Positions 1 through 64,000 of a DNA stretch of 64,000 bases are shown in pieces (the stretch's first letter is position 1; every line of letters starts with the position of its first letter). The notes under the pieces are model-generated. The model did no database searches and had not been told where the DNA came from. It worked only from the letters and a program-made list of their open reading frames with translations. Source of the DNA: Anaerolineaceae bacterium (lineage in GTDB: Bacteria; Chloroflexota; Anaerolineae; Anaerolineales; Anaerolineaceae); NCBI GenBank assembly GCA_029265815.1, contig JAJUGU010000001.1, forward strand, positions 186,001-250,000. The letters are read 5' to 3'. Both the position numbers and the translations under genes were made by a program.

Positions 1-2
1 AA

Positions 3-2195
3 GATGTATTCATAGAGACTGAAACAGTAGATCTTCTTGACCAGGTTGAAGCCTTTAATGGTGAAGCAAAAGAACCTGTTGTTGAACAACCAGTTAGCCC
101 ATTTATCGGTGAGGTCATACCTGAGTTAAATAATCAGATACTTAATGGTCTAGAAGAACCAGAAGCACTACCAGATTGGATTGCAAATGCAGGATGGACT
201 CGGTCAACAGAATCATCAAATGCTGAAATTGAAAAAAATATTTCACTTCCTTTCGAAGAAGAAGATAACCAACCGAACGAACCGGCCGTTCCATCACAGG
301 AACTACCTGAGTGGTTGAGAGCTCTGGGTTCAACACCCGATCGTGAAGAGAATAATTGTATAGAAAACGATATTTCTTCTGGTACGATAGAAGAACCATC
401 AAAAAAATTGCCCACTGAACAGAAATCAACGGAAGCAGAGTCAGAAGAATTACCTGAATGGCTAAGTGCCATTCTTCCAGAAGATAAATCAGAGGAACCT
501 GATCAAGAAAATAATTCTGAAAAAGAATCTTTTTCTGAGGAATTACCCGATTGGCTTAAATCACTTAAACCAGCAGAAGAAACTGAACATTTGGAAGATT
601 TTAAAGATGAAATATCAGAAAAATTCTCAAGCAATCAAGATGATTTATCTCATTCAGAAGAATTACCAGACTGGTTAAGAGCGCTATCAGATGAAGATCA
701 ACTCACCTCTTTAAATGGTATCAATCAAGATAGATCGAAAAATCTATCAGAATCAAACACTGAAGATGACCAGAAGCCCCTTTCTTCTGAAGAAATGAAG
801 GAATCCCTCGAAAATTGGATCGAAGAAACAAGAGCGGAAACAGAATCAGAAGAAAGAGAAGAGAAGGTCAAAGAATCAGAAGTTCGGCCTTCAGACTGGT
901 TAAATCAGTTTATTGAGTCAAACGGTTCAGGAAAAAATGGATCCTCAAATGAAAATCTTCCAGATTGGTTAAAAGAGTTTGAATCTGAAGATAAAGGTAA
1001 GACTGAAGGAAAATCTGAACAACCTGACTGGTTATCTTCGCTTAAAGACAACGAAATTGAACCAGAAGATATTACGATAGAAAAAGTCCCCGATTTTTCA
1101 GAAACACCTCTTGAACCAGATATTGCACATAACATTGATGAGATTCTTAATGATCTAAACAATCAACCGAAAAACGTTGAGGAAGAAAAGAACGCTTTTC
1201 CACCTGAAGTACTTTCGCATGCCGCTCCTGAAATTCAAGGGCAAGCTGAACAAATGACAACTATGGAGGAAGCGTTAGAATCGAAGCCATCAATTCCATC
1301 GTGGGTAAAAAACATTCTTAGCGCTTCAACTTCCAAAGACAGTGAAGCCGCCCCAACTTATACACAAAGTGTTGAGGATGAATTTTCAACTCCCATACCT
1401 GATTTGGCTATTGATACTACCAGCGGCATGAAAGAAAAAGAAGAAGAAATCATCGAACCATTGATTACTGATCTTCCAAATGCCACAGAGCATACGGGAG
1501 CGATTTCTGGAAATTCAAAGGATGAATTATTATCATGGCTCAGAGAAGTTGCTCCTTCTGATGAGGTATTGCCTGACGAGATCATTGAACCAGAGTCTAT
1601 AGAAAAAGAAATCGCAGAAAAGCAGCCTTCTGAAATACCATTCGTTGAAGATTTAGTGAGAGGTGGTCTATCATCTGAGATTGAACATGAGGATATTGTC
1701 GAAGCGTCTTCTGATGAAACAATAGAAACAGATTTCTCTGACCGATTATCAGAATTATTACAGCAACCTATTGATGAAAATATTTCGCTGGAAGAAATAG
1801 AGGAATCAACATCTCTTCCTACTGGAGAAGCGAACATTGAGAAAAATGTTGAACAGATTATCTCTGAATTAGCGATTGAAGCAGAAAAGTCAGAAATCCC
1901 TCTTGATCATAATCTTCACTCAACTGAGCAACCTGCCATAGAACAAGACCCCTTGCGTAGAATTGAGTCTGAAGTCGAGTCAGGTAATTTTATTTCATTA
2001 TCCATAAATATCGAAGAGAGCATTTCTAAAGGTATACCAGCAGAAAAAATAATCGAAACACTCGAAGAATTAAGCAAAAAGCAACCAAATTCTTATGAGT
2101 TATGGCGCGAATTAGGTGATCTTTATCTGGCAGAATCTGATTTTGATAAAGCGATGAAGGCTTATAATACTGCAGAAAGTATCTTACAACAATAA
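3..2195 (+). CDS. Acidic LPDWL-repeat protein with C-terminal TPR (5' partial)
   Basis: The frame is open from base 3, so the gene starts upstream of the window; the TTG at 315 is internal. The visible ~730 residues are very rich in Glu, Ser and Asp and are predicted largely disordered. About ten short tryptophan motifs recur every 30-80 residues (LPDWI, LPEWLRAL, LPEWLSAI, LPDWLKSL, LPDWLRAL, PSDWLNQF, LPDWLKEF, QPDWLSSL, IPSWVKNI, LLSWLREV). The last ~40 residues form a TPR-like hairpin pair (YELWRELGDLY followed by a FDKAMKAY helix). I know such proteins from Chloroflexota as uncharacterised TPR proteins. The regular short linear motifs in an acidic tether suggest a multivalent docking scaffold, which is inference. 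ndk follows 16 bases later and may be cotranscribed. Confidence 0.85.
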   Translation, partial: DVFIETETVDLLDQVEAFNGEAKEPVVEQPVSPFIGEVIPELNNQILNGLEEPEALPDWIANAGWTRSTESSNAEIEKNISLPFEEEDNQPNEPAVPSQELPEWLRALGSTPDREENNCIENDISSGTIEEPSKKLPTEQKSTEAESEELPEWLSAILPEDKSEEPDQENNSEKESFSEELPDWLKSLKPAEETEHLEDFKDEISEKFSSNQDDLSHSEELPDWLRALSDEDQLTSLNGINQDRSKNLSESNTEDDQKPLSSEEMKESLENWIEETRAETESEEREEKVKESEVRPSDWLNQFIESNGSGKNGSSNENLPDWLKEFESEDKGKTEGKSEQPDWLSSLKDNEIEPEDITIEKVPDFSETPLEPDIAHNIDEILNDLNNQPKNVEEEKNAFPPEVLSHAAPEIQGQAEQMTTMEEALESKPSIPSWVKNILSASTSKDSEAAPTYTQSVEDEFSTPIPDLAIDTTSGMKEKEEEIIEPLITDLPNATEHTGAISGNSKDELLSWLREVAPSDEVLPDEIIEPESIEKEIAEKQPSEIPFVEDLVRGGLSSEIEHEDIVEASSDETIETDFSDRLSELLQQPIDENISLEEIEESTSLPTGEANIEKNVEQIISELAIEAEKSEIPLDHNLHSTEQPAIEQDPLRRIESEVESGNFISLSINIEESISKGIPAEKIIETLEELSKKQPNSYELWRELGDLYLAESDFDKAMKAYNTAESILQQ

Positions 2196-2211
2196 ACACA
2201 TGGAGCAAATC

Positions 2212-2667
2212 TTGGAACGGACATTGGTATTAGTGAAACCTGACGGCGTTCAGCGTGGTTTGGTTGGTGAGATTACCTCAAGGCTAGAGAAACGTGGTTT
2301 AAAGATTGTTGCTGCTAAATTTATTTGTGCCAGCGATGACCTTGCAAGAGAGCATTATAAAGTACATCAAGGAAAACCCTTTTATGAAGGATTAATTCGT
2401 TATATCACTAGTGGACCTGTAATGGCTATGGTTTGGGAAGGGCCTGAGGCGATCAAACTAGTGCGTCAATGCATGGGGGCGACCAATCCTGTAGAAGCAG
2501 CGCCGGGAACAATTAGATACGATCTGGCATTAAGCATGAGTCGCAATCTCATTCACGGGTCTGATTCAAAGGATGCTGCTGATTTTGAAATTGGAATCTG
2601 GTTCAAACGAGATGAATTATTTTCCTGGAAACGGGAAAACGAAAATTGCTTTACTGGAACAAATTAG
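2212..2667 (+). CDS. ndk: Nucleoside diphosphate kinase
   Basis: Transfers the gamma phosphate from ATP to NDPs through a phosphohistidine, balancing NTP and dNTP pools in the cytoplasm. The protein begins with the family N-terminus (ERTLVLVKPDGVQRG), and the catalytic His lies in the NLIHGSDS motif near residue 115. I chose the TTG at 2212 because a GGAG at 2202-2205 sits six bases upstream and the resulting 151-residue protein matches the family's usual start. An ATG at 2200 would add four residues but has no ribosome binding site. All core motifs are present and the length is normal. Confidence 0.95.
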   Translation: MERTLVLVKPDGVQRGLVGEITSRLEKRGLKIVAAKFICASDDLAREHYKVHQGKPFYEGLIRYITSGPVMAMVWEGPEAIKLVRQCMGATNPVEAAPGTIRYDLALSMSRNLIHGSDSKDAADFEIGIWFKRDELFSWKRENENCFTGTN

Positions 2668-2679
2668 TTTGTTTTTGCC

Positions 2680-2708
2680 TTGACGCCTGAAATTGGGTAT
2701 GGTAAACT
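2680..2708 (+). promoter_or_regulatory. Sigma-70 promoter of tRNA-Asp
   Basis: TTGACG at 2680-2685, a 17-base spacer and TAAACT at 2703-2708, with the tRNA starting 12 bases downstream. The -35 matches consensus at five of six positions. Confidence 0.65.
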
Positions 2709-2719
2709 ATCACTCGTTC

Positions 2720-2792
2720 GGGGGCGTGGTGTAGCGGCTAACATGCGGCCCTGTCAAGGCCGAGATCGCGGGTTCGAACCCCGTCGCTCCCG
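2720..2792 (+). tRNA. tRNA-Asp (GTC)
   Basis: Cloverleaf read by eye. The 7-bp acceptor GGGGGCG pairs with CGCTCCC, the anticodon loop is CTGTCAA with anticodon GTC, and the T arm has TTCGAAC. The discriminator is G and the CCA end is not encoded. Confidence 0.95.
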
Positions 2793-2800
2793 CTCAAATA

Positions 2801-2834
2801 AAAAGACATCATCCATTTGGATGATGTCTTTTTA
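2801..2834 (+). terminator. Rho-independent terminator, probably bidirectional
   Basis: A 14-bp stem (AAAAGACATCATCC with GGATGATGTCTTTT) around an ATTT loop, flanked by A- and T-tracts. It lies between tRNA-Asp and the convergent glpD gene, so it can end transcription from both sides. Confidence 0.85.
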
Positions 2835-2848
2835 TTTATTTTAATAAC

Positions 2849-4525
2849 TCAAAGTGTTACTGAATGGTTCTTTTCAAAAATTCTTATTGTGCGATCTATT
2901 TCATTTTTTATTTCCGCTGTTGACCACCCAATTATTTTTCCAGCAACAGCAGCGATTTGAGCAATATTTTCGCGGTTTGTTTGACCCAGCCAACCGATTG
3001 ATGTGCGTCTTAAGAGAAGGTCATCGAGATGGACGATTTTTTCATTTTTTACGATATAAGCAATTTCATTTTCAGTAATCAAATATCTATCATCCAACAA
3101 CTTGACTTCTTTCTTGTCGAAGACGTCAAGCATTTTTTCAACTAGAGTTCCATATCGCTCGAATAATATCTCGGCAACTGCACGATCGATATGATGCTCA
3201 ACAACAAGTTTTTCAAGGTACGGTGCTATTTCGTTATTGCCCGGGTAATGAATACCTCCACCAATTTGCATATTTTCCGTTGTGGTCTTTCGTGCCATAT
3301 TTAATCGCAACAAGACAAGGTTGGTAACTTGTTCTCCAAATGCACGGTAACTGGTCCATTTTCCTCCAACCAGACTCAGTACACTAATATCACCAACTTT
3401 GTTTTCCTTGATGCTATGATCACGGGTGATTTGCCCGGTTGTTTTAGCCTGCTGATATTCAAGAGGTCGAACACCTGAAAATCTAAAGACAATTTGCTCT
3501 GGCGTAATAGGAATATCTGGAAAAACTCTCTTTACCAGATCAATGAAGTATATTTCCTCTTCTTTTGTGCAATAGGCATCATCGGGATTATCGATAGGTA
3601 GATCAGAAGTGCCAATGATTACCTTATCGAAAAATGGAAAAAGTAGAACGATTCGGCCGTCTTTGTTTTCAAAGAAAAATTCGTTCTCACCTATAGCTTT
3701 GCGTAATTCTGGATTATCGACAATAATATGAGATCCTTTAGTGCCGCCGATATATTTTGTGGTAATACCAAGATTATGATTAACTTGATCGATCCATGGC
3801 CCTGCTGCATTAATAATTAATTTGGGTTTTATTTTGAGATCTTGGTTACCGTGTTCATCTCTGATAACAACCATATCACCTTCAATGCGCTCAAAAGAGG
3901 CATAATTTAAAGCGTATGCATTCATTCCACGTGCTTCACCATCTAGAATGATTTCAGTATTTAAACGCTCAGGTGATAGTATTTGCCCATCATAATACAT
4001 TGCAGAAAATTTCACTTCTTTATTCAACCTGGGATACCGTTGCAAGGTTTCTTTTTTACCAAAAAACTTATGCGCAGGAACAGTTCGCGTTTTTCCAGTA
4101 AAAGAATCATAAAAAATCAAACCAATCTTAATAACTAGTGCCCCTCGTTCTGCTGGTTTATCTAATAAATTCAGGAATTTGAACGGAGCATTTAGTAACC
4201 CAGACCAAAACTTAAACATCGGAATTACAGTTGGCAAGGGTTTTACCATGTGGGGAGAGTTACAGATCATTCGATTACGTTCTGAAACAGCTTCGCGTAC
4301 CAATCTAAATTCACCATTCTCCAGATATCGAATTCCACCATGTGCCATATGGGATGAAGTTGCTGAAGTTCCGGAGCAGAAATCACCCCGATCAATCAAT
4401 AGTACATTTACATCGTTGATGGCCAGGTCCAGAAATGTTCCAGCACCATTGATTCCACCGCCGATGATTAAAACGTCAACCTCTGGTTTGTCTTTCAACT
4501 TTTTAACGATATCTATACGATTCAT
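2849..4525 (-). CDS. glpD: FAD-dependent glycerol-3-phosphate dehydrogenase
   Basis: Oxidises glycerol 3-phosphate to dihydroxyacetone phosphate and passes electrons to the quinone pool, as a membrane-associated flavoprotein. The N-terminal dinucleotide-binding motif GGGINGAG follows a VLIIGG strand, and the GlpD signatures (SSHMAHGGIRYLE, and VGGKWTSYR near residue 390) are present, followed by the C-terminal all-helical domain. The ATG at 4525 was chosen because AGAGGA lies about five bases upstream; an upstream in-frame start at 4555 adds ten lysine-rich residues and lacks a site. 558 residues is typical for GlpD/GlpA. It stands alone, with no glpK or glpF nearby. It is transcribed towards tRNA-Asp, with a shared terminator. 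Confidence 0.93.
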   Translation of the reverse strand: MNRIDIVKKLKDKPEVDVLIIGGGINGAGTFLDLAINDVNVLLIDRGDFCSGTSATSSHMAHGGIRYLENGEFRLVREAVSERNRMICNSPHMVKPLPTVIPMFKFWSGLLNAPFKFLNLLDKPAERGALVIKIGLIFYDSFTGKTRTVPAHKFFGKKETLQRYPRLNKEVKFSAMYYDGQILSPERLNTEIILDGEARGMNAYALNYASFERIEGDMVVIRDEHGNQDLKIKPKLIINAAGPWIDQVNHNLGITTKYIGGTKGSHIIVDNPELRKAIGENEFFFENKDGRIVLLFPFFDKVIIGTSDLPIDNPDDAYCTKEEEIYFIDLVKRVFPDIPITPEQIVFRFSGVRPLEYQQAKTTGQITRDHSIKENKVGDISVLSLVGGKWTSYRAFGEQVTNLVLLRLNMARKTTTENMQIGGGIHYPGNNEIAPYLEKLVVEHHIDRAVAEILFERYGTLVEKMLDVFDKKEVKLLDDRYLITENEIAYIVKNEKIVHLDDLLLRRTSIGWLGQTNRENIAQIAAVAGKIIGWSTAEIKNEIDRTIRIFEKNHSVTL

Positions 4526-4600
4526 CGCATTCCTCTTTGTTTTATTAATTTTCACAACGTTATGATTATACAGAGAATGCCAAGTTTTGATATATGGATT

Positions 4601-5215
4601 TTAGAAATGATCAATTTTTTGAGGTAATTGCAACAATTCCTCTGAAATCGGATTCAGCATCTGTAACAGAGCTGCTGAGGATTGGGATTCGAGCCAATGC
4701 CAGCGTTGCGACGCTCCCAAAATTACTGGCATACGATCATGATACAGTGCAATCAAATTGTTAGGGCGAGTTGTGATGATTGTGCAGCTATTTAATAATC
4801 GTCCTTCAGGGTCCTTCCATGTGTCCCACAATCCAGCAAATGTGAAAGGTGCTCGATCTTTCAACATGAACAGATATGGATTCCTTCTATCCCCTTCCAA
4901 CTTCCACTCGTAGAATCCATCTGCGAGGATTAAGCAACGTTTACGCGCGAGTGGAACGCGAAATGAAGGTTTTTCCGTTAAAGTTTCAGCACGCGCATTG
5001 AACATTTTATAACCAATTTTCGGATCCTTCGCCCAGGCAGGAATGAGCCCCCATTTGAACATTTCGACATTCCTTGTAACCAGGTCTGTCACCACAGGAA
5101 CAAGCTGACCGGGTGAAACATTATTACTTGGAGCAAATTCAGGCGATATATCCCCCAGTTCCAGCAGCTCCTGTAACTCCGAGGGGTCGGTCATGATTGA
5201 AAATCTTCCGCACAC
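4601..5215 (-). CDS. SRAP (HMCES/YedK) family abasic-site shield protein
   Basis: SRAP proteins crosslink covalently through Cys2 to abasic sites in single-stranded DNA and protect them from nucleases and error-prone processing. The start is fixed by the obligatory MCGRFS N-terminus, where Cys2 is the nucleophile after Met removal. Other active-site segments are present: FNARAET (Asn), GFYEWK (Glu) and LYHDRMPVIL (His). The length of 204 residues is usual for YedK. Its first 77 bases overlap the end of the polymerase gene in another frame, so it is translationally linked to that gene. It is the last gene of the LexA-controlled cassette starting at 8444. SRAP genes are known to keep company with SOS genes, which supports the same role here. 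Confidence 0.94.
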   Translation of the reverse strand: MCGRFSIMTDPSELQELLELGDISPEFAPSNNVSPGQLVPVVTDLVTRNVEMFKWGLIPAWAKDPKIGYKMFNARAETLTEKPSFRVPLARKRCLILADGFYEWKLEGDRRNPYLFMLKDRAPFTFAGLWDTWKDPEGRLLNSCTIITTRPNNLIALYHDRMPVILGASQRWHWLESQSSAALLQMLNPISEELLQLPQKIDHF

Positions 5216-7439
5216 GGTATCCCTTCCTGGGTAAATTTAATTCCAAATCTATTGTAGCAGTATGCGCCCATTTTTTTAGCTGAAGGTCGTCGATCCCAAA
5301 CGGATGCAAAACACTACAGGCAGCTCGAGCCAGTAATTCAGTATATTTCATTCTGTCAATATCTTCAAACTTAATTTGCCCTGCTGTTTCCCAGGCGCGA
5401 ACATTAGGAGTGCCGCAAGTATAGATGAAACGCATTTTTTGGCCAGGACGGGTTCTTTTACCAGTTTGAGCATACATTTGCATCGCAGCTCGCGCACCAG
5501 GTGTGGGTGAACGATAATTTTCTAATTCATGACTGATACGGGCTGTGACCACAAGTTTCTCTAACGGTACTTTGCCAGCACGAAAAGACGCCAGAGCATT
5601 TTGAAAAACACTGAACGCGTTTTGAATTGCTGCGGGCAGGTCATTCACACTGCCTGCACGACTCAAACAAGCCAGCATACTGGTTTGGGTTTCAGCCACC
5701 CACGGCGGAGTATCTCTACGGCGGGCTTCAATTCCGCGAACTTTTAATGTTCCGTCTTGGAAAACGCCAAAATACCGATTGGCAATAGGAATACGCTCAT
5801 CTGTTCGCGAAGGAAGAAACGCTACCCAGCGGTAAACGCCATCAAGTGAAACGCCCAACCCGGTCTGGGCAGAGATCTCTGCCAGTACATCCTGGAAATC
5901 ATCTTTGGTAACCGCCCCTTTTTTCTTCAACCACAGCGCGTCAACAAACAACTGCAGAACTTCAAATCCCATCGCTTCAGCCACCTCTTTTGCTTTGATC
6001 AGAACTTCACGGCCGCCATTGGTAACCGCTTCATGAGCTTCGATTCGCCCAAACCGGGCATTTTTGTAACCCAAGAAACCGAAACAGACAACCAGCAGCC
6101 ATTTAAGCGCTGAAGCGCGCGCACTCTCACGCTTTGCCAGTCGGCTGTTCTTTTTTAACTGTCCGCATCGGAGCTTCAATGCCACTCGTTTTTCGTAGAG
6201 AGGTTTAAGCGTTAATGGCACGACTCCAAGTTCGTCACTGGCAGGAACAATTCCATTTGGCAGCGGCACTTCCGGAGAAATATTCCCTTTAATGATGATC
6301 GCAGGATACATTGAAATGAAGTCGATCTGTGCGACATCGGTATGCAATCCAACAATGGGCTGGTAGATCAAACCGCCACGGTCACGATGAATCAAGTCCA
6401 TGCCATCTTTAAACGCTTCAACCTGCTGCTTATGCCATGGAACAAGAATGTTTTTCTCCAAAGCTGTGAGCATCTGCATGGCAGAAATGCCCGAGCCGGG
6501 CGAAACGCGAGCAGCTTTTTCAATAGGGGATGCAGTCACGCGTGCAGATTCCAGTACGCCATCCAGCCCGTAATCGCGCCACATCATGGCACTGCGTACG
6601 TCAATGTGACAGCGTCCAAATAAATGTGCCTCTTCAGGCCGATAGATGATCTGCCCATAAGAGAAATAGGTCAATGCTTTTTGCCAGCGGACCCCACGCC
6701 GTTCATCGCGGTTTAAGCATAGTTTTTCCCCTGCCTTTTCTGCCAGCATTAAAAGTTGCGGAATCAGCCAGGTATCACCCCAAGATGTCAGTATAAGATC
6801 CGGGTCGATCTCATGTAAAATGCCGTTTAGCCTGTGTATTAATTCACCTGCCGATTTCAGACTCAATGTTTGTTTTCGCTGTTTAAACTGAACACTGATG
6901 GTAGAGGGCTCATTACGCGTGGGGTCACAATCTGGCTCAAGGGTCAGTGACCGCAAGACAGGAAGTACAGGCGATAAATCCCAGCGCGAATTGAGTGTTT
7001 TAAGAGATTGGATGCTGTTTTTGTCGTCATACTCGATGTCACAAAATGCCATCGGAAAGGTTCCATAGCGGGCTGCGTGACGGATATTAGAAGAAATGTC
7101 AGAATCATAGTAGGTCAAGCGTGGAAAACGCTGTTGCACTTCTCGGAACAATCGTGTCTCATTCACAGGACTGTCAATAACCGCCTTGAGTACTACAATG
7201 GGTTCAGGAATGAACGCATCACGCCGAGTTTCACGCTGCAGGTCAAGTACTTCGGAATGACGTCGCAGAAACTTCCATAACGCACGGAGCTGCTCGCTTT
7301 CCCCGCTGGCATAGAAAATGACTTCCATCTTTTGTTTCAGCCGAAGCCGGGCGCCAGTTTCGGTAATAAACCACAGACAAAGGCCGTCGCTTGCGTCCTC
7401 ATAAAGGTCAAGCAGCCAGCCGCGTACACGTGCGCACAT
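5139..7439 (-). CDS. Divergent B-family DNA polymerase, proofreading motifs degenerate
   Basis: 766 residues. Motif A is DFISMYPAII (metal-binding Asp near 373), motif B is ALKWLLVVCFGFLGY (Lys near 446; the usual NS-x-YG reads VC-x-FG), and motif C aligns as LFVDALWLK, keeping the essential Asp near 500 while the first Asp of DTD is Phe. The exonuclease domain keeps the Exo I DIE near 134-136. The Exo II segment (SWGDTWLIP, 219-227) has lost its Asn, Phe and Asp, and no Exo III Y-x3-D is visible. It therefore looks like a synthesising but non-proofreading polymerase, which fits translesion synthesis. Starts one base after the preceding gene's stop and overlaps the SRAP start. Family assignment is firm; the damage-tolerance role is inferred from motif loss and LexA control. 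Confidence 0.88.
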   Translation of the reverse strand: MCARVRGWLLDLYEDASDGLCLWFITETGARLRLKQKMEVIFYASGESEQLRALWKFLRRHSEVLDLQRETRRDAFIPEPIVVLKAVIDSPVNETRLFREVQQRFPRLTYYDSDISSNIRHAARYGTFPMAFCDIEYDDKNSIQSLKTLNSRWDLSPVLPVLRSLTLEPDCDPTRNEPSTISVQFKQRKQTLSLKSAGELIHRLNGILHEIDPDLILTSWGDTWLIPQLLMLAEKAGEKLCLNRDERRGVRWQKALTYFSYGQIIYRPEEAHLFGRCHIDVRSAMMWRDYGLDGVLESARVTASPIEKAARVSPGSGISAMQMLTALEKNILVPWHKQQVEAFKDGMDLIHRDRGGLIYQPIVGLHTDVAQIDFISMYPAIIIKGNISPEVPLPNGIVPASDELGVVPLTLKPLYEKRVALKLRCGQLKKNSRLAKRESARASALKWLLVVCFGFLGYKNARFGRIEAHEAVTNGGREVLIKAKEVAEAMGFEVLQLFVDALWLKKKGAVTKDDFQDVLAEISAQTGLGVSLDGVYRWVAFLPSRTDERIPIANRYFGVFQDGTLKVRGIEARRRDTPPWVAETQTSMLACLSRAGSVNDLPAAIQNAFSVFQNALASFRAGKVPLEKLVVTARISHELENYRSPTPGARAAMQMYAQTGKRTRPGQKMRFIYTCGTPNVRAWETAGQIKFEDIDRMKYTELLARAACSVLHPFGIDDLQLKKWAHTATIDLELNLPRKGYRVRKIFNHDRPLGVTGAAGTGGYIA

Positions 7440-7440
7440 T

Positions 7441-7848
7441 TTATGCCTCGCCCTGGAAGTCTACATATTCGATTTTTGTCTTTGTTTCTTCTTCCTTCTC
7501 TGCAGATGCACTATTTGGAACCTCGGAGTCCACCAGGTTCACCAGCGAAGGAAGTTGCGGAATTTGACGTCCTTCCCGTTGTTCTGCACCGATATCTACT
7601 CCCAGTTCCTCTAAACGGTTCTCCAAGCATTTCACCTTTTTGAATAATTCGAGTAGCATTGAAACAAGGTAGATGTCCATCGGGTACAAATTGCTTGCGT
7701 AAGAAGCCTCAGCAATATGACGATGTGAAAGAGCAAGGAGTTCTTGGATTACATCCTGATCACTCTTACGCAAGGCCCTGACAAAACGCTTTAGCGCCTT
7801 CTCTTCTTCAATCCAGGTTTGAGTAGCAGATTCAATTGTGCGTCCCAT
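7441..7848 (-). CDS. Small helical protein of the SOS polymerase cassette, unknown function
   Basis: 135 residues that I do not recognise. Residues 1-85 are predicted alpha-helical, ending in a heptad-like stretch (LELFKKVKCLENRLEELG). The last 50 residues are acidic and probably disordered. There are no Cys-pair, P-loop or membrane signals. It lies eight bases after the RecA-like gene and one base before the polymerase start, so cotranslation is likely. A bridging or clamp-linking subunit for the polymerase is a reasonable guess from position only. Confidence 0.8.
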   Translation of the reverse strand: MGRTIESATQTWIEEEKALKRFVRALRKSDQDVIQELLALSHRHIAEASYASNLYPMDIYLVSMLLELFKKVKCLENRLEELGVDIGAEQREGRQIPQLPSLVNLVDSEVPNSASAEKEEETKTKIEYVDFQGEA

Positions 7849-7856
7849 ATTAACCT

Positions 7857-8444
7857 CTAAAAATCAACCAGTAAGGGCAGCTGTACAGCCGCTGATCGTG
7901 GCGCAGGAAGCACGCTCTCTTCCCACACTTGAAACGCATGGGATTTTAATTCTTCCAAAAGGCTGAGGCGTGGAGAAGAAATGGACAGGAGCGGTTTGGC
8001 GCTTACCACGACCGGCATGGACTGACTAATCCGTAGCAAATTCTCCAGCGCATGATCAAAAAGCATTCGGCTTTCTGCTAGCTGCACGCTTTCATCCATA
8101 AATGTTGTCAACAGATCAAGAACCAAAACGGGAACTTTCTCTGTTCCAAATGCCAGCTTTTCCAATAATGCGGTCACCTGATAACAGGTAAATGCACGCG
8201 ACAGGTGGATGTTTTTTAGTTTTGTTACAGGATCGTTTGTTAAAGTATGTAAGGTTTTGGCTACACGATATATGTTACTGCGATTTCCGCAATCCAGAAG
8301 ATACAGATGCCCGTTCATAGATAATCTAGCGGCCAGGTCAAGCATCAGATCTGCCCCGCCATGCCGTCCAAAAACGACCAGCAGACCATTGGGCAATGGA
8401 AATCCGGGGGTGTCCCCTGAGATAAAAGAACGTTCGATGTTCAT
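7857..8444 (-). CDS. RecA-fold protein with degenerate Walker A, first gene of SOS cassette
   Basis: 195 residues with the alternating strand/helix pattern of a RecA-like core. A GLLVVFGRHGGADLM stretch at about 20-34 sits where the P-loop would be but lacks the GKT/GKS lysine. A Walker-B-like VLVLDL lies at about 105-110. Similar inactive RecA-like proteins (ImuA, SulA-like) begin SOS mutagenesis operons with ImuB and DnaE2, so this may be the positional analogue that recruits or activates the polymerase; that is inference. The ATG at 8444 lies six bases after a TATAAT box, so the transcript is probably leaderless. No Shine-Dalgarno sequence is visible. Confidence 0.82.
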   Translation of the reverse strand: MNIERSFISGDTPGFPLPNGLLVVFGRHGGADLMLDLAARLSMNGHLYLLDCGNRSNIYRVAKTLHTLTNDPVTKLKNIHLSRAFTCYQVTALLEKLAFGTEKVPVLVLDLLTTFMDESVQLAESRMLFDHALENLLRISQSMPVVVSAKPLLSISSPRLSLLEELKSHAFQVWEESVLPAPRSAAVQLPLLVDF

Positions 8445-8450
8445 ATCTTA

Positions 8451-8478
8451 ATTATATAGAACATTTGTTCTTTGTCAA
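8451..8478 (-). promoter_or_regulatory. SOS promoter: TTGACA-16-TATAAT with LexA box in the spacer
   Basis: On the minus strand TTGACA (8473-8478) and TATAAT (8451-8456) are both perfect hexamers 16 bases apart. Between them lies AGAACAAATGTTCT (8458-8471), an exact match to the GAAC-N4-GTTC core of the Gram-positive-type LexA box, with the dyad extending one base each side. Repressor bound here would cover the whole spacer. The start codon at 8444 is six bases below the -10, implying a leaderless mRNA. Confidence 0.88.
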
Positions 8479-8491
8479 GTACTACACTGCC

Positions 8492-9973
8492 CTACCGAGA
8501 GAAGTATCTTTCTTTTAGACTGTTTATGTCAAATAATCTAAATTGGTAAAAGAAATCGTCTTCAGTGGCGATTTGGTTTTTGTTTTCTAAAATATAATTC
8601 CTTATTGCACCAATGAAAAACTCTTCTCCCACTCTTGTTCTTAGTTCCCTTAAAAATCTTACGCCTTGTAAATAGACCGAGTTGATATAAGCCCGCAAGT
8701 TATCAAATTGATAAACTGAAATGTCAACTTTTCCACTTGGTGAATAGTAATCGACACGATAATTCCACCACCAATCAACATCAGATGGGTAAAATTCTTC
8801 AAAAAACAAAACTTCACTAAGGGTGCACATTGCTTCGTCTAGCCACGGGGTAGTAGCCTGGTCGCTGCCAACCATAGCATAAAACCATTGGTGTGCAGTT
8901 TCGTGTGCGGATAAGATGGTCATGTAATTACGGTGTGTACCGTCGTAATTATTTAAGTAATCTGTACTAAGGAAATAAATTCCATCTGCTTCCATGCCAT
9001 CAGGAAAATCAGCCTCAACAATATTAAGCGTCTTATGAGGATATCTCATATCATAAATTGACTCAAAATAAATCAAAGCGGCAGATGTGTTTCGAATCAG
9101 TTCTTTTGTTGCAGTGGCGTTACCAGAAAAAACGTAGGCGGTAATCGAGAGATCTCCCAGATTGGTGCTAATTTTTTGATATTCAGGACTGGCTGAAAAG
9201 GTAAAATCTCTCGAGTTTAAATGTGTAAATGAGATGGAATTATCTGGGTTTACAACTTCCTTTCCAGCACCAGCGATAATAACATTTTGATTTGAACGGA
9301 TATCCACGTAGAAATCAGCTTTTTCACTGACTATATACTCACCGATTGGAGAGTAATCGTTGACAATCCATCCTTTCTGTATATCCAATGGTGGTATAAA
9401 TGGATACCAATTTTGAAAATTCACCTGCAAAGCTGTATAACCAAAGGCCGCTTCTTGAGCAGGTAAGTTGACTATGTAATCTATATATATTTTTATTATT
9501 TCACCTACTTCAAGCGGATTATCTAATTCAATCAGCCATGAACCGTCAGGTTTAACTGGTTTTATCAATTCTGAGCTTGGCTCTGAAGAATAATACTCTA
9601 ATATAAACGATCCAGGATATTAATCTGGCGGGATATTGATTTGAATCATTGATAATCTTTCATCGGTTTTATTTTGATATTCAATGATTTCGTTTACTTC
9701 AGCAAAATGCAGGTCATAAACAATATTTACATGAAATTTATATTTAGTTAGCAAATTTGGACTCTCAGTGTTCTGTACGTTCAGATCAAGAGTCGGCTCT
9801 TCGCTTTTCACCAAGGTTTCGGTATTTTCTAATTGAGAAGGAAATGATTGAATAACTGTATTACTTATTTGGCAGGTTGGTGATTTAAAGATTGAAAGAC
9901 ATCCACTTAATAGTGTAAAGATTAATATCATAAGAGTAAAAATCGCTATACGCAATTTGTTATTTTTATTCAT
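8492..9973 (-). pseudogene. M1-family metallopeptidase lipoprotein interrupted by an in-frame TAA
   Basis: One continuous reading frame is broken only by a TAA at 9620-9622. The 5' part encodes a lipoprotein signal peptide with lipobox LLSGC (Cys25) and the beginning of the N-terminal beta domain. The 3' part carries a GAMEN-like GMEADG and the zinc site HETAHQW, with the third ligand Glu exactly 18 residues later (LDE). The frame after the stop reads on smoothly (YPGSFILEYYSS) into the conserved domain. No good start codon with a ribosome site exists downstream of the stop; the first candidate is a bare TTG at 9568. Either a recent nonsense mutation, a sequencing error, or stop readthrough explains it. 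The intact protein would be an outward-facing, membrane-anchored aminopeptidase of about 490 residues. Confidence 0.85.
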
Positions 9974-10010
9974 TTATTCAAAAGTTAATACTATAATTAG
10001 CCAGCTAATT

Positions 10011-10982
10011 ATGACAGACAATGATCTCCTACACACCTCATTTTATATCCAAACCGTTGCACTCAAAAGTCGTGTTTTGCTTGCACCTATGGATGGTTTT
10101 ACTGATTCACCATTTCGCCTCATCTGTCAGGCTTTTGGTTCATCATTAAATACATCAGAATTTATAAATGGGATTGATGTTGAAAATGGTCACCCTCATT
10201 TAAAATTTCATACGTTCTTTTCTGAAGCCGAAAGACCCTTTTCATATCAAATATTTGATGATGATCCCCAGCGATTGCTTAGGTCTGCCATCAAGCTGGA
10301 AGAAAATAAACCAGATTTGATCGATGTCAATATGGGTTGTTCAGCGAAGAATGTCAGTAATCGCGGCGCGGGGGCTGGTTTACTTAAAAATCCACAGAAA
10401 ATCGGCCAAATTATTACACTTTTAGTAAATCATCTTCAAACCCCCGTGACAGCAAAAATCAGGCTTGGGTGGGATAACGATTCGTTAAATTTTCTTGAAG
10501 TGGTTCGCATCCTACAAGACAGCGGTGTCAGTGCCATTACTGTTCACGCGCGGACACGCAAGCAGGAGTTTTCTGGAAGATCTAATTGGAATGCAATTGC
10601 TGAAATTAAGCAGGCTGCTAAGATCCCAATCATTGGCAATGGCGATGTGGCTTCACTCGCTGATGCCGCAATGATGATCCAACAGACGGGGTGTGACGCC
10701 GTCATGATTGGACGAAGTGCTATTGGAAATCCTTGGGTCTTTAGCGGCCAAGATAAGAAAAAAATTCCTCCTCATGAATTGTTCAGAGTAATGGAAACTC
10801 ATCTGTGTTCCATGTGCGAATTGTATTCCCCAAGGATTGGTACGATGATGTTTCGCAAGCATATGGCTAGATACTTAAGTGATTTTTTAACCTCACCGGA
10901 TATTCGGAGAAAGATATTTTCAACAGAAGACCCCTCGGTTCTCTTAAAAATAATCTCTTTTCTTCTCGACATCAACTCTTGA
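10011..10982 (+). CDS. dus: tRNA-dihydrouridine synthase
   Basis: FMN enzyme that reduces specific uridines in the tRNA D-loop. The TIM-barrel signatures are in order: LLAPMDGFTDSPFR at the N-terminus, the catalytic Cys in NMGCSAKNVSNRGAGAG (the usual Pro after Cys is Ser here), ITVHARTRKQEFSG, then IIGNGDV and VMIGRSAIGNPW for flavin phosphate binding. The ATG at 10011 gives 323 residues, a normal length. An upstream ATG at 9957 would add 18 unrelated residues and overlap the divergent lipoprotein start. A TATAAT at 9992-9997 implies a very short leader. Confidence 0.92.
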   Translation: MTDNDLLHTSFYIQTVALKSRVLLAPMDGFTDSPFRLICQAFGSSLNTSEFINGIDVENGHPHLKFHTFFSEAERPFSYQIFDDDPQRLLRSAIKLEENKPDLIDVNMGCSAKNVSNRGAGAGLLKNPQKIGQIITLLVNHLQTPVTAKIRLGWDNDSLNFLEVVRILQDSGVSAITVHARTRKQEFSGRSNWNAIAEIKQAAKIPIIGNGDVASLADAAMMIQQTGCDAVMIGRSAIGNPWVFSGQDKKKIPPHELFRVMETHLCSMCELYSPRIGTMMFRKHMARYLSDFLTSPDIRRKIFSTEDPSVLLKIISFLLDINS

Positions 10983-11008
10983 TAGGCTTTTTTAATTTGG
11001 AGGTATGT

Positions 11009-11347
11009 GTGAAGTTGATCTATCATATAACGGAACAATCAACCTGGGACCAGTCAAATCGTGATGGTATCTATTTACCAACTAATTTCATGCGTGAGGG
11101 GTTTATTCATTGCTCTACCAGAGAACAAGTTTTAGAAACCGCAGAGCGTTACTATGCCCACGATAGTAATTTGGTTTTATTACAAATCGATGTAGAAAGG
11201 CTGCAATCTGACTTGGTTGAAGAGAATTTATTTGGAGGAACTGAGCTTTATCCTCATATTTATGGTCCACTTAACTTAGATGCCGTTGTTACAGCTGCAA
11301 TTTTTAATAAAGGGACTGACGGTAAATACCATTTTCCATTTCTTTAA
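11009..11347 (+). CDS. DUF952 family protein
   Basis: 112 residues matching the DUF952 pattern: an N-terminal IYHIT strand, GFIHCS, a helix around QVLETAERYY, a central LLQIDVERL, and the LYPHIYGPL segment near the C-terminus. The biochemical function is unknown; a compact fold with conserved His and Arg suggests nucleotide or ADP-ribose-like ligands. I chose the GTG at 11009 because GGAGG (10999-11003) lies five bases upstream. A TTG at 10979 would overlap the end of dus and has no ribosome site. It begins 26 bases after dus and is probably cotranscribed. Confidence 0.85.
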   Translation: MKLIYHITEQSTWDQSNRDGIYLPTNFMREGFIHCSTREQVLETAERYYAHDSNLVLLQIDVERLQSDLVEENLFGGTELYPHIYGPLNLDAVVTAAIFNKGTDGKYHFPFL

Positions 11348-11386
11348 GGATCAACGCCAGACGAGCATGGTAAAATAATCACCAGA

Positions 11387-11458
11387 GTCCCTGTAGCGCA
11401 ATGGATAGCGTGCCGGCCTCCGAAGCCGTAGGTGTGGGTTCGAATCCCACCAGGGACA
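11387..11458 (+). tRNA. tRNA-Arg (CCG)
   Basis: Acceptor GTCCCTG pairs with CAGGGAC. The anticodon loop CTCCGAA has anticodon CCG, and the T arm is GTGGG-TTCGAAT-CCCAC. The discriminator is A and CCA is not encoded. Position 27-43 is mismatched. Confidence 0.94.
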
Positions 11459-11581
11459 CTATTTCATGAATTAATTACCCTCTTTTGTCAAAGTGAATCC
11501 CTTTCATTCATTGTAATAAATTCTCCATTTTAAATATCTTGATATCAAATCTATAAATTTCAAACGAATCGTTAATATTTA

Positions 11582-11610
11582 TTGGAGACAATATACTCGC
11601 GTAGTAAAAT
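11582..11610 (+). promoter_or_regulatory. Promoter of the YugP-like protease gene
   Basis: TTGGAG at 11582-11587, a 17-base spacer and TAAAAT at 11605-11610. This places the transcript start about 22 bases before the gene's AAAGGAG ribosome site. Confidence 0.5.
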
Positions 11611-11638
11611 GAATGTGACTTTAAAGGAGTGACTAAAA

Positions 11639-12355
11639 ATGTACACTGAAATATATGGTGGCGGATATTTACTTTATATTTTGATCAGTTTACCTGCGTT
11701 GCTGCTTGGTTTGTGGGCACAATCAAAGATTAAGATTGCCTTTAACAAATATTCCCGGCTTAGAACAACTTCTGGCATGTCTGGAGCAGAAGTTGCCAGG
11801 CGTATGCTTGATCAAAATGGTTTATCAAATATTCGAATTGAAGAGACAAGCGGAACCTTATCTGACCATTACGATCCCGGGAAAAAAGTATTACGTCTCA
11901 GTCAGGGAGTCTATCGGTCGAATAGTGTGGCTGCAGCAGGTGTGGCGGCTCATGAAAGTGGACATGCTATACAGGATAAAGAGAAATATGGACCTCTCAA
12001 AATTAGGTCGATCATGATCCCGACCGTTCAGCTGGGTAGTTGGCTGGGACCGATTCTTTTCATGCTTGGGCTTTTCCTCAGCAGTCAGACAGGTGACAAT
12101 ATTGCGTGGTTCGGATTAATCCTGTTTTCAGCAACAGCAGCATTCGCACTTATTACTCTTCCGATTGAAATTAATGCCAGCAACCGGGCAAAAGAATGGC
12201 TGGCAGATTCGGGTATCGTTTACTCAAGTGAAATGGAAGGTGTGCATAAAGTTCTTGATGCCGCTGCATGGACCTATGTCGCAGGTGCCGCCCAATCAAT
12301 ATCAACCATTCTTTATTACCTTCTACTCTTATCAGGACGATCCAGGAGAGATTAA
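11639..12355 (+). CDS. Zinc metallopeptidase, YugP family
   Basis: 238-residue membrane protein of the neutral zinc metallopeptidase family that includes B. subtilis YugP. An N-terminal transmembrane helix (about 8-24) is followed by a soluble segment starting at RLRTTSGMSGAEVARRML. The zinc-binding HESGHAIQ lies near residues 104-111. Two further helices span about 125-175, and ending segments include NRAKEWLADSG with the third ligand region. AAAGGAG lies nine bases before the ATG. Substrates in this family are unknown; membrane-protein quality control is a plausible role. A terminator follows directly, so it is monocistronic. Confidence 0.92.
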   Translation: MYTEIYGGGYLLYILISLPALLLGLWAQSKIKIAFNKYSRLRTTSGMSGAEVARRMLDQNGLSNIRIEETSGTLSDHYDPGKKVLRLSQGVYRSNSVAAAGVAAHESGHAIQDKEKYGPLKIRSIMIPTVQLGSWLGPILFMLGLFLSSQTGDNIAWFGLILFSATAAFALITLPIEINASNRAKEWLADSGIVYSSEMEGVHKVLDAAAWTYVAGAAQSISTILYYLLLLSGRSRRD

Positions 12356-12362
12356 TATAATC

Positions 12363-12394
12363 AATCCCACCAGAAAAGCGGGTGGGGTTTTATC
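12363..12394 (+). terminator. Terminator after the YugP-like gene
   Basis: CCCACC and GGGTGGG form a 6-bp GC stem around an eight-base loop, followed by GTTTTATC. Confidence 0.7.
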
Positions 12395-12436
12395 ATTCTC
12401 GGTTTGTGTGCTCGTCCGTCTGAAGCCTTAATAATC

Positions 12437-12475
12437 AAGTTCCCCGAATGATTACACAGGGAACTTGTTTTTTTA
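12437..12475. terminator. Terminator hairpin between convergent genes
   Basis: A perfect 9-bp stem CAAGTTCCC / GGGAACTTG (12437-12445, 12459-12467) is followed on the plus strand by seven T. It lies just beyond the stop of the minus-strand mreB paralogue and can act as its 3' hairpin too, though the T-tract favours the plus direction. Confidence 0.75.
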
Positions 12476-13480
12476 ACCAGCGGATAAACTTTTTCTAAGT
12501 TGTTCTCTTATTTCCAGAGCTTTAACAGCTCCTTCGGCTGTACAGGTTTGTGGATTATCTACCATATAGACCGGGATTCCAATTGCTTTAGTCAAATATT
12601 TATCTATGCCACGTAACAAGGAACCACCGCCACAAATCGCTGCTCCACGGTCGATAATGTCTGATATTAATTCGGGCGGTGTTTTTTCCATGACTTTACG
12701 AGTCATTTTTACAATTTCTTCTAATGGTTCCTGTAACGCTTCTACTACATCATCTGTGGTTACTACTACCGGCCTGGGAAAACTGGATACCTGGTCCTGA
12801 CCTTGTACTTCTATTGAAAGTTGTTGGTCCTGAGGGACAGCGGCACCAATTTTAATCTTTATCATCTCTGCGGTAGACGAACCTATGATCACACCGAACC
12901 GTTTTCTAACATATGCCGCAATGGCTTCATCGAGATATTGTCCACCTGTTCTTGATGCTTCGCCTGTCACAATTCCATTCAAACTGATAATCGCTACCTG
13001 ATTTACACCACCACCCAAAGATATGACCATATTACCTGAGGGTGTTGCTACGGGAAGATCTACTCCCAACGCTGCGGCCAGAGGTTGTGGAATGAGAAAT
13101 ACTTCACGGGCACCGGCCCCAATTCCAGCTTCATGTACAGCCCTGCCCTCCACACTTGTAACCCCGTAAGGAATGGTGATCATCATTACAGGTCTAAAAA
13201 TTCTCATTGGCCCGACTACTTTTCTCGTCAGGTAGCCAAGCAGTGTCTCTGTAACTTCATATTCAGCAATCACACCATGAAGCAAGGGAGAAATTACTTC
13301 TATATTATCAGGCACCCTGCCAACCATGTCTTTGGCTGCCTGTCCCCATTCGACCATTTTATCTTCATCAGACAATATGGCTACCATCGTAGGTTCTTGC
13401 AGAAGGATCTGTGATCCCTCGGCAAAAACCGTATTGCTGGTTCCCAGGTCAATACCTAGTTCGCGAGTTAAAACTGCCAT
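12473..13480 (-). CDS. mbl: MreB/Mbl-family actin-like protein
   Basis: 335-residue bacterial actin that forms short membrane-associated filaments guiding sidewall peptidoglycan synthesis. The ATPase phosphate-1 motif is GIDLGTSNTVF, phosphate-2 lies in NMVISLGGGVNQVAIISL (normally DIGGGT, here LGGGV), and the adenosine motif is ICGGGSLLRGID. It differs from the canonical mreB at 39685, which keeps VDIGGGTTEVA, so this is a diverged second paralogue. It starts 17 bases after atpC and appears to be the last gene of the ATP synthase operon, an unusual place for a shape gene. The replaced phosphate-2 Asp could slow ATP hydrolysis; this is inferred. Confidence 0.9.
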   Translation of the reverse strand: MAVLTRELGIDLGTSNTVFAEGSQILLQEPTMVAILSDEDKMVEWGQAAKDMVGRVPDNIEVISPLLHGVIAEYEVTETLLGYLTRKVVGPMRIFRPVMMITIPYGVTSVEGRAVHEAGIGAGAREVFLIPQPLAAALGVDLPVATPSGNMVISLGGGVNQVAIISLNGIVTGEASRTGGQYLDEAIAAYVRKRFGVIIGSSTAEMIKIKIGAAVPQDQQLSIEVQGQDQVSSFPRPVVVTTDDVVEALQEPLEEIVKMTRKVMEKTPPELISDIIDRGAAICGGGSLLRGIDKYLTKAIGIPVYMVDNPQTCTAEGAVKALEIREQLRKSLSAG

Positions 13481-13497
13481 TGTCGATGTTCCTGTAT

Positions 13498-13926
13498 TTA
13501 AATTCTGGTTTTTGAAATTTTTCGATATTTTTGTACGGCTTGTAAACGTAAATTGGAACGCTTTAGTGCATATGACGCACGCATATATCGGTCAATATCA
13601 GATGCTGTAATCGATTTTAATCTTTCTTCAGCCCTTTGCTTGGCTGCTAAAGCTCGTTCAACATCAATTTCTTCTACATTCTCTGCTGCATCTGCAAGAA
13701 TCGTAACTTTATTGGGTAAAACCTCAGCAATTCCTCCAGCAACTGTAAAATGCTCTTGATTACCTTTGGTTTTCACAGTAATAATTCCAAAGTTTAAAGA
13801 CGTTAATAAAGGTGTATGGTTTGGCAAAATACCCATTTCACCTGAAGTTCCCGGAAGAATAATCATATCCACCTCTCCGGAAAATACGGGTCGATCTTGT
13901 GAAACAATCTCGCAAATAATTGTCAT
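13498..13926 (-). CDS. atpC: F1F0 ATP synthase epsilon subunit
   Basis: 142 residues. Rotor-stalk subunit that couples gamma rotation to the c-ring and can inhibit ATP hydrolysis. The N-terminal beta sandwich carries MTIICEIVSQDRPVFSGEVDMIILPGTSGEMGILPNHTPLLT-type family signatures at residues 1-42, and a two-helix C-terminal arm follows from about residue 85. The ATG at 13926 lies eight bases after the atpD stop; a TTG at 13938 would overlap atpD. It keeps the normal order after atpD. Confidence 0.93.
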   Translation of the reverse strand: MTIICEIVSQDRPVFSGEVDMIILPGTSGEMGILPNHTPLLTSLNFGIITVKTKGNQEHFTVAGGIAEVLPNKVTILADAAENVEEIDVERALAAKQRAEERLKSITASDIDRYMRASYALKRSNLRLQAVQKYRKISKTRI

Positions 13927-13934
13927 TATTTCAA

Positions 13935-15365
<1,431 letters not shown>

Positions 15366-16247
15366 TTAATTGTTTTGAGCTGCAGCACCACCAACAATAT
15401 CTAGCATATCATTTGTGATGTTTTGTTGTCGAATTTTGTTATATTCTAATTGTAAAATTCCTACTAACTCATTGGCATTATCTGTGGCGTTAGACATTGC
15501 CAGTGTTCTGGCAGCGTGTTCAGATGCCTGAGATGATAAAACCGCCTGAAAAATTTGAATTCCTGTAAATCGTGGAATGATTTCATCCAGGATTTCAGTT
15601 TCTTCAGGTTCGTAGGTGAAAACAGATTTCTCACCAATTATTTCTATCTTTTTTGAGAGACTGCTACGATCTACCTCAAGGGGAAGTATCTTTCTAATCT
15701 CAGGGGTTTGTCTGGTCATTGAGCGGTATCTTGTGAAGGAAATGTAAACTTGATCATACATACCTGCCAGAAAGTCTTCCACAACAAGATGAGAGATCGG
15801 TGAAATATCCATAAACTTGACAGGATCCTGCAGATCAGTAAATTCTGCGATTACTCTTGCTTTTCTTCGCATCAGCATATCACGGCCTTTTTTCCCGATG
15901 CATACATAGTCAACAGGATGATCAAATTTATCAAAATGTTCTAATGTGTTGCGTAAGACATTTACATTATAAGACCCTGCTAAACCTCGATCGCTGCTAA
16001 CCATGATAACTAGAACACGATTTACGTTTTTTCTTTCACAGAGCAGGGGATGTAAACTGGCGTGCCCTGGCTGTAAAGCCAGGCTTACGAGCACGCTCCA
16101 GGCTTTCTGGGAATAAGGAAAGGATGCGTAATTAGCTGCTACTGCTTTTCGAACCTTACTTGCACTAACTGTCTTTAATGCCCTGGTAACCTGTGCAAGG
16201 TCTTTTACGCTTTTAATCCTGATTCGCATTTCTCTCGAAGACGGCAT
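15366..16247 (-). CDS. atpG: F1F0 ATP synthase gamma subunit
   Basis: 293 residues, the central stalk. The N-terminal helix begins with REMRIRIKSVKDLAQVTRALKTVSASK-type family sequence, and the C-terminal helix with TLAMSNATDNANELVG and EYNKIRQQNIT. The middle Rossmann-like domain (VMVSSDRGLAGSYN) is standard. It lies between atpA and atpD in the usual order. Confidence 0.96.
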   Translation of the reverse strand: MPSSREMRIRIKSVKDLAQVTRALKTVSASKVRKAVAANYASFPYSQKAWSVLVSLALQPGHASLHPLLCERKNVNRVLVIMVSSDRGLAGSYNVNVLRNTLEHFDKFDHPVDYVCIGKKGRDMLMRRKARVIAEFTDLQDPVKFMDISPISHLVVEDFLAGMYDQVYISFTRYRSMTRQTPEIRKILPLEVDRSSLSKKIEIIGEKSVFTYEPEETEILDEIIPRFTGIQIFQAVLSSQASEHAARTLAMSNATDNANELVGILQLEYNKIRQQNITNDMLDIVGGAAAQNN

Positions 16248-16270
16248 TGTAAACTATCCTCTGATCGATT

Positions 16271-17932
16271 CTAAGCCCAGGAATTTGAAAATATTTCAAG
16301 GGTTTTCTTCAATTTTTCTTCTGTTTCGCTTGATAATCGTTTTTCTGAAGAAATTGAGGCGGCAATTTCAGGTGAAACTCCTTCTATATGCCGGATCAAA
16401 GCAACCTCCCACTCCTTGATTCGATTCACAGCAACCCCATCTGCATAACCATTGACTGCTGCATATAAAGTAATCACTTGTTCTGAAAGTTGCACTGGCT
16501 CATATTGGGGCTGCTTGAGAATTTCTTGAAGCCTTAATCCACGGTTAAGTTGCCCCATGGTTGTTTTATCTAAATCTGACCCAAATTGAGCAAATGCGGC
16601 CAGTTCCCTAAAGTTCGCCATATCCAATCGTAAGCGCCCAGCAACCTGTTTCATTGCCTTGGTCTGCGCTGAACCGCCCACACGAGAGACAGAAATGCCT
16701 ACATTGATAGCTGGTCTTATTCCAGCATTAAACAAGTTGTTTTCAAGATAGATCTGTCCATCAGTGATCGAGATAACATTGGTTGGAATATATGCGGATA
16801 CGTCTCCTAACAGGGTTTCAATGATTGGTAAGGCTGTAAGTGAGCCGCCACTTTCCTTTATTCGAACGATCTTATAATCATCTTTTTCTGGCATTTCTTC
16901 GAGTGCTTTTTCTGCCAGAGTTCTGGCCATTGGTCCGCTGTACTTGCGCAAATCTTCAGCATCATCCCGTTGGACAGTATCGTCAGTAAAGCTTTTAGGT
17001 AATATGACATATGAGTATGCCAGACAAGCTGCTCTTTCTAGTAATCGCGAGTGTAAGTAAAATACATCTCCAGGATACGCTTCACGTCCAGGGGGTCTTC
17101 TCAAAAGAAGAGATATTTGACGATATGCCCAGGCATGTTTCGAAAGGTCATCATAGACCACCAATGCATCTCGTCCACTTTCCATGATGGCTTCACCAAT
17201 GGCGCATCCAGCGTATGGCGCAATATACTGCATTGCTGCAGATTCGTCCGCAGAAGCAGAAACAACTATTGTGTGATCCATCGCACCGTAACTTTCGAGC
17301 AAGGCAACTGTTCGTGCTATTGAAGCTTTCTTTTGACCAATCGCAACGTAAATGCAGATAAGGTCTTTACCTTTTTGATTAATTATTGTGTCGATAGCGA
17401 TTGCAGTTTTACCAGTCTGTCGGTCACCAATAATTAATTCCCTTTGCCCGCGTCCAATGGGAATCATTGAATCAATTGCTTTAATACCCGTTTGAACCGG
17501 TGAATCAACATCTCGTCGTTCAATCACGCCAGGGGCAACTCTTTCCAAAGGTCTGAATTGATCAGATTTGATTGCACCTTTGCCATCGATCGCTTCACCA
17601 AGTGCATTTACAACCCGTCCGATAAGCTGATCGCCAACTGGAACAGATGCAATTCTCCCGGTTGTGACTACTTCCATGTTTTCTTCGATCGTTGTGTAAT
17701 CACCAAGCACGATAATACCAACGCGTTCATTTTCAAGGTTGAATGCAATTCCTTTTACACCATTAGAAAATTCAACCAATTCCTGTGAATGGACTCCAGT
17801 CAATCCTTTAACCTGAGCGATACCATCGCCAGCTTCAACAACGACTCCAATATTTCGAACAGAATACTGGGTTTCAAAACTCTTAATCTTTTGAGATAGG
17901 CTGGAAGTATATTGATCTAGGCTGTCTGACAT
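16271..17932 (-). CDS. atpA: F1F0 ATP synthase alpha subunit
   Basis: 553 residues, the non-catalytic nucleotide-binding F1 subunit. The P-loop is GDRQTGKT; nearby are [13 protein letters not shown] and the [21 protein letters not shown] signature. The C-terminus is somewhat longer than the ~505-residue norm, ending in a Glu/Lys-rich helix. GGAGG lies four bases upstream of the ATG. It is the first atp gene here: only 90 bases separate it from ruvA upstream, too short for atpH, atpF, atpE or atpB. A TAAAAT about 65 bases upstream may be its promoter, but the -35 is poor. Confidence 0.97.
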
Positions 17933-18022
17933 TGAACCTCCAAAGATGTAGCATCACGCAAATACTGAAGTTCTATTTTACTTCATCATTTCAGAAAATT
18001 GTTTTAAAATTTTGTTCTTCTA

Positions 18023-18598
18023 TTAGGAAAAGTATTTTAAGGCGATCTTAACCCTGGTTTCAAGATCTTCCGGAGTATCTTTAGGAATCATCTGTATTGC
18101 AGTTTGGGCTTCTACGATGCTGTACCCCAGGCTGGTCAACGCACTGATTACATCATTATCAAGAGCAACATTTCCAGTTCCAATAAAGGTACGTTCTCCC
18201 CTGATCTTTCCCTGCAAATTGAGAACGATACTCTGCGCAGTCTTTTTCCCTACCCCTGGAATTACTGATAAAAGATCGGGGGAATTGTTAACAACGGCTT
18301 TTTTAAATGTATCTGTAGACACATGTGAAATGATACTCAGAGCTGTTTTTGGACCTACACCACGGACTGTCAAAACAAGATTGAAAAGATCCCGATCTTC
18401 AATGGACTCAAACCCATACAAGGTTAATGACTCTTCGCGCACAACCAGGTGAGTAAACACTGCTATTCGCTTGTGCAACTCAGCACTCATGATAATTTGT
18501 GTAGGAACAAATACTCGAAATCCTAGCCCACCAACATTAATGACCAGGCTGTCATCAAGTATTTCAGTAATGATTCCTTCCACTGAAGCGATCATCAT
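18023..18598 (-). CDS. ruvA: Holliday junction branch migration protein RuvA
   Basis: 191 residues. RuvA tetramers hold the four-way junction and load the RuvB motor. The N-terminal OB domain runs from MIASVEGIITEIL, the helix-hairpin-helix pairs are LVLTVRGVGPKTALSII and LLSVIPGVGKKTAQSIV, and the C-terminal three-helix domain (VISALTSLGYSIVEA) binds RuvB. AGGA lies nine bases upstream of the ATG at 18598; a second ATG three bases on is equally possible. ruvB is not in the window. Part of the yebC-ruvC-methyltransferase-ruvA run. Confidence 0.95.
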   Translation of the reverse strand: MMIASVEGIITEILDDSLVINVGGLGFRVFVPTQIIMSAELHKRIAVFTHLVVREESLTLYGFESIEDRDLFNLVLTVRGVGPKTALSIISHVSTDTFKKAVVNNSPDLLSVIPGVGKKTAQSIVLNLQGKIRGERTFIGTGNVALDNDVISALTSLGYSIVEAQTAIQMIPKDTPEDLETRVKIALKYFS

Positions 18599-18617
18599 GA
18601 TTTCATTTCCTACTTGC

Positions 18618-19409
18618 TTAAATTATATGTTGATAAAGAATTTCATACAGCACAACACCAGTTGCAACCGCTAAATTCAATGAATCACAAGATCCTTGCA
18701 TAGGGATACTTACGATTTCTTTGCATATTTCAGTAATTTGCGTTGGCATGCCTTCACGCTCACTACCCATTACCAGAATCATATCACGTGGAAATCGATA
18801 GCTTCTGTAATCTATTTTAGCGGAATCTGCAGTACCAATAACATCTATACCCTGGAGTTTTATCCAATCAATGAAATCATCGGTAGATATCTTGAATAAA
18901 TCTTTCGAAAAAATTCCCCCCATGCACGCTCTTAAAGCGGTTGGATCATACGGATCAGTACAATTCCCAATAAGCACGATCTTATTAATCCCTACCGCAT
19001 CGCAGGTTCTGATAATTGTACCCAGATTTCCCGGATCAGCAATTTCACATAAACCCAACCACACCCCAGAAAAGCTGCTGTGTAAGTATTCTTTTTTTGA
19101 CCATTTCTGGCTAATTACAGCGCCAATTCCTTGCGGATTTTCTTTTTGTGAAAGAGATTGGAATACTTCTTCAGAGACTTCCAGAAGATGAAGTTTCTTT
19201 TCCTTCGCTTGATTAATGACCTGTGATCCGATCTCTGATTGCCCATACTTCGGGGTAACGATGAGGTCTTGAATATCTGCGCCACGCTCAATTGCCTCAA
19301 TTACAATCCTCGATCCCTCCGCAAAAAAATGTCCAGAAATTTCTCGGAATTTTCGATTGCGTAATTTCCGGATATCTTTGATTCTCTCGTTCGAACTACT
19401 GGTAATCAA
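18618..19409 (-). CDS. TrmH/SpoU-family RNA 2'-O-methyltransferase
   Basis: 263 residues. An N-terminal substrate-binding domain (about 1-100; RKLRNRKFREISGHFFAEG) is followed by the trefoil-knot SPOUT domain. Its three motifs are present: CEIADPGNLGTIIRT (motif 1, Asn and Arg), LVMGSEREGMP (motif 2), and VSIPMQGSCDSLNLAVATGVVLYE (motif 3). The architecture is that of 23S rRNA or tRNA 2'-O-methyltransferases, but the target nucleotide cannot be read from sequence. It sits between ruvC (three bases) and ruvA (19 bases) and is cotranscribed. Confidence 0.93.
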   Translation of the reverse strand: MITSSSNERIKDIRKLRNRKFREISGHFFAEGSRIVIEAIERGADIQDLIVTPKYGQSEIGSQVINQAKEKKLHLLEVSEEVFQSLSQKENPQGIGAVISQKWSKKEYLHSSFSGVWLGLCEIADPGNLGTIIRTCDAVGINKIVLIGNCTDPYDPTALRACMGGIFSKDLFKISTDDFIDWIKLQGIDVIGTADSAKIDYRSYRFPRDMILVMGSEREGMPTQITEICKEIVSIPMQGSCDSLNLAVATGVVLYEILYQHII

Positions 19410-19412
19410 TGG

Positions 19413-19913
19413 TCAATCCCTGTTCTGCACCAATCGTTTATAACCAATTGTGTGTAAATGGCATATCGCCACCGCTAATGCATCAGCAGCGTCGTCTGGT
19501 CGGGGGATTTCTGGGAGGTTAAGCAATGTTTTTACCATTTGCTGAACCTGTTTTTTGTCGGCAGCCCCATATCCAGTTACAGATTGTTTCACTTCGTTAG
19601 GTGTGTATTCTGCCACCTCAATACCTGCTTTGGCCAGCGCCAAAAGCATTACACCTCTAGCCTGACCAACTGCAATTGCGTTCGTAACATTTTTTTGAAA
19701 AAATAATTTCTCCACCGCTCCGCTATCGGGTCGGTGGAGAATAATAATTTGCAAAATTTCCTGATAAATTTGACTCAGTCGTTTTTCGATTGTCAATCCC
19801 GGATCTGTAAGAATTGTCCCATATTTAATGAGATGAATTTTTCCGGTAGGATCTTCTTTTATAAGGCCATAACCGGTTGTTGCTGTCCCGGGATCAATTC
19901 CGATGATGATCAT
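19413..19913 (-). CDS. ruvC: Holliday junction resolvase RuvC
   Basis: 166 residues. Cuts Holliday junctions symmetrically. The RNase-H-like core starts with IGIDPGTATTGYG (Asp7), continues with VEKLFFQKNVTNAIAVGQARG (second acidic residue) and YTPNEVKQSVTGYG, and ends with the paired acids in RPDDAADALAVAICH. All four acidic residues are present. It starts three bases after yebC ends. Confidence 0.96.
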   Translation of the reverse strand: MIIIGIDPGTATTGYGLIKEDPTGKIHLIKYGTILTDPGLTIEKRLSQIYQEILQIIILHRPDSGAVEKLFFQKNVTNAIAVGQARGVMLLALAKAGIEVAEYTPNEVKQSVTGYGAADKKQVQQMVKTLLNLPEIPRPDDAADALAVAICHLHTIGYKRLVQNRD

Positions 19914-19916
19914 TGA

Positions 19917-20675
19917 TTAATCAGATGCTTCCATCGCCGCAATTGCTTCGTCCGAAATCTTTAGATTGGAATATACATCCTGAACATCATCAAGTTCTTC
20001 CAAAGCATCAATTGCGCGGAGTACCTGAAGTGTATCTTCAACACTCAATTCCATTTCCTGGTTGGGAAGCATCTTTAAACCAGCTTCTTCAGGAATTAAA
20101 TTAGCAGCCCTGAATCTGTCACTTAATGTTTTGAAAGATTCAACCGGTGCGATGACCGTAATTTCGTCATCGTCCTGTGTTACATCATCAGCTCCTCCTT
20201 CAACCGCGAGTTCAAAAATTTTTTCAAAATCGTTTTTCTCTGCCGGGAAAGAAAACACGGCAGCTCGTTTGAATTGCCATGAGACTGAGCCAACTTCACC
20301 CAGGTTTCCGCCAGAACGCGTGAGCATATGTCGAACTTCTGAGACAGTACGATTGCGATTTTCTGTTACACATTCGATGATTAACGCAACGCCGTTCGGA
20401 GCATATCCCTCATAGAAAACTTCTTCATAAACTTCGCCCTCTTTTCCCTCACCGGTTGCTCTCTTGATAGCGCGGTCGATGTTGTCTTTAGGCATGCTTT
20501 GGGCTCGAGCTTTGTCAACCGCGAGTCTTAATCGGAAGTTCGTGTCAGGATCGCCCCCCCCTTCTCTGGCGGCCATCACGATTTCTCTTGTTAATCTGGT
20601 AAAAACTTGCCCCCGCTTTGCATCAGCGGCGCCTTTTTTCCTTTTGATAGTAGCCCATTTAGAATGCCCGGACAT
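19917..20675 (-). CDS. yebC: YebC/PmpR (TACO1) family protein
   Basis: 252 residues with the invariant N-terminus GHSKWATIKRKKGAADAKRG and conserved segments KDNIDRAIKRATGE, YEGYAPNGVALIIECVTENRNRT and LGEVGSVSWQF. YebC proteins have been described both as transcriptional regulators and as translation factors acting on stalled or proline-rich ribosomes. The yebC-ruvC-ruvA linkage is common in bacteria and retained here. It is the first gene of the run and has its own promoter. Confidence 0.96.
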   Translation of the reverse strand: MSGHSKWATIKRKKGAADAKRGQVFTRLTREIVMAAREGGGDPDTNFRLRLAVDKARAQSMPKDNIDRAIKRATGEGKEGEVYEEVFYEGYAPNGVALIIECVTENRNRTVSEVRHMLTRSGGNLGEVGSVSWQFKRAAVFSFPAEKNDFEKIFELAVEGGADDVTQDDDEITVIAPVESFKTLSDRFRAANLIPEEAGLKMLPNQEMELSVEDTLQVLRAIDALEELDDVQDVYSNLKISDEAIAAMEASD

Positions 20676-20719
20676 AAAAACGCTCCTTGATTAATCTAAA
20701 AATTTAACGATTCGTAGAA

Positions 20720-20728
20720 ATTATACCA
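20720..20728 (-). promoter_or_regulatory. Extended -10 promoter of the yebC-ruv run
   Basis: TGGTATAAT on the minus strand, about 45 bases before the yebC ATG. The TG of the extended -10 is present and no clear -35 is seen, which suits this promoter type. Confidence 0.55.
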
Positions 20729-20874
20729 TGCACATTTCTTGAAAGTCTTCGGCTTTTACTGATCTCTGGATCTTGTTTTTTTTAAAAGTCAAGAGCTTTT
20801 CATAATTGTAAGTTTTCAATTATGAAATTGAAATGATATTGTTATTATTATGTTGTTGTTTTATTATTTTTTGT

Positions 20875-21519
20875 ATGAATTCAATACTTCGATTTTTATC
20901 AACTATAGTTGTTCTCGGGTGTTTCTTCTTCCCACTGAAGCCCACAACAGAACTTATTCCTGTCACAAAAGCTGTACTAGAGGATTCCCCCAGTCTAGTT
21001 GTTGAAGCTTCCGATGCTTCACTCACTTCGTTTATTAGCAATGTTTATGACTCAAATGGTAGTGTTGTCCGCGGTATTTATATTAAAGATGTGCTGCAAT
21101 TGCCCGTTGTTCAACAACCCGCCAGCAACCCTGGTTTTGTTTCGTCAGCGAATAACACTGTAACACAATTCTACACTGCTTCTTATTACGGCTCGATTGG
21201 TTTACTCGCTCATAATACACTCGCTGGTAGTTACTTTTTTCTCGTTGATTTCGACGACCCTATATACGTGGTTTATGGTGATGGACACCTTGAAACCTAT
21301 AAGGTCATTGATATTCGCTACTACCAGGCTCTTTCACCAAACAGCCCATATTCGTCATTCGTAAATTTAGCGAATCCTGTTCAAACTATAGGGTACGAGC
21401 AGTTGTTTTATGAAACCTATGGAGTAAGTGGGCGTTTGGTAATGCAAACCTGTGTTGAAAAAGAAGGTTTGGATTCCTGGGGTAGATTATTCATAATTGC
21501 AGAAAAAATTGAGGGGTAA
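20875..21519 (+). CDS. Sortase-like exported transpeptidase
   Basis: Sortases cut a sorting signal in surface proteins and join it to an amine acceptor. An N-terminal hydrophobic segment (RFLSTIVVLGCFFF) acts as a signal anchor. The triad is recognisable: His in GLLAHNTLAGSYF, Cys in VMQTC, and Arg eleven residues later in SWGRLFI, with the sortase-style GD.I.V..GDGHLETYKV strands between. The spacer between Cys and Arg is short and the fold is divergent, so the class is unclear. I chose the ATG at 20875; an ATG at 20833 adds a poly-Leu/Cys stretch. Neither has a ribosome site. It converges with a second sortase two bases away. Confidence 0.72.
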   Translation: MNSILRFLSTIVVLGCFFFPLKPTTELIPVTKAVLEDSPSLVVEASDASLTSFISNVYDSNGSVVRGIYIKDVLQLPVVQQPASNPGFVSSANNTVTQFYTASYYGSIGLLAHNTLAGSYFFLVDFDDPIYVVYGDGHLETYKVIDIRYYQALSPNSPYSSFVNLANPVQTIGYEQLFYETYGVSGRLVMQTCVEKEGLDSWGRLFIIAEKIEG

Positions 21520-21521
21520 TT

Positions 21522-22295
21522 CTAATTATTCCCTGAGTAAGGTCTGGCAACCAATATTAATCGGTGCGTGTTGGAGGTTTTTGGCCAACACGTTACCAGC
21601 GTTAACCGTTCATCATCACTCCTTGCCAGCCAACGAGCATTGTTCAACCGTGTTTCAGCATCCATATATCTTTCAGCTAAAATCATACGATTGGCAATTA
21701 TATAGCTGAATTGTTTATCTCCAGAATATACATAGACAATATCACCTGGTTTTAAATCAACCAATTTTCCGAATACTTCGCCATCAGCGTTATGGTGCCC
21801 ATTTATTACAGTATTTCCAACACTCCCCAGCAATGCCGAATCAGGGTGCCAGCCAGCAGCAAACTTTGAGGGTGCCTGCCATTGACCAAACGTTTCACCA
21901 TCGACATTGGTAAAATTAAAATCTGAAACGACAACCGGTGCATCCAACTTTATTGCAGGGATTAAGATTCGTGTTGGAATATTGGGTGATGATAATTCCG
22001 GTCTTAGGGGTGAATTTATATAATCACTCTTTGGATCTAATGCCAGAAATGCATTCGATGGAGTATTACTTTTAGAAGGATGGTTCTCAATTGGTGTGCT
22101 GACTGATCCTGCATTAACAACAGGGGTTGAAAGAATGACAGCCTGTTCCCTCAAATAATATCTGTAAGCACTTTTTTCGATTCCAGCATTATTCTTAATA
22201 ATGGATTGAACAATCCCGCCAGCAGAAATTAGCAGGATTAAGAAACCGGCTAATAAGAACAGATTACTGCTTTTAAGGATTGTTTGAATTTTCAT
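21522..22295 (-). CDS. Sortase (class D/E-like)
   Basis: 257 residues. One N-terminal membrane helix (about 12-30, LFLLAGFLILLISAGGIV) is followed by an extracellular linker and the sortase beta barrel. Signatures are IPTRILIPAIKLDAPV, the catalytic His in TVINGHHN, the Cys in LTLVTCWP, and the Arg in NTHRLILVA. These match the class D/E group common in Gram-positive-type and Chloroflexota genomes. No LPxTG substrate is visible in this window. The fumarylacetoacetase-family gene lies three bases upstream on the same strand. Confidence 0.92.
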   Translation of the reverse strand: MKIQTILKSSNLFLLAGFLILLISAGGIVQSIIKNNAGIEKSAYRYYLREQAVILSTPVVNAGSVSTPIENHPSKSNTPSNAFLALDPKSDYINSPLRPELSSPNIPTRILIPAIKLDAPVVVSDFNFTNVDGETFGQWQAPSKFAAGWHPDSALLGSVGNTVINGHHNADGEVFGKLVDLKPGDIVYVYSGDKQFSYIIANRMILAERYMDAETRLNNARWLARSDDERLTLVTCWPKTSNTHRLILVARPYSGNN

Positions 22296-22298
22296 GAC

Positions 22299-23075
22299 TC
22301 AATGATAAATCATTTCTTGCTGGCTAACGGTATTCTTCAACACTCCAATGCCGTCAATTTCGATTTCGATCATATCACCATGATTGATTTGCCCGACACC
22401 TGCAGGTGTACCAGTTAAAATTACATCGCCAGGCAATAAGGTCATGATGTTCGAAATATATGACACAATCTTTGGAATTGAAAAGATCATTTCTTTCGTT
22501 GAAGCCATTTGACGTAATTCACCGTTTACACGACAAGTGATCAATAAGTCAGCTGGGTCTATATCCGTTTCAATCCACGGGCCTAGCGGGCAGAATGTAT
22601 CAAATCCCTTTGCTCTGGTCCATTGACCATCTTTTCGTTGCAAATCCCTGGCTGTGATGTCATTCGCAATTGTATATCCAAGGATAAAGTCGCTTACATT
22701 ACCGGGATCAATCCGCCGGCCTTTTTTCGCGATAACCACTGCTAATTCGGCTTCATGTTCTACCTGGCCCGAATAATCTGGCAAAATGATTACCTGACCA
22801 GGGCCAATGATCGCTGATGGAGGTTTTAAAAAGATCAATGGAATCTCTGGTACTTCGACCCCTTGCTCTCTGGCATGCTCAAAATAATTTCGCCCCAAAC
22901 AAATTATTTTTGAAGGTATAACTGGAGCTAGAAGAGTAATTTTATTTAGATTAATCTCTGGTTCGAGCCGCTGGTATTCGCCAAAGATATCACCTTCTAT
23001 GAGACCAACCCTGTCTTCTAATACCCACCCGTATCTCTCTTGATATTTTGTCGAGTTGAACCTAATTAATTTCAT
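22299..23075 (-). CDS. Fumarylacetoacetate hydrolase family protein
   Basis: 258 residues. The FAH C-terminal fold is complete: an N-terminal RFNSTKYQERYGWV strand, IPSKIICLGRNYFEHA, the metal ligands EHEAELAVVI, GYTIANDITARDLQ and ILTGTPAGVGQ. Members hydrolyse or decarboxylate acylpyruvates and related ring-cleavage products; the exact substrate cannot be told from sequence. It is upstream of and probably cotranscribed with the sortase gene, without obvious functional connection. Confidence 0.92.
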   Translation of the reverse strand: MKLIRFNSTKYQERYGWVLEDRVGLIEGDIFGEYQRLEPEINLNKITLLAPVIPSKIICLGRNYFEHAREQGVEVPEIPLIFLKPPSAIIGPGQVIILPDYSGQVEHEAELAVVIAKKGRRIDPGNVSDFILGYTIANDITARDLQRKDGQWTRAKGFDTFCPLGPWIETDIDPADLLITCRVNGELRQMASTKEMIFSIPKIVSYISNIMTLLPGDVILTGTPAGVGQINHGDMIEIEIDGIGVLKNTVSQQEMIYH

Positions 23076-23131
23076 GCGTTTGTCCGTTAATTATTATTGA
23101 TCTGCAATAAACCAATTTGCGATTAAACTTC

Positions 23132-23160
23132 TTTACAGATTTCTGAAGTTCAAGTATATT
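23132..23160 (+). promoter_or_regulatory. Promoter of tRNA-Val
   Basis: TTTACA at 23132-23137, a 17-base spacer and TATATT at 23155-23160. The tRNA starts 18 bases downstream. Confidence 0.6.
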
Positions 23161-23178
23161 TATGCAGTAAATGATCTC

Positions 23179-23252
23179 GGGCGGGTAGCTCAGTTGGTTA
23201 GAGCGATTCTCTTACACAGAATAGGCCGCAGGTTCGAGTCCTGTCCTGCCCA
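23179..23252 (+). tRNA. tRNA-Val (TAC)
   Basis: Acceptor GGGCGGG pairs with CCTGCCC, the D-arm is GCTC-GAGC, and the anticodon stem ATTCT/AGAAT has loop CTTACAC with anticodon TAC. The T loop is TTCGAGT. CCA is not encoded. Confidence 0.95.
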
Positions 23253-23261
23253 CAATTATTA

Positions 23262-23290
23262 GACTTCGATATTTATATCGAAGTCGTTTT
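23262..23290. terminator. Terminator between tRNA-Val and corA
   Basis: GACTTCGATAT / ATATCGAAGTC stem of 11 bp with a two-base loop, then GTTTT on the plus strand. It also overlaps the 3' end region of the convergent corA gene. Confidence 0.6.
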
Positions 23291-24224
23291 AAAACCAATC
23301 CCGTTTGATAAAGATGATGATCGTCGCCACGCTGAAAAACGTAAAGATACCAATGATCGCTAAATAAGCCCAATTGGTTGTAGCGTAAGGTATTGTTACA
23401 TTCATTCCAAAAAAGCTGGTGATAATTGTTGGAATGCTCAATACGATAGTTATTGAAGCAAGGAATTTCATGACCACATTCAAATTATTTGAGATGATGG
23501 ACGCGAAAGCATCCATCATGGAACTTAGAATGTTTCCAGATATTGCTACCATTTCAATCGCCTGTTGGTTTTCTGTCAGCACATCTTCCAGAAGATCCTC
23601 ATCCTCAGGGTACCTGTGAAAAAGCGGTGTTTTCTGAAGCCGTTCCATCATCAACTCATTTGCTTTTAATGCAGTCGTAAAATACACCAGGCTCTTTTGA
23701 TATTTCAACAGCTCTAACACTTCCGTATTTTTCATGGAAGCTTGAAGTTTATCTTCAACGATTTCGGTATTGTGATTGATCTCACGCAGGTATGCCAGAA
23801 ATTGGGTTGCTGTGAGCAAGAGAATGCGTAGTACCATGCGATTTCTTTTCCCAGTGGAAATGCCTCGGATTCTTGTCCTAAGCATTTCATCCAGCACTAC
23901 GTTATGACGCTTGCAAACTGTGATGATCATCTTGTCGGTCAAAATGATTCCCAATGGAATAGATGTATAAGGAACATCTAGCTTTTCACCCTGAAAGAAT
24001 GGAATCCTTAACAGAATTAAGATCGTTCCATCATCTTCTTTTTCTGTTCGAGAGCGTTCGTCAAGGTCAAGAGGGTAAGTAAGAAAATCAGCTGGAACTC
24101 CTAATGCTTTAATCGAATCAATTTCATCTGTAGTAGGATCGATCAAATTGATCCAGCAGCCATCCACTGGCTCTTCAATGCGGGTGATGCCGGTTTCTTC
24201 ATTGCCCTTGTAGATGATTTTCAT
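23289..24224 (-). CDS. corA: CorA-family divalent cation transporter
   Basis: 311 residues. Pentameric Mg2+/Co2+ channel. A large cytoplasmic N-terminal domain (about 1-245) is followed by two C-terminal helices. The first ends with the selectivity motif GMN in SFFGMNVTIPY, followed by NWAYLAIIGIFTFFS and a basic KRDWF C-terminus. The length and ending are typical. It stands alone, and no riboswitch-like leader is obvious upstream. Confidence 0.95.
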   Translation of the reverse strand: MKIIYKGNEETGITRIEEPVDGCWINLIDPTTDEIDSIKALGVPADFLTYPLDLDERSRTEKEDDGTILILLRIPFFQGEKLDVPYTSIPLGIILTDKMIITVCKRHNVVLDEMLRTRIRGISTGKRNRMVLRILLLTATQFLAYLREINHNTEIVEDKLQASMKNTEVLELLKYQKSLVYFTTALKANELMMERLQKTPLFHRYPEDEDLLEDVLTENQQAIEMVAISGNILSSMMDAFASIISNNLNVVMKFLASITIVLSIPTIITSFFGMNVTIPYATTNWAYLAIIGIFTFFSVATIIIFIKRDWF

Positions 24225-24274
24225 ACCCGACCTCCATCAAAGATTTCAAGCATTATTTTACCCTTTTGTTTATC

Positions 24275-24303
24275 TTTATTGTTAAGGTTTTTTGTTTTAT
24301 AAT
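24275..24303 (+). promoter_or_regulatory. Probable ssrA promoter
   Basis: TATAAT at 24298-24303 lies nine bases before the tmRNA 5' end. TTTATT at 24275-24280, 17 bases upstream, is a weak -35. Confidence 0.5.
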
Positions 24304-24312
24304 CAAATAACT

Positions 24313-24705
24313 GGGGATGACAGGCTTCGACGGGCAACGTTGATCCCAGACTGCGAGCCGAGAGGTACCGAACTCGTAAAATCAGTACAAAAATTAAGTG
24401 CCAATCGCACAAACTTTGCTGCTATGCCCCTCGCCGCCTAGCGACGATCGCAAGCGCAAATGACGCTCACGTAGCGTCACGCCTTCCTGCTCCGCCCTCC
24501 AACCGGCAGCAGAGCGGGCGTCACAAAGTTGGAGTGCCGCACATCAAGCCGTGGGTTGTGCGAAAGAGAGCTTTCGGGCTTTAGCGGATGGCAGTTGAGT
24601 GGTTTTGTATATTTTTACCTCAACTGTGACACCAAAAATAAACTAAGCTCGTAGACGTTTGAGGGTTTACTTGTTCGGACGCGGGTTCGATTCCCGCCAT
24701 CTCCA
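24313..24705 (+). ncRNA. ssrA: tmRNA
   Basis: Rescues stalled ribosomes by trans-translation. The 5' GGGGATG pairs with 3' CATCTCC to form the alanyl acceptor stem, and the T arm GCGGG-TTCGATT-CCCGC lies near the 3' end. The tag reading frame ends in GCC GCC TAG and can be read as ANRTNFAAMPLAA, a normal hydrophobic AA-ending degron. The sequence between tag and 3' end contains GC-rich pseudoknot-forming segments. CCA is not encoded. Open frames over this region are meaningless. Confidence 0.96.
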
Positions 24706-24718
24706 CCTGATTTTGGAG

Positions 24719-24747
24719 AAAAAAACCACCTCGTGGTGGTTTTTTTA
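24719..24747 (+). terminator. Terminator of ssrA
   Basis: AAAAACCACC-TCG-TGGTGGTTTTTTT hairpin 14 bases after the tmRNA. The remaining ~135 bases to the ligA stop are AT-rich and show nothing further. Confidence 0.85.
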
Positions 24748-24882
24748 TTTTTTGTGTGAGTTCCTATAATCGCTGAAATGATCACTAATATTTATATTTT
24801 CAAAATGCCTTAAATGTGTTCTTGAGTTCTCAATTTTTCCATTATTCAATTTTAATGTAAATCAATTTCATGCAACTAAGTT

Positions 24883-26910
24883 TTACTTTGATTTGATCAT
24901 TTCAAGGAGTTTTTCTTCAGAAATGGTTTGAATACCAAGAGTTCGCGCCTTTTCTAATTTTGAGCCTGCGTTTTCGCCAAGTACCAGGAAATTTGTATTT
25001 TTACTGACACTATCAGTTGTCTTTCCACCTGCTTTTTCAATCATTGCTTTGGCTTCATCTCGAGACAAAGTCGGAAGCGTACCGGTGATGACAAAAATCA
25101 GTCCTGATAGAGGAAGGTCTTCTGGTCGTTCTTGTTGTCTTTCCTCAACAGGCCAGATGCTCAGTTTTTTAAATTTTTCAAGCAATTCTTGGTTCGAATT
25201 CCTTTCAAACCAATCTTTGATTGAAATGGCAATATTCGGTCCAATTCCCTCCACCATTTGCAACTGGTCAATTGAAGCCAGCGCAAGCCGGTCAAGGCTC
25301 AGGAATGCCCGCGCAAGATCTGAAGAGGCCACCTCTCCAACTCCACGAATTCCAAGTGCGTTTAAAAATCTTGCCAGGGAACAATTTCGTGATTGATTGA
25401 TGGAGTAAAGCAAATTTTCAGCTTTCTTTTCTGCAAAACCTTCCAGAGTGAGGAGGTGAGTTTTAGTTAATAGGTACAGATCCGCATAATCTTTGACAAG
25501 GCCAGACGCAACCAATTGTTCAACGATTTTTATTCCCATGCCTTCTATGTTCATTGCCTCTTTGGATACAAAATGCTCCACATTTCGCACCAACTGAGCC
25601 GGACATGATGAGTTAACGCAATAGTACGCCACTTCACCTTCTACGTTTTCTACTTCCTGTCCGCAGGAAGGACATTTATCTGGAATTAAGTAAGGTGTCT
25701 CATTTCCCTTCCGCACTTCGATGATTGGTCCAATAACATAAGGGATGACATCACCTGCGCGCTTAATCATCACCCGATCATTAATTCGGATATCTTTTTC
25801 TTTGATAAAGTCAAAATTATGTAATGTCGCTTGCTTGACGATAACGCCGCCAATCTCTACGGGTTCTAATATGGCATAAGGGGTAAGAACACCCGTGCGC
25901 CCTACATTGACGCCAATATCCTTGAGGATGGTGGATACTTCACGGGCCGGGTATTTTAATGCAATGGCTCCTCTCGGATCTTTTCCAACGTAACCCAGTT
26001 TACCGGCAAGGTCAAGATTATCCAGTTTAATCACCACACCATCCACTTCGAAAGGTATTTGATCTCGAATTTCCATCCAGTGATCGATGCGGTTGAGCAC
26101 CTCATCGAATGATTGGCATCGTTCACAATATTTGCTCACTGGAAAACCAAATTGACGTAGTATTTCTAATGTTCCCCATTGGGTGGATGTTACATTTATC
26201 GAAGTATCAACGATGGCATAGGTTAACAAATAGAGAGGTCGATTCCTCGTTATAGCCGGGTCTAATTGACGTAGGGACCCTGCGGCTGTATTTCGCGGAT
26301 TTTGATACGTCTTTTCACCTAATTTTTCAAGTTGCTTGTTTAGCGCATCAAAATCTTTGCTAAAAATGAAAACTTCTCCTCGGACAACAAATCGATCTGG
26401 AACATTTTTTACATTTTCTTCAACCGGAATTCGCAGGGGGATGGACCGAATTGTGCGCAGATTAGCGGTTATATCTTCGCCGATTTCACCATCTCCACGC
26501 GTTGCTCCTCGAACAAAAACCCCATTTTCGTAATGCAAAACAACGGTTAATCCATCAATTTTCGGTTCCAGTACGAAACCCGAATTTTTAACTCGATTAT
26601 CCAATTTGGTGATGCGCTCATACCATGCCTTTAAATCCTCTTTGTTAAACGCATTTGCCAGCGAAAGAATTGGAGCCGGGTGAACGATTTTTTGAAATTT
26701 TTCTAGAACTTGAGCCCCAGATCGTTGTGTTGGAGAATCCGGTGTTACTAGATCTGGATAGCGTTCTTCCAGCTCATGCAACCTTTTAATCATCATATCG
26801 TATTCATAATCGCTGATGATTGGATCATCCAGAACATGATACCGGTAATTATGATAATTGATCTCTCTCTGAAGAGCTGTTAATTCCCGGCGTTCATCCA
26901 TCTCAGTCAT
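24883..26910 (-). CDS. ligA: NAD-dependent DNA ligase LigA
   Basis: 675 residues. Seals nicks during replication and repair using NAD+. All domains are in order: Ia (YHNYRYHVLDDP), the adenylation domain with catalytic Lys in EPKIDGL (about 115), OB fold (GRTGVLTPYA), the four-Cys zinc finger (CPSCGQEV and CVNSSCPAQL), helix-hairpin-helix repeats (about 430-580), and a C-terminal BRCT domain (LIFVITGTLPTLSRDEAK). AAAGG lies seven bases upstream of the ATG. The enzyme appears fully functional. Confidence 0.97.
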   Translation of the reverse strand: MTEMDERRELTALQREINYHNYRYHVLDDPIISDYEYDMMIKRLHELEERYPDLVTPDSPTQRSGAQVLEKFQKIVHPAPILSLANAFNKEDLKAWYERITKLDNRVKNSGFVLEPKIDGLTVVLHYENGVFVRGATRGDGEIGEDITANLRTIRSIPLRIPVEENVKNVPDRFVVRGEVFIFSKDFDALNKQLEKLGEKTYQNPRNTAAGSLRQLDPAITRNRPLYLLTYAIVDTSINVTSTQWGTLEILRQFGFPVSKYCERCQSFDEVLNRIDHWMEIRDQIPFEVDGVVIKLDNLDLAGKLGYVGKDPRGAIALKYPAREVSTILKDIGVNVGRTGVLTPYAILEPVEIGGVIVKQATLHNFDFIKEKDIRINDRVMIKRAGDVIPYVIGPIIEVRKGNETPYLIPDKCPSCGQEVENVEGEVAYYCVNSSCPAQLVRNVEHFVSKEAMNIEGMGIKIVEQLVASGLVKDYADLYLLTKTHLLTLEGFAEKKAENLLYSINQSRNCSLARFLNALGIRGVGEVASSDLARAFLSLDRLALASIDQLQMVEGIGPNIAISIKDWFERNSNQELLEKFKKLSIWPVEERQQERPEDLPLSGLIFVITGTLPTLSRDEAKAMIEKAGGKTTDSVSKNTNFLVLGENAGSKLEKARTLGIQTISEEKLLEMIKSK

Positions 26911-27018
26911 TTGAATACCTTTCGCTTCAATCTGAATAAGAATCTACTATAATATATTTTAGCTTATCAGTAAAATAGGTCATATACAATTACACATTTC
27001 TTGTTGAGCGGAGGACCA

Positions 27019-27372
27019 ATGAAAATCGTTGCGTATATCGGAGCTGGGTTACTCATCCTTTTCGGCGCACTTATGGTAATTGGTGCAACTGATCCAACTG
27101 GGAACCCCTCCTGGCTTTTTGTAGGATTGGTTTTAATCGTTGTTGGTCTGGTAATCATTTACTTCGCAGCGCGCCGCAAAGCGCAAGCTCCCACAACTAA
27201 CGTAACACTAAATGTTGATCTGCCTGGTAATGTTAATTTTGACTCATTGAAATGTAAATCTTGTGGTGGAACTCTTACAGCTGAGAATATTTCTATGGTT
27301 AACGGCGCTCCAATGGTTACCTGTCCTTTCTGCCATACGATTTATCAATTAACCGAAGATCCAAAATGGTAA
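27019..27372 (+). CDS. Small membrane protein with C-terminal zinc ribbon
   Basis: 117 residues. Two closely spaced membrane helices (about 4-22 and 31-53) separated by a short loop are followed by a basic segment and a polar stretch. A four-Cys zinc ribbon follows (CKSCGG near residues 78-83 and CPFCHT near 102-107). The ATG at 27019 was chosen because GGAGG lies four bases upstream; an earlier TTG at 27001 has no site. It is 25 bases upstream of the DUF2207 gene and very likely cotranscribed, so it probably serves the same membrane system. The function is unknown. Confidence 0.86.
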   Translation: MKIVAYIGAGLLILFGALMVIGATDPTGNPSWLFVGLVLIVVGLVIIYFAARRKAQAPTTNVTLNVDLPGNVNFDSLKCKSCGGTLTAENISMVNGAPMVTCPFCHTIYQLTEDPKW

Positions 27373-27397
27373 TCGGTCTTTACCCAGGAGGAATCGA

Positions 27398-29131
27398 ATG
27401 AAGTTATTAAGATACATGTGTCTATTCCTGGTTCTAATTGTGCTGGCAGGCAGTGTGACCCCTGTTTCAGCTCAGGATTATCGCTTTCAGGTACCAGAAC
27501 AATCGGTTGTGGTCACGATAAACGTCGATGGAACCATAGCGATCGATTACACCATGACTTTTCAAAATGATTCAGGTGCACACGCCATTGATATTGTTGA
27601 CATCGGTTTACCTAATTATCAATATAAGCTTCAGTCCATTACTGCGGAAATTAACGGTCAACGTATCACAAAAATTACGGACTCTGACATCGTTTCACCA
27701 GGAATTTCTTTGTACCTTCTTAACAATGAAATTCCTGCTGGCGGAACAGGTGTAGTGCACGCGTACATCACGGGCGTGGCTGATGTGATATACCCGGCGA
27801 CACAAGAAGAATCTGAAGAATATGCTTCGCTTCAATTCTGGCCAAACTGGTACGGGAGCGAGTATTGCTATGGCAAAACAAACTATCAGATGACAATCGT
27901 GCTTCCATCGGGATTAAAAGATACTGAAGGTAGATACTTTATTCCAGAAAACTGGCCTGGAGATTCTGAACCATATTCTAGGATTCTCGAGGATGGCAGA
28001 ATTTTCTACACATGGGAATCTGATCAAGCGAATGGTTATACGCAGTATTCTTTTGGGGCATCTTTCCCGGCGCGTTTATTGAATGAAGGTGTGATTGTTA
28101 AAGAACCTTATGTCCCTCCTTCAGATTCTGGATATTCAGGTTCATCGGGTGGATTTAACTTTGATTTAAGTTCCATTTGCCCTGTCATTTTTTGTCTTGG
28201 TTTCGTTGGTTTCTTTGCTTTGATGATTTACTCTGCCACCATCGGTGCCAAGAAACGAAAGATGAAATACCTCCCACCCAAAATCATGATCGAGGGGAAT
28301 GGTATAAAACGCGGTCTTACAGCGATTGAAGCGGGTGTTTTAATGGAACAGCCGATGGATAAGATCTTTACAATGATCCTCTTTTCATTGTTGAAAAAAA
28401 GTGCGGCAGAAGTCATTTCTAAGGAACCTCTCGAAATCAAAGCCTCTGAGCCACTTCCTTCCGGCCTTTATGCATATGAGACTGATTTTTTAGATGCCTT
28501 TAAAGAAACCGGATCTAAACGGAAAAAGTTACTACAGAACACAATGGTCAATTTGATCAAAAGTGTTACTGAAAAAATGAAGGGTTTCAGCCGTAAAGAA
28601 ACAATTGCCTATTATGAAGATATTATGAACCGCGCCTGGGCTCAGGTTGAACAGGCCAATACACCGGATGTTAAGGCTCAGGTGTATGAAGAAGTGATGG
28701 ATTGGACAATGTTGGATAAGAAATATGACGAACGGACAACCGAGGTGTTCAAAGGACCGATCTTCATCCCTGCGCCCTCCTGGTGGTGGCGATACGAGCC
28801 TAAATTCACACGTCCCTCAACCACCGTTTCGATGCCAACCACAACTTCTGCACCTTCTGTTGGAACGGGTGCAAGCCGGCCTACAATTTCGATGCCAAAT
28901 ATTCCAGGCTCTGCATTTGCTGCATCCGTTGTCAATAGTGTATCGTCTTTCTCATCAAACATCCTTGGCGGTCTGACAGGGTTTACCAGTGGTGTAACCA
29001 ACATCACGAACCCACCACCGCCACCTTCAACATATCGAAGCTCTGGCGGTGGTGGTGGCGGTGGCCATTCATGTGCATGCGCTTGCGCCTGTGCTGGTTG
29101 TGCCTGTGCATGTGCAGGTGGCGGTCGATAG
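27398..29131 (+). CDS. DUF2207-like membrane protein with Cys-Ala repeat tail
   Basis: 577 residues. A signal peptide (cleavage near VSA-QD, residue 25) is followed by an extracellular beta-rich DUF2207-type domain (about 26-240) and a single membrane helix near 257-280. A cytoplasmic helical domain (about 295-450, with GVLMEQPMDKI and TDFLDAFKETG) and a Ser/Thr/Pro-rich linker come next. The protein ends in a glycine run and a tail in which seven Cys alternate with Ala, then GGGR. The tail's codons vary (TGT/TGC, GCA/GCT/GCC), so it is kept at protein level and is not recent slippage. The membrane topology puts the tail in the cytoplasm, where the radical SAM enzymes encoded 18 bases downstream would act. 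AGGAGG lies six bases before the ATG. Confidence 0.88.
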   Translation: MKLLRYMCLFLVLIVLAGSVTPVSAQDYRFQVPEQSVVVTINVDGTIAIDYTMTFQNDSGAHAIDIVDIGLPNYQYKLQSITAEINGQRITKITDSDIVSPGISLYLLNNEIPAGGTGVVHAYITGVADVIYPATQEESEEYASLQFWPNWYGSEYCYGKTNYQMTIVLPSGLKDTEGRYFIPENWPGDSEPYSRILEDGRIFYTWESDQANGYTQYSFGASFPARLLNEGVIVKEPYVPPSDSGYSGSSGGFNFDLSSICPVIFCLGFVGFFALMIYSATIGAKKRKMKYLPPKIMIEGNGIKRGLTAIEAGVLMEQPMDKIFTMILFSLLKKSAAEVISKEPLEIKASEPLPSGLYAYETDFLDAFKETGSKRKKLLQNTMVNLIKSVTEKMKGFSRKETIAYYEDIMNRAWAQVEQANTPDVKAQVYEEVMDWTMLDKKYDERTTEVFKGPIFIPAPSWWWRYEPKFTRPSTTVSMPTTTSAPSVGTGASRPTISMPNIPGSAFAASVVNSVSSFSSNILGGLTGFTSGVTNITNPPPPPSTYRSSGGGGGGGHSCACACACAGCACACAGGGR

Positions 29132-29149
29132 AAAAATCAAGCCAATATT

Positions 29150-30505
29150 ATGAAACTTTTTCATAAGTTCAAGATTGGTACACCTGTTCCGGAGGTTTTC
29201 CCGCCGAAAGCCGGGTTGTACCATTTTCTTCGTGAATCAGACCATCAGAAATCACGCCTGCATTTACGAATTGATCCTGATAATTCCGGTTTATTGATGA
29301 TTAATGCCAGCCGGGTATTTCACTTAAATCCCTCAGCTTCACATATGGCGTTTTATATCTTATCTGAAACGCCTTTTAAAAGTGCCATCAATGCACTTTC
29401 AAAGACTTTTAACGAACCAAAGCAAGCACTCTTGCGCGATTTTGAAACTTTTCACCAAACGATCAACAGTCTTATGAATGATCAAGTCTGTCCGATTTGT
29501 GACCTTGATTTGGAAACAACGGCTCCATTTACAGCTCGCCCCACAGCTCCATACCGAATGGATCTCGCCTTGACGTATCGCTGCAACAATGCGTGCGCTC
29601 ATTGTTACAACGCCAGGTCTCGAAATTATCCAGAATTGTCAACGCAAGAATGGTTTGCAATTCTTGATAAGCTCTGGAACCTGGGGATTCCACACATCGT
29701 CTTCACAGGTGGGGAGCCCACTCTACGGGACGATCTGCCAGAATTGATCAAACACGCAGAAGGTAACGGTCAGATTACCGGTTTAAACACCAACGGAAGG
29801 AAACTTAAAAATCGTAATTTTGTGAATCAACTGATCGATGCCGGGCTCGATCATGTGCAGATCACACTTGAATCTCACCTTGCAGAAATCCATGACAAAA
29901 TGGTCTGTCATGCTGGTGCATGGGAAGAAACAGTTGCAGGTATTGAAAACGTATTAAAAACACGTTTATATGTAATGACAAACACGACCATGTTAACGCA
30001 TAACAGCCCAACCATTCCGCAAACATTGGAATTTTTAGCGAAACTCGGACTGCCAACTGTGGGGTTGAACGCATTGATTTATTCAGGTCATGGAAAGACT
30101 GTTGGAACAGGACTTTCTGAAAAGGATCTTCTTCCGCTTCTTACTTCTGCAAAGGAGATTACATCAAACTATGGTCAGAAATTAATCTGGTATACCCCCA
30201 CTCAGTATTGCCATTTTGATCCTGTAATTATGGGATTAGGTGTCAAAGGATGTACTGCCGCTTTATATAATATGTGCATAGAGCCTGATGGCAGTGTCCT
30301 TCCATGTCAATCTTATTATCATTCTTTGGGAAATATTCAAAAAGATAATTGGATTGCCATTTGGAATCACGATCTGGCTATATCACTGCGTGAAAGAAAG
30401 AATATCCCTGAAAAGTGTGCTACATGTGCAATATATAATGAATGTGGTGGTGGTTGTCCATTAACATTTGAGGTTGAGAATCAATTATGCATGGAGGAAC
30501 AATGA
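29150..30505 (+). CDS. Radical SAM/SPASM enzyme with N-terminal PqqD-like domain
   Basis: 451 residues. Residues 35-110 resemble PqqD, the RiPP-recognition fold (LLMINASRVFHLN, then two helices). An extra CPIC pair lies at 114-117. The radical SAM core has CNNACAHC (Cys145, 149, 152) for the 4Fe-4S cluster, and TGGEPT near 187-192 for SAM. The C-terminal SPASM region carries a CTAALYNMC...PC segment and CATCAIYNECGGGC for auxiliary clusters. Such enzymes modify peptide substrates (thioether, C-C or epimer formation). The neighbouring Cys-Ala tail is the obvious candidate substrate. Start ATG at 29150, 18 bases after the DUF2207 stop, with a weak ribosome site suggesting coupling. Confidence 0.93.
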   Translation: MKLFHKFKIGTPVPEVFPPKAGLYHFLRESDHQKSRLHLRIDPDNSGLLMINASRVFHLNPSASHMAFYILSETPFKSAINALSKTFNEPKQALLRDFETFHQTINSLMNDQVCPICDLDLETTAPFTARPTAPYRMDLALTYRCNNACAHCYNARSRNYPELSTQEWFAILDKLWNLGIPHIVFTGGEPTLRDDLPELIKHAEGNGQITGLNTNGRKLKNRNFVNQLIDAGLDHVQITLESHLAEIHDKMVCHAGAWEETVAGIENVLKTRLYVMTNTTMLTHNSPTIPQTLEFLAKLGLPTVGLNALIYSGHGKTVGTGLSEKDLLPLLTSAKEITSNYGQKLIWYTPTQYCHFDPVIMGLGVKGCTAALYNMCIEPDGSVLPCQSYYHSLGNIQKDNWIAIWNHDLAISLRERKNIPEKCATCAIYNECGGGCPLTFEVENQLCMEEQ

Positions 30506-31674
30506 AATCAAGAATTCGTTCTTTTTTTGACAGAATCTTCTATACACCCACCCCGCTCCCTCCTGGAACTTTTCAAACGATTATGGAGATAAACGGGGTT
30601 CTATACCGCCTTCATTTACGAATTGAGCAAGAAGGAAAAGGTCTGTTGATTGTAAATGCTTCTACGATCCTCCATCTCAATCGCACCGCTGCAGAAATTG
30701 CTTTTTACTTGATAAATAAAACTCCTATTGAGCAGATCATTTCATCAATGATGCGTCGGTATCAAGTTACAGCTGATATTGCGGCACAGGATGTTGAAAA
30801 TTTTAAAATTCGGATTGAATCCCTCATTCAGACCCCCGACCTTGATCCTGAAACATTTCTCGACATGGAACGGATTGAGCGCCATACAGATGAATTGGTC
30901 ACTCCTATTCGTCTCGATTGCGCCCTTACATATCAATCTTCTGAAGGCGCATCGAGTTTGTATGCGCCTCTTGACCGTGTAAAACGGTCTCTTGACACGG
31001 AAGAATGGAAAGAAATCCTCAAGAAGTCTTGGAACGCTGGAATCCCCCATATCATATTTACCGGAGGGGAACCAACGATACGACCAGATTTAGAGGAATT
31101 GATCCAGTATGCAGAATCTTTAGGTCAGGTAACTGGTGTCATTACAGATGGGTTACGCTTAACAGATTCAGATTATTTGCATAAACTACTTAATGCAGGT
31201 TTAGATCATATAATGATCATTCTTCAACCTGATGAAGAACAGTCATGGGAAGCCATTCGGGATGTGCTTAATGAGGATATTTATCTATCAGTCCACTTAA
31301 CAATCAATGAAAAGAATAGAAATCGTATTCCATCTATCCTAAGAAAAATCAAAGATATGGGGGTAAAAGCACTATCCTTAAGTGTGACATCAACTGAACT
31401 GGTGAATGAATTATCTTATGCCTCTCGCACTTCAGCAGAAATGGGATTACATCTTGTTTATGATCTTCCGGTTCCATATTCCGTATTAAATCCAGTTGGA
31501 GTTGAAATGGAACAACATGAAGCAACCAAACAAGGAGCCGGGAGATCATGGCTTTATATTGAACCAGATGGAGATGTATTGTTAGGACAGGGATCAGAAG
31601 TATGCATTGGGAATTTTCTTACTGATCCCTGGGAGACAATTTCTGGAAATCGAAAATTGGAGCCTTCCAAATAA
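30502..31674 (+). CDS. Degenerate radical SAM paralogue with PqqD-like domain, cluster cysteines lost
   Basis: 390 residues, clearly homologous to the preceding enzyme along its length (LLIVNASTILHLN; IPHIIFTGGEPT; AGLDHIMI; IEPDGDVLLGQ). The position of CxxxCxxC now reads SSEGASSL, so none of the three cluster Cys remains. The SPASM Cys are missing too, and the protein ends about 60 residues short. It cannot hold the SAM cluster, yet the reading frame is intact, so it is probably a pseudoenzyme partner that binds substrate or pairs with the active copy. The ATG at 30502 has GGAGG four bases upstream and overlaps the previous stop as ATGA. Confidence 0.88.
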   Translation: MKSRIRSFFDRIFYTPTPLPPGTFQTIMEINGVLYRLHLRIEQEGKGLLIVNASTILHLNRTAAEIAFYLINKTPIEQIISSMMRRYQVTADIAAQDVENFKIRIESLIQTPDLDPETFLDMERIERHTDELVTPIRLDCALTYQSSEGASSLYAPLDRVKRSLDTEEWKEILKKSWNAGIPHIIFTGGEPTIRPDLEELIQYAESLGQVTGVITDGLRLTDSDYLHKLLNAGLDHIMIILQPDEEQSWEAIRDVLNEDIYLSVHLTINEKNRNRIPSILRKIKDMGVKALSLSVTSTELVNELSYASRTSAEMGLHLVYDLPVPYSVLNPVGVEMEQHEATKQGAGRSWLYIEPDGDVLLGQGSEVCIGNFLTDPWETISGNRKLEPSK

Positions 31675-32418
31675 ATGAATGTTGATTGGCACCTGAGATA
31701 CCAACAACAAAGTTACTGGACTCGCTCATTACGTCAATATCTATTACAAAGGGTATCCATTCATCCAACCTCCAATGTACTGGAGGTTGGATGTGGAACA
31801 GGAGTGATTTGTTCGGATTTATTGGATCACTTTCCGTGTCACCTATTTGGTATTGATATTGTTTTTTCAAACATTGATATTGCTATGCGAAATGTCTCAA
31901 AATTGTGTGCAATCTGTGGCGATGCCAATTTTTTACCTTTTCCCTCAGGCTTTTTTGAGATGGTGTATTGCCATTACTTTCTTCTCTGGCTTGCCAATCC
32001 ACTTCAAGTTATCGCAGAAATTAAGAGAGTTCTTCGTCCTGGTGGATTTTTTCTTATTTTTGCGGAACCCGATCACTCTGCTCGTATCGATTTTCCTTCT
32101 GCATTGAATCCTCTTGGCAAATTACAGGTTTCATCACTAAAAATACAGGGAGCAGATATTCAAATTGGTCGAAAAATTCCCGGGTTACTTTCTAAGGCAG
32201 GTTTTCACGATATTCAATATGGCATCTCTGGATTTGAATCCTGCTCTGGTTCGCTTCCAGATTGGTGGGAATCAGAATGGGAAGTGATTCGACACGATCT
32301 TAAATCAATAGTTAGCGATGACAGACTGAACAATTATCAGGATTTAGATAAAAAATGCTGGGAAGCAGGAACTAGGATTCTCTGGGTGCCAACTTTTTAC
32401 GCGATTGCCATAAATTAG
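31675..32418 (+). CDS. Class I SAM-dependent methyltransferase
   Basis: 247 residues. Motif I is VLEVGCGTGV, with GIDI for the ribose-binding acid. CGDANFLPFPSGFFEMVYC is motif II/III, and VLRPGGFFLIFAEPD the post-motif. This is the Methyltransf_11/UbiE-like group, and the substrate cannot be predicted. The ATG immediately follows the stop of the degenerate radical SAM gene, so it belongs to the same operon and may methylate the same peptide or protein. Confidence 0.9.
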   Translation: MNVDWHLRYQQQSYWTRSLRQYLLQRVSIHPTSNVLEVGCGTGVICSDLLDHFPCHLFGIDIVFSNIDIAMRNVSKLCAICGDANFLPFPSGFFEMVYCHYFLLWLANPLQVIAEIKRVLRPGGFFLIFAEPDHSARIDFPSALNPLGKLQVSSLKIQGADIQIGRKIPGLLSKAGFHDIQYGISGFESCSGSLPDWWESEWEVIRHDLKSIVSDDRLNNYQDLDKKCWEAGTRILWVPTFYAIAIN

Positions 32419-32486
32419 GATTAATTAATAATTCTTTAAGCTATTAATCACTTGCAATGAAAAAAATTGATGCTAATCTATATATC

Positions 32487-32534
32487 AAAGCTGGAAAACG
32501 CATTACTGTTTACATTATTCCGTTTTCTAGCTTT
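32487..32534 (+). terminator. Putative terminator of the radical SAM operon
   Basis: 14-bp stem (AAAGCTGGAAAACG with CGTTTTCTAGCTTT, one G-T pair) around a 20-base loop, followed by an AT-rich stretch rather than a clean T-run. The 253 bases between the methyltransferase and tRNA-Pro contain only this and the tRNA promoter. Confidence 0.55.
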
Positions 32535-32629
32535 TATCATTTAATATAATTTTTAATCACATAGTAATAGTTTCTTTTCTTTTCACTAACCAATAAATAA
32601 TTGTTATAAGCGATCTTTATCGAATTGTA

Positions 32630-32658
32630 TTGCTAAATCGAATAATTAACGATATAAT
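32630..32658 (+). promoter_or_regulatory. Promoter of tRNA-Pro
   Basis: TTGCTA (32630-32635), a 17-base spacer and a perfect TATAAT (32653-32658), 13 bases before the tRNA. Confidence 0.65.
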
Positions 32659-32671
32659 TTTGCTCGTTGTT

Positions 32672-32940
<269 letters not shown>

Positions 32941-32941
32941 A

Positions 32942-33451
32942 CTAATTTAAAATAATTCTTTTTAATTTAGAATACTCCTTGCTTTTCCAAAAAACTCGAT
33001 GCGCTCCCAAGTCTTTCTTTCTCACTTCTATAGCAGCCATTTCTCCAGTGTTCTTGTTAGGATTTATGATCACCTTACCCAATAACTCAAATATGCCTAT
33101 TACAAACGCGAGAAAAAGTAATAAACCTGGACATAAGCAGAATATTACTGGCATCCAAGCCATAACTGATTCAGAATACTGATCTTTCAGTACCATTATC
33201 CCCAAGACAAATAATGTCAATGCTAGTAATAGACTTCCAATTGTAGATTTCCAACCGAGCTTTGCTGTTGCACACTTATTGCATATGAAAACGCTTTCTT
33301 CTCCAAGAATTTTATAAATTTTCTTGGTAGAGCTCATTTCTACGAGAATAAAATCTGCGTTTGTCGTGTGCGTGTCGCTCAATTCACCGTAATGGAATGT
33401 GTATATTTGGCCCTCTGAAAACGCGCCACATTTTTGGCAGGTTTCTTCCAT
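32942..33451 (-). CDS. Hypothetical membrane protein with zinc-ribbon-like N-terminus
   Basis: 169 residues that I do not recognise. Cys pairs at about 5-8 (CQKC) and 57-60 (CNKC) could form one zinc ribbon. Two membrane helices follow (about 68-88 and 97-122). The C-terminal 45 residues are basic and cytoplasmic. GAGG lies eight bases upstream of the ATG. The stop codon abuts the partial third copy of the tRNA-Pro repeat. It is convergent with tRNA-Pro and isolated; it may have arrived by integration next to the tRNA, which is inference. Confidence 0.78.
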   Translation of the reverse strand: MEETCQKCGAFSEGQIYTFHYGELSDTHTTNADFILVEMSSTKKIYKILGEESVFICNKCATAKLGWKSTIGSLLLALTLFVLGIMVLKDQYSESVMAWMPVIFCLCPGLLLFLAFVIGIFELLGKVIINPNKNTGEMAAIEVRKKDLGAHRVFWKSKEYSKLKRIILN

Positions 33452-33578
33452 CCTTGGACCTCTATTTCAATCTCATTGTATTCTGCCTAACATAACAATT
33501 CAATATTTAATTTGACCTTTTGTAGAATAATCTCGTTATTCCCTACATCATTTATCGATCGGCGGTTCTGAATTCCAC

Positions 33579-33618
33579 AAAAGATGATCCCCACTAAAAT
33601 TTTTCAGTGGGGATCATT
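33579..33618 (-). terminator. Terminator of gltX operon
   Basis: A 13-bp stem (GATGATCCCCACT at 33583-33595 with its complement at 33606-33618) lies just below the gltX stop, followed on the minus strand by TTTT. Confidence 0.8.
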
Positions 33619-33635
33619 TAAGTAATCCTTACTCT

Positions 33636-35120
33636 TTAGTCTAGTATTTTTATTGCGGCATCGATCCGTTCAAGGACCTTATCCTTACCAATAATCTCCA
33701 TGCTTTCAAAAAGTGGAGGACTAACACGCTGTCCGGTTACTGCTATGCGCAAAATTCCAAATACTTGCCCAGCGCTGAAACCAGATTTTTCGACGAATTC
33801 TCGCATTAGCGGCTCATCTTTTTCCTTTGTCAATACAGGAACACTACTCAGGATCTTTAGGGATTCTTTCAGAATAACCGCAGTCTGCTCTTTTGTCAGA
33901 CCTTTTGGAATTAATTCTTCTGTGCTGTATTTGACATCCTTTTCAAAAAAGAAGCCAGCCAGTTCAACCGAGTCGTCTAATGTTGCTAATCTCTCTTTTA
34001 ATATTGGTGCTATTTTTAACAATATTTGATGATCAGGTTGATATCCTTTGGCCTCAAAAAATGGACGAATGCGCCCTGCCAGATCTTCATCGCTCAAGTT
34101 TCGGATATGCAAGCCGTTAAAATGGTCTAATTTTGTAAAGTTGATTGCTGCTGGAGATGGATTCAGGTGGTTAAGATCGAATTTTTGAACCAGATCATCC
34201 AATGTAAAGAATTCCGTGTGATCATCATAACTCCAGCCCATTAATGCAACCCAATTGACTACTGCCTCTGGCACATAACCCAAATCAGCAAAGTCTTTGA
34301 TGAAGATGGAATGTCCATCTTTAATTAAATCTGCTGATTCACGTTTACTCATTTTTCCTTTACCGCTTGGTTTTAGAAAAACTGAAAGATGAATCCATAC
34401 CGGTTCTCTCCACCCAAAAGCACGGCAGATCAATGAATGCAGCGGCAGTGAAGGTAGCCATTCTGAACCACGAATGACATGAGTAATTTTCATTAAGTAA
34501 TCATCAACCATTGCAGCAAGGTGGTAAAGTGCCCAGCCATCGGATTTGATAAGAATTGAATCATCCAAAGTACGGTTCTCTACAGTAATTTCACCCCGCA
34601 AGAGATCAGTAACCGTTGTCGTTCCTTCTCGCGGTGCTTTGAATCGAACCACATATTTTTCGCCATTCTTAATTCTTGCTTCTATTTCTTCTCGCGATAA
34701 ATTTCGACAAGTACCGTCGTAATGAGGTGGTTCTTTTCTTTTTTGCTGTTCTTCTCTAACGCGACTCAATCGTTCGGGTGTACAAAAACAGTAATATGCA
34801 TTTCCGGATTCAACAAGTTTCTTTCCATACTCCAGATAGATTTCTTTACGTTCTGATTGTCTGTAAGGTCCATAAGGTCCTCCTTTACCCGGACCTTCGT
34901 CATAGTCAATACCTAGCCATTTTAAGCCATTGATCAATTCTTCTTCAGCCCCTGGCATATAGCGTTTTACATCTGTATCCTCAATTCGTAAAATGAACTG
35001 CCCACCTGTTTTATGGGCTAATAAATAATCATATAATGCCGTTCTGGCACTCCCCAGATGCATATGACCTGTTGGAGATGGGGCAAAACGTACTCTGGCT
35101 GGTGTAAATTCTTGATTCAT
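33636..35120 (-). CDS. gltX: Glutamate-tRNA ligase
   Basis: 494 residues. Class I synthetase charging tRNA-Glu, and tRNA-Gln where GatCAB is used. The HIGH motif reads HMHLG in FAPSPTGHMHLGSART, and the KMSKS motif reads KMSKR. The C-terminal anticodon-binding helices run from about 330. All catalytic segments are intact. It is last in the mre/rod operon, 14 bases after rodA, with its own terminator. Confidence 0.96.
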   Translation of the reverse strand: MNQEFTPARVRFAPSPTGHMHLGSARTALYDYLLAHKTGGQFILRIEDTDVKRYMPGAEEELINGLKWLGIDYDEGPGKGGPYGPYRQSERKEIYLEYGKKLVESGNAYYCFCTPERLSRVREEQQKRKEPPHYDGTCRNLSREEIEARIKNGEKYVVRFKAPREGTTTVTDLLRGEITVENRTLDDSILIKSDGWALYHLAAMVDDYLMKITHVIRGSEWLPSLPLHSLICRAFGWREPVWIHLSVFLKPSGKGKMSKRESADLIKDGHSIFIKDFADLGYVPEAVVNWVALMGWSYDDHTEFFTLDDLVQKFDLNHLNPSPAAINFTKLDHFNGLHIRNLSDEDLAGRIRPFFEAKGYQPDHQILLKIAPILKERLATLDDSVELAGFFFEKDVKYSTEELIPKGLTKEQTAVILKESLKILSSVPVLTKEKDEPLMREFVEKSGFSAGQVFGILRIAVTGQRVSPPLFESMEIIGKDKVLERIDAAIKILD

Positions 35121-35134
35121 AATTCTCCGATTTA

Positions 35135-36226
35135 TTATAGTTTCCGATGCAGTAATACACTCTCAATCAATCCGATTCCGAGCAACAATGACACCAGTGA
35201 ACTCCCGCCATAGCTGATAAACGGAAGTGTTTGTCCCGTAACCGGGATTACCTTCAAGTTTACTCCAATATTCACCATCGTTTGAAAGGCAATCAGCGTT
35301 GCGAAACCATAAGCGATCATTGCACCATACATATCGTTAGATACTCTGGCCGCTCTGACACAGCGCAAAATGACAAATATCAGCAAAGCAACAATTAATA
35401 CGGTTCCAACAAAACCAAATTCTTCTGCCATAGCTGAAAAAATATAATCTGTCGAACGAACTTTGAGAAAACGCAATTGCACCTGCGTTCCGTGACCATA
35501 ACCCTTACCGAGCAAACCTCCATTTCCAATAGTAATCAATGCTTGCTCGACATTATAAGTGTTACCATGACGAGCACCTTCATCTGGATTGATAAAAGTC
35601 AAAATCCTTTCCTGTTGGTATTCAGCAAGAAAAGGAAAGGCAGCAATCGCGAGAATGATTCCACCAACGCCAAAAATTACAATATACTTTGGTGGTAAAC
35701 CACTGATCCATAACATTGAAAACCAGATTACCACCAGCATAATTGATGTGCTCAGGTTAGGCTGCAGATAGATCGGTGCAACAATTCCTGCGACAATCAA
35801 AAAACTCAACAAGATCCATTTGATATTTTTTTCTTTTTTCTCGGTAGAGGAAAAATAATTCGCTAAAACTAAAATGATTACGATTTTTGCTATTTCTGCA
35901 GGCTGAATATTAATTAAACCAACCTCAAGCCATCTTTGCGCGCCGAAACTGGTTTTCCCGATAACCAAGATCACGCCGAGAAAAAGCAAAGTAAAAATAT
36001 AAAAGTATTTTGAAAGGCTTTTCCAATAGTGGTAATCGATTATGGCACATACGCTTAGTACGCCCATTCCCCCCGCCAGAAAGATCGCCTGGCGCTTCAC
36101 ATATCCTGCTAACTCAATATTACCCGCGATGGATGATCGGATCATGATTAATCCGAAAATACACAAAAAAATCACGGCTCCGAACAGCCAAAAATCAAAA
36201 TTTCGCCAAAATTCTCTTTTAAACAT
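35135..36226 (-). CDS. rodA: RodA peptidoglycan glycosyltransferase (SEDS)
   Basis: 363 residues with about ten membrane helices. Polymerises lipid II for sidewall elongation together with PBP2. SEDS signatures include QPNLSTSIMLVVIWFSMLW, the GHGTQVQLRFLKVRSTDYIFSAMAEE-type catalytic loop (with DYIFS and AEEFGF), and the C-terminal PFISYGGSSL. It lies 13 bases after its partner PBP2 gene, the typical pairing. Confidence 0.95.
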   Translation of the reverse strand: MFKREFWRNFDFWLFGAVIFLCIFGLIMIRSSIAGNIELAGYVKRQAIFLAGGMGVLSVCAIIDYHYWKSLSKYFYIFTLLFLGVILVIGKTSFGAQRWLEVGLINIQPAEIAKIVIILVLANYFSSTEKKEKNIKWILLSFLIVAGIVAPIYLQPNLSTSIMLVVIWFSMLWISGLPPKYIVIFGVGGIILAIAAFPFLAEYQQERILTFINPDEGARHGNTYNVEQALITIGNGGLLGKGYGHGTQVQLRFLKVRSTDYIFSAMAEEFGFVGTVLIVALLIFVILRCVRAARVSNDMYGAMIAYGFATLIAFQTMVNIGVNLKVIPVTGQTLPFISYGGSSLVSLLLGIGLIESVLLHRKL

Positions 36227-36239
36227 AATTAATCAATAC

Positions 36240-38315
36240 TTATTCGTTAATATATCCGCCAGTTGAATCAATCTTCTTTAAGTCAAAATAAGCTTCCATT
36301 ACTCTTTTTACTATTGGCGCTGCAACACTGGCACCTTCATTTCCATTGTAAACAAACGCAACGACAACGATTTCAGGGTCATCATAAGGCGCATATCCTA
36401 CATACCAGGCATGTGCGGGCCATGCTTCGGGTTGACAAAGGTTCTTTTCTTGTGCAACATCATCACAATATTCCGCGGTTCCGGTTTTACCTGCTGTAGG
36501 AATCTCAAAATCTTTAAATATTTCTGCTGCGGTACCTACTGTAACCACCTGACGCATGCCTTCCTGCGCCATATCTACCACCCACGATTCTACGACTTTC
36601 TTTTCTCCGGTTGGATTATTGTTTTCATCCAAGACATCGATCAATGGATCCTTTGTGATATCCCAAACCAGTTTTGGTTCGAATTCTTGAATCACATTTC
36701 CCTCAGAATCCAATATTTCCTTCACGATCGTTGGTTGCATGTATTTACCGTCGTTGGCGAGTATGGCAAAGGATTGCAACACCTGTAATGGTGTAGTAAG
36801 TACATACCCCTGGCCAATGGTTGTGATGTATGTATCTCCTGTTGACCAGTTTTCAGTTTTGTTGATGCGTTTCCAATCAGGATCTGGAACAAGCCCTTCT
36901 ACCTCTCCAGGGAGCTCAATGCCTGTTAACCTTCCATAACCTAACGCCTCAGCATATTCCTTGGCACGCCAAACACCTAATCCGCCATCAGGAACATCGT
37001 TTTCAAAGCCACCACCGATTTTATAGAAATATACGTCATCAGAAAGAGCAACACCTTTAACAAAATTACACATGCCATGACCGTTGCGGTCATAACTTAC
37101 GTACTCTCTTGGGGTACCGGGGTCGTTTTCAGAATACTTCTGGATGACCGTGATGGTTCCAGGGCATGGAATCTCCTTTTCTGGGGTAATCACTCCCTCA
37201 TTAAGAGCTCCAATGGCTGCTACCATTTTGTACACAGAACCTGGGGGGTGCTGAGCAGAAACCGCATGATTGAGCAATGGCTTTAAGGGATCCTGACTGA
37301 GCTGGTTGTAATAATACGCAGGAATAAACCGTTCCATACGATTATTCTCATAGGATGGATAAGACACCATCGCCAGGATTTCACCGGTCTTTGGATTCAT
37401 AGCGATAACAACACCGTTTTGAGATTGAATTCGATTGAGCCAGGTATTCCAAAAATTCATTTCATCTGTTAATGCAGTTAAAGCAGCAGATTGCAGCCTT
37501 GTATCAATCGTCAACTTAACGCTATTTCCTGGAATAGGATCAATGGGTGGTTCCACGTCTTTGGTTTCTTTCCCCGCAGCGTCTACCTCGACAACGCGTT
37601 TGCCATTGGTTCCAAGTAAAATCTCATCCAGAGAGTATTCAACACCGGCAAAACCAACCTTATCGCGACCGGCTACAAATCCAAGGTTTGTATAATATTC
37701 TTCGTTTTCTGCTGTGATTGGGCCCAAAAAACCAATTACATTAGCAGTTAGTGAACCAGTCGGGTATGATCGCACGGCTTCTGTTTCAATTGAAACACCC
37801 GGCCAACTATCCCCTTTTTCACTAATGACCAGCGCTGTTTCTTCGTCAATGTTACATTTTATTTTTATAGAGTCATAAGGCGCGTTTGTGTCACCAATCA
37901 GGACAATTTCTTTGATTCCAAATTCGGTTGCACATTCGGTGAAGGTTTTTGCCGTCTCATCGGTAACTTTACCATTGGTAACAGGCACATCGATTAATTC
38001 AGATAACTCGCGGTATATGTTTTCGGTAGTACCTTGATCCACTGGCAGATATGCAGGAGTTATAACCACATTGTAAGACGCTACATTATGCGCCAGAACA
38101 TACCCATTTCGATCGTAAATGTTTCCTCTTTGAGTTGCGACGCTAATATTTGATATTCGATTTTCTTCAGCCTGAGCTGCATAATCTTCGCCATTGATAA
38201 TTTGAAGACTAAACAACCTGACAAGGTAAAAAAGGAATACTGCACCTAATAGAGCATAGATAACTCTGAATCTCCATTTTTCAAGGCCAGATTGAACATA
38301 ACGGTCAGATTTCAT
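36240..38315 (-). CDS. mrdA: Penicillin-binding protein 2 (transpeptidase)
   Basis: 691 residues. One N-terminal membrane helix (about 16-36) is followed by a dimerisation domain (ISNISVATQRGNIYDRNG) and the transpeptidase domain with SxxK in PPGSVYKM, SDD in the SxN position, and KTGTAE. These are the three active-site motifs of a class B PBP. The protein crosslinks sidewall peptidoglycan with RodA. Its start overlaps the mreD stop by four bases, so the two are coupled. Confidence 0.95.
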   Translation of the reverse strand: MKSDRYVQSGLEKWRFRVIYALLGAVFLFYLVRLFSLQIINGEDYAAQAEENRISNISVATQRGNIYDRNGYVLAHNVASYNVVITPAYLPVDQGTTENIYRELSELIDVPVTNGKVTDETAKTFTECATEFGIKEIVLIGDTNAPYDSIKIKCNIDEETALVISEKGDSWPGVSIETEAVRSYPTGSLTANVIGFLGPITAENEEYYTNLGFVAGRDKVGFAGVEYSLDEILLGTNGKRVVEVDAAGKETKDVEPPIDPIPGNSVKLTIDTRLQSAALTALTDEMNFWNTWLNRIQSQNGVVIAMNPKTGEILAMVSYPSYENNRMERFIPAYYYNQLSQDPLKPLLNHAVSAQHPPGSVYKMVAAIGALNEGVITPEKEIPCPGTITVIQKYSENDPGTPREYVSYDRNGHGMCNFVKGVALSDDVYFYKIGGGFENDVPDGGLGVWRAKEYAEALGYGRLTGIELPGEVEGLVPDPDWKRINKTENWSTGDTYITTIGQGYVLTTPLQVLQSFAILANDGKYMQPTIVKEILDSEGNVIQEFEPKLVWDITKDPLIDVLDENNNPTGEKKVVESWVVDMAQEGMRQVVTVGTAAEIFKDFEIPTAGKTGTAEYCDDVAQEKNLCQPEAWPAHAWYVGYAPYDDPEIVVVAFVYNGNEGASVAAPIVKRVMEAYFDLKKIDSTGGYINE

Positions 38316-38812
38316 TGCTCGACCTCACCTTTAAAAATCCAAACCGATAAATCTTTCATAATCGCATAAGAAGGTATTGCGAAAACCAGATTTAGAAAGA
38401 TTGAAGGGATAATCACTCTCACCATTGTTGATCGTAATGGATAAATAACACCTTGGAATCGCAGACCTATAAAAGTCAAAACGTAAAGAATGATACTCCC
38501 AATCATTGTTATACCGAAAATCGACATGAGGGGAGATTGCCATAATTTACCTCTGACGAACCTCGCCATGATGACAATTGATAGAAAAGTGAAAACAAAT
38601 ACATACCATGGTATGGCTGAAACAAAACCACATAATGCTGCGGCGAGAATTGCCCAAAACCACGAAGAATTGTCTTTACTCAGTAAAGCCCATGATGCGA
38701 TCGTTACCAAGAATAAATCAGCAGACCCATTTAATAGTGTAATCTCTCTAAAAAATGTGGTCTGTAATATCATAAGCAAGATGACAACTGGAAATGAAAT
38801 GAGTATGCTCAT
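38312..38812 (-). CDS. mreD: Rod shape-determining protein MreD
   Basis: 166 residues, about five membrane helices, with the MreD beginning (LQTTFFREITLLNGSADLFLV) and position between mreC and PBP2. Poorly conserved family; assignment rests on topology plus context. It links MreBC to the RodA/PBP2 pair in the membrane. Confidence 0.88.
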   Translation of the reverse strand: MSILISFPVVILLMILQTTFFREITLLNGSADLFLVTIASWALLSKDNSSWFWAILAAALCGFVSAIPWYVFVFTFLSIVIMARFVRGKLWQSPLMSIFGITMIGSIILYVLTFIGLRFQGVIYPLRSTMVRVIIPSIFLNLVFAIPSYAIMKDLSVWIFKGEVEQ

Positions 38813-38832
38813 TATATTCTTAGAATCGTCGA

Positions 38833-39666
38833 TTATGGAACTAAAGGTTCAATTTCCACTGCCTGGAAATTTGTAATAATTAACACAGCCCTTAATGTTG
38901 AGAAATCGACAGATGGTTGCACTGATGCGGTTTGAAAAAGTTCGTTCTCTTTCACCTCAGGTGAAACAACCTGTCCGACAAGAATTTCTGCAGGAAAGGA
39001 TCCTCCAAGCCCGGATGTGAAAACAAGCTCCCCATCTTTTACTGTCACAGAGGCACTGACTCTCTCCAATGAGAGATCACCGGTGACAGATCCACTAACT
39101 TGACCTTCGGATTGACTATCCTGAAGTCGAATATTTACTGTTGATCCAGCATCGGTTATCAATTGCACGCGTGCAGCTGACGCAGTAACTGCGTCAATCC
39201 TTCCAACCAATCCCTGCTCGGTTACCACTGGCATCCCTTTAAAGATACCGTTATCGGATCCGTGGTCAATGATTAAGTAATTAAGAAAAGGACTCGGGTC
39301 CTTTCCGATAACAGATGCTGCCACATACTGATTTTCTGGATTATCACGGGCAAAATCTAGAAGAGCGTAAAGAATCTCTGTTTCAACCAATTGCTGCTTT
39401 AACTGGAGATTTTCTGTCTGCAGTTGTGATATTTTTGCTTCAAGAGCTGCATTCTGCTGCATCAATGTGGTTACATCCCTGGGCAATGTAAAAAAGTCTA
39501 CGATTGCCTGCACTCTAGTCGAAACCCACCCCTGTATACCAACCATTGGATCTACAGCTTTACCTATAATCTTATCTAGCAAGCCGCTAATCGACATTAT
39601 TAATATTCCAATTACGATCAATACGATCGTAATAGACTGCCATGTACGAGCAGATATTTTTTTCAT
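38833..39666 (-). CDS. mreC: Rod shape-determining protein MreC
   Basis: 277 residues. A short cytoplasmic N-terminus and membrane helix (about 12-34) are followed by a coiled coil (about 65-95, LMQQNAALEAKISQLQTENLQLKQQL) and the periplasmic beta-barrel domains (VASVIGKDPSPFLNYLIIDHGSDNGI, VGRIDAVTASAARVQLITD). MreC forms filaments that activate PBP2. It lies 18 bases after mreB. Confidence 0.94.
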   Translation of the reverse strand: MKKISARTWQSITIVLIVIGILIMSISGLLDKIIGKAVDPMVGIQGWVSTRVQAIVDFFTLPRDVTTLMQQNAALEAKISQLQTENLQLKQQLVETEILYALLDFARDNPENQYVAASVIGKDPSPFLNYLIIDHGSDNGIFKGMPVVTEQGLVGRIDAVTASAARVQLITDAGSTVNIRLQDSQSEGQVSGSVTGDLSLERVSASVTVKDGELVFTSGLGGSFPAEILVGQVVSPEVKENELFQTASVQPSVDFSTLRAVLIITNFQAVEIEPLVP

Positions 39667-39684
39667 AATTACTACACTAACGGA

Positions 39685-40749
39685 TTATCCTCTACTATTG
39701 CCTCGTTCTAACCCGACAAGAAAATCGTGATATTCAGATGGATTTTCAGCAACGATACCAGCTCCTCTTGCAACACAGGTTAGCGGATCGTCCGCAATCC
39801 ATACCCTTAAATTTAATTCATCCTTTAATCTTGGGACTAATCCCAATATTTGCGATCCGCCTCCTGAAAGACATATACCTGAGTCAAGAAGGTCTGATAC
39901 TAATTCTGGTGGAACTTCATCCAGTGCATCCTTAATCGTATCAATAATTACCTGAATCGATGGATTGATCGCTTCACGAATTTCAACTGAAGAGATATCA
40001 ATGGATCCCGGTAACCCGGTAATCAAGTTTCTACCGCGGGCAGTCGCTGTTAATTCTGTCTGAAGTGGATAAGCAGAACCAATTGAAATCTTTATTTGTT
40101 CTGCCATGCGTTCGCCAATTAATAAATTGTATTTCTTACGAATATACTGAAGAATATCTTCATCCATCTCGTCACCCGCAATACGTAACGAGCGTGAAAT
40201 AACAATTTCACCCATGGATATCACGGCTACTTCTGTAGTTCCACCACCAATATCTACGATCATCTGACCTTTAATGTCATTGATCGGTAAACCTGCTCCA
40301 AGCGCTGCTGCACGGGGTTCTTCTACGAGATAAGCTTCTCGAGCCCCAGCTGCCATCGCTGCATCATAAACCGCTTTCTTTTCAACAGCTGTTGCACCAG
40401 ATGGGATACCAATGGCAACTCTTGGTCGCGGCATAGGTACAATTGTCTGTTGATGGACTTTACCAATAAAATATTCAAGCATTGCTTTAGTAATTTCAAA
40501 TTCTGAAATGACACCATCGCGTAATGGTCGAATGGCGATGTAATTGGCTGGTGTTCTGCCCACCATTTCCTTTGCTGCGTTACCGACTTTATATGGTTCG
40601 CGCGTTTTCTTATGAATCACAACCCAAGAGGGTTCATTAATAACAATCCCTTTTCCGCTTACACATACCAGTGTATTAGCGGTACCCAGGTCGATTCCAA
40701 TGTCAAGTGAAAAGAATCCCATCAACCAACTTAAAGGATTGGCTGCCAA
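39685..40749 (-). CDS. mreB: Rod shape-determining protein MreB
   Basis: 354 residues. Actin homologue directing cell elongation. Phosphate-1 GIDLGTANTLV, phosphate-2 VDIGGGTTEVA and adenosine motif LSGGGSQILGL are all canonical. The N-terminal extension LSWLMGFFS is amphipathic and suits membrane binding. The start is a TTG at 40749 with AGGAG seven bases upstream. First gene of mreB-mreC-mreD-mrdA-rodA-gltX. Confidence 0.95.
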   Translation of the reverse strand: MAANPLSWLMGFFSLDIGIDLGTANTLVCVSGKGIVINEPSWVVIHKKTREPYKVGNAAKEMVGRTPANYIAIRPLRDGVISEFEITKAMLEYFIGKVHQQTIVPMPRPRVAIGIPSGATAVEKKAVYDAAMAAGAREAYLVEEPRAAALGAGLPINDIKGQMIVDIGGGTTEVAVISMGEIVISRSLRIAGDEMDEDILQYIRKKYNLLIGERMAEQIKISIGSAYPLQTELTATARGRNLITGLPGSIDISSVEIREAINPSIQVIIDTIKDALDEVPPELVSDLLDSGICLSGGGSQILGLVPRLKDELNLRVWIADDPLTCVARGAGIVAENPSEYHDFLVGLERGNSRG

Positions 40750-40781
40750 TATGTAACTCCTGAATCAAAAAATATTAAAAA

Positions 40782-40790
40782 ATTATACCA
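40782..40790 (-). promoter_or_regulatory. Extended -10 promoter of the mre operon
   Basis: TGGTATAAT on the minus strand about 33 bases above the TTG start. A TTGACA lies only 12 bases upstream of the -10, too close for a standard -35, so the extended -10 is the likely determinant. Confidence 0.5.
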
Positions 40791-40836
40791 TAGCGGTATT
40801 GTCAAGCAGTCGAATATTACGAACATTTGGTTTTTC

Positions 40837-40865
40837 TTGACAGTAAAATTGCTTATCGCTATAAT
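40837..40865 (+). promoter_or_regulatory. Consensus promoter of tRNA-Gly
   Basis: TTGACA (40837-40842), a 17-base spacer and TATAAT (40860-40865), both perfect; the tRNA begins 12 bases downstream. Confidence 0.85.
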
Positions 40866-40876
40866 GTCAATATTAC

Positions 40877-40948
40877 GCGGGTGTCGCCAAGCGGTAAGGC
40901 ACCACCTTCCCAAGGTGGTATTCGTGGGTTCGAATCCCATCACCCGCT
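40877..40948 (+). tRNA. tRNA-Gly (CCC)
   Basis: Acceptor GCGGGTG pairs with CACCCGC, the anticodon stem CCACC/GGTGG has loop TTCCCAA with anticodon CCC, and the T loop is TTCGAAT. CCA is not encoded. Confidence 0.95.
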
Positions 40949-41127
40949 CTTTTATTTTAATCCCCGATCTTACCAATATAATTTGGCGTGAAAATTGCAC
41001 AAGTTGGGCTGAATCTATTCCAATTTTCTTATTAATTTATGTTTATTTATTGTTAGTTATTAGCAATATTGTAAGTTTATTTTTCGTTATATATGCTAGA
41101 ATAAATTTATCCTAAAAGGCCTTTTCT

Positions 41128-41511
41128 ATGGAAAATCATAAACTGATTCTGCACATCGAGGATAATTTTGATAATCGAATCCTGGTTCGCAGGCTCTTGC
41201 ATTCTGCGAATTATCAGGTAATTGAAGCTGAAAATGCTTATCAGGCAGTGGCTGCATTACAGAAATATTCACCTGTGTTGATTTTGATGGATATTAATCT
41301 CCCAGGGGTAGATGGATATACGCTTACTGCGAAGTTAAAAACTATACCGGGTGTGAATAAAATCCCGATCATTGCAATTACAGCCAATGCAATGCGTGGA
41401 GACCGCGAAAAAACCCTTCGTTCAGGCTGTGATGGATATATCGAAAAACCGATTGACATTGATAATTTCTTAATCCAGGTCGACCGGTTTATTAAATTAA
41501 ACAAAAACTAG
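41128..41511 (+). CDS. Single-domain response regulator
   Basis: 127 residues, a stand-alone CheY-like receiver. It has acidic pair ED at residues 12-13, the phospho-acceptor Asp in LILMDINLPG, Thr in ITANAM and Lys in IEKPID. There is no output domain, so it works through protein contacts, most likely with the hybrid kinase encoded 12 kb downstream in the same cluster. AAAAGG lies eight bases before the ATG. A TAGAAT at 41096-41101 may be the cluster's -10. First gene of a 20-kb collinear series. Confidence 0.93.
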   Translation: MENHKLILHIEDNFDNRILVRRLLHSANYQVIEAENAYQAVAALQKYSPVLILMDINLPGVDGYTLTAKLKTIPGVNKIPIIAITANAMRGDREKTLRSGCDGYIEKPIDIDNFLIQVDRFIKLNKN

Positions 41512-41520
41512 CCAATTCTT

Positions 41521-41958
41521 ATGACCCCTTCCCTTGATGAACGACTTCTTCAAAACCCATCAGATCAGCCAATAACCATTTTGGTTGTTGAAGATAATGT
41601 TGGTAATTTTATGGTAATAGCAAGAATGCTCTCCAACCTTGGCATCCACTGTGAATGGAAAACTTCAGGATATGAGGTTGTCGAATTCGCAGAGACTTTA
41701 TCCAAACTGGATCTGGTTCTTATGGATATTCGCCTCCCTTATGAGGATGGATATGGCGCATTTAGAAAACTGCGCCAGAGTGAAAGATTTAAGAATGTTC
41801 CAGTCGTGGCGGTGACAGCGGTAACGGGTCTTGATCAATTACGTCAGGCTAAATTAGCAGGCTTTGATGGATTTATCGGAAAACCATTAAATCCAGACCG
41901 CTTTCCAACACAAATTCAAAAAATCTTATCAGGGATACCTGTTTGGGAATACGAATAA
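41521..41958 (+). CDS. Single-domain response regulator
   Basis: 145 residues, a second free-standing receiver. It has ILVVEDN, phospho-acceptor Asp in LVLMDIRLPYEDG, VTAVTG and the Lys in FIGKPLNP. Nine bases separate it from the first receiver, and ten from the large GAF protein that follows. It resembles the first copy but is only distantly similar, so this is an old pair rather than a recent duplication. Confidence 0.93.
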   Translation: MTPSLDERLLQNPSDQPITILVVEDNVGNFMVIARMLSNLGIHCEWKTSGYEVVEFAETLSKLDLVLMDIRLPYEDGYGAFRKLRQSERFKNVPVVAVTAVTGLDQLRQAKLAGFDGFIGKPLNPDRFPTQIQKILSGIPVWEYE

Positions 41959-41968
41959 GGAGTAAGCA

Positions 41969-44900
41969 ATGACAGATCAAACCGACACTGCCCAGGTCGT
42001 AAGCAAACCGTTAGAGTTTAATGGCAGCCTTGTACGAACTGTTGTCATCTTTTTGCTTATTATTTCTATTGTCCCTGCTCTGATTGTGGGCGCATCAGTT
42101 TATTCTCAATCACAAAACGTCCTTCGAGATCAAACGACCTCTCAGTTGGGAGCCATTACGGAATCTTATATCGAGCAATTAAACAATGCACTCGGGATGA
42201 AAGTTATTGCCCTTCACGAGATTCGCGAATACAACTATTTGCCATCTTACCTTCGCCGTTTGTTAAAAGACCCCTCTGATCCCGACTTCATTTTTGCTCA
42301 GGATGTTATGTCAGAATACCTGCAAAAATTGGTTCAATCGGGTCAGACTTTTAATATGATCTCGATTTATGATTTTTCAGGAAACCTTCTTGCTTCATCT
42401 GATCTTTCAGCATCGCAAGAATTCTTTCGCACGGAAGATGTTTATAAAGAAATTTTAGGTACTGAACAATCCATATTAACCTTTGATCCAGGTGATTTAT
42501 TTTCAGATCAAATGGTTTTTGTTTCAGTCTCCACACTATCTCTTAACAATGAGCCAGTTGCTTCAGTTGTCGGATATTCCATCACTCCTATCCCCCTCTC
42601 TATTCTCCAAGCATCGAGATCTGTCTTATCCTCATCAAGAGCGTATTTTGTTTCTGCTGATGGAGAATTTGTTACAGATTTTCCTAATGCTACCGGGTTG
42701 TTAGCTGGTTCACTAACATCAACTCAAGAAGAAATGCTTTCTCAATATATTGCTCAAAGCCCGACTGGAGGAGGTTTTGAGTACAACAACGTGGCTAACG
42801 AACCAGTGTTTTCATATATTCAGCAGATTCCTAACCTCAATGCCGCGTTCATACTTGAAGTTCCATCCGATAGCGTATTTGGAGAAATTCAATCAGTTTT
42901 ACCTTCTGTGATCCTGCTTATGGCAGCTGTTCTATTAACCTCAGCAGCTATTGTTGCAATTCTGGCCAGAAGGATGGTGATGCCGCTTGTTGATTTAGCT
43001 GCACGTGCACAAGATTTTGCAGCTGGAGACTGGACATATCGCGCTGAGGTAAATCGTCGAGATGAAATTGGGTTGCTGGCATACTCTTTTAACAAAATGG
43101 TTGATGAGTTAACCAATTACTATTACTCACTTGAAACCAGGGTTGAGGAAAAGACACGACAATTAAGAATTGCTACAGAAATTGCCCAAGATGTAATTGC
43201 CTTTGCGAATCGTTCGGAAATATTGTCGAACATCCCGAAACTAATTGTAGAGAAATTAAAAGTTCCATACGCAGCAATTTACCAATTCAATGCCTTACAA
43301 AATAAGGTATCTCTTTCAGCAAATGCTGCGATAGAAGGGATTAGACCACTCCCTGAAAGCGGTCTTTCTATTCCTTCTGATAACAATTCTCTTATTGGAT
43401 GGGCCTGTCTTAATAAACAGTCACGTGTGTCAGATGATCTTACTCTAGAAAAATCACTATCAGATAACAAGGGTTTAATCCCCTCTGCCCGAGCGCAAGT
43501 TGCTGTTCCAATCATGGTTGATAACACCCTGGTTGCTATCCTAGACTTACAGAGTCAGCGCCCTGAAGCGTTTGACCAGGAATCTGTATCAATCTTTTCC
43601 TCGTTCGCAGAACAGATAGCTTCAGGAATCCGTAATATACAGGTTCTAGAAAATGCCCAGATCGATCTGCGTGAAAAAACGTCGCTCTATCAAATTTCCC
43701 GTCAACTTTCTCAAGCCAAATCAGTTGATGAAGTCGATGCCGGCATCGTACAATTCTTTGAACAAACTGAACTTGTGAGCATTTTCTTTAAATGCGAAAA
43801 CGACCAAGTCAAACTATTATCAATAACTGATCCTCTTGGCACAAAAAACGATCTATCACTAATCGGTTTCAACATTCCACTGGCAAAAGGATTGCCAAAG
43901 TTAAGAGAAAACAATGTTGTTATTTTAGACAACCTCAAATCGGCATCCGATTTATCCAACCTTGCAGTTTATTTTGATAAACGAAATTGCACCTCAATAG
44001 CCATTTTGCCAGTCATGGAATCTGGTGAGTTGAAGCATATTCTTGCAATAGGTTCTCGAGCAAATGAACCCTTAACTAATCTCCAAATACAACCTTATCG
44101 TAATTTTTGTGAAGTCATAGGTACGACACTTGAGCGTATAAATCTTCTTGAGCAATTAAATTTGCGCGTTCAAGAACTATCTGCTATTGCATCTGTTGGA
44201 GAGGCTGCTTCAACTGCATCTGACCTCAAAGAACTTTTCGAAAACTTATTCTCTAGAATTAAGCAGGCACTAGGAGAAGATATTGGTTTCGCGGTAGCGT
44301 TGAATGATATTGAGAATTCGAAGGTTAACATTCCTTTCTATTATGATGAAGAAGGATTAGAACTTTCTGATTACCCGTATTCAAACGACTTGATCTCTCA
44401 AACCATTTTGACAGGAAGCACTATTCTCCATCGGGATGCAAACGCGATTGGATTATTTGCTGTGGATTCTCCTGAAAGACGTATACCTACTCGATCTTTC
44501 TTGGGTATTCCATTAATTGTAGGAAATGAAACTGTAGGCGCCCTAGCATTACTTCACCGCAGAGATGCCAACCGATTCAACGACTCAAACTTGAGTCTCT
44601 TAAATACGCTTGCGCCACAGATTAGCACTTCAATTAAGAATGTTGAGCTTCTAGAATCTCAACGCTCGGCGATTAATGCGTACGAAAAGGAAAGATTCCT
44701 CCTTAACTCACTTCTTAGAAATATTCCAGACAAAGTCTCAATTAAGGACAGCGAGGGTAAATTTATCCGTGTTTCGAATTCCTTCGCAGAATCAATGAAT
44801 ATTGACAATCCTGATCTTTTAATTGGCCAGGAGGATACAACAGTCCAAGGTTCAGCAATTGAAGGCCAGGATCCAGATTTGGCTGTGCTTGAGTCAGGAT

Positions 44901-46267
44901 CGCCTCTGTTAGGTGAAATTGAACAATATTCCAATCGAGAAGGCAAGGATCTCTGGTACCTGACCAGTAAGATTCCGCTCATATCACAAGATGGTACCTC
45001 GAAATCATTATTAAAGATTTCACGAGACATCACTGAGTTAATTTCAACACAGCATATTGCTGAACATAGATCTGAACAACTGGTTATCGCTTCAGAAGTT
45101 GCGCGAGAAGCCTCAATGGGTACGATGCATATCGATGAGATGTTGACCCGAATGGTTAATATGGTGAAAACCAGATTTGGTTTTTATCATTCTTCGATCT
45201 TTATTGTTGATCCAGTAGGACAATATGCTGTTTTACGAGAATCAACGGGTGAAGCTGGGGCTAAGCTAAAAGAGGCGCAACATAAACTAGCAGTTGGCTC
45301 ATCCTCGATCGTAGGTCAAGCCACCGGCCGCGTAGAACCAGTTGTCGTTAATGATGTCACCAAGGAAACGAATTATTATCCCAACCCGCTTTTACCTGAA
45401 ACCCGTTCTGAATTGGCTATCCCGTTAAAAATTGGTGACAAGTTGATTGGTGCACTCGATGTGCAATCAAAGCAAGTCGATGCATTTACACAGGAAGATG
45501 TTAACATTTTACAGATCATGGCTGATCAGTTATCAGTTGCAATCGAAAACGCAGAACTCTTTTCAAAAACCCAGCAAACCCTTGAACGTCACCGGTTGCT
45601 TCACCAGGTCACAGCTTCAGCAGGTCAGAATATCACTATTACAGATGCTATCCGCAATGCAGTCCAAACGGTTCATCTTGCCATGCCTAACGAAAAAGTC
45701 GGATTTATTTCCGTTGATGAAGAAGGCACAATTCAACTTCTTTCATACGCCGGTTACACGGCTACAGAAATTCAAGAATTACAGATCCGTTCGACTGAAA
45801 GTATTTATCGGTCAGCAATTCGAACCAGGCAACCTGTGCGTATTGATGACATCAACGCAGTAAGAACAGTCAAACCCCTCGGATTATCTGCGCGATCTGT
45901 TCTATCTGTCCCTGTCTATTTTGGTAGCAAAAATTATGGCGCAATTAACGTAGAAAGCAACAATCCTGGCACTTTCGATGAAAGCGATCAAGAGATAATT
46001 ACAACTCTAGCAAATAACCTGGCTTCAATCATCGCTAACATTGAACTTGTTGAACAAATTACTCGTCAGGTCGAACGCCAACGGCAACTATACGATATCA
46101 CCAGTAAAATTCGTAAATCTATCGATTTTGAAACAATTATGCAAACCTCGCTGGCTGAAGTTTGTAATGCATTGAATATTCGTAAAGGTTCTATTCAGCT
46201 AAGTTCACCATCCCTGACAGCTGTATCAGAACAGACTGGGCATGATGACAAGGAGATTGGTAAATGA
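41969..46267 (+). CDS. Giant membrane sensor: dCache-HAMP-GAF-PAS-GAF, no kinase
   Basis: 1432 residues. A membrane helix at about 22-44 and another near 307-330 enclose an extracellular dCache-like sensor. HAMP (about 330-385) and a short coiled coil follow, then GAF domains at roughly 400-560, 570-725 and 730-895, a PAS domain near 905-1020 (IPDKVSIKDSEGKFIRVSNSF), and two more GAFs (about 1035-1200 and 1210-1370). It ends in a half-GAF-like tail. There is no HisKA, HATPase, GGDEF, or MCP signalling hairpin, so its output must pass to partners. AAGGAGTAAGC precedes the ATG. Overlaps the next gene as ATGA. Confidence 0.92.
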   Translation: MTDQTDTAQVVSKPLEFNGSLVRTVVIFLLIISIVPALIVGASVYSQSQNVLRDQTTSQLGAITESYIEQLNNALGMKVIALHEIREYNYLPSYLRRLLKDPSDPDFIFAQDVMSEYLQKLVQSGQTFNMISIYDFSGNLLASSDLSASQEFFRTEDVYKEILGTEQSILTFDPGDLFSDQMVFVSVSTLSLNNEPVASVVGYSITPIPLSILQASRSVLSSSRAYFVSADGEFVTDFPNATGLLAGSLTSTQEEMLSQYIAQSPTGGGFEYNNVANEPVFSYIQQIPNLNAAFILEVPSDSVFGEIQSVLPSVILLMAAVLLTSAAIVAILARRMVMPLVDLAARAQDFAAGDWTYRAEVNRRDEIGLLAYSFNKMVDELTNYYYSLETRVEEKTRQLRIATEIAQDVIAFANRSEILSNIPKLIVEKLKVPYAAIYQFNALQNKVSLSANAAIEGIRPLPESGLSIPSDNNSLIGWACLNKQSRVSDDLTLEKSLSDNKGLIPSARAQVAVPIMVDNTLVAILDLQSQRPEAFDQESVSIFSSFAEQIASGIRNIQVLENAQIDLREKTSLYQISRQLSQAKSVDEVDAGIVQFFEQTELVSIFFKCENDQVKLLSITDPLGTKNDLSLIGFNIPLAKGLPKLRENNVVILDNLKSASDLSNLAVYFDKRNCTSIAILPVMESGELKHILAIGSRANEPLTNLQIQPYRNFCEVIGTTLERINLLEQLNLRVQELSAIASVGEAASTASDLKELFENLFSRIKQALGEDIGFAVALNDIENSKVNIPFYYDEEGLELSDYPYSNDLISQTILTGSTILHRDANAIGLFAVDSPERRIPTRSFLGIPLIVGNETVGALALLHRRDANRFNDSNLSLLNTLAPQISTSIKNVELLESQRSAINAYEKERFLLNSLLRNIPDKVSIKDSEGKFIRVSNSFAESMNIDNPDLLIGQEDTTVQGSAIEGQDPDLAVLESGSPLLGEIEQYSNREGKDLWYLTSKIPLISQDGTSKSLLKISRDITELISTQHIAEHRSEQLVIASEVAREASMGTMHIDEMLTRMVNMVKTRFGFYHSSIFIVDPVGQYAVLRESTGEAGAKLKEAQHKLAVGSSSIVGQATGRVEPVVVNDVTKETNYYPNPLLPETRSELAIPLKIGDKLIGALDVQSKQVDAFTQEDVNILQIMADQLSVAIENAELFSKTQQTLERHRLLHQVTASAGQNITITDAIRNAVQTVHLAMPNEKVGFISVDEEGTIQLLSYAGYTATEIQELQIRSTESIYRSAIRTRQPVRIDDINAVRTVKPLGLSARSVLSVPVYFGSKNYGAINVESNNPGTFDESDQEIITTLANNLASIIANIELVEQITRQVERQRQLYDITSKIRKSIDFETIMQTSLAEVCNALNIRKGSIQLSSPSLTAVSEQTGHDDKEIGK

Positions 46268-47916
46268 GCTATCCTCGATCATTGCTCCCGAATTCTATTC
46301 CTGATTTTATTGATCCTTCTGATGACTTAAAGGTTTGGCAGGAACGTTTTTTACAATACGTTCTATTTGGTGGTTTGTTCTCAAGTTTGTTTTTGTCAGT
46401 GATTTCGTACTTTGCAGCCACATCGTCTGGTAGATGGACTTTGTTTGCAGCCTTCTCCATCCTCTTTATTGGCTCATTGGTAGTGCTTTTATTAAGGCGA
46501 ATATCTTACTGGAGTCGTTCGATTGCTGTTTTAGTAATCTTCTTTTTCTTTGCTAACCTTGTCTTTTCTCATTATGGCTGGACCGGTATTTCATTAATAG
46601 TTTTAATAGGTTTTTCCAACCTTTCCACAATATTTCTGTATCACACTCCTTCAAGAATTGGACTTGGCATTAGTCTGGTTACGTTGTTATTCTGGGCAAC
46701 TTTACATCAATCTGGTATAGCCTTAACTACAGGCCAGGAAACAACTTTTTTTGAGATTGTGATTGATGTTTTTCTTTCGACAATAGTAGGTATGATAATA
46801 AATTTATCTATCATATCTCTAAAGTCAAGCATCATTCAAAAGCGGCTTGAATTAATGGAAAGCAAGTCTCAAAAAGACCAACTTGTTCAGCAGTTAGATG
46901 AACAAAAATCATCGCTTGATAGACGTCTCTTTCAACTTAAGACTGCCTCTGAAATTTCACAAAAAGTATCTACGTTACTTGATCCCGATGTATTAATTCA
47001 ACAAGTAGCCGATCTTGTCAAAGAAAGGTTTAACCTCTATTACGTTGGTGTGTTCATCATCGATAACGCAAGAGAATATGCTGTACTTCGATATGGAACT
47101 GGTGAAGCTGGCCGCCGTATGTTGGCTGCCAAACACAGATTGGCAGTAGGGGGGTTTTCAATGATCGGTTGGGCGACTCAGACAAGAAAGCCCAGGGTTG
47201 CTCTGGATGTTGGTGAAGAAGCTGTACACTTTGATAATCCGTTTCTTCCCGAAACAAGATCTGAATTAGCTCTACCCATCATCAGCGGTGTGAATGTTTT
47301 GGGAGCTCTTTCGATACAATCGGAAAAAGAAAGAGCGTTTGACGAAACTGACGTTTTAATCCTTCAAAGTGTTGCAGACAGTATTGGCATTGCTTTGGAA
47401 AATGCAAATTCCTATATGCGCACTAAAGAAGCATTGAACGAGATAAAAACTCTTAATCGAGATTATGTTCAAGAATCCTGGTGGTCTTTACTTGATCGCA
47501 CAGGCGAAATTAAATTCGAATATGAAAATGACCGTGCACCAGAATCTTCAGGTCAGACATCGACCATTCAGATACCAATTAAGATTCGTGATGAGATAAT
47601 CGGTCAATTCACAATTGAAACAGATCATAACAAGTTGACGGATGATCAACTCGAATTCATTGAATCGATCTCATCACAAACTTCGATCGCCCTTGAAAAT
47701 GCTCGCCTTCTCTCAGAAACCCAACGCGCTGCCTTACAGGAACAGAAAATCAACGAAATTACCGCTCAATTATCTAAAGCTCTATCCATTGAGGAAATTA
47801 TTAAGTCAGCAGTGAAGGAATTTGGAAAATTACCTTCTGTGAGTGAAGCATCGATTTCTCTCATCCCGCCAGAAGAAACGGATATCAAACGGCTACCAGA
47901 GCGAGAGGTCAAATGA
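46264..47916 (+). CDS. Six-helix membrane protein with GAF domains, no output domain
   Basis: 550 residues. About six membrane helices (35-190) are followed by a coiled coil (about 190-225), a GAF domain of the cluster's common type (about 228-375; FNLYYVGVFIIDNAREYAVLR, RSELALPI), and a second, shorter GAF-like segment (about 380-480, with IPIKIRDEIIGQFTIE). A tail similar to the others ends the protein (IEEIIKSAVKEFGKLPSV). No enzyme motif is visible. ATGA overlaps on both sides show translational coupling in the cluster. Confidence 0.9.
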   Translation: MSYPRSLLPNSIPDFIDPSDDLKVWQERFLQYVLFGGLFSSLFLSVISYFAATSSGRWTLFAAFSILFIGSLVVLLLRRISYWSRSIAVLVIFFFFANLVFSHYGWTGISLIVLIGFSNLSTIFLYHTPSRIGLGISLVTLLFWATLHQSGIALTTGQETTFFEIVIDVFLSTIVGMIINLSIISLKSSIIQKRLELMESKSQKDQLVQQLDEQKSSLDRRLFQLKTASEISQKVSTLLDPDVLIQQVADLVKERFNLYYVGVFIIDNAREYAVLRYGTGEAGRRMLAAKHRLAVGGFSMIGWATQTRKPRVALDVGEEAVHFDNPFLPETRSELALPIISGVNVLGALSIQSEKERAFDETDVLILQSVADSIGIALENANSYMRTKEALNEIKTLNRDYVQESWWSLLDRTGEIKFEYENDRAPESSGQTSTIQIPIKIRDEIIGQFTIETDHNKLTDDQLEFIESISSQTSIALENARLLSETQRAALQEQKINEITAQLSKALSIEEIIKSAVKEFGKLPSVSEASISLIPPEETDIKRLPEREVK

Positions 47917-49637
47917 CACAGACACACTCAACAATTACAACTCAATATACAAGTTTTTTTGAGTCTGAGGATAGAGATATAAGTTCATTGAAACTGGACC
48001 TTCTCCAGAACTACCTGAATGGAAGTTTGATTCTAGGAACGATTTTATTTCTTATAAACTTATATGTTTCGTTCAGGCAAGGCAGTATTATTGCTGCTAT
48101 CTTAACTTTATTACTTTTTGCTCTATTATTCGTGATTACGTTTATACGTAAGATCGATGCCAGGTTGCGCTCGATCTTGCTCAGCATCGCATACTTTGGA
48201 GCAGGTATATTTAGTTTGCTTACAGAAGGATTAAGCGCCAATGGGGTTCTTTACCTCTTCATGGCGGTATTAATTTTGGGGCTCCTCGGTCCAAGATTAT
48301 GGTGGATTCTCGGTCTCGTTGCTTCAGGATTGACAACCATAACCATTGGTGTGCTCACCCAGACGGGTATAGTCAATAATGGGGTATTTATTATCGAAAA
48401 TAACTCCCTTTTCTATTGGATCGCTACATTTGTTGTATTCCTTTTCTTGATATACCTAATTATCTCCCCAACCTGGCAATATTTCTATAAAGTTGCAAAT
48501 TTGTTGAAAAAATCACGCATTAATGAATCTTCATTACGAGAAGACAATGTTCAAATTCTCGACCGCTTTCATTCTCTTGAGAATGAACTGGATCGAAGAC
48601 GCTCCCACCTTATTTCTGGAAGACAAATAGGCAGATCAATTTCACTAAAAAATAACTCTAAAGATTTAATGCAAGACGCTGTTAACCTGATCCAGTCACA
48701 GTTTGGTTATCACTTTGTGGGGATCTATTTAGCAGATGAGAGGAATGAATACGCTGTCCTTCAGGCTGCATCAGGTGAAACTGGCCAAATGATGCTGGCT
48801 CATAACCATAAACTTAGAATTCGAGATGAAGGATTCATTGGTTATGTGATTACCCGCGGTGAACCTCGCCTTGCATTAGATGTCGAGGAGGATGCAATTT
48901 ATTCGCAGGATGCTAATCTTCTAGAAACTAAATCGGAATTAGCACTTCCTTTAAAGGTTGGCAACCGAATATTTGGTGTGCTTGATATTCATTCGGATAA
49001 GCGTGATGCTATCTCTCAGGAAGATTCAGATATTTTACAGTCAGTTGCTGATCAGGTGGCTATCCTTATTGAAAAAACACATCAAATTGAAAATCTTCAA
49101 TCTTCTTTAGCAGACCTCCAGAATGCATATTCGGTCTATTCCCGCGATTCCTGGCGTTTTCATCTTCAAGGCTCAAATAAGAATTTAAGTTACAGTTTTG
49201 CAGATAACAACCTTATCAGAAAAGAGACTCTTAATGCACAGGAATTGGATGTTATTCAAAGCGGTAGGAAATTAGTCATTAATACAATAAAAGGTGAGTC
49301 TGAAGATCAAGAAGCCTTGCTTTTAATTCCCATAATTCTGAGAGATCAATCGTTAGGTGTATTAAACATTAGATATAAAGGAAAGTATATTCCGCCAGAA
49401 TTGGAAGAAATGGCTGAATCTGTATCATCACGTCTGTCTATTGCAATTGAAAATGCCCGCCTGTTGGAAGATATTCAAAGTCGTGCAGATCGTGAACGCG
49501 TAGTTGACACAATTGCCGCTAAAGTGAGAGCTGCTCGAGATATTGATAGCATTTTGCAGACTACAGCTTCAGAGCTCGGCCGGTTTCTTGGCGTAGATGA
49601 AGTAAGAGTTCACCTTAAAACACATGAAACCGAATAG
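47913..49637 (+). CDS. Membrane GAF protein, paralogue of the preceding gene
   Basis: 574 residues with the same plan: about six membrane helices (35-190), a coiled coil (about 200-235), a GAF domain with FGYHFVGIYLADERNEYAVLQ and KSELALPLKV (about 240-390), a second reduced GAF (about 395-510), and a C-terminal tail IDSILQTTASELGRFLGVDEVRV. The preceding gene is its paralogue but the two are well diverged. No catalytic output. 27 bases to the next gene. Confidence 0.9.
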   Translation: MTQTHSTITTQYTSFFESEDRDISSLKLDLLQNYLNGSLILGTILFLINLYVSFRQGSIIAAILTLLLFALLFVITFIRKIDARLRSILLSIAYFGAGIFSLLTEGLSANGVLYLFMAVLILGLLGPRLWWILGLVASGLTTITIGVLTQTGIVNNGVFIIENNSLFYWIATFVVFLFLIYLIISPTWQYFYKVANLLKKSRINESSLREDNVQILDRFHSLENELDRRRSHLISGRQIGRSISLKNNSKDLMQDAVNLIQSQFGYHFVGIYLADERNEYAVLQAASGETGQMMLAHNHKLRIRDEGFIGYVITRGEPRLALDVEEDAIYSQDANLLETKSELALPLKVGNRIFGVLDIHSDKRDAISQEDSDILQSVADQVAILIEKTHQIENLQSSLADLQNAYSVYSRDSWRFHLQGSNKNLSYSFADNNLIRKETLNAQELDVIQSGRKLVINTIKGESEDQEALLLIPIILRDQSLGVLNIRYKGKYIPPELEEMAESVSSRLSIAIENARLLEDIQSRADRERVVDTIAAKVRAARDIDSILQTTASELGRFLGVDEVRVHLKTHETE

Positions 49638-49664
49638 TTGCTGTAGATAAATGTTGGAGGAAAA

Positions 49665-52586
49665 ATGCTGCTAGATCAAGAACCAAATCAATCGTTAGGT
49701 ATAGCAAATACTATTGACCTCAACAAGAGGAACCTGATCCCTTATCTTGTTATTACAGGTGTTCTCTCTGCTATTTTTTTGACCGTTGCCTGTATTGATC
49801 TACAATTGGAGCATTTTTATCTTTCAGCAGGTTTTCTACTTACATTTATTTTTGGAATCCTATTCTTTTTTGGTCTGCTTAAGATACCGAACTGGTTGAC
49901 CATCCTCCTATTCACATTCCTGCTTGAATTATCAATTGATCTACTTTCCAGTATTTATCCTTCATTTTCAGGTATTCCATATATCTTAATTGCTATTGCA
50001 GTAGGATTTTTGTTATCAAATTTATTTCCAGAAAGCCGGGCTAATGATTGGGTCAATACAATTGCGATTATCAGTGCCATTTCAATTTATCAATTAAATG
50101 TGGTATCCCCCTTTGCCCAGTTTTCTAATTTGACTATTAAATGGGTCGTTGTCGCTGCAGCAACCCTAATAGTAACTTTTACAGTTACTCAATTGATACG
50201 CAGAAAATTAATTGCGTCTCTACGCACCAAACTAATTATTGGTTCAATGGCGCTATCACTTATCCCCTTGATTTTGTTATCGGTTATCAATAATCAATAT
50301 ATTGAAACCCTATACCGTGAACAGACAATTCAAAATCTTACGACAGAGTCTAAACAAACAGCTCAATCAATAGATGAATTCATTTCATCCACCAGAAAAT
50401 CGCTAGAGGTTGAATCAAAGCTTGCCGCCATTCAAGATTATCTCAGGCTTGATCCCACGCTTCGAGCTGACAGCACTCAAGAAATACAACTTCGCTCAAC
50501 TTTGCGATCACTCCAGACAAAAAGTGATAAATACCCTCCTTCTTATGCAATTCTTGATCTTGATGGAAATAATCTATTTGACACGAATATTCTCAATCTC
50601 GGTAAATCAGAAAGCGCAACCGATTATTTCATTAACGCTTCATTCTCTGATATGAGTTTTGTATCTACAATATACTTTCCTGAGAATTCCGAAAAAGCAT
50701 ATATCAACTTCATCACCCCTATTAAGAACCCTGCTTCGAAAACCCTAGGCTACCTGCGCGCAAGATATGATGCGGCAATTTTTCAAGATCTTATAGATGA
50801 GTCCATGTATTCAGCCGATGCCGGTTCGTATCCAATTTTAATTAATGAAAATGGTTTACGCCTTGCAGACAAATATGCTCCAAATCAGATTTATCATTCG
50901 TTAGTAAATTATCCAGATGATCAATATACTCAATTAATTAATACAAATAAACTTCCAAGGTTTATATCGCGAGAAGATTTATATAATCCTCAAATTGATA
51001 TTGAGCGTGCAATCTCAACACTTTCCACTGGAGAGTTTTTCTCCACAACTATTCGTAATCAAGATGCTGATGTTTCTTACACTGGAACAATTGTAAAGCT
51101 ATCGACAAAGTTTTGGACTTTGGTCTATCTCCAAGATCAAACACCTATGGTAACAGCTATAAATGATCAAAACAAGTTGAATTCTACGATTACGACATCA
51201 GTTGCTGTTATTATCGGTATTTTAATTGCAATTGTGGCCAATTTATTCCTTGCTCCTATTCTCAGATTAACTGAAGCAGCAGGAAAAATTTCTGCTGGCG
51301 ATTTGAATACTCAGGTAAAGATCACATCACAAGATGAACTTGGTATTTTGGGAAGCACATTTAACTCCATGACCAGGCAATTGAAAGATTTTATTGATAC
51401 CCTAGAAAAACGTGTGGAAGAACGAACAAGACAGCTGGCTGATCAAAACGAATCCCTTCAATTTCGATCCCGACAGCTCCAAACGGTGGCTGAAGTTGCC
51501 CGCAACATCGTTTCTACTCGTGAGGTAGATGCACTGCTCACCAGCGTTACTCAACTGGTAAGCGAACGATTTGGTTTTTATCATGTGGGTGTTTTTCTGC
51601 TTGACGAAACGGGTGATTACGCTGTACTCCGAGCAGCCAACTCAGAAGGCGGTCAACGCATGCTTGCCCGGCAGCATCGCTTGCGCGTTGGTCAGGTAGG
51701 TATTGTTGGTTATGCCACTGGAACTGGTGAACCTCGTATCGCGACTGATGTAGGTGAAGACGCTGTATATTTCAACAATCCAGATCTACCACAAACAAAA
51801 TCAGAAATGGCTCTACCTCTTAAATTAGGGAACAAAGTTATTGGTGCGCTTGATATTCAATCCACAAAATCTAATGCCTTTACTGATGAAGATATTGAAC
51901 TTTTCAACACGCTGGCAAACCAAATTGCCGTTGCGATTAACAACAACCAGCTTTTTGAAGAAACCACTAAAGCACTTGAAGAGATACAAAATCTGTATCG
52001 CCAGTACCTTCGTCAGGAATGGACCCGACAGACTTCTGAAGGAGGTAATAAAAATTACAAATTTACCTCTGAAGGTCTAATTCCTTACGATGAAGATCTT
52101 CCTGAAGTAAAAATGGTTCTCAATACTGGTCGTCCAGTTTTTCGAACTCAAAAATCAGAGTCGAATGGTGGTCTTGTCAGTTCTGTAATGGCTGTTCCAA
52201 TCATTCTTTCTGGTGAATCTATTGGAGCTATTTATCTACAGGAAAATGCTGCCAACGACTATATTTGGAGCCAAAGTGAATTGGCCACCGTACAAGCGGT
52301 TGCTGACCAGGTTGCACAAACGCTTGAAAATGCACGATTGTTCGAACAGACTATCCGGCGTGCAGACCGTGAAAGAAAAGTGCTTGAGATTACCAGCAAA
52401 ATTAGATCAACAAATGATCCTCAGGAAATGCTTAAGATAACGCTTGAAGAATTGCGCAAGAATCTTGGAGCGAAACAGGCACAAATTGTATTAAATATTG
52501 AAAGCAATGCGGTAACTGATTTCTCTTCAACTGATTCAAACAACTATGAAAACATGAACCCTTCATCTGAAAGAGGTTCACTATGA
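49665..52586 (+). CDS. Membrane sensor: multi-helix-dCache-HAMP-GAF-GAF, no kinase
   Basis: 973 residues. About six N-terminal helices (28-180) like the two preceding proteins are followed by a helix near 193-213, an extracellular dCache-like domain (about 215-505) and a membrane helix near 510-530. A HAMP (about 532-585; EAAGKISAGDLNTQVKI), a coiled coil (VEERTRQLADQNESLQF), a GAF of the common type (about 605-765), a second GAF (about 775-930), and the shared tail (PQEMLKITLEELRKNLGAKQ) complete it. It looks like a fusion of the two architectures found in the previous three genes. GGAGG lies six bases upstream of the ATG. Overlaps the ParA gene as ATGA. Confidence 0.92.
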   Translation: MLLDQEPNQSLGIANTIDLNKRNLIPYLVITGVLSAIFLTVACIDLQLEHFYLSAGFLLTFIFGILFFFGLLKIPNWLTILLFTFLLELSIDLLSSIYPSFSGIPYILIAIAVGFLLSNLFPESRANDWVNTIAIISAISIYQLNVVSPFAQFSNLTIKWVVVAAATLIVTFTVTQLIRRKLIASLRTKLIIGSMALSLIPLILLSVINNQYIETLYREQTIQNLTTESKQTAQSIDEFISSTRKSLEVESKLAAIQDYLRLDPTLRADSTQEIQLRSTLRSLQTKSDKYPPSYAILDLDGNNLFDTNILNLGKSESATDYFINASFSDMSFVSTIYFPENSEKAYINFITPIKNPASKTLGYLRARYDAAIFQDLIDESMYSADAGSYPILINENGLRLADKYAPNQIYHSLVNYPDDQYTQLINTNKLPRFISREDLYNPQIDIERAISTLSTGEFFSTTIRNQDADVSYTGTIVKLSTKFWTLVYLQDQTPMVTAINDQNKLNSTITTSVAVIIGILIAIVANLFLAPILRLTEAAGKISAGDLNTQVKITSQDELGILGSTFNSMTRQLKDFIDTLEKRVEERTRQLADQNESLQFRSRQLQTVAEVARNIVSTREVDALLTSVTQLVSERFGFYHVGVFLLDETGDYAVLRAANSEGGQRMLARQHRLRVGQVGIVGYATGTGEPRIATDVGEDAVYFNNPDLPQTKSEMALPLKLGNKVIGALDIQSTKSNAFTDEDIELFNTLANQIAVAINNNQLFEETTKALEEIQNLYRQYLRQEWTRQTSEGGNKNYKFTSEGLIPYDEDLPEVKMVLNTGRPVFRTQKSESNGGLVSSVMAVPIILSGESIGAIYLQENAANDYIWSQSELATVQAVADQVAQTLENARLFEQTIRRADRERKVLEITSKIRSTNDPQEMLKITLEELRKNLGAKQAQIVLNIESNAVTDFSSTDSNNYENMNPSSERGSL

Positions 52587-53353
52587 CCCACGTAATATCC
52601 ATTGCCAACGAAAAAGGGGGTGTCGCAAAAACCACCACAACTCTATCTTTGGCTGGTGCCCTGGTTGAATCCGGTAGTCGAGTTCTTGTTATCGATCTTG
52701 ATCCGCAGGCCAATCTTTCACTTGCTTTGGGTGTACAGCCCGGAGAGAAATGTGTTTCTGTGGTAAATCTGATGCTTTCGGATCTTCCACTAAATGATGG
52801 AATCCAAAAAACAGAAGTCGAAAACTTATATCTTCTTCCCTCAAACCATGAAGTAGGATTGGCAGAACGGCTTCTTCCGTCCAGATCCGGATATGAATTT
52901 ATTTTAAAAGGTATGGTTGCTCAGCTTAACGGTAATTATGATTACATTCTTATTGATTGTCCCCCATTTTTAGGTGCTATTACCCAAAATGCACTCATTG
53001 CCTCTGATTTTTTAATCTTGCCAACCCAGGCAGAATATTTTTCTGTTTATGCATTACGTAATATGATGAGTCTGATTCGTCAGGTACGAAGCAAAGGTAA
53101 CGCTAAACTTCGATATCGTCTGCTCATCACAATGTTTGATAAACGCAACGGTATCCATCGCACGCTTGCGGATCATTTACGCACAACATTTAGTAACGGC
53201 GTTTTGGATAGTGTTATAGAAGTGGATACCAAATTGCGCGAAAGCCCCATTGTTTGCCGACCAGTAGTTTATCATGCCTCAAAAAGCCGGGCAGCGCTTC
53301 AATATCGCTTTCTAGCTCAGGAGATCATCCGATATGTCCAAGAAAATAATTAA
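52583..53353 (+). CDS. ParA/Soj-like ATPase
   Basis: 256 residues. The deviant Walker A is KGGVAKTTT after a short ISIANE strand, switch I is IDLDPQANLS, and Walker B is YILIDCPPFLGAIT. Residues near GAEYF-type PTQAEYFSVYALRNMMSLI are as in Soj/ParA. There is no parB or parS candidate nearby. ParA-like ATPases also place chemoreceptor arrays and other membrane complexes, so a role in arranging the multi-GAF receptors is more likely than DNA partition; that is inferred. Overlaps both neighbours (ATGA upstream, 20 bases downstream). Confidence 0.94.
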   Translation: MTHVISIANEKGGVAKTTTTLSLAGALVESGSRVLVIDLDPQANLSLALGVQPGEKCVSVVNLMLSDLPLNDGIQKTEVENLYLLPSNHEVGLAERLLPSRSGYEFILKGMVAQLNGNYDYILIDCPPFLGAITQNALIASDFLILPTQAEYFSVYALRNMMSLIRQVRSKGNAKLRYRLLITMFDKRNGIHRTLADHLRTTFSNGVLDSVIEVDTKLRESPIVCRPVVYHASKSRAALQYRFLAQEIIRYVQENN

Positions 53354-56300
53354 CTCAAAACTTGAAAACCTTTTCGTTAATATTTCTGAGGTTGAATCAT
53401 CAACATCTAAGTTCGATACCATTGATGAATTGAGGTTTAATCCCCAGGATAATTGGGCATGGGAAACAGATGTAAATGGGATCATTATAGAATGTGGTAA
53501 AGAAATTTCTGATGTTCTTGGTTTTAATAGATTGGATGTCATCGGACAACCATTTTTCTCTTTCAGCTTGAATGTTGATGAGCAACAAAAAATCCGTGAG
53601 GTTATCCATTCAGGTGAATTCCCTGCTGAAATTGAGTTGAACTACAACACAAAATTGGGCAATCAAACCAGAGTGCGTACTTCAATTCTTCAAAAGTTTG
53701 ATGAGAAGTCAAATCTTATCGGTTATAAATTTATTTCACAAAAAATCATTGCCAAAGATGAAGTCGAATCGCAGGGATCAACACCTATTTCTTCGTCTGT
53801 TGAATCCCATATTGAAGATCACCCTCCTTTACGTTGGCAAGATTTTACCACCCGCCCTTTAACCTCGGTTGAGTCCCCATCAAAAGAGAAGAATGTAGCT
53901 CGATCTAAAACTTTATCTGCATCAGAAAAACCTAAAATTGTTAAACCACGGACTAATCCATCACAACATCCTTCAACCCCACAAATTTCCACAGGAAAAA
54001 CTGCTCCTCTTCCCCCAATCCCATTTCCTGAATCTGAATATGGTAAGCCGGTTTCAATTTCACCAACCATGATCTCTGGTATCACGTTGGTAGATAACGA
54101 ATTTTCTACTGCCAGCAAAGTCTGGACGGATAAGGCAATTGATAGCTTTACTAAAGACGTCCTGGTTTCCAGTCCCGCAAAAGAAAATGGTCCAGCAGTG
54201 ATAGCCATGCCATTAAAACTTAGAGATCAAAAGACTGGTGTCATTGAAATTCTGGATTTTCAAAATAATCGTAGATGGACAGAAGAAGAACGGCTTCTTG
54301 TTCAGGAGGTGACGAATCAATTGGGACTTGCGCTTGAAAATGCTCAACTTTATTCAGCTGTTCAAAAGGAATTGAACGAAAGGGTTAAAGCAGAAGAAGA
54401 AACCAGCAAACGCAATGAAGCACTGGCGAAACTTAATCTTGTTATGCAACAATTGACCCGCCTGGTTAGTCGTGAAGAGATATTTTCTATTGTTTCTGAA
54501 GCCATTCAAGACCTATTCTCAACTGGCAATATTTTAATAACATTATTTGATTCCAAAAACAACGAATTTGCATTTCCAGTTTGTGCCCAAGATGGTGAGA
54601 TGGTGCAAATTCCCTCACGCCTATCATTAATTGGGTATCAAGAATCTGTTATCGAGTCCCGGTCACCACTCCTTGTGAATTACAACATTACTGACCGAAT
54701 TACAGATCAGCACTTTGATCATCCAAATGGTCTACCTCGTTCACTATTAGCCGTACCTCTTCTGGCAGGTGATCGAGTTCTAGGAGTGATTTCGGTTCTA
54801 GATTATCGGCAAGAAAATGCGTTTGATGAAATTCAAGTAGAACTCCTTTCAACAATCGCTGGGCAGACAGCTACCGCTCTTGAAAACAACAACCTGTTTC
54901 GCGAAATATCACAAGCGCTTGAAACAATTGAAGTTCGTGAACGTTACCAATCAAACGTCACTAATGCCGTCGCTTCTCTTAGTGAAAAAGGTTCTAGCAC
55001 AATTGACTTTCTCCTCGAAAGCCTTTCAAACGCAGCAAAATGTGACCGGGTGTCTTATCTTGGGATAAATGATAAATCCAAAGATAGCAATGATTGGAAA
55101 ATACTTGCGTGCTATACTGCGAAAGATAGATCTATTCCTATTGCCACTAATTTGGATAAAACCTTCCAGGTACCTTCAGAATTGGTCGATCATGTACAGG
55201 ATCAAGGCTTCTTTCAGTGTTCCGTTGAAACCGCTACTGACCTTGAAAAAGCATTCCTTGATGAATTAAAAGCTCGATCAATATTAATATTGGGAATTAA
55301 CACCGGTGAGGGTATCCCTACGTTTCTTTTACTCGAAGAATTAACCTTTCCACATTTGTGGAAGCAGGAGGAGATTAACATCCTGACGATTGCTTCTGAT
55401 GCTTTCAGTAACACTCTACTCAGAGAGGGCTTGCTTCAACAGGTTCAGGCATCACTTGATGAAACTGAAAACCTTTACTCAGCCTCGCATCAACTTGCAT
55501 TGGCCAATACACTTTCAGAAATGGTTGCTTCAATTATTGAAGGCATAAACATTCCCGCCATCAATAGAGGTATATTGGTTTTATTTGGATACGGACCGAA
55601 CCAGGAGATTGAAAAACTGAGTGTTGAAGCCCATTATTACAATGGTAAAGGCACGCCTCCTCCTCCTGTTGGGACAGAGTATCTAATATCGCTTTACAAA
55701 CCTATTTTTGCGATTGAAGATCCTGTTTTCTATGATGATCTGCTTGATGCCCAGATAGATGAGCAGTTACGCAAGATCTTTACCAGCCAAAATATCCGTT
55801 CAATGGGTATTCTGCCTCTTTGGTCAGGAAATGTTCAGCTCGGAGTTCTACTAATTCAAACCTGGCAGAAGCACCGATTTGGCCCACAGGAAATCCGATC
55901 ATTTCCACCATTAGTCGACCAGATGTCTACCGCAATTCAAAACTTGAAATTATTTGAACAAACTCAAGCTGCACTAGCAGAAACTGAACTTCTTTACAAT
56001 ATATCCAGTGGAATTTCACGCGCTACCAGCCTTGAAGAATATTTGAGACTGGTTGGTGCGAATGCAATGCCTAAAAACGCCCAATCGCTTTGGCTTTTTG
56101 TCGCGAATCGGTCCCTTGAAGGCAGCCCTCAGTATTATGAAATTACTGGCTCAAGTGATTCTGTCGGTCAATTCAGCCCTCACGGCGGTATTGTTGAAGC
56201 CAGTCTATTTAATTTCGTTGATTTTTCTGAATCTGAACCAGTAGTCATTTCAAATGTAATGAATTCTGTTATTCCTGAACAGACTCAAAAATTATTTAGA

Positions 56301-58514
56301 AATCTTGAACTTAACAGCCTTGCCATCTTACCTATGCAAACAGCCGGTACACCTGTGGGATTGCTGGTGGTAGGAACAAACTTGATTGTTGATCTTAACA
56401 TTGACGATATCCACACTCTTCAAGTTGTAGCCAGTAGTATAGCGGTGGCCATCGAACGTCAACGATTGCTTTCTGAATCTCAACGCCGGGCTCTTGAGCT
56501 TCAAACTGCAGCAGAGATCGCCCGTGACACAACAAGCACCCTTTCACTTGACATCTTACTTAGCCGAATTGTTAGTCTGGTGAAGGAGCGTTTTCAATAC
56601 TATCACTGCTCCATTTTCCTCGTTGATGAGTCAAATGAATTTGCTGTGATCCGTGAAGGTTCTGGAGACGCGGGCAAAGAATTAAAACAGCGTAATTTCA
56701 AGTTCGCTGTTGGATCCAAATCTGTGATTGGCAGTTGCACATCAACTGGAGAGCCCGTGCTTGTGAATGATGTCTCTAGCAGTTCTCTCTTCACCCCCAA
56801 TCCATTGCTACCTGCTACACGCTCTGAACTCGTTCTTCCGTTGAAAATTACCGGTAAGGTCATTGGTGCTATAGATTTGCATGCATCTCAACCCGATGCT
56901 TTTGACGCTGACGATTTGAAAGTGTTACAAATTTTGGCAGACCAGGTTGCGGTCGCTGTTGATAATGCTAGAGCGTATGAAGTTTCTCAGAGAGCTGTTG
57001 AAGAAATGCGTGAATTGGACCGCGTAAAAAGTCAATTTTTGGCGAATATGAGCCATGAATTACGAACACCGCTTAACTCTGTGATTGGATTCTCCCGTGT
57101 CATCTTGAAAGGTATAGATGGCCCCATTAATGAGACACAGGAACAAGATATTACTGCAATCTATAATTCTGGCATGCACTTATTGAATATGATCAACGAA
57201 ATACTTGATCTTTCCAAGATTGAGGCTGGAAAGATGGAATTGCAGTTTGACGATGTGAATATTAGTGATGTAATCAATTCAGCTATCAGTACTGCTGCAG
57301 GTCTAGTAAAAGATAAACCAATTGAATTAATTCAGAAAGTACCTGCGACTTTGCCTACTGTTCAAGCAGACGAGATCCGATTAAGTCAGGTATTAATCAA
57401 CTTGATTTCCAATGCAGTGAAATTTACTGAAAAGGGATCGATCACTGTTGAAGCTTCTCTCCAGAAGAACGCACAGAATAAATCTGAGATTCTGGTTACA
57501 GTAACCGATACAGGTATTGGAATCGCTAAGGAAGACCAAAACAAACTCTTCCAACGCTTCTCTCAGGTTGACGATTCACCAACACGTAAAACGGGAGGAA
57601 CTGGTCTCGGTCTTTCGATCTGTCGCTCCTTTATTGAAATGCACGGAGGTAAAATCGGTTTATTGCATAGTGAAGTTGGAAAAGGTAGTGTATTCTTCTT
57701 TACAATTCCAGCTCCTGAATCAACATCTGCTATTAACCTCGACCACCTGATCAATGGCGAAAATGTAATTCTCTCAATCGATGATGATGCTCAGGTAATA
57801 TCTTTATATGACCGTTTTTTACGCCCCCATGGATATGAAGTCGTTCCGCTAACAGATCCAACTCAGGCAGTTCAAAAAGCTCGTGAATTGAAGCCTTTTG
57901 CGATTACCCTTGACATCATGATGCCCCAGAAGGACGGATGGCAGGTCTTAAAAGACCTCAAGAAAGATGAACAAACCAGAAATATTCCGATCATGATCTG
58001 CTCTATTCTTGAAGAAGAAGAAAAGGGATTCAATCTAGGTGCATCAGAATACCTGGTTAAGCCTTTCTTGCAAGATGATCTTGCAAGCGCAATTCAACGG
58101 TTGAGCAAAGATAAAGAAATTCATGATGTTTTGATCGTCGACGATGATCCCTCTGATCTTAGACTCTTAAAAAAGATGATTGAGGATGAGGGAAAATACA
58201 TGGCTGTATTGGCTGATAGTGGTGCTGCAGCGCTTCAGTTATTGAATGACTTTACTCCAGATATAATCATTCTTGATCTCTTCATGCCAGGAATAAATGG
58301 CTTTGAATTATTAGAAAAACTTAAGAAAGAACCGCGGTTAAGTGGAATTCCAACCATTGTTTTAACAGGTGCAGACCTGGAAGTTGATCAGCAAAAATTC
58401 ATTTCGGATTACGGAAATCAGATCATCACAAAATCATCTCTGAATAAAAATGATCTGCTTCAACATCTGCAAGAAACATTAAATAGAATTCGCCCAACGC
58501 GGTTGGTAAACTAA
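53334..58514 (+). CDS. Hybrid sensor histidine kinase: PAS-multi-GAF-HisKA-HATPase-REC-REC
   Basis: 1726 residues, soluble. A PAS domain (about 35-140; WAWETDVNGIIIECGKEI) and a Pro/Ser-rich linker (about 145-235) are followed by roughly six GAF units from 240 to 1220. HisKA follows with the phospho-His in FLANMSHELRTPLNSVIGF (about 1240). The HATPase has N-box NLISNAVKF, DTGIGI and GTGLGLSI. Two receivers follow: LSIDDDAQV with Asp in ITLDIMMPQKDG, and VLIVDDDPSD with Asp in IIILDLFMPGING. The second lacks the usual KPF (ITKSSL instead). This is the only kinase in the cluster and the probable hub for the receiver proteins. CAGGAG lies about ten bases before the ATG. Confidence 0.95.
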   Translation: MSKKIINSKLENLFVNISEVESSTSKFDTIDELRFNPQDNWAWETDVNGIIIECGKEISDVLGFNRLDVIGQPFFSFSLNVDEQQKIREVIHSGEFPAEIELNYNTKLGNQTRVRTSILQKFDEKSNLIGYKFISQKIIAKDEVESQGSTPISSSVESHIEDHPPLRWQDFTTRPLTSVESPSKEKNVARSKTLSASEKPKIVKPRTNPSQHPSTPQISTGKTAPLPPIPFPESEYGKPVSISPTMISGITLVDNEFSTASKVWTDKAIDSFTKDVLVSSPAKENGPAVIAMPLKLRDQKTGVIEILDFQNNRRWTEEERLLVQEVTNQLGLALENAQLYSAVQKELNERVKAEEETSKRNEALAKLNLVMQQLTRLVSREEIFSIVSEAIQDLFSTGNILITLFDSKNNEFAFPVCAQDGEMVQIPSRLSLIGYQESVIESRSPLLVNYNITDRITDQHFDHPNGLPRSLLAVPLLAGDRVLGVISVLDYRQENAFDEIQVELLSTIAGQTATALENNNLFREISQALETIEVRERYQSNVTNAVASLSEKGSSTIDFLLESLSNAAKCDRVSYLGINDKSKDSNDWKILACYTAKDRSIPIATNLDKTFQVPSELVDHVQDQGFFQCSVETATDLEKAFLDELKARSILILGINTGEGIPTFLLLEELTFPHLWKQEEINILTIASDAFSNTLLREGLLQQVQASLDETENLYSASHQLALANTLSEMVASIIEGINIPAINRGILVLFGYGPNQEIEKLSVEAHYYNGKGTPPPPVGTEYLISLYKPIFAIEDPVFYDDLLDAQIDEQLRKIFTSQNIRSMGILPLWSGNVQLGVLLIQTWQKHRFGPQEIRSFPPLVDQMSTAIQNLKLFEQTQAALAETELLYNISSGISRATSLEEYLRLVGANAMPKNAQSLWLFVANRSLEGSPQYYEITGSSDSVGQFSPHGGIVEASLFNFVDFSESEPVVISNVMNSVIPEQTQKLFRNLELNSLAILPMQTAGTPVGLLVVGTNLIVDLNIDDIHTLQVVASSIAVAIERQRLLSESQRRALELQTAAEIARDTTSTLSLDILLSRIVSLVKERFQYYHCSIFLVDESNEFAVIREGSGDAGKELKQRNFKFAVGSKSVIGSCTSTGEPVLVNDVSSSSLFTPNPLLPATRSELVLPLKITGKVIGAIDLHASQPDAFDADDLKVLQILADQVAVAVDNARAYEVSQRAVEEMRELDRVKSQFLANMSHELRTPLNSVIGFSRVILKGIDGPINETQEQDITAIYNSGMHLLNMINEILDLSKIEAGKMELQFDDVNISDVINSAISTAAGLVKDKPIELIQKVPATLPTVQADEIRLSQVLINLISNAVKFTEKGSITVEASLQKNAQNKSEILVTVTDTGIGIAKEDQNKLFQRFSQVDDSPTRKTGGTGLGLSICRSFIEMHGGKIGLLHSEVGKGSVFFFTIPAPESTSAINLDHLINGENVILSIDDDAQVISLYDRFLRPHGYEVVPLTDPTQAVQKARELKPFAITLDIMMPQKDGWQVLKDLKKDEQTRNIPIMICSILEEEEKGFNLGASEYLVKPFLQDDLASAIQRLSKDKEIHDVLIVDDDPSDLRLLKKMIEDEGKYMAVLADSGAAALQLLNDFTPDIIILDLFMPGINGFELLEKLKKEPRLSGIPTIVLTGADLEVDQQKFISDYGNQIITKSSLNKNDLLQHLQETLNRIRPTRLVN

Positions 58515-58517
58515 AAC

Positions 58518-60206
58518 ATGCCTCCTCATTTTGCTGTAAGATGCCTTGATTGTGGATCAGTTGGAATCTTCAATGCTCTTAAACCCGCATGTGAAAGATG
58601 CGGATCGCAATGGAGAGAAGCAATCTATGACTATGCGCATATTGGCAAGATTTTGCCTGATCTTTTAACATCACGGCCATTCAATATTTGGCGTTACCAT
58701 GAATTGTTACCCATTCAGGTTCCAGATTCAGCCATCACTTTCGGTGAAGGGGGAACTCCCCTCATTCATGCTGAAAATCTTGGATCAATGCTTGGAAATC
58801 CGAATATATACATTAAAGACGAGCGTCAAAATCCTACATCTTCTTTTAAAGACAGACAGGCTGCGATTACCATTAGCAGTATAAAGGAAGCCAATATCAC
58901 AGAATTCGTTTGTGCTTCCACCGGTAATGTTGCGATCTCTTACTCGGCTTATGCAGCTCGAGCTGGCATAAAACTTTGGGCATTTCTCACCAGTCTGGTT
59001 CCAGAAACCAAGATGCGTGAGGTTGCACTATATGGCACACAGGTAGTTAAAGTAACAGGATCTTATGATCAAACCAAGCGTATTGCCGAAGAATTTGCAA
59101 GGCAGCGTAGTATCACATTAGATCTTGGAGCACGCAGTATCCCCTGTGTCGAAGGAATGAAAACCATTTCTTATGAAATCGTTGAACAGTTGTCTGCTTT
59201 TCCAACTGTTCGAAAAGCTACCCCTATTAACGGTGAATCTCCAGTCTGGCAGTCCCCTGATTGGTATATCCAATCCGTCAGTGGAGGTCTTGGTCCGCTA
59301 GGTGTGATCAAAGGTTTTGCCGAACTAGAAAAAATGAAATTAATACAAAAATTTCCAAAATTCGGCATCATTCAGGTGGATGGCTGTGCTCCGATGGTCC
59401 ATGCCTGGCGTCAAGATCGTGAATCAGCAGTACCCGTTCAATCACCTCGTACCCTGATTGCAACCCTTGCAACCGGAGATCCGGGCCGCACATATACTGA
59501 ATTAAGAAAGAATATTTCAAATTATTCACAAGGGGCATTTGAAAGTGTCAGTGATGATGAAGCCTTCAGAGCCATGCATTTATTAGCGAAAATGGAAGGG
59601 ATTTCAGTTGAACCCGCAGCAGCTGTAGCCTTCGCTGGGCTTATTAAAATGGTTCGATCCGGTGTGATTAAACCGGATGAAGTGGTGGTAATTAATTGTA
59701 CAGGCCACACAACACCCATTGAACCGCATATTCTTGGCGAAGGTTGGGGCCATGAAATTGATGCCAGTGTCAGTCTTACAACTGAGAATCGGGAAGAGGG
59801 TTTGCTTGCAGCTCTTAGTAATGTAAGCCTCGAGAAATTTCCTAGGATTGCCATTGTAGATGACGAACCTCATGTCAGAAGGCTTGTCAGTAGAATTCTG
59901 CAATCACAAGGAAACTATACATTATTTGAGGCTGAAGACGGCAGACAGGCTATCGAGCTAATCAAAAGAGAAAGACCCAATCTTGTAATTCTTGACTTGA
60001 TGATGCCTGAAGTTGATGGCTTCACTGTCATGGAAACGATGCAACAAAACCAGGAAACCAGTGAAATTCCAATTATTGTAATCACCGCTAAGGAATTAAC
60101 ACGTGCTGAAAAAGAGAGATTAAAAGGTCATATCCAATCACTCATGCAGAAAGGCGATTTTATGAGTGATGAATTGCTAGATGAAGTAAAAACACTCATA
60201 AAATGA
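58518..60206 (+). CDS. thrC: Threonine synthase fused to a C-terminal receiver domain
   Basis: 562 residues. Residues 1-430 are a complete threonine synthase: a rubredoxin-like N-terminus with two CxxC-type pairs (CLDCGS, CERCGS), the PLP Lys in NPTSSFKDRQA, CASTGNVAIS and the Gly-rich GGLGPLG. It would convert O-phosphohomoserine to threonine. Residues from about 435 to 560 are a full receiver (IAIVDDEPHVRRL; phospho-Asp in LVILDLMMPEVDG; VITAKE). No stop or frameshift lies between them. The fusion suggests a metabolic enzyme, or an enzyme fold used as output, under phosphorelay control from the adjacent hybrid kinase. Whether it is the sole ThrC cannot be judged here. Confidence 0.93.
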   Translation: MPPHFAVRCLDCGSVGIFNALKPACERCGSQWREAIYDYAHIGKILPDLLTSRPFNIWRYHELLPIQVPDSAITFGEGGTPLIHAENLGSMLGNPNIYIKDERQNPTSSFKDRQAAITISSIKEANITEFVCASTGNVAISYSAYAARAGIKLWAFLTSLVPETKMREVALYGTQVVKVTGSYDQTKRIAEEFARQRSITLDLGARSIPCVEGMKTISYEIVEQLSAFPTVRKATPINGESPVWQSPDWYIQSVSGGLGPLGVIKGFAELEKMKLIQKFPKFGIIQVDGCAPMVHAWRQDRESAVPVQSPRTLIATLATGDPGRTYTELRKNISNYSQGAFESVSDDEAFRAMHLLAKMEGISVEPAAAVAFAGLIKMVRSGVIKPDEVVVINCTGHTTPIEPHILGEGWGHEIDASVSLTTENREEGLLAALSNVSLEKFPRIAIVDDEPHVRRLVSRILQSQGNYTLFEAEDGRQAIELIKRERPNLVILDLMMPEVDGFTVMETMQQNQETSEIPIIVITAKELTRAEKERLKGHIQSLMQKGDFMSDELLDEVKTLIK

Positions 60207-61147
60207 TACAGAAGCAGCTTCGAGAAAAAGGCATCATAGCAGCAGCCGGGTCTGCGTTCTTTCTGGGATTAACCCCTATCTTCGGCAAACAATCCATTCT
60301 TTTTGGGTTCACTCCCTTTGCCGTTGTAGCAATCAGAACCAGTCTTGCGACATTACTGCTATTTGCATTCCTAATTATATTTAAGCGTTCTCTTTTTTAT
60401 ATTTATCCGCTGGGTTTAATCGGTTGCCTTGTGGCCGGCTTTGTTAATGGTGTGGGTTCGACTTTATATTATGTAGCCCTCTCTCGAATAGATGCCAGTA
60501 TAGGGCAACTTCTGTATTCGTTCTATCCATTGTTCGTAGCGCTGTGGTTATTTCTTGATAGACAACCAATTAGTCGCATTACACTGCTCAGACTAATCTT
60601 AGTATTACCCGGTGTATATTTATTGATCAGCAATGGAGAAAAAAACATTGATCTCATTGGCGCCGCCTTAATGATCGGCGCTGCACTGTTATATGCACTT
60701 CATCTTCTAGTTAATCAACGCATACTATATGAAGCTCCTGCGCCCTCAGTTACTTTTTATACCTTGCTTTCTATGAGTGTAACAGTAATTGCAATGTTCT
60801 TAATATTCAAACCATCTCTTCCTCCTCAGGGTACCTCGTGGATACCGCTACTCTGTTTGGCATTTATTACATTTTTATCGCGTATTACATTGTTCTTTGG
60901 GGTTAAACAACTTGGAGGAATGCAGACCTCTCTACTCGGGCTGGGAGAATTACTGGTAACGATGTTGTTTGCGCAGGTCTTTCTTCATGAACGTCTTGAT
61001 GCCAATCAGTGGATTGGTGCATTATTAATAGGGCTCAATATGATTCTTGTGGCTTACGATAAACCTACCAGTGTTAAACGAGCCGGAAAAGGATTTCTCG
61101 CCTGGTTAAATCCACCCTCAATTTCACCGACTGATTTTCCATTTTAG
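60203..61147 (+). CDS. EamA/DMT family transporter
   Basis: 314 residues and ten membrane helices in two EamA repeats (about 10-135 and 150-285). Conserved features are FFLGLTPIFGKQSI at the start and LLGLGELLVTMLFAQVFLHERL near the end. Members export amino acids or metabolites. It overlaps the threonine synthase-receiver gene as ATGA, so threonine or homoserine export is a natural guess from context only. A strong terminator ends the cluster 21 bases later. Confidence 0.93.
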   Translation: MIQKQLREKGIIAAAGSAFFLGLTPIFGKQSILFGFTPFAVVAIRTSLATLLLFAFLIIFKRSLFYIYPLGLIGCLVAGFVNGVGSTLYYVALSRIDASIGQLLYSFYPLFVALWLFLDRQPISRITLLRLILVLPGVYLLISNGEKNIDLIGAALMIGAALLYALHLLVNQRILYEAPAPSVTFYTLLSMSVTVIAMFLIFKPSLPPQGTSWIPLLCLAFITFLSRITLFFGVKQLGGMQTSLLGLGELLVTMLFAQVFLHERLDANQWIGALLIGLNMILVAYDKPTSVKRAGKGFLAWLNPPSISPTDFPF

Positions 61148-61168
61148 TATTTTTTCGGTTTAAAAATG

Positions 61169-61200
61169 AAACAGGACCTTAGTTAAAGGTCCTGTTTTCT
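61169..61200. terminator. Bidirectional terminator after the GAF cluster
   Basis: A 12-bp stem AAACAGGACCTT / AAGGTCCTGTTT with a short loop, followed by TTCTATTTTA on the plus strand and T-rich sequence on the minus strand. It serves the plus-strand cluster and the minus-strand tRNA-His. Confidence 0.85.
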
Positions 61201-61207
61201 ATTTTAG

Positions 61208-61280
61208 GGTGGCTGATGGGGGTTGAACCCACAACCCTCGCATCCACAGTGCGATGCTCTGCCATTGAGCTACAGCCACC
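61208..61280 (-). tRNA. tRNA-His (GTG)
   Basis: On the minus strand GGTGGCTG, including the extra G at -1, pairs with CAGCCACC. The anticodon stem TCGCA/TGCGA has loop CTGTGGA with anticodon GTG, and the T loop is TTCAACC. The G-1:C73 pair identifies histidine tRNA. Confidence 0.96.
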
Positions 61281-61292
61281 AAGAATGTAGAG

Positions 61293-61321
61293 ATTTTACT
61301 ATATTTTCTTAAAGTCATCAA
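61293..61321 (-). promoter_or_regulatory. Promoter of tRNA-His
   Basis: On the minus strand TTGATG (61316-61321), a 17-base spacer and TAAAAT (61293-61298), 12 bases before the tRNA. Confidence 0.65.
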
Positions 61322-61439
61322 TAAATTTTTCCCATTTCTTTCGTATAATGAATATGTATCCAACGTTTCAGCATCATCTCCACAGCCTTCATCGTAGAAA
61401 AAAAATATTTGTCGCTCTTTATAACGATGGGAGGGAAAG

Positions 61440-63275
61440 ATGAAGCAATTATGGAAACGTAGTTTTGCAATTTTAATTTTTTCTTTTCTCTTGATCATTC
61501 TCATTTCCTGCAATTTGCCTTTTAAAATCTCCATTTCCCCTAATAGCACAGAATTGGGTACTCTTCCAGAAACGCTCTTACCCGAATCTGTGGAAAATAC
61601 CAATACACCTCTTCCTCCAATTATAGAAGAAACAAACTTGTTTCTTCCTGTAACAGGTTCGTTATTGCGTTGGGTAGATCTCAGTGATTTTGTATACGTT
61701 CCAGCAGGAGAATTCATCATGGGAGTTGATAGCGCTGAGCCAGCAGACTACTCACCTGCCCACAAAGTTAATCTTGCTGGATTCTGGATACACCAGGCTG
61801 AAGTAACCAATCAACAATACGCACAATGTGTTGCTGAGGGTAAATGTACTGCACCGAATGCCCTTCCAGGCGAGTTGTATCGTTATAGTGATACAGCATA
61901 CGCTAATTATCCAGTAGTGGGTGTCAACTGGTACCAAGCGCAGGAATATTGCACTTATATTGATGCACGGTTACCCACTGAGGCAGAATGGGAAAAAGCA
62001 GCCCGTGGTACTGAAGGGCATACTTATCCATGGGGTGAAGACCAACCTACCTGTGATTATCTCAACTTCAAAGATTGTCTTGAACCATCTGAGCCCAATG
62101 ACGTCCGCTCTTATAACAATGGCACCAGTCCCTTCGAAGCTATGGATATGTCAGGAAATGTATTTGAGTGGGTCTCAGACTGGTACCAAGAAGATTACTA
62201 CCGTCAGTCACCATCATCAAATCCTCAAGGACCCGATCAAGGTACGAAGAAAGTGTACCGTGGCGGCAGTTATAAAACCCCTGAGGATCAAATTCTTCCT
62301 TCGTTGAGGTATTCCACAGAGCCAGAGAAATATGCTGCCGACCTCGGATTCAGGTGTGTCCTGATTGGGGATACTGAAGAAATCACTCCTGAACCGCCTC
62401 CTTGCCAGGTTGTTGGATTAAATGGGAAACCAGATTCAAACATAACAATTACACCTGCCTCTTGTCCTGATCCGAAAATCTCTGCGTTCTGCGCTCTAGG
62501 TCCCAATGGAGCCGCAGTAGCTGGCGTGTATGTGGATGAGACAGAATGCGAATTTGGCAAACTAAGCAATACCAAATTTACCCAGAACGGCTTGCCACTT
62601 TACTGTTATTTGCCAGTTGCTGGAAGTTTACGGTGGTTGTGTAACGATCCTTCCTGGGCACAAGGTTTGAAATTGGAGATCGGTTATTGCTATCAATATT
62701 ATCCAGTGCAATTAGAGATTACGTGTCCGGCTGGATATCAATACAACACAGTTTCCACTTTTTGCGAACCTGAAGGTTCCTGGTTACCCGATCCACCCTG
62801 CCCATATGGCTATGTAGAAGTCGCAGACTTTGGTTGTTTGCCTGATTATTGGGCGAATAATGGATGCCCGGAGGGGTTCTTCACAGTCTATTTTGGTAAT
62901 ACCGCCCTATGCGTCCCCTTGGATGAATGCTTGCAACCAGATGCTCCTGAATCTTGCAATCCACCGGCTTGTGCTGAAGGTGAAATCTATGACTCGGCCA
63001 GACAATGCTGTGTTGAGCCAGAAAAACCTCACCAGGTTTGTCCCGTAGGTTGGGAATATTATGAGCCAAAAAATATCTGCCTGAAACCAGATATTTACAC
63101 CGAGCCTTGTAACAGTCAGCGTGTGGCTATCCCATATTGTCCTACGAAAACACCCACCGTAACCCCATCACCAACACCTGTAGATCCGTGCAATCAATAT
63201 ACAGAAGCCCTGATTTGCAATAGATATAAAGACCGTTGCTACTGGACTGGTACTCAATGTCGCTCGATCCCATAA
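61440..63275 (+). CDS. Lipoprotein with FGE-sulfatase (SUMF1-like) domain and Cys-rich tail
   Basis: 611 residues. The lipobox ILISC (Cys24) makes it membrane-anchored and extracellular. Residues about 75-305 form a formylglycine-generating-enzyme-like C-lectin fold: [58 protein letters not shown], and the closing GFRCV. The paired catalytic Cys of aerobic FGE are not evident, so it is probably a binding or structural member. From about 315 to the end come some 35 Cys, many in CP-x-GY-type units, then a [10 protein letters not shown] linker and a final Cys cluster. Such tails suggest a disulfide-knotted, EGF-like surface region. GGAGGG lies before the ATG; TATAAT at 61344-61349 may be its promoter. 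Confidence 0.88.
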
Positions 63276-63343
63276 TTCGACGATTAATACCTAAACGGCA
63301 TATGTAGTCACTAGTCATATGACACATCAAAGCTTCATTGATG

Positions 63344-63383
63344 ATCAAAAAGAAACTGCCGATACTGGCAGCTTCTTTTTGAT
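63344..63383. terminator. Bidirectional terminator between convergent genes
   Basis: ATCAAAAAGAA-ACTGCC / GGCAG-CTTCTTTTTGAT hairpin around GATACT, with A-tract and T-tract arms that work in both directions. It lies between the lipoprotein gene and hisS. Confidence 0.82.
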
Positions 63384-63411
63384 TTGCAAATCGCAAATAA
63401 TGTGACCCACA

Positions 63412-64000
63412 TTAAGAATTAATCTTTACTATCTGCCGCACAGTCTCCGCTGCCAATTCTTGAGAGCATGTGATCTGTGTATGATCGGTCAGGTTCTTAA
63501 TCGTTACATTGCCAGCCAAAGCTTCATCTGGTCCGATCACCGCTACAGCGATCACTCCGAGTCTATCTGCAAATTTAAATTGCTTTTGTAATTTCACAGC
63601 TTCTGGGTAAAGTATGGTTTTAATGCCCTTTTTTCTAAGCACCGCAGCAAACCCTAATGATTGTTGAAGCGTATTCTCGTCAAATATTGTCACCAGAACC
63701 GTGTCATGAAATGGTTTAATTTCTGGTATACAGCCATATTTTTCCAAAAGAATGGTTGCCATCACATCTCCCATGGCAAACCCCACACCTGGCAACGGGC
63801 TACCACCAACATCGGCCACCAGATTACCATAATGCCCACCGCCTAGTACGGCGCGGCCGTCTTTGCCCATATCCCAGGCTTCGAACACAATACCGGAATA
63901 GTAATCCAATCCACGAATGATATGCGGATCGTATTTGACGTATTCTCTCACCCCCATGATTTCCAATTGATTAAATACTGCGATTAATTCGGGCGATTGT
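63412..64000 (-). CDS. hisS: Histidine-tRNA ligase, C-terminal part (gene continues past window)
   Basis: The frame stays open to base 64000, so the N-terminal part lies beyond the window; the TTG at 63966 is not the start. The ~196 visible residues include the histidine-binding motif RGLDYYSGIVFE, then VLGGGHYGNL, motif-3-like LPGVGFAMGDVM with its Arg region altered (GD in place of the usual GxER), and the C-terminal anticodon-binding domain (VLVTIFDENTLQQSLGFAAVLRK). Charges tRNA-His; the tRNA-His gene is nearby by coincidence or clustering. The missing Arg of the class II motif-3 GxER is worth checking against relatives. Confidence 0.9.
   Translation of the reverse strand, partial: QSPELIAVFNQLEIMGVREYVKYDPHIIRGLDYYSGIVFEAWDMGKDGRAVLGGGHYGNLVADVGGSPLPGVGFAMGDVMATILLEKYGCIPEIKPFHDTVLVTIFDENTLQQSLGFAAVLRKKGIKTILYPEAVKLQKQFKFADRLGVIAVAVIGPDEALAGNVTIKNLTDHTQITCSQELAAETVRQIVKINS

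Follow-up and report, generated by a model that had tools for sequence, protein, structure and literature searches.

A putative radical SAM maturation cassette associated with a near-invariant Cys-Ala tail of a membrane protein in bacteria and archaea

Modification of low-complexity, Cys-containing membrane-protein C-termini has been proposed before: in the passages concerned with TIGR04222 proteins and MNIO enzymes, one report (PMC12452194) describes tails that are Ser/Gly-rich with interspersed Cys, more than a quarter of them without a C-proximal Cys, and low-complexity regions predicted to be periplasmic, and gives MNIO as absent in about one-third of the genomes carrying a TIGR04222 protein. 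QhpD, in the parts of the literature that deal with it, is a radical SAM enzyme that with its partner QhpG introduces thioethers into QhpC, a subunit of quinohemoprotein amine dehydrogenase from which the protease QhpE cuts the leader (PMC8172795, PMC7876137); QhpD and freyrasin substrates are described there as using Asp/Glu acceptors (PMC8172795), and SkfB is described in the relevant part of another report as accepting Ala as alpha-carbon acceptor (PMC8326336). Of published ideas, the TIGR04222/MNIO proposal and QhpD come closest to the cassette described here. Judged by those passages, the cassette resembles the TIGR04222/MNIO systems in placing a Cys-containing low-complexity membrane-protein C-terminus beside an oxidative RiPP-type enzyme, although that enzyme is an MNIO there and a radical SAM protein here, and it resembles QhpD/QhpC in having a radical SAM enzyme and a partner protein in the same operon and in that its putative substrate is a working protein, not a free peptide. 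Sactipeptide maturases act on small peptides, with Cys and acceptors in separate halves of known sactipeptides; PqqE links a Glu to a Tyr within a small peptide, and the cofactors PQQ and mycofactocin derive from PqqA and MftA. With the maturases SkfB and AlbA, the enzyme of our cassette shares an RRE-like domain, a radical SAM core and a C-terminal cluster domain, and with PqqE/PqqD a PqqD-like domain and a radical SAM/SPASM core. No description of the cassette was found in the open-licence literature searched, preprints excluded.

The window, a 64,000-nucleotide stretch from an Anaerolineaceae bacterium, contains five tightly packed genes on the forward strand (table 1). A preliminary description of this DNA was mostly right and is partly confirmed: seven Cys alternating with Ala do close the encoded membrane protein, the gene for the radical SAM/SPASM enzyme (r1) does start 18 bases past that ORF, and a related gene (r2) and a methyltransferase gene (mt) follow, collinear and coupled, the ATG of r2 overlapping the r1 stop with a GGAGG upstream. 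The four genes it listed stand, and a fifth within the same region, zr, had been overlooked.

Table 1. Features of the cassette, in window coordinates.
Feature	Positions	Strand	Basis
Operon of five genes: zr, tail protein, r1, r2, mt	27019-32418	+	
zr, 117-aa membrane protein with zinc-ribbon/rubredoxin-like CxxC...CPxC domain	27019..27372	+	sequence, clustering, profile
Tail protein, 577 aa	27398..29131	+	sequence, AlphaFold model, hydropathy, positive-inside
Beta-sandwich domain (aa 30-224), predicted outside	27485..28069	+	AlphaFold model, pLDDT mostly near 90
Transmembrane helix (aa 261-289 in model)	28178..28264	+	AlphaFold model, hydropathy
Candidate recognition (leader-like) segment FTSGVTNITNPPPPP (aa 529-543)	28982..29026	+	TNP conservation
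Core tail CACACACAGCACACAGGGR (aa 559-577), C-terminus	29072..29128	+	identical 19 residues in 94 loci
r1, radical SAM/SPASM enzyme with N-terminal PqqD/RRE-like region	29150..30505	+	Pfam, profiles, intact cluster motifs
CX3CX2C cluster motif CNNACAHC (aa 145-152), in r1	29582..29605	+	
SPASM region: C354, C368, C376, C386, C423, C426, C432, C436	30209..30457	+	r1 conservation
r2, PqqD/RRE-like domain and barrel without cluster ligands	30502..31674	+	Pfam, alignment, model
Site of lost CX3CX2C motif in r2 (QSSEGASSLY)	30934..30963	+	alignment
mt, class I SAM methyltransferase	31675..32418	+	Pfam, NCBIfam

The tail protein comprises, in order, a signal peptide, the beta-sandwich, one transmembrane helix, winged-helix-like and helical domains, a Gly linker and the Cys-Ala tail, ending ...GGGGGGGHSCACACACAGCACACAGGGR. 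Its AlphaFold model has a mean pLDDT of 71 and a pTM of 0.42, with the tail below 50, and a hydropathy peak at aa 255-284 is followed by five basic residues; the tail is accordingly predicted to lie on the cytoplasmic side, as the preliminary description had supposed. The DUF2207 identity given there was dismissed by Pfam: the window protein has no DUF2207 match (PF09972/PF20990) at E<=10, and among 27 homologues we found one DUF2207 match (E 0.0053), below the Pfam gathering score that sets membership, and two DUF2207_C matches (best E 0.04), leaving DUF2207 as distant kin only. For TIGR04222, likewise, the window protein gave no match at E<=1 and falls short of the NCBIfam cut-off, with weak matches in 4 of the 27 homologues (best E 0.00083). 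Neither an NCBIfam nor a Pfam family covers the window protein. Foldseek of the model returned broad low-TM matches, mostly to M1 aminopeptidase domains, which were uninformative on function.

The core tail is composed of C, A, G and R only, with six, seven or eight Cys-Ala units in the 117 distinct tails (duplicates removed) and a conserved GGGR at the C-terminus; it is near-invariant at the protein level across bacteria and archaea, the tail of Methanocella (L220) being an exception to the pattern. TNP lies at most 75 residues upstream of the tail in 97 of these 117, which makes the segment around it a candidate leader-like element for recognition. The identical 19-residue core occurs in 94 loci, a count in which some genomes are entered twice as named and handle loci overlap (e.g., L173/G003). 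Strong selection acts on it at the protein level, because these loci encode the one peptide by 88 different DNA sequences, with 10.9 differences per 19 codons at the third position and 0 at the second. Adjacent Cys-Ala units are identical in DNA in 49 of 264 cases (0.22 expected), with no signature of slippage, and this codon comparison rules out chance low complexity or DNA slippage as the source of the tail. The Gly/Ser-rich linker beside the run does vary freely, as it might if the run were ordinary low-complexity sequence and its neighbour genes unrelated; against a reading of this kind stand both the codons randomized under a fixed protein sequence and an operon conserved across phyla, and we give it practically no credence. 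The tail also does not fit CxAxR, the motif of anaerobic sulfatase maturases.

Pfam recognizes Radical_SAM and SPASM in r1, as previously described, whereas the PqqD domain described with them is weak on r1 alone (PF05402, E 0.073). The CX3CX2C motif and the SPASM auxiliary-cluster cysteines of RiPP-type maturases are both present; across 125 active-class ORFs the Cys fractions at the eight SPASM positions are, in the order of table 1, 0.98, 1.0, 0.86, 1.0, 1.0, 1.0, 1.0, and 1.0, and these residues are putative cluster ligands. A RiPP recognition (PqqD-like) domain is indicated by the PF05402 match of r2 (5.1e-7), by PqqD matches in 15 of the 26 sequences in an alignment mixing both enzyme types, and by the match of their joint profile to the lasso-peptide recognition protein TfuB1 (E 1.3e-5). 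By sequence, the closest solved relatives of the enzyme profile are SkfB and then PqqE, although r1 reaches the cut-off of none of the best 25 of 71 NCBIfam radical SAM maturase families, its best match scoring 128 bits against a cut-off of 525.

The second gene of the pair had been taken for a copy of the first. It encodes a pseudoenzyme: QSSEGASS replaces CNNACAHC, the SPASM cysteines are absent, and Pfam matches, beside PqqD, only part of Radical_SAM, which rules out two active radical SAM enzymes in tandem and leaves one. The division holds throughout the family, with all three motif Cys in 125 ORFs, none in 101 and a partial set in 0 (ORFs above 150 bits and 300 profile positions only, some genomes counted twice). 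Structural relatives of the r2 model are SkfB, PqqE, BlsE, and SuiB. Whole lineages lack r2 at their tail loci (the archaeal loci, Zixibacteria and Fermentibacteria), and, going by a quick enzyme tree, the pseudoenzymes may have originated once or twice. Tail class changes 4 times on this tree (45 rows), whereas 200 shuffles give a mean of 13.1; the agreement is weak proof because both are inherited with the lineage.

To follow the codistribution of tail and enzyme, a survey that the preliminary description had itself proposed, 101 related genomes were tabulated by hand, counting an enzyme as present on a strong radical SAM match (best E<=1e-20): 75 carry both, 22 neither, 2 the tail only and 2 the enzyme only. 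One partner alone is thus found in just 4 of 101, and the many lone-partner genomes that the preliminary description had named as counter-evidence did not turn up. Two of the four resemble contig breaks, one comes from a domain-only match and one is without explanation. Among 90 distinct tail loci with enough flanking sequence (duplicates removed), an active-class gene is local in 85; four of the other five have one elsewhere in the genome, and in L119 r1 is split into two ORFs. The codon and co-occurrence results together place the association of tail and enzyme, which is well supported, far beyond chance. It should be noted how this differs from TIGR04222 tails: the Cys-Ala tail is near-invariant, predicted cytoplasmic and almost always accompanied by its enzyme (75 vs. 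2). MNIO (PF05114) has no match in the window's genome; of 14 control genomes, 2 gave one.

A scan of named genomes returned 55 tail-protein records, 28 outside the Chloroflexota and 11 archaeal, including Asgard archaea; in the 28 non-Chloroflexota records the active-type gene lies beside the tail in 25 and elsewhere in the genome in 3. Ornatilinea apprima P3M-1 and Leptolinea sp. HRD-7 each carry tail, r1, r2, and mt. Contamination of MAGs was weighed as a source of this wide distribution: single loci may be misbinned, and G110 has 8% contamination, but the enzymes of Heimdall/Hodarchaeota (5 rows, 99) and of Thermoplasmatota (3 rows, 99) form starred sets of their own in the enzyme tree. 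The core idea of the preliminary description, that the cytoplasmic tail of a membrane protein carries a RiPP-like modification, gains strength because lone-partner genomes are rare, the tail is near-invariant and it is predicted cytoplasmic; its two active enzymes and its DUF2207 protein do not survive.

The remaining two genes are less constant. zr, the fifth cassette member, is local by profile in 84 of the 90 loci, and mt, whose best NCBIfam matches (the DVU_1556 family and BioC) are both under cut-off, in 79, with only weak, generic-looking methyltransferase matches in the genomes of L206, L220, and L223; that both are local often and not always counts against the explanation we favor below. 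The conserved C-terminus of zr (EDPKW in the window, PKW at the end of 112 of 114 copies), the position of its gene next to the tail gene and the presence of the Lys-Trp cyclase SuiB among the structural relatives of r2 would fit zr, through its C-terminal Lys-Trp, as the enzyme substrate, with some other purpose for the tail. This is highly improbable: the six flanked loci in which zr was not found all have a family enzyme, of active type in five and with the active one elsewhere in L212, and zr is of ordinary composition.

Phage and defence annotations were considered and rejected, in that viral contigs gave 300 pattern matches and no relative, the PADLOC matches were to radical SAM cores of viperin type and to methyltransferase models, mad2 among them, and PHROGs matches were only to generic radical SAM. 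Fifteen recurrent neighbour clusters checked with Pfam include one L,D-transpeptidase and two without a match; none is a peptidase, and none a recognizable metal transporter or metal regulator. Across 136 clustered loci, some genomes being entered twice, ABC ATPases occur at scattered positions in 13, and in 11 the gene after mt, on its strand, encodes an MFS transporter; most of these 11 belong to the genus of the window, though the window itself is not among them. An MFS gene placed there would be in keeping with a small product that is exported or imported, and together with the PqqD-like domain, PqqE as second-closest solved relative and the conserved GGGR it would fit a tail that is the precursor of a small diffusible cofactor cut out of it, like PQQ or mycofactocin. 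We regard this as very unlikely, given that the supposed precursor is no short peptide with a cleaved leader but a membrane protein of 577 aa whose domains are conserved, that no peptidase is among those clusters and that the MFS gene is confined to few, mostly congeneric genomes. The same missing peptidase and the pseudo radical SAM partner set the cassette apart from the QhpD system as far as the passages cited above describe it, and the pseudoenzyme sets it apart from PqqE/PqqD.

Another reading makes the tail an array of thiols for metal or cluster binding (metallothionein- or Fe-S-like), on which the enzymes build or tune a metal-organic site and form no crosslinks; it deserves somewhat more weight and is still unlikely. 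Alternating Cys could place every thiol on one face, a metal array might tolerate the variable number of Cys-Ala units, zr has a CxxC...CxxC metal-binding pattern, and MNIO-modified bufferins bind copper as chelators, according to the passages of PMC12452194 that mention them; yet the fifteen neighbour clusters checked show no recognizable metal transporter or regulator, and SkfB and PqqE, the two solved proteins closest to the enzyme profile, mature peptides.

The cassette's enzymes probably modify the tail chemically, and the best explanation as a whole, which we hold to be likely, is that the five genes together give a membrane-anchored protein a cytoplasmic tail that is modified after translation. 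This protein would span the membrane once, its C-terminal part staying in the cytoplasm, and the PqqD/RRE-like regions of r1 and r2 would grip the conserved segment upstream of the Gly linker. The tail is very probably the substrate of r1, which as the sole protein with a radical SAM cluster motif would abstract hydrogens in the (Cys-Ala)n-Gly-(Cys-Ala)n sequence. With nothing but Cys, Ala, Gly, and Arg in the core tail, any reaction of the enzyme there must take place at an alpha-carbon, a methyl or methylene group, a thiol, the Arg side chain or the C-terminus. Cys sulfur would most likely be linked, across the Gly hinge, to alpha-carbons of Ala or Gly; such thioether chemistry is plausible, at somewhat short of an even chance, on a core that, unlike QhpD and freyrasin substrates, offers no Asp/Glu acceptors and whose strict Cys-Ala alternation differs from the separate Cys and acceptor halves of known sactipeptides. 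r2 could equally well be, or not be, a noncatalytic adaptor that sets substrate choice in the lineages that have it. The methyltransferase may cap a leftover nucleophile (Cys thiol, C-terminal carboxylate or Arg), and the product would remain protein-attached, with a putative housekeeping, redox or metal role and not that of an exported toxin.

More tentatively, and with the odds somewhat against so full a reading, the cassette could represent an ancient, previously undescribed maturation system shared across domains, in which a radical SAM enzyme, often with a pseudo adaptor, converts a near-invariant (Cys-Ala)n-Gly-(Cys-Ala)n-Gly-Gly-Gly-Arg tail into a permanent protein-bound polythioether or metal-organic group for housekeeping redox or sensing functions in bacteria and archaea, including Asgard archaea. 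The restricted composition of the tail narrows the chemistry to a few testable products, and what the catalytically dead partner does can be tested by a natural enzyme swap, in which one clade supplies the active enzyme and another both pseudoenzyme and tail. If the reading is true, RiPP-style radical chemistry would extend beyond small secreted peptides to the maturation of a membrane protein, as a step conserved across a broad range of prokaryotes.

The genome that holds the window (2.58 Mb, 99% complete) encodes all five cassette genes head to tail on the forward strand: a small membrane zinc-ribbon protein (zr), the membrane protein with the C-terminal Cys-Ala tail, a radical SAM/SPASM enzyme of active type (r1), a pseudo radical SAM protein (r2), and a class I SAM methyltransferase (mt). 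The ATG of r2 overlaps the r1 stop and has GGAGG upstream. Among the matches listed, no cassette gene reached an NCBIfam cut-off, and the tail protein had no match in NCBIfam at all. The best NCBIfam match of mt was the DVU_1556 family and r2 weakly matched TrsS, both far below cut-off; these two families are parts of one other radical SAM system. Upstream of the cassette lies a divergent gene (window 24883–26910) which, from its sequence, we take to be DNA ligase-like, with homologues recurring in 43 of the 136 loci clustered. Downstream, at 32729–32940, a 93-base unit occurs in 2.3 copies with 98% matches; it begins at the 3' end of a tRNA-Pro gene, so that this end recurs together with a terminator-like hairpin, and is a tandem duplication behind a tRNA.

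Genes of the cassette (window positions) and regions of the tail protein (residues of the predicted model)
Feature	Position	Strand	Basis
zr	27019–27372	+	
Tail protein	27398–29131	+	
r1	29150–30505	+	Pfam Radical_SAM and SPASM matches
r2	30502–31674	+	Pfam PqqD and partial Radical_SAM matches
mt	31675–32418	+	Pfam class I methyltransferase matches
Signal helix	N-terminus		model
Beta-sandwich	aa 30–224		model
TM helix	aa 261–289		model
Winged-helix-like segment	aa 309–349		model
Helices	aa 359–450		model
C-terminus			model, pLDDT under 50

Taken in the preliminary description for a second copy of the radical SAM enzyme, r2 is a pseudoenzyme: QSSEGASS aligns opposite the CNNACAHC of r1, and the SPASM cysteines are absent. 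Among 226 family ORFs (each matching the profile at >150 bits over >300 positions, some genomes being counted twice), all three cluster cysteines are present in 125, none in 101, and a partial set in 0. The SPASM cysteines C354–C436 are found in 0.86–1.0 of the active ORFs; in the pseudo ORFs none has Cys at the first four positions, and at the last four the fraction with Cys is 0.10–0.11. The structure predicted for r2 (mean pLDDT 82.5) is nearest to SkfB and PqqE, which, with the cluster cysteines absent, indicates that the fold was retained and the ligands lost. A quick tree placed the active ORFs in one set (support 93), beside an Anaerolineae-type pseudo clade (support 96) and a second pseudo clade (support 100) from Armatimonadota, Planctomycetota, and other Chloroflexota. 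No pseudoenzyme was seen in the tail loci themselves of archaea, Zixibacteria, Fermentibacteria, Aminicenantes, and others.

The genome survey proposed earlier bore out the association of the tail with radical SAM enzymes: in a hand tabulation of 101 genomes, 75 have both, 22 neither, two the tail only, and two the enzyme only, a strong enzyme match being a best E≤1e-20 and ten genomes with weaker matches, including G008, being scored as without enzyme. The tail-only match in G008 is limited to residues 21–237, inside a 1001-codon frame, and that in G038 belongs to a gene running off its contig; in the enzyme-only genomes, r1 of G100 lies at a contig edge, and G095 has a modest, tail-less enzyme match for which no explanation was found. 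For 90 of 117 distinct tails the flanks reach ≥500 bases upstream and ≥4 kb downstream, and beside these we found an active enzyme in 85, a pseudoenzyme in 72, zr in 84, and mt in 79. Of the five without a local active enzyme, L119 has r1 split into two ORFs, and L126, L185, L212, and L218 have an active enzyme elsewhere in the genome (for L126, at L127). An active-type enzyme was found in seven of the eight genomes searched for one away from the tail; the genome of L183 has a pseudoenzyme and broken pieces only. For tails without mt beside them, eight of 11 genomes searched, a set that left out L129 (likewise without local mt), carry mt at another site by a strong match (≥131 bits), and those of L206, L220, and L223 weak matches only; in the L126 genome mt is present at L127.

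The Cys-Ala tail is selected at the protein level. A tail of the form (CA)n-G-(CA)m-GGGR-stop, in which the first G may be missing, is present in 124 of 136 loci, the other 12 being, by eye, contig ends, matches to non-tail domains, and a deviant Methanocella tail; the most frequent form was seen 82 times. The core, the last 19 residues, consists of C, A, G, and R only and is encoded by 88 distinct DNA sequences across 94 loci (some genomes taken in twice), with 10.9 differences per 19 codons at third positions, 0.36 at first, and 0 at second. Adjacent Cys-Ala units are identical in DNA in 49 of 264 cases, no excess over the 0.22 expected from codon usage. The preceding Gly/Ser linker is freely variable. 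The Methanocella tail (L220:6779–8641) breaks the rule, SSCACVSCACACVSCACACACAGGGGGCT, and is possibly a degenerate or differently processed variant.

The predicted model of the tail protein has a mean pLDDT of 71 and a pTM of 0.42. Hydropathy indicates a single TM segment after the signal peptide, then five basic residues, and the C-terminus should therefore be cytoplasmic, whereas the tail of TIGR04222 proteins is proposed to be periplasmic (PMC12452194). Variants from Armatimonadota and Planctomycetota have two or three hydrophobic segments at the TM region; by eye there are three, an arrangement that may keep the C-terminus inside.

Within 75 residues upstream of the tail, 97 of the 117 distinct tails carry TNP. 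In 11 (class II) it is replaced by [GA][AVF]D[KRH][VA], for example SGVDKVTGDVF, and nine, mostly archaeal, have neither motif and usually a related Pro segment. Class II tails co-occur with r1-II and r2-II, L139 having been reassigned in this comparison. At L123, L125, L193, and L219 (L219 and L123 probably being the same genome), a TNP-class tail lies beside r2-I, yet the catalyst belongs to clade II; the same combination is split over two places at L126/L127 and L185/L230, the clade of L127 being judged from its size and identity. At these loci the tail thus tracks the pseudoenzyme rather than the catalyst, which is suggestive, though not proof, of r2 selecting the substrate. In a quick tree, r1 of L123, L125, and L230 form one clade, so the enzyme swap was probably a single event. 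Shorter tail-protein paralogues without a Cys-Ala tail (L123:6259–7131, L127:7102–8112, L193:9932–10936) lie close to the gene for the active enzyme of clade II in the swap genomes. Clade II active enzymes (L123:4002–5684, L125:8630–10264, L138–L140) also have an additional Cys/Gly-rich C-terminal extension, including CSGCSGSCGT in several members, whose sequence resembles a further tail, here borne by the enzyme.

Among 400 genomes from the phylum, the tail-protein profile picked out 29: the window's own, eight of the family, 18 of the order, one weakly in the class, and one in another class, the latter with 8% contamination. Scanning contigs of named genomes gave at least 55 tail-protein records, at least 27 from Chloroflexota and at least 28 from others, at least 11 of these archaeal (among the matches listed, Heimdall-, Hod-, and Sigynarchaeota, Methanomassiliicoccales, another Thermoplasmatota, and Methanocella). 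An active-type enzyme lies beside the tail in 25 of the 28 listed non-Chloroflexota records, and elsewhere in the genome in the other three (L197, L205, L218). The viral contigs scanned gave no tail protein. By profile, zr also occurs in Zixibacteria, Aminicenantes, Acidobacteriota, Fermentibacteria, Armatimonadota, Planctomycetota, and some archaeal loci, and was not found in Heimdallarchaeota loci.

SkfB, the nearest solved relative by sequence, takes Ala as alpha-carbon acceptor (PMC8326336), and QhpD shows that such an enzyme can act on a protein, aided by a partner (PMC7876137, PMC8172795). Together with the restricted core composition, this favors S to alpha-carbon thioethers; a radical route to lanthionine, linking S to the Ala methyl carbon, and a metal-organic site on the tail are possible alternatives. 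The alpha-carbon thioethers would form in the tail, folded around the Gly, and methylation would fall on a residual thiol, the C-terminal carboxylate, or Arg. Of 22 neighbor clusters present in at least five loci, four are the tail protein, both enzyme types jointly, mt, and zr, and three are, by eye, the DNA ligase and two apparent antisense frames of cassette genes. No peptidase was found among the 15 others, checked with Pfam on one member each, so the modified product probably stays attached to the tail protein. One of these 15 is an L,D-transpeptidase and one an ABC ATPase at scattered positions. A further one is an MFS transporter, whose gene lies 3' of mt and in the same orientation at 11 of the 136 clustered loci (L064:9156–10508 among them); most of these belong to the genus of the window, although the window itself has none after mt.

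Our literature search found no description of the cassette; most subscription journals and preprints lay outside it, so earlier notice is possible. In kind, the system is probably one in which a radical SAM/SPASM enzyme carries out a RiPP-like modification. New with respect to the descriptions found are a membrane protein whose end, predicted to be cytoplasmic, carries a near-invariant Cys-Ala tail, the dedicated pseudo radical SAM partner, and the occurrence in two domains of life.
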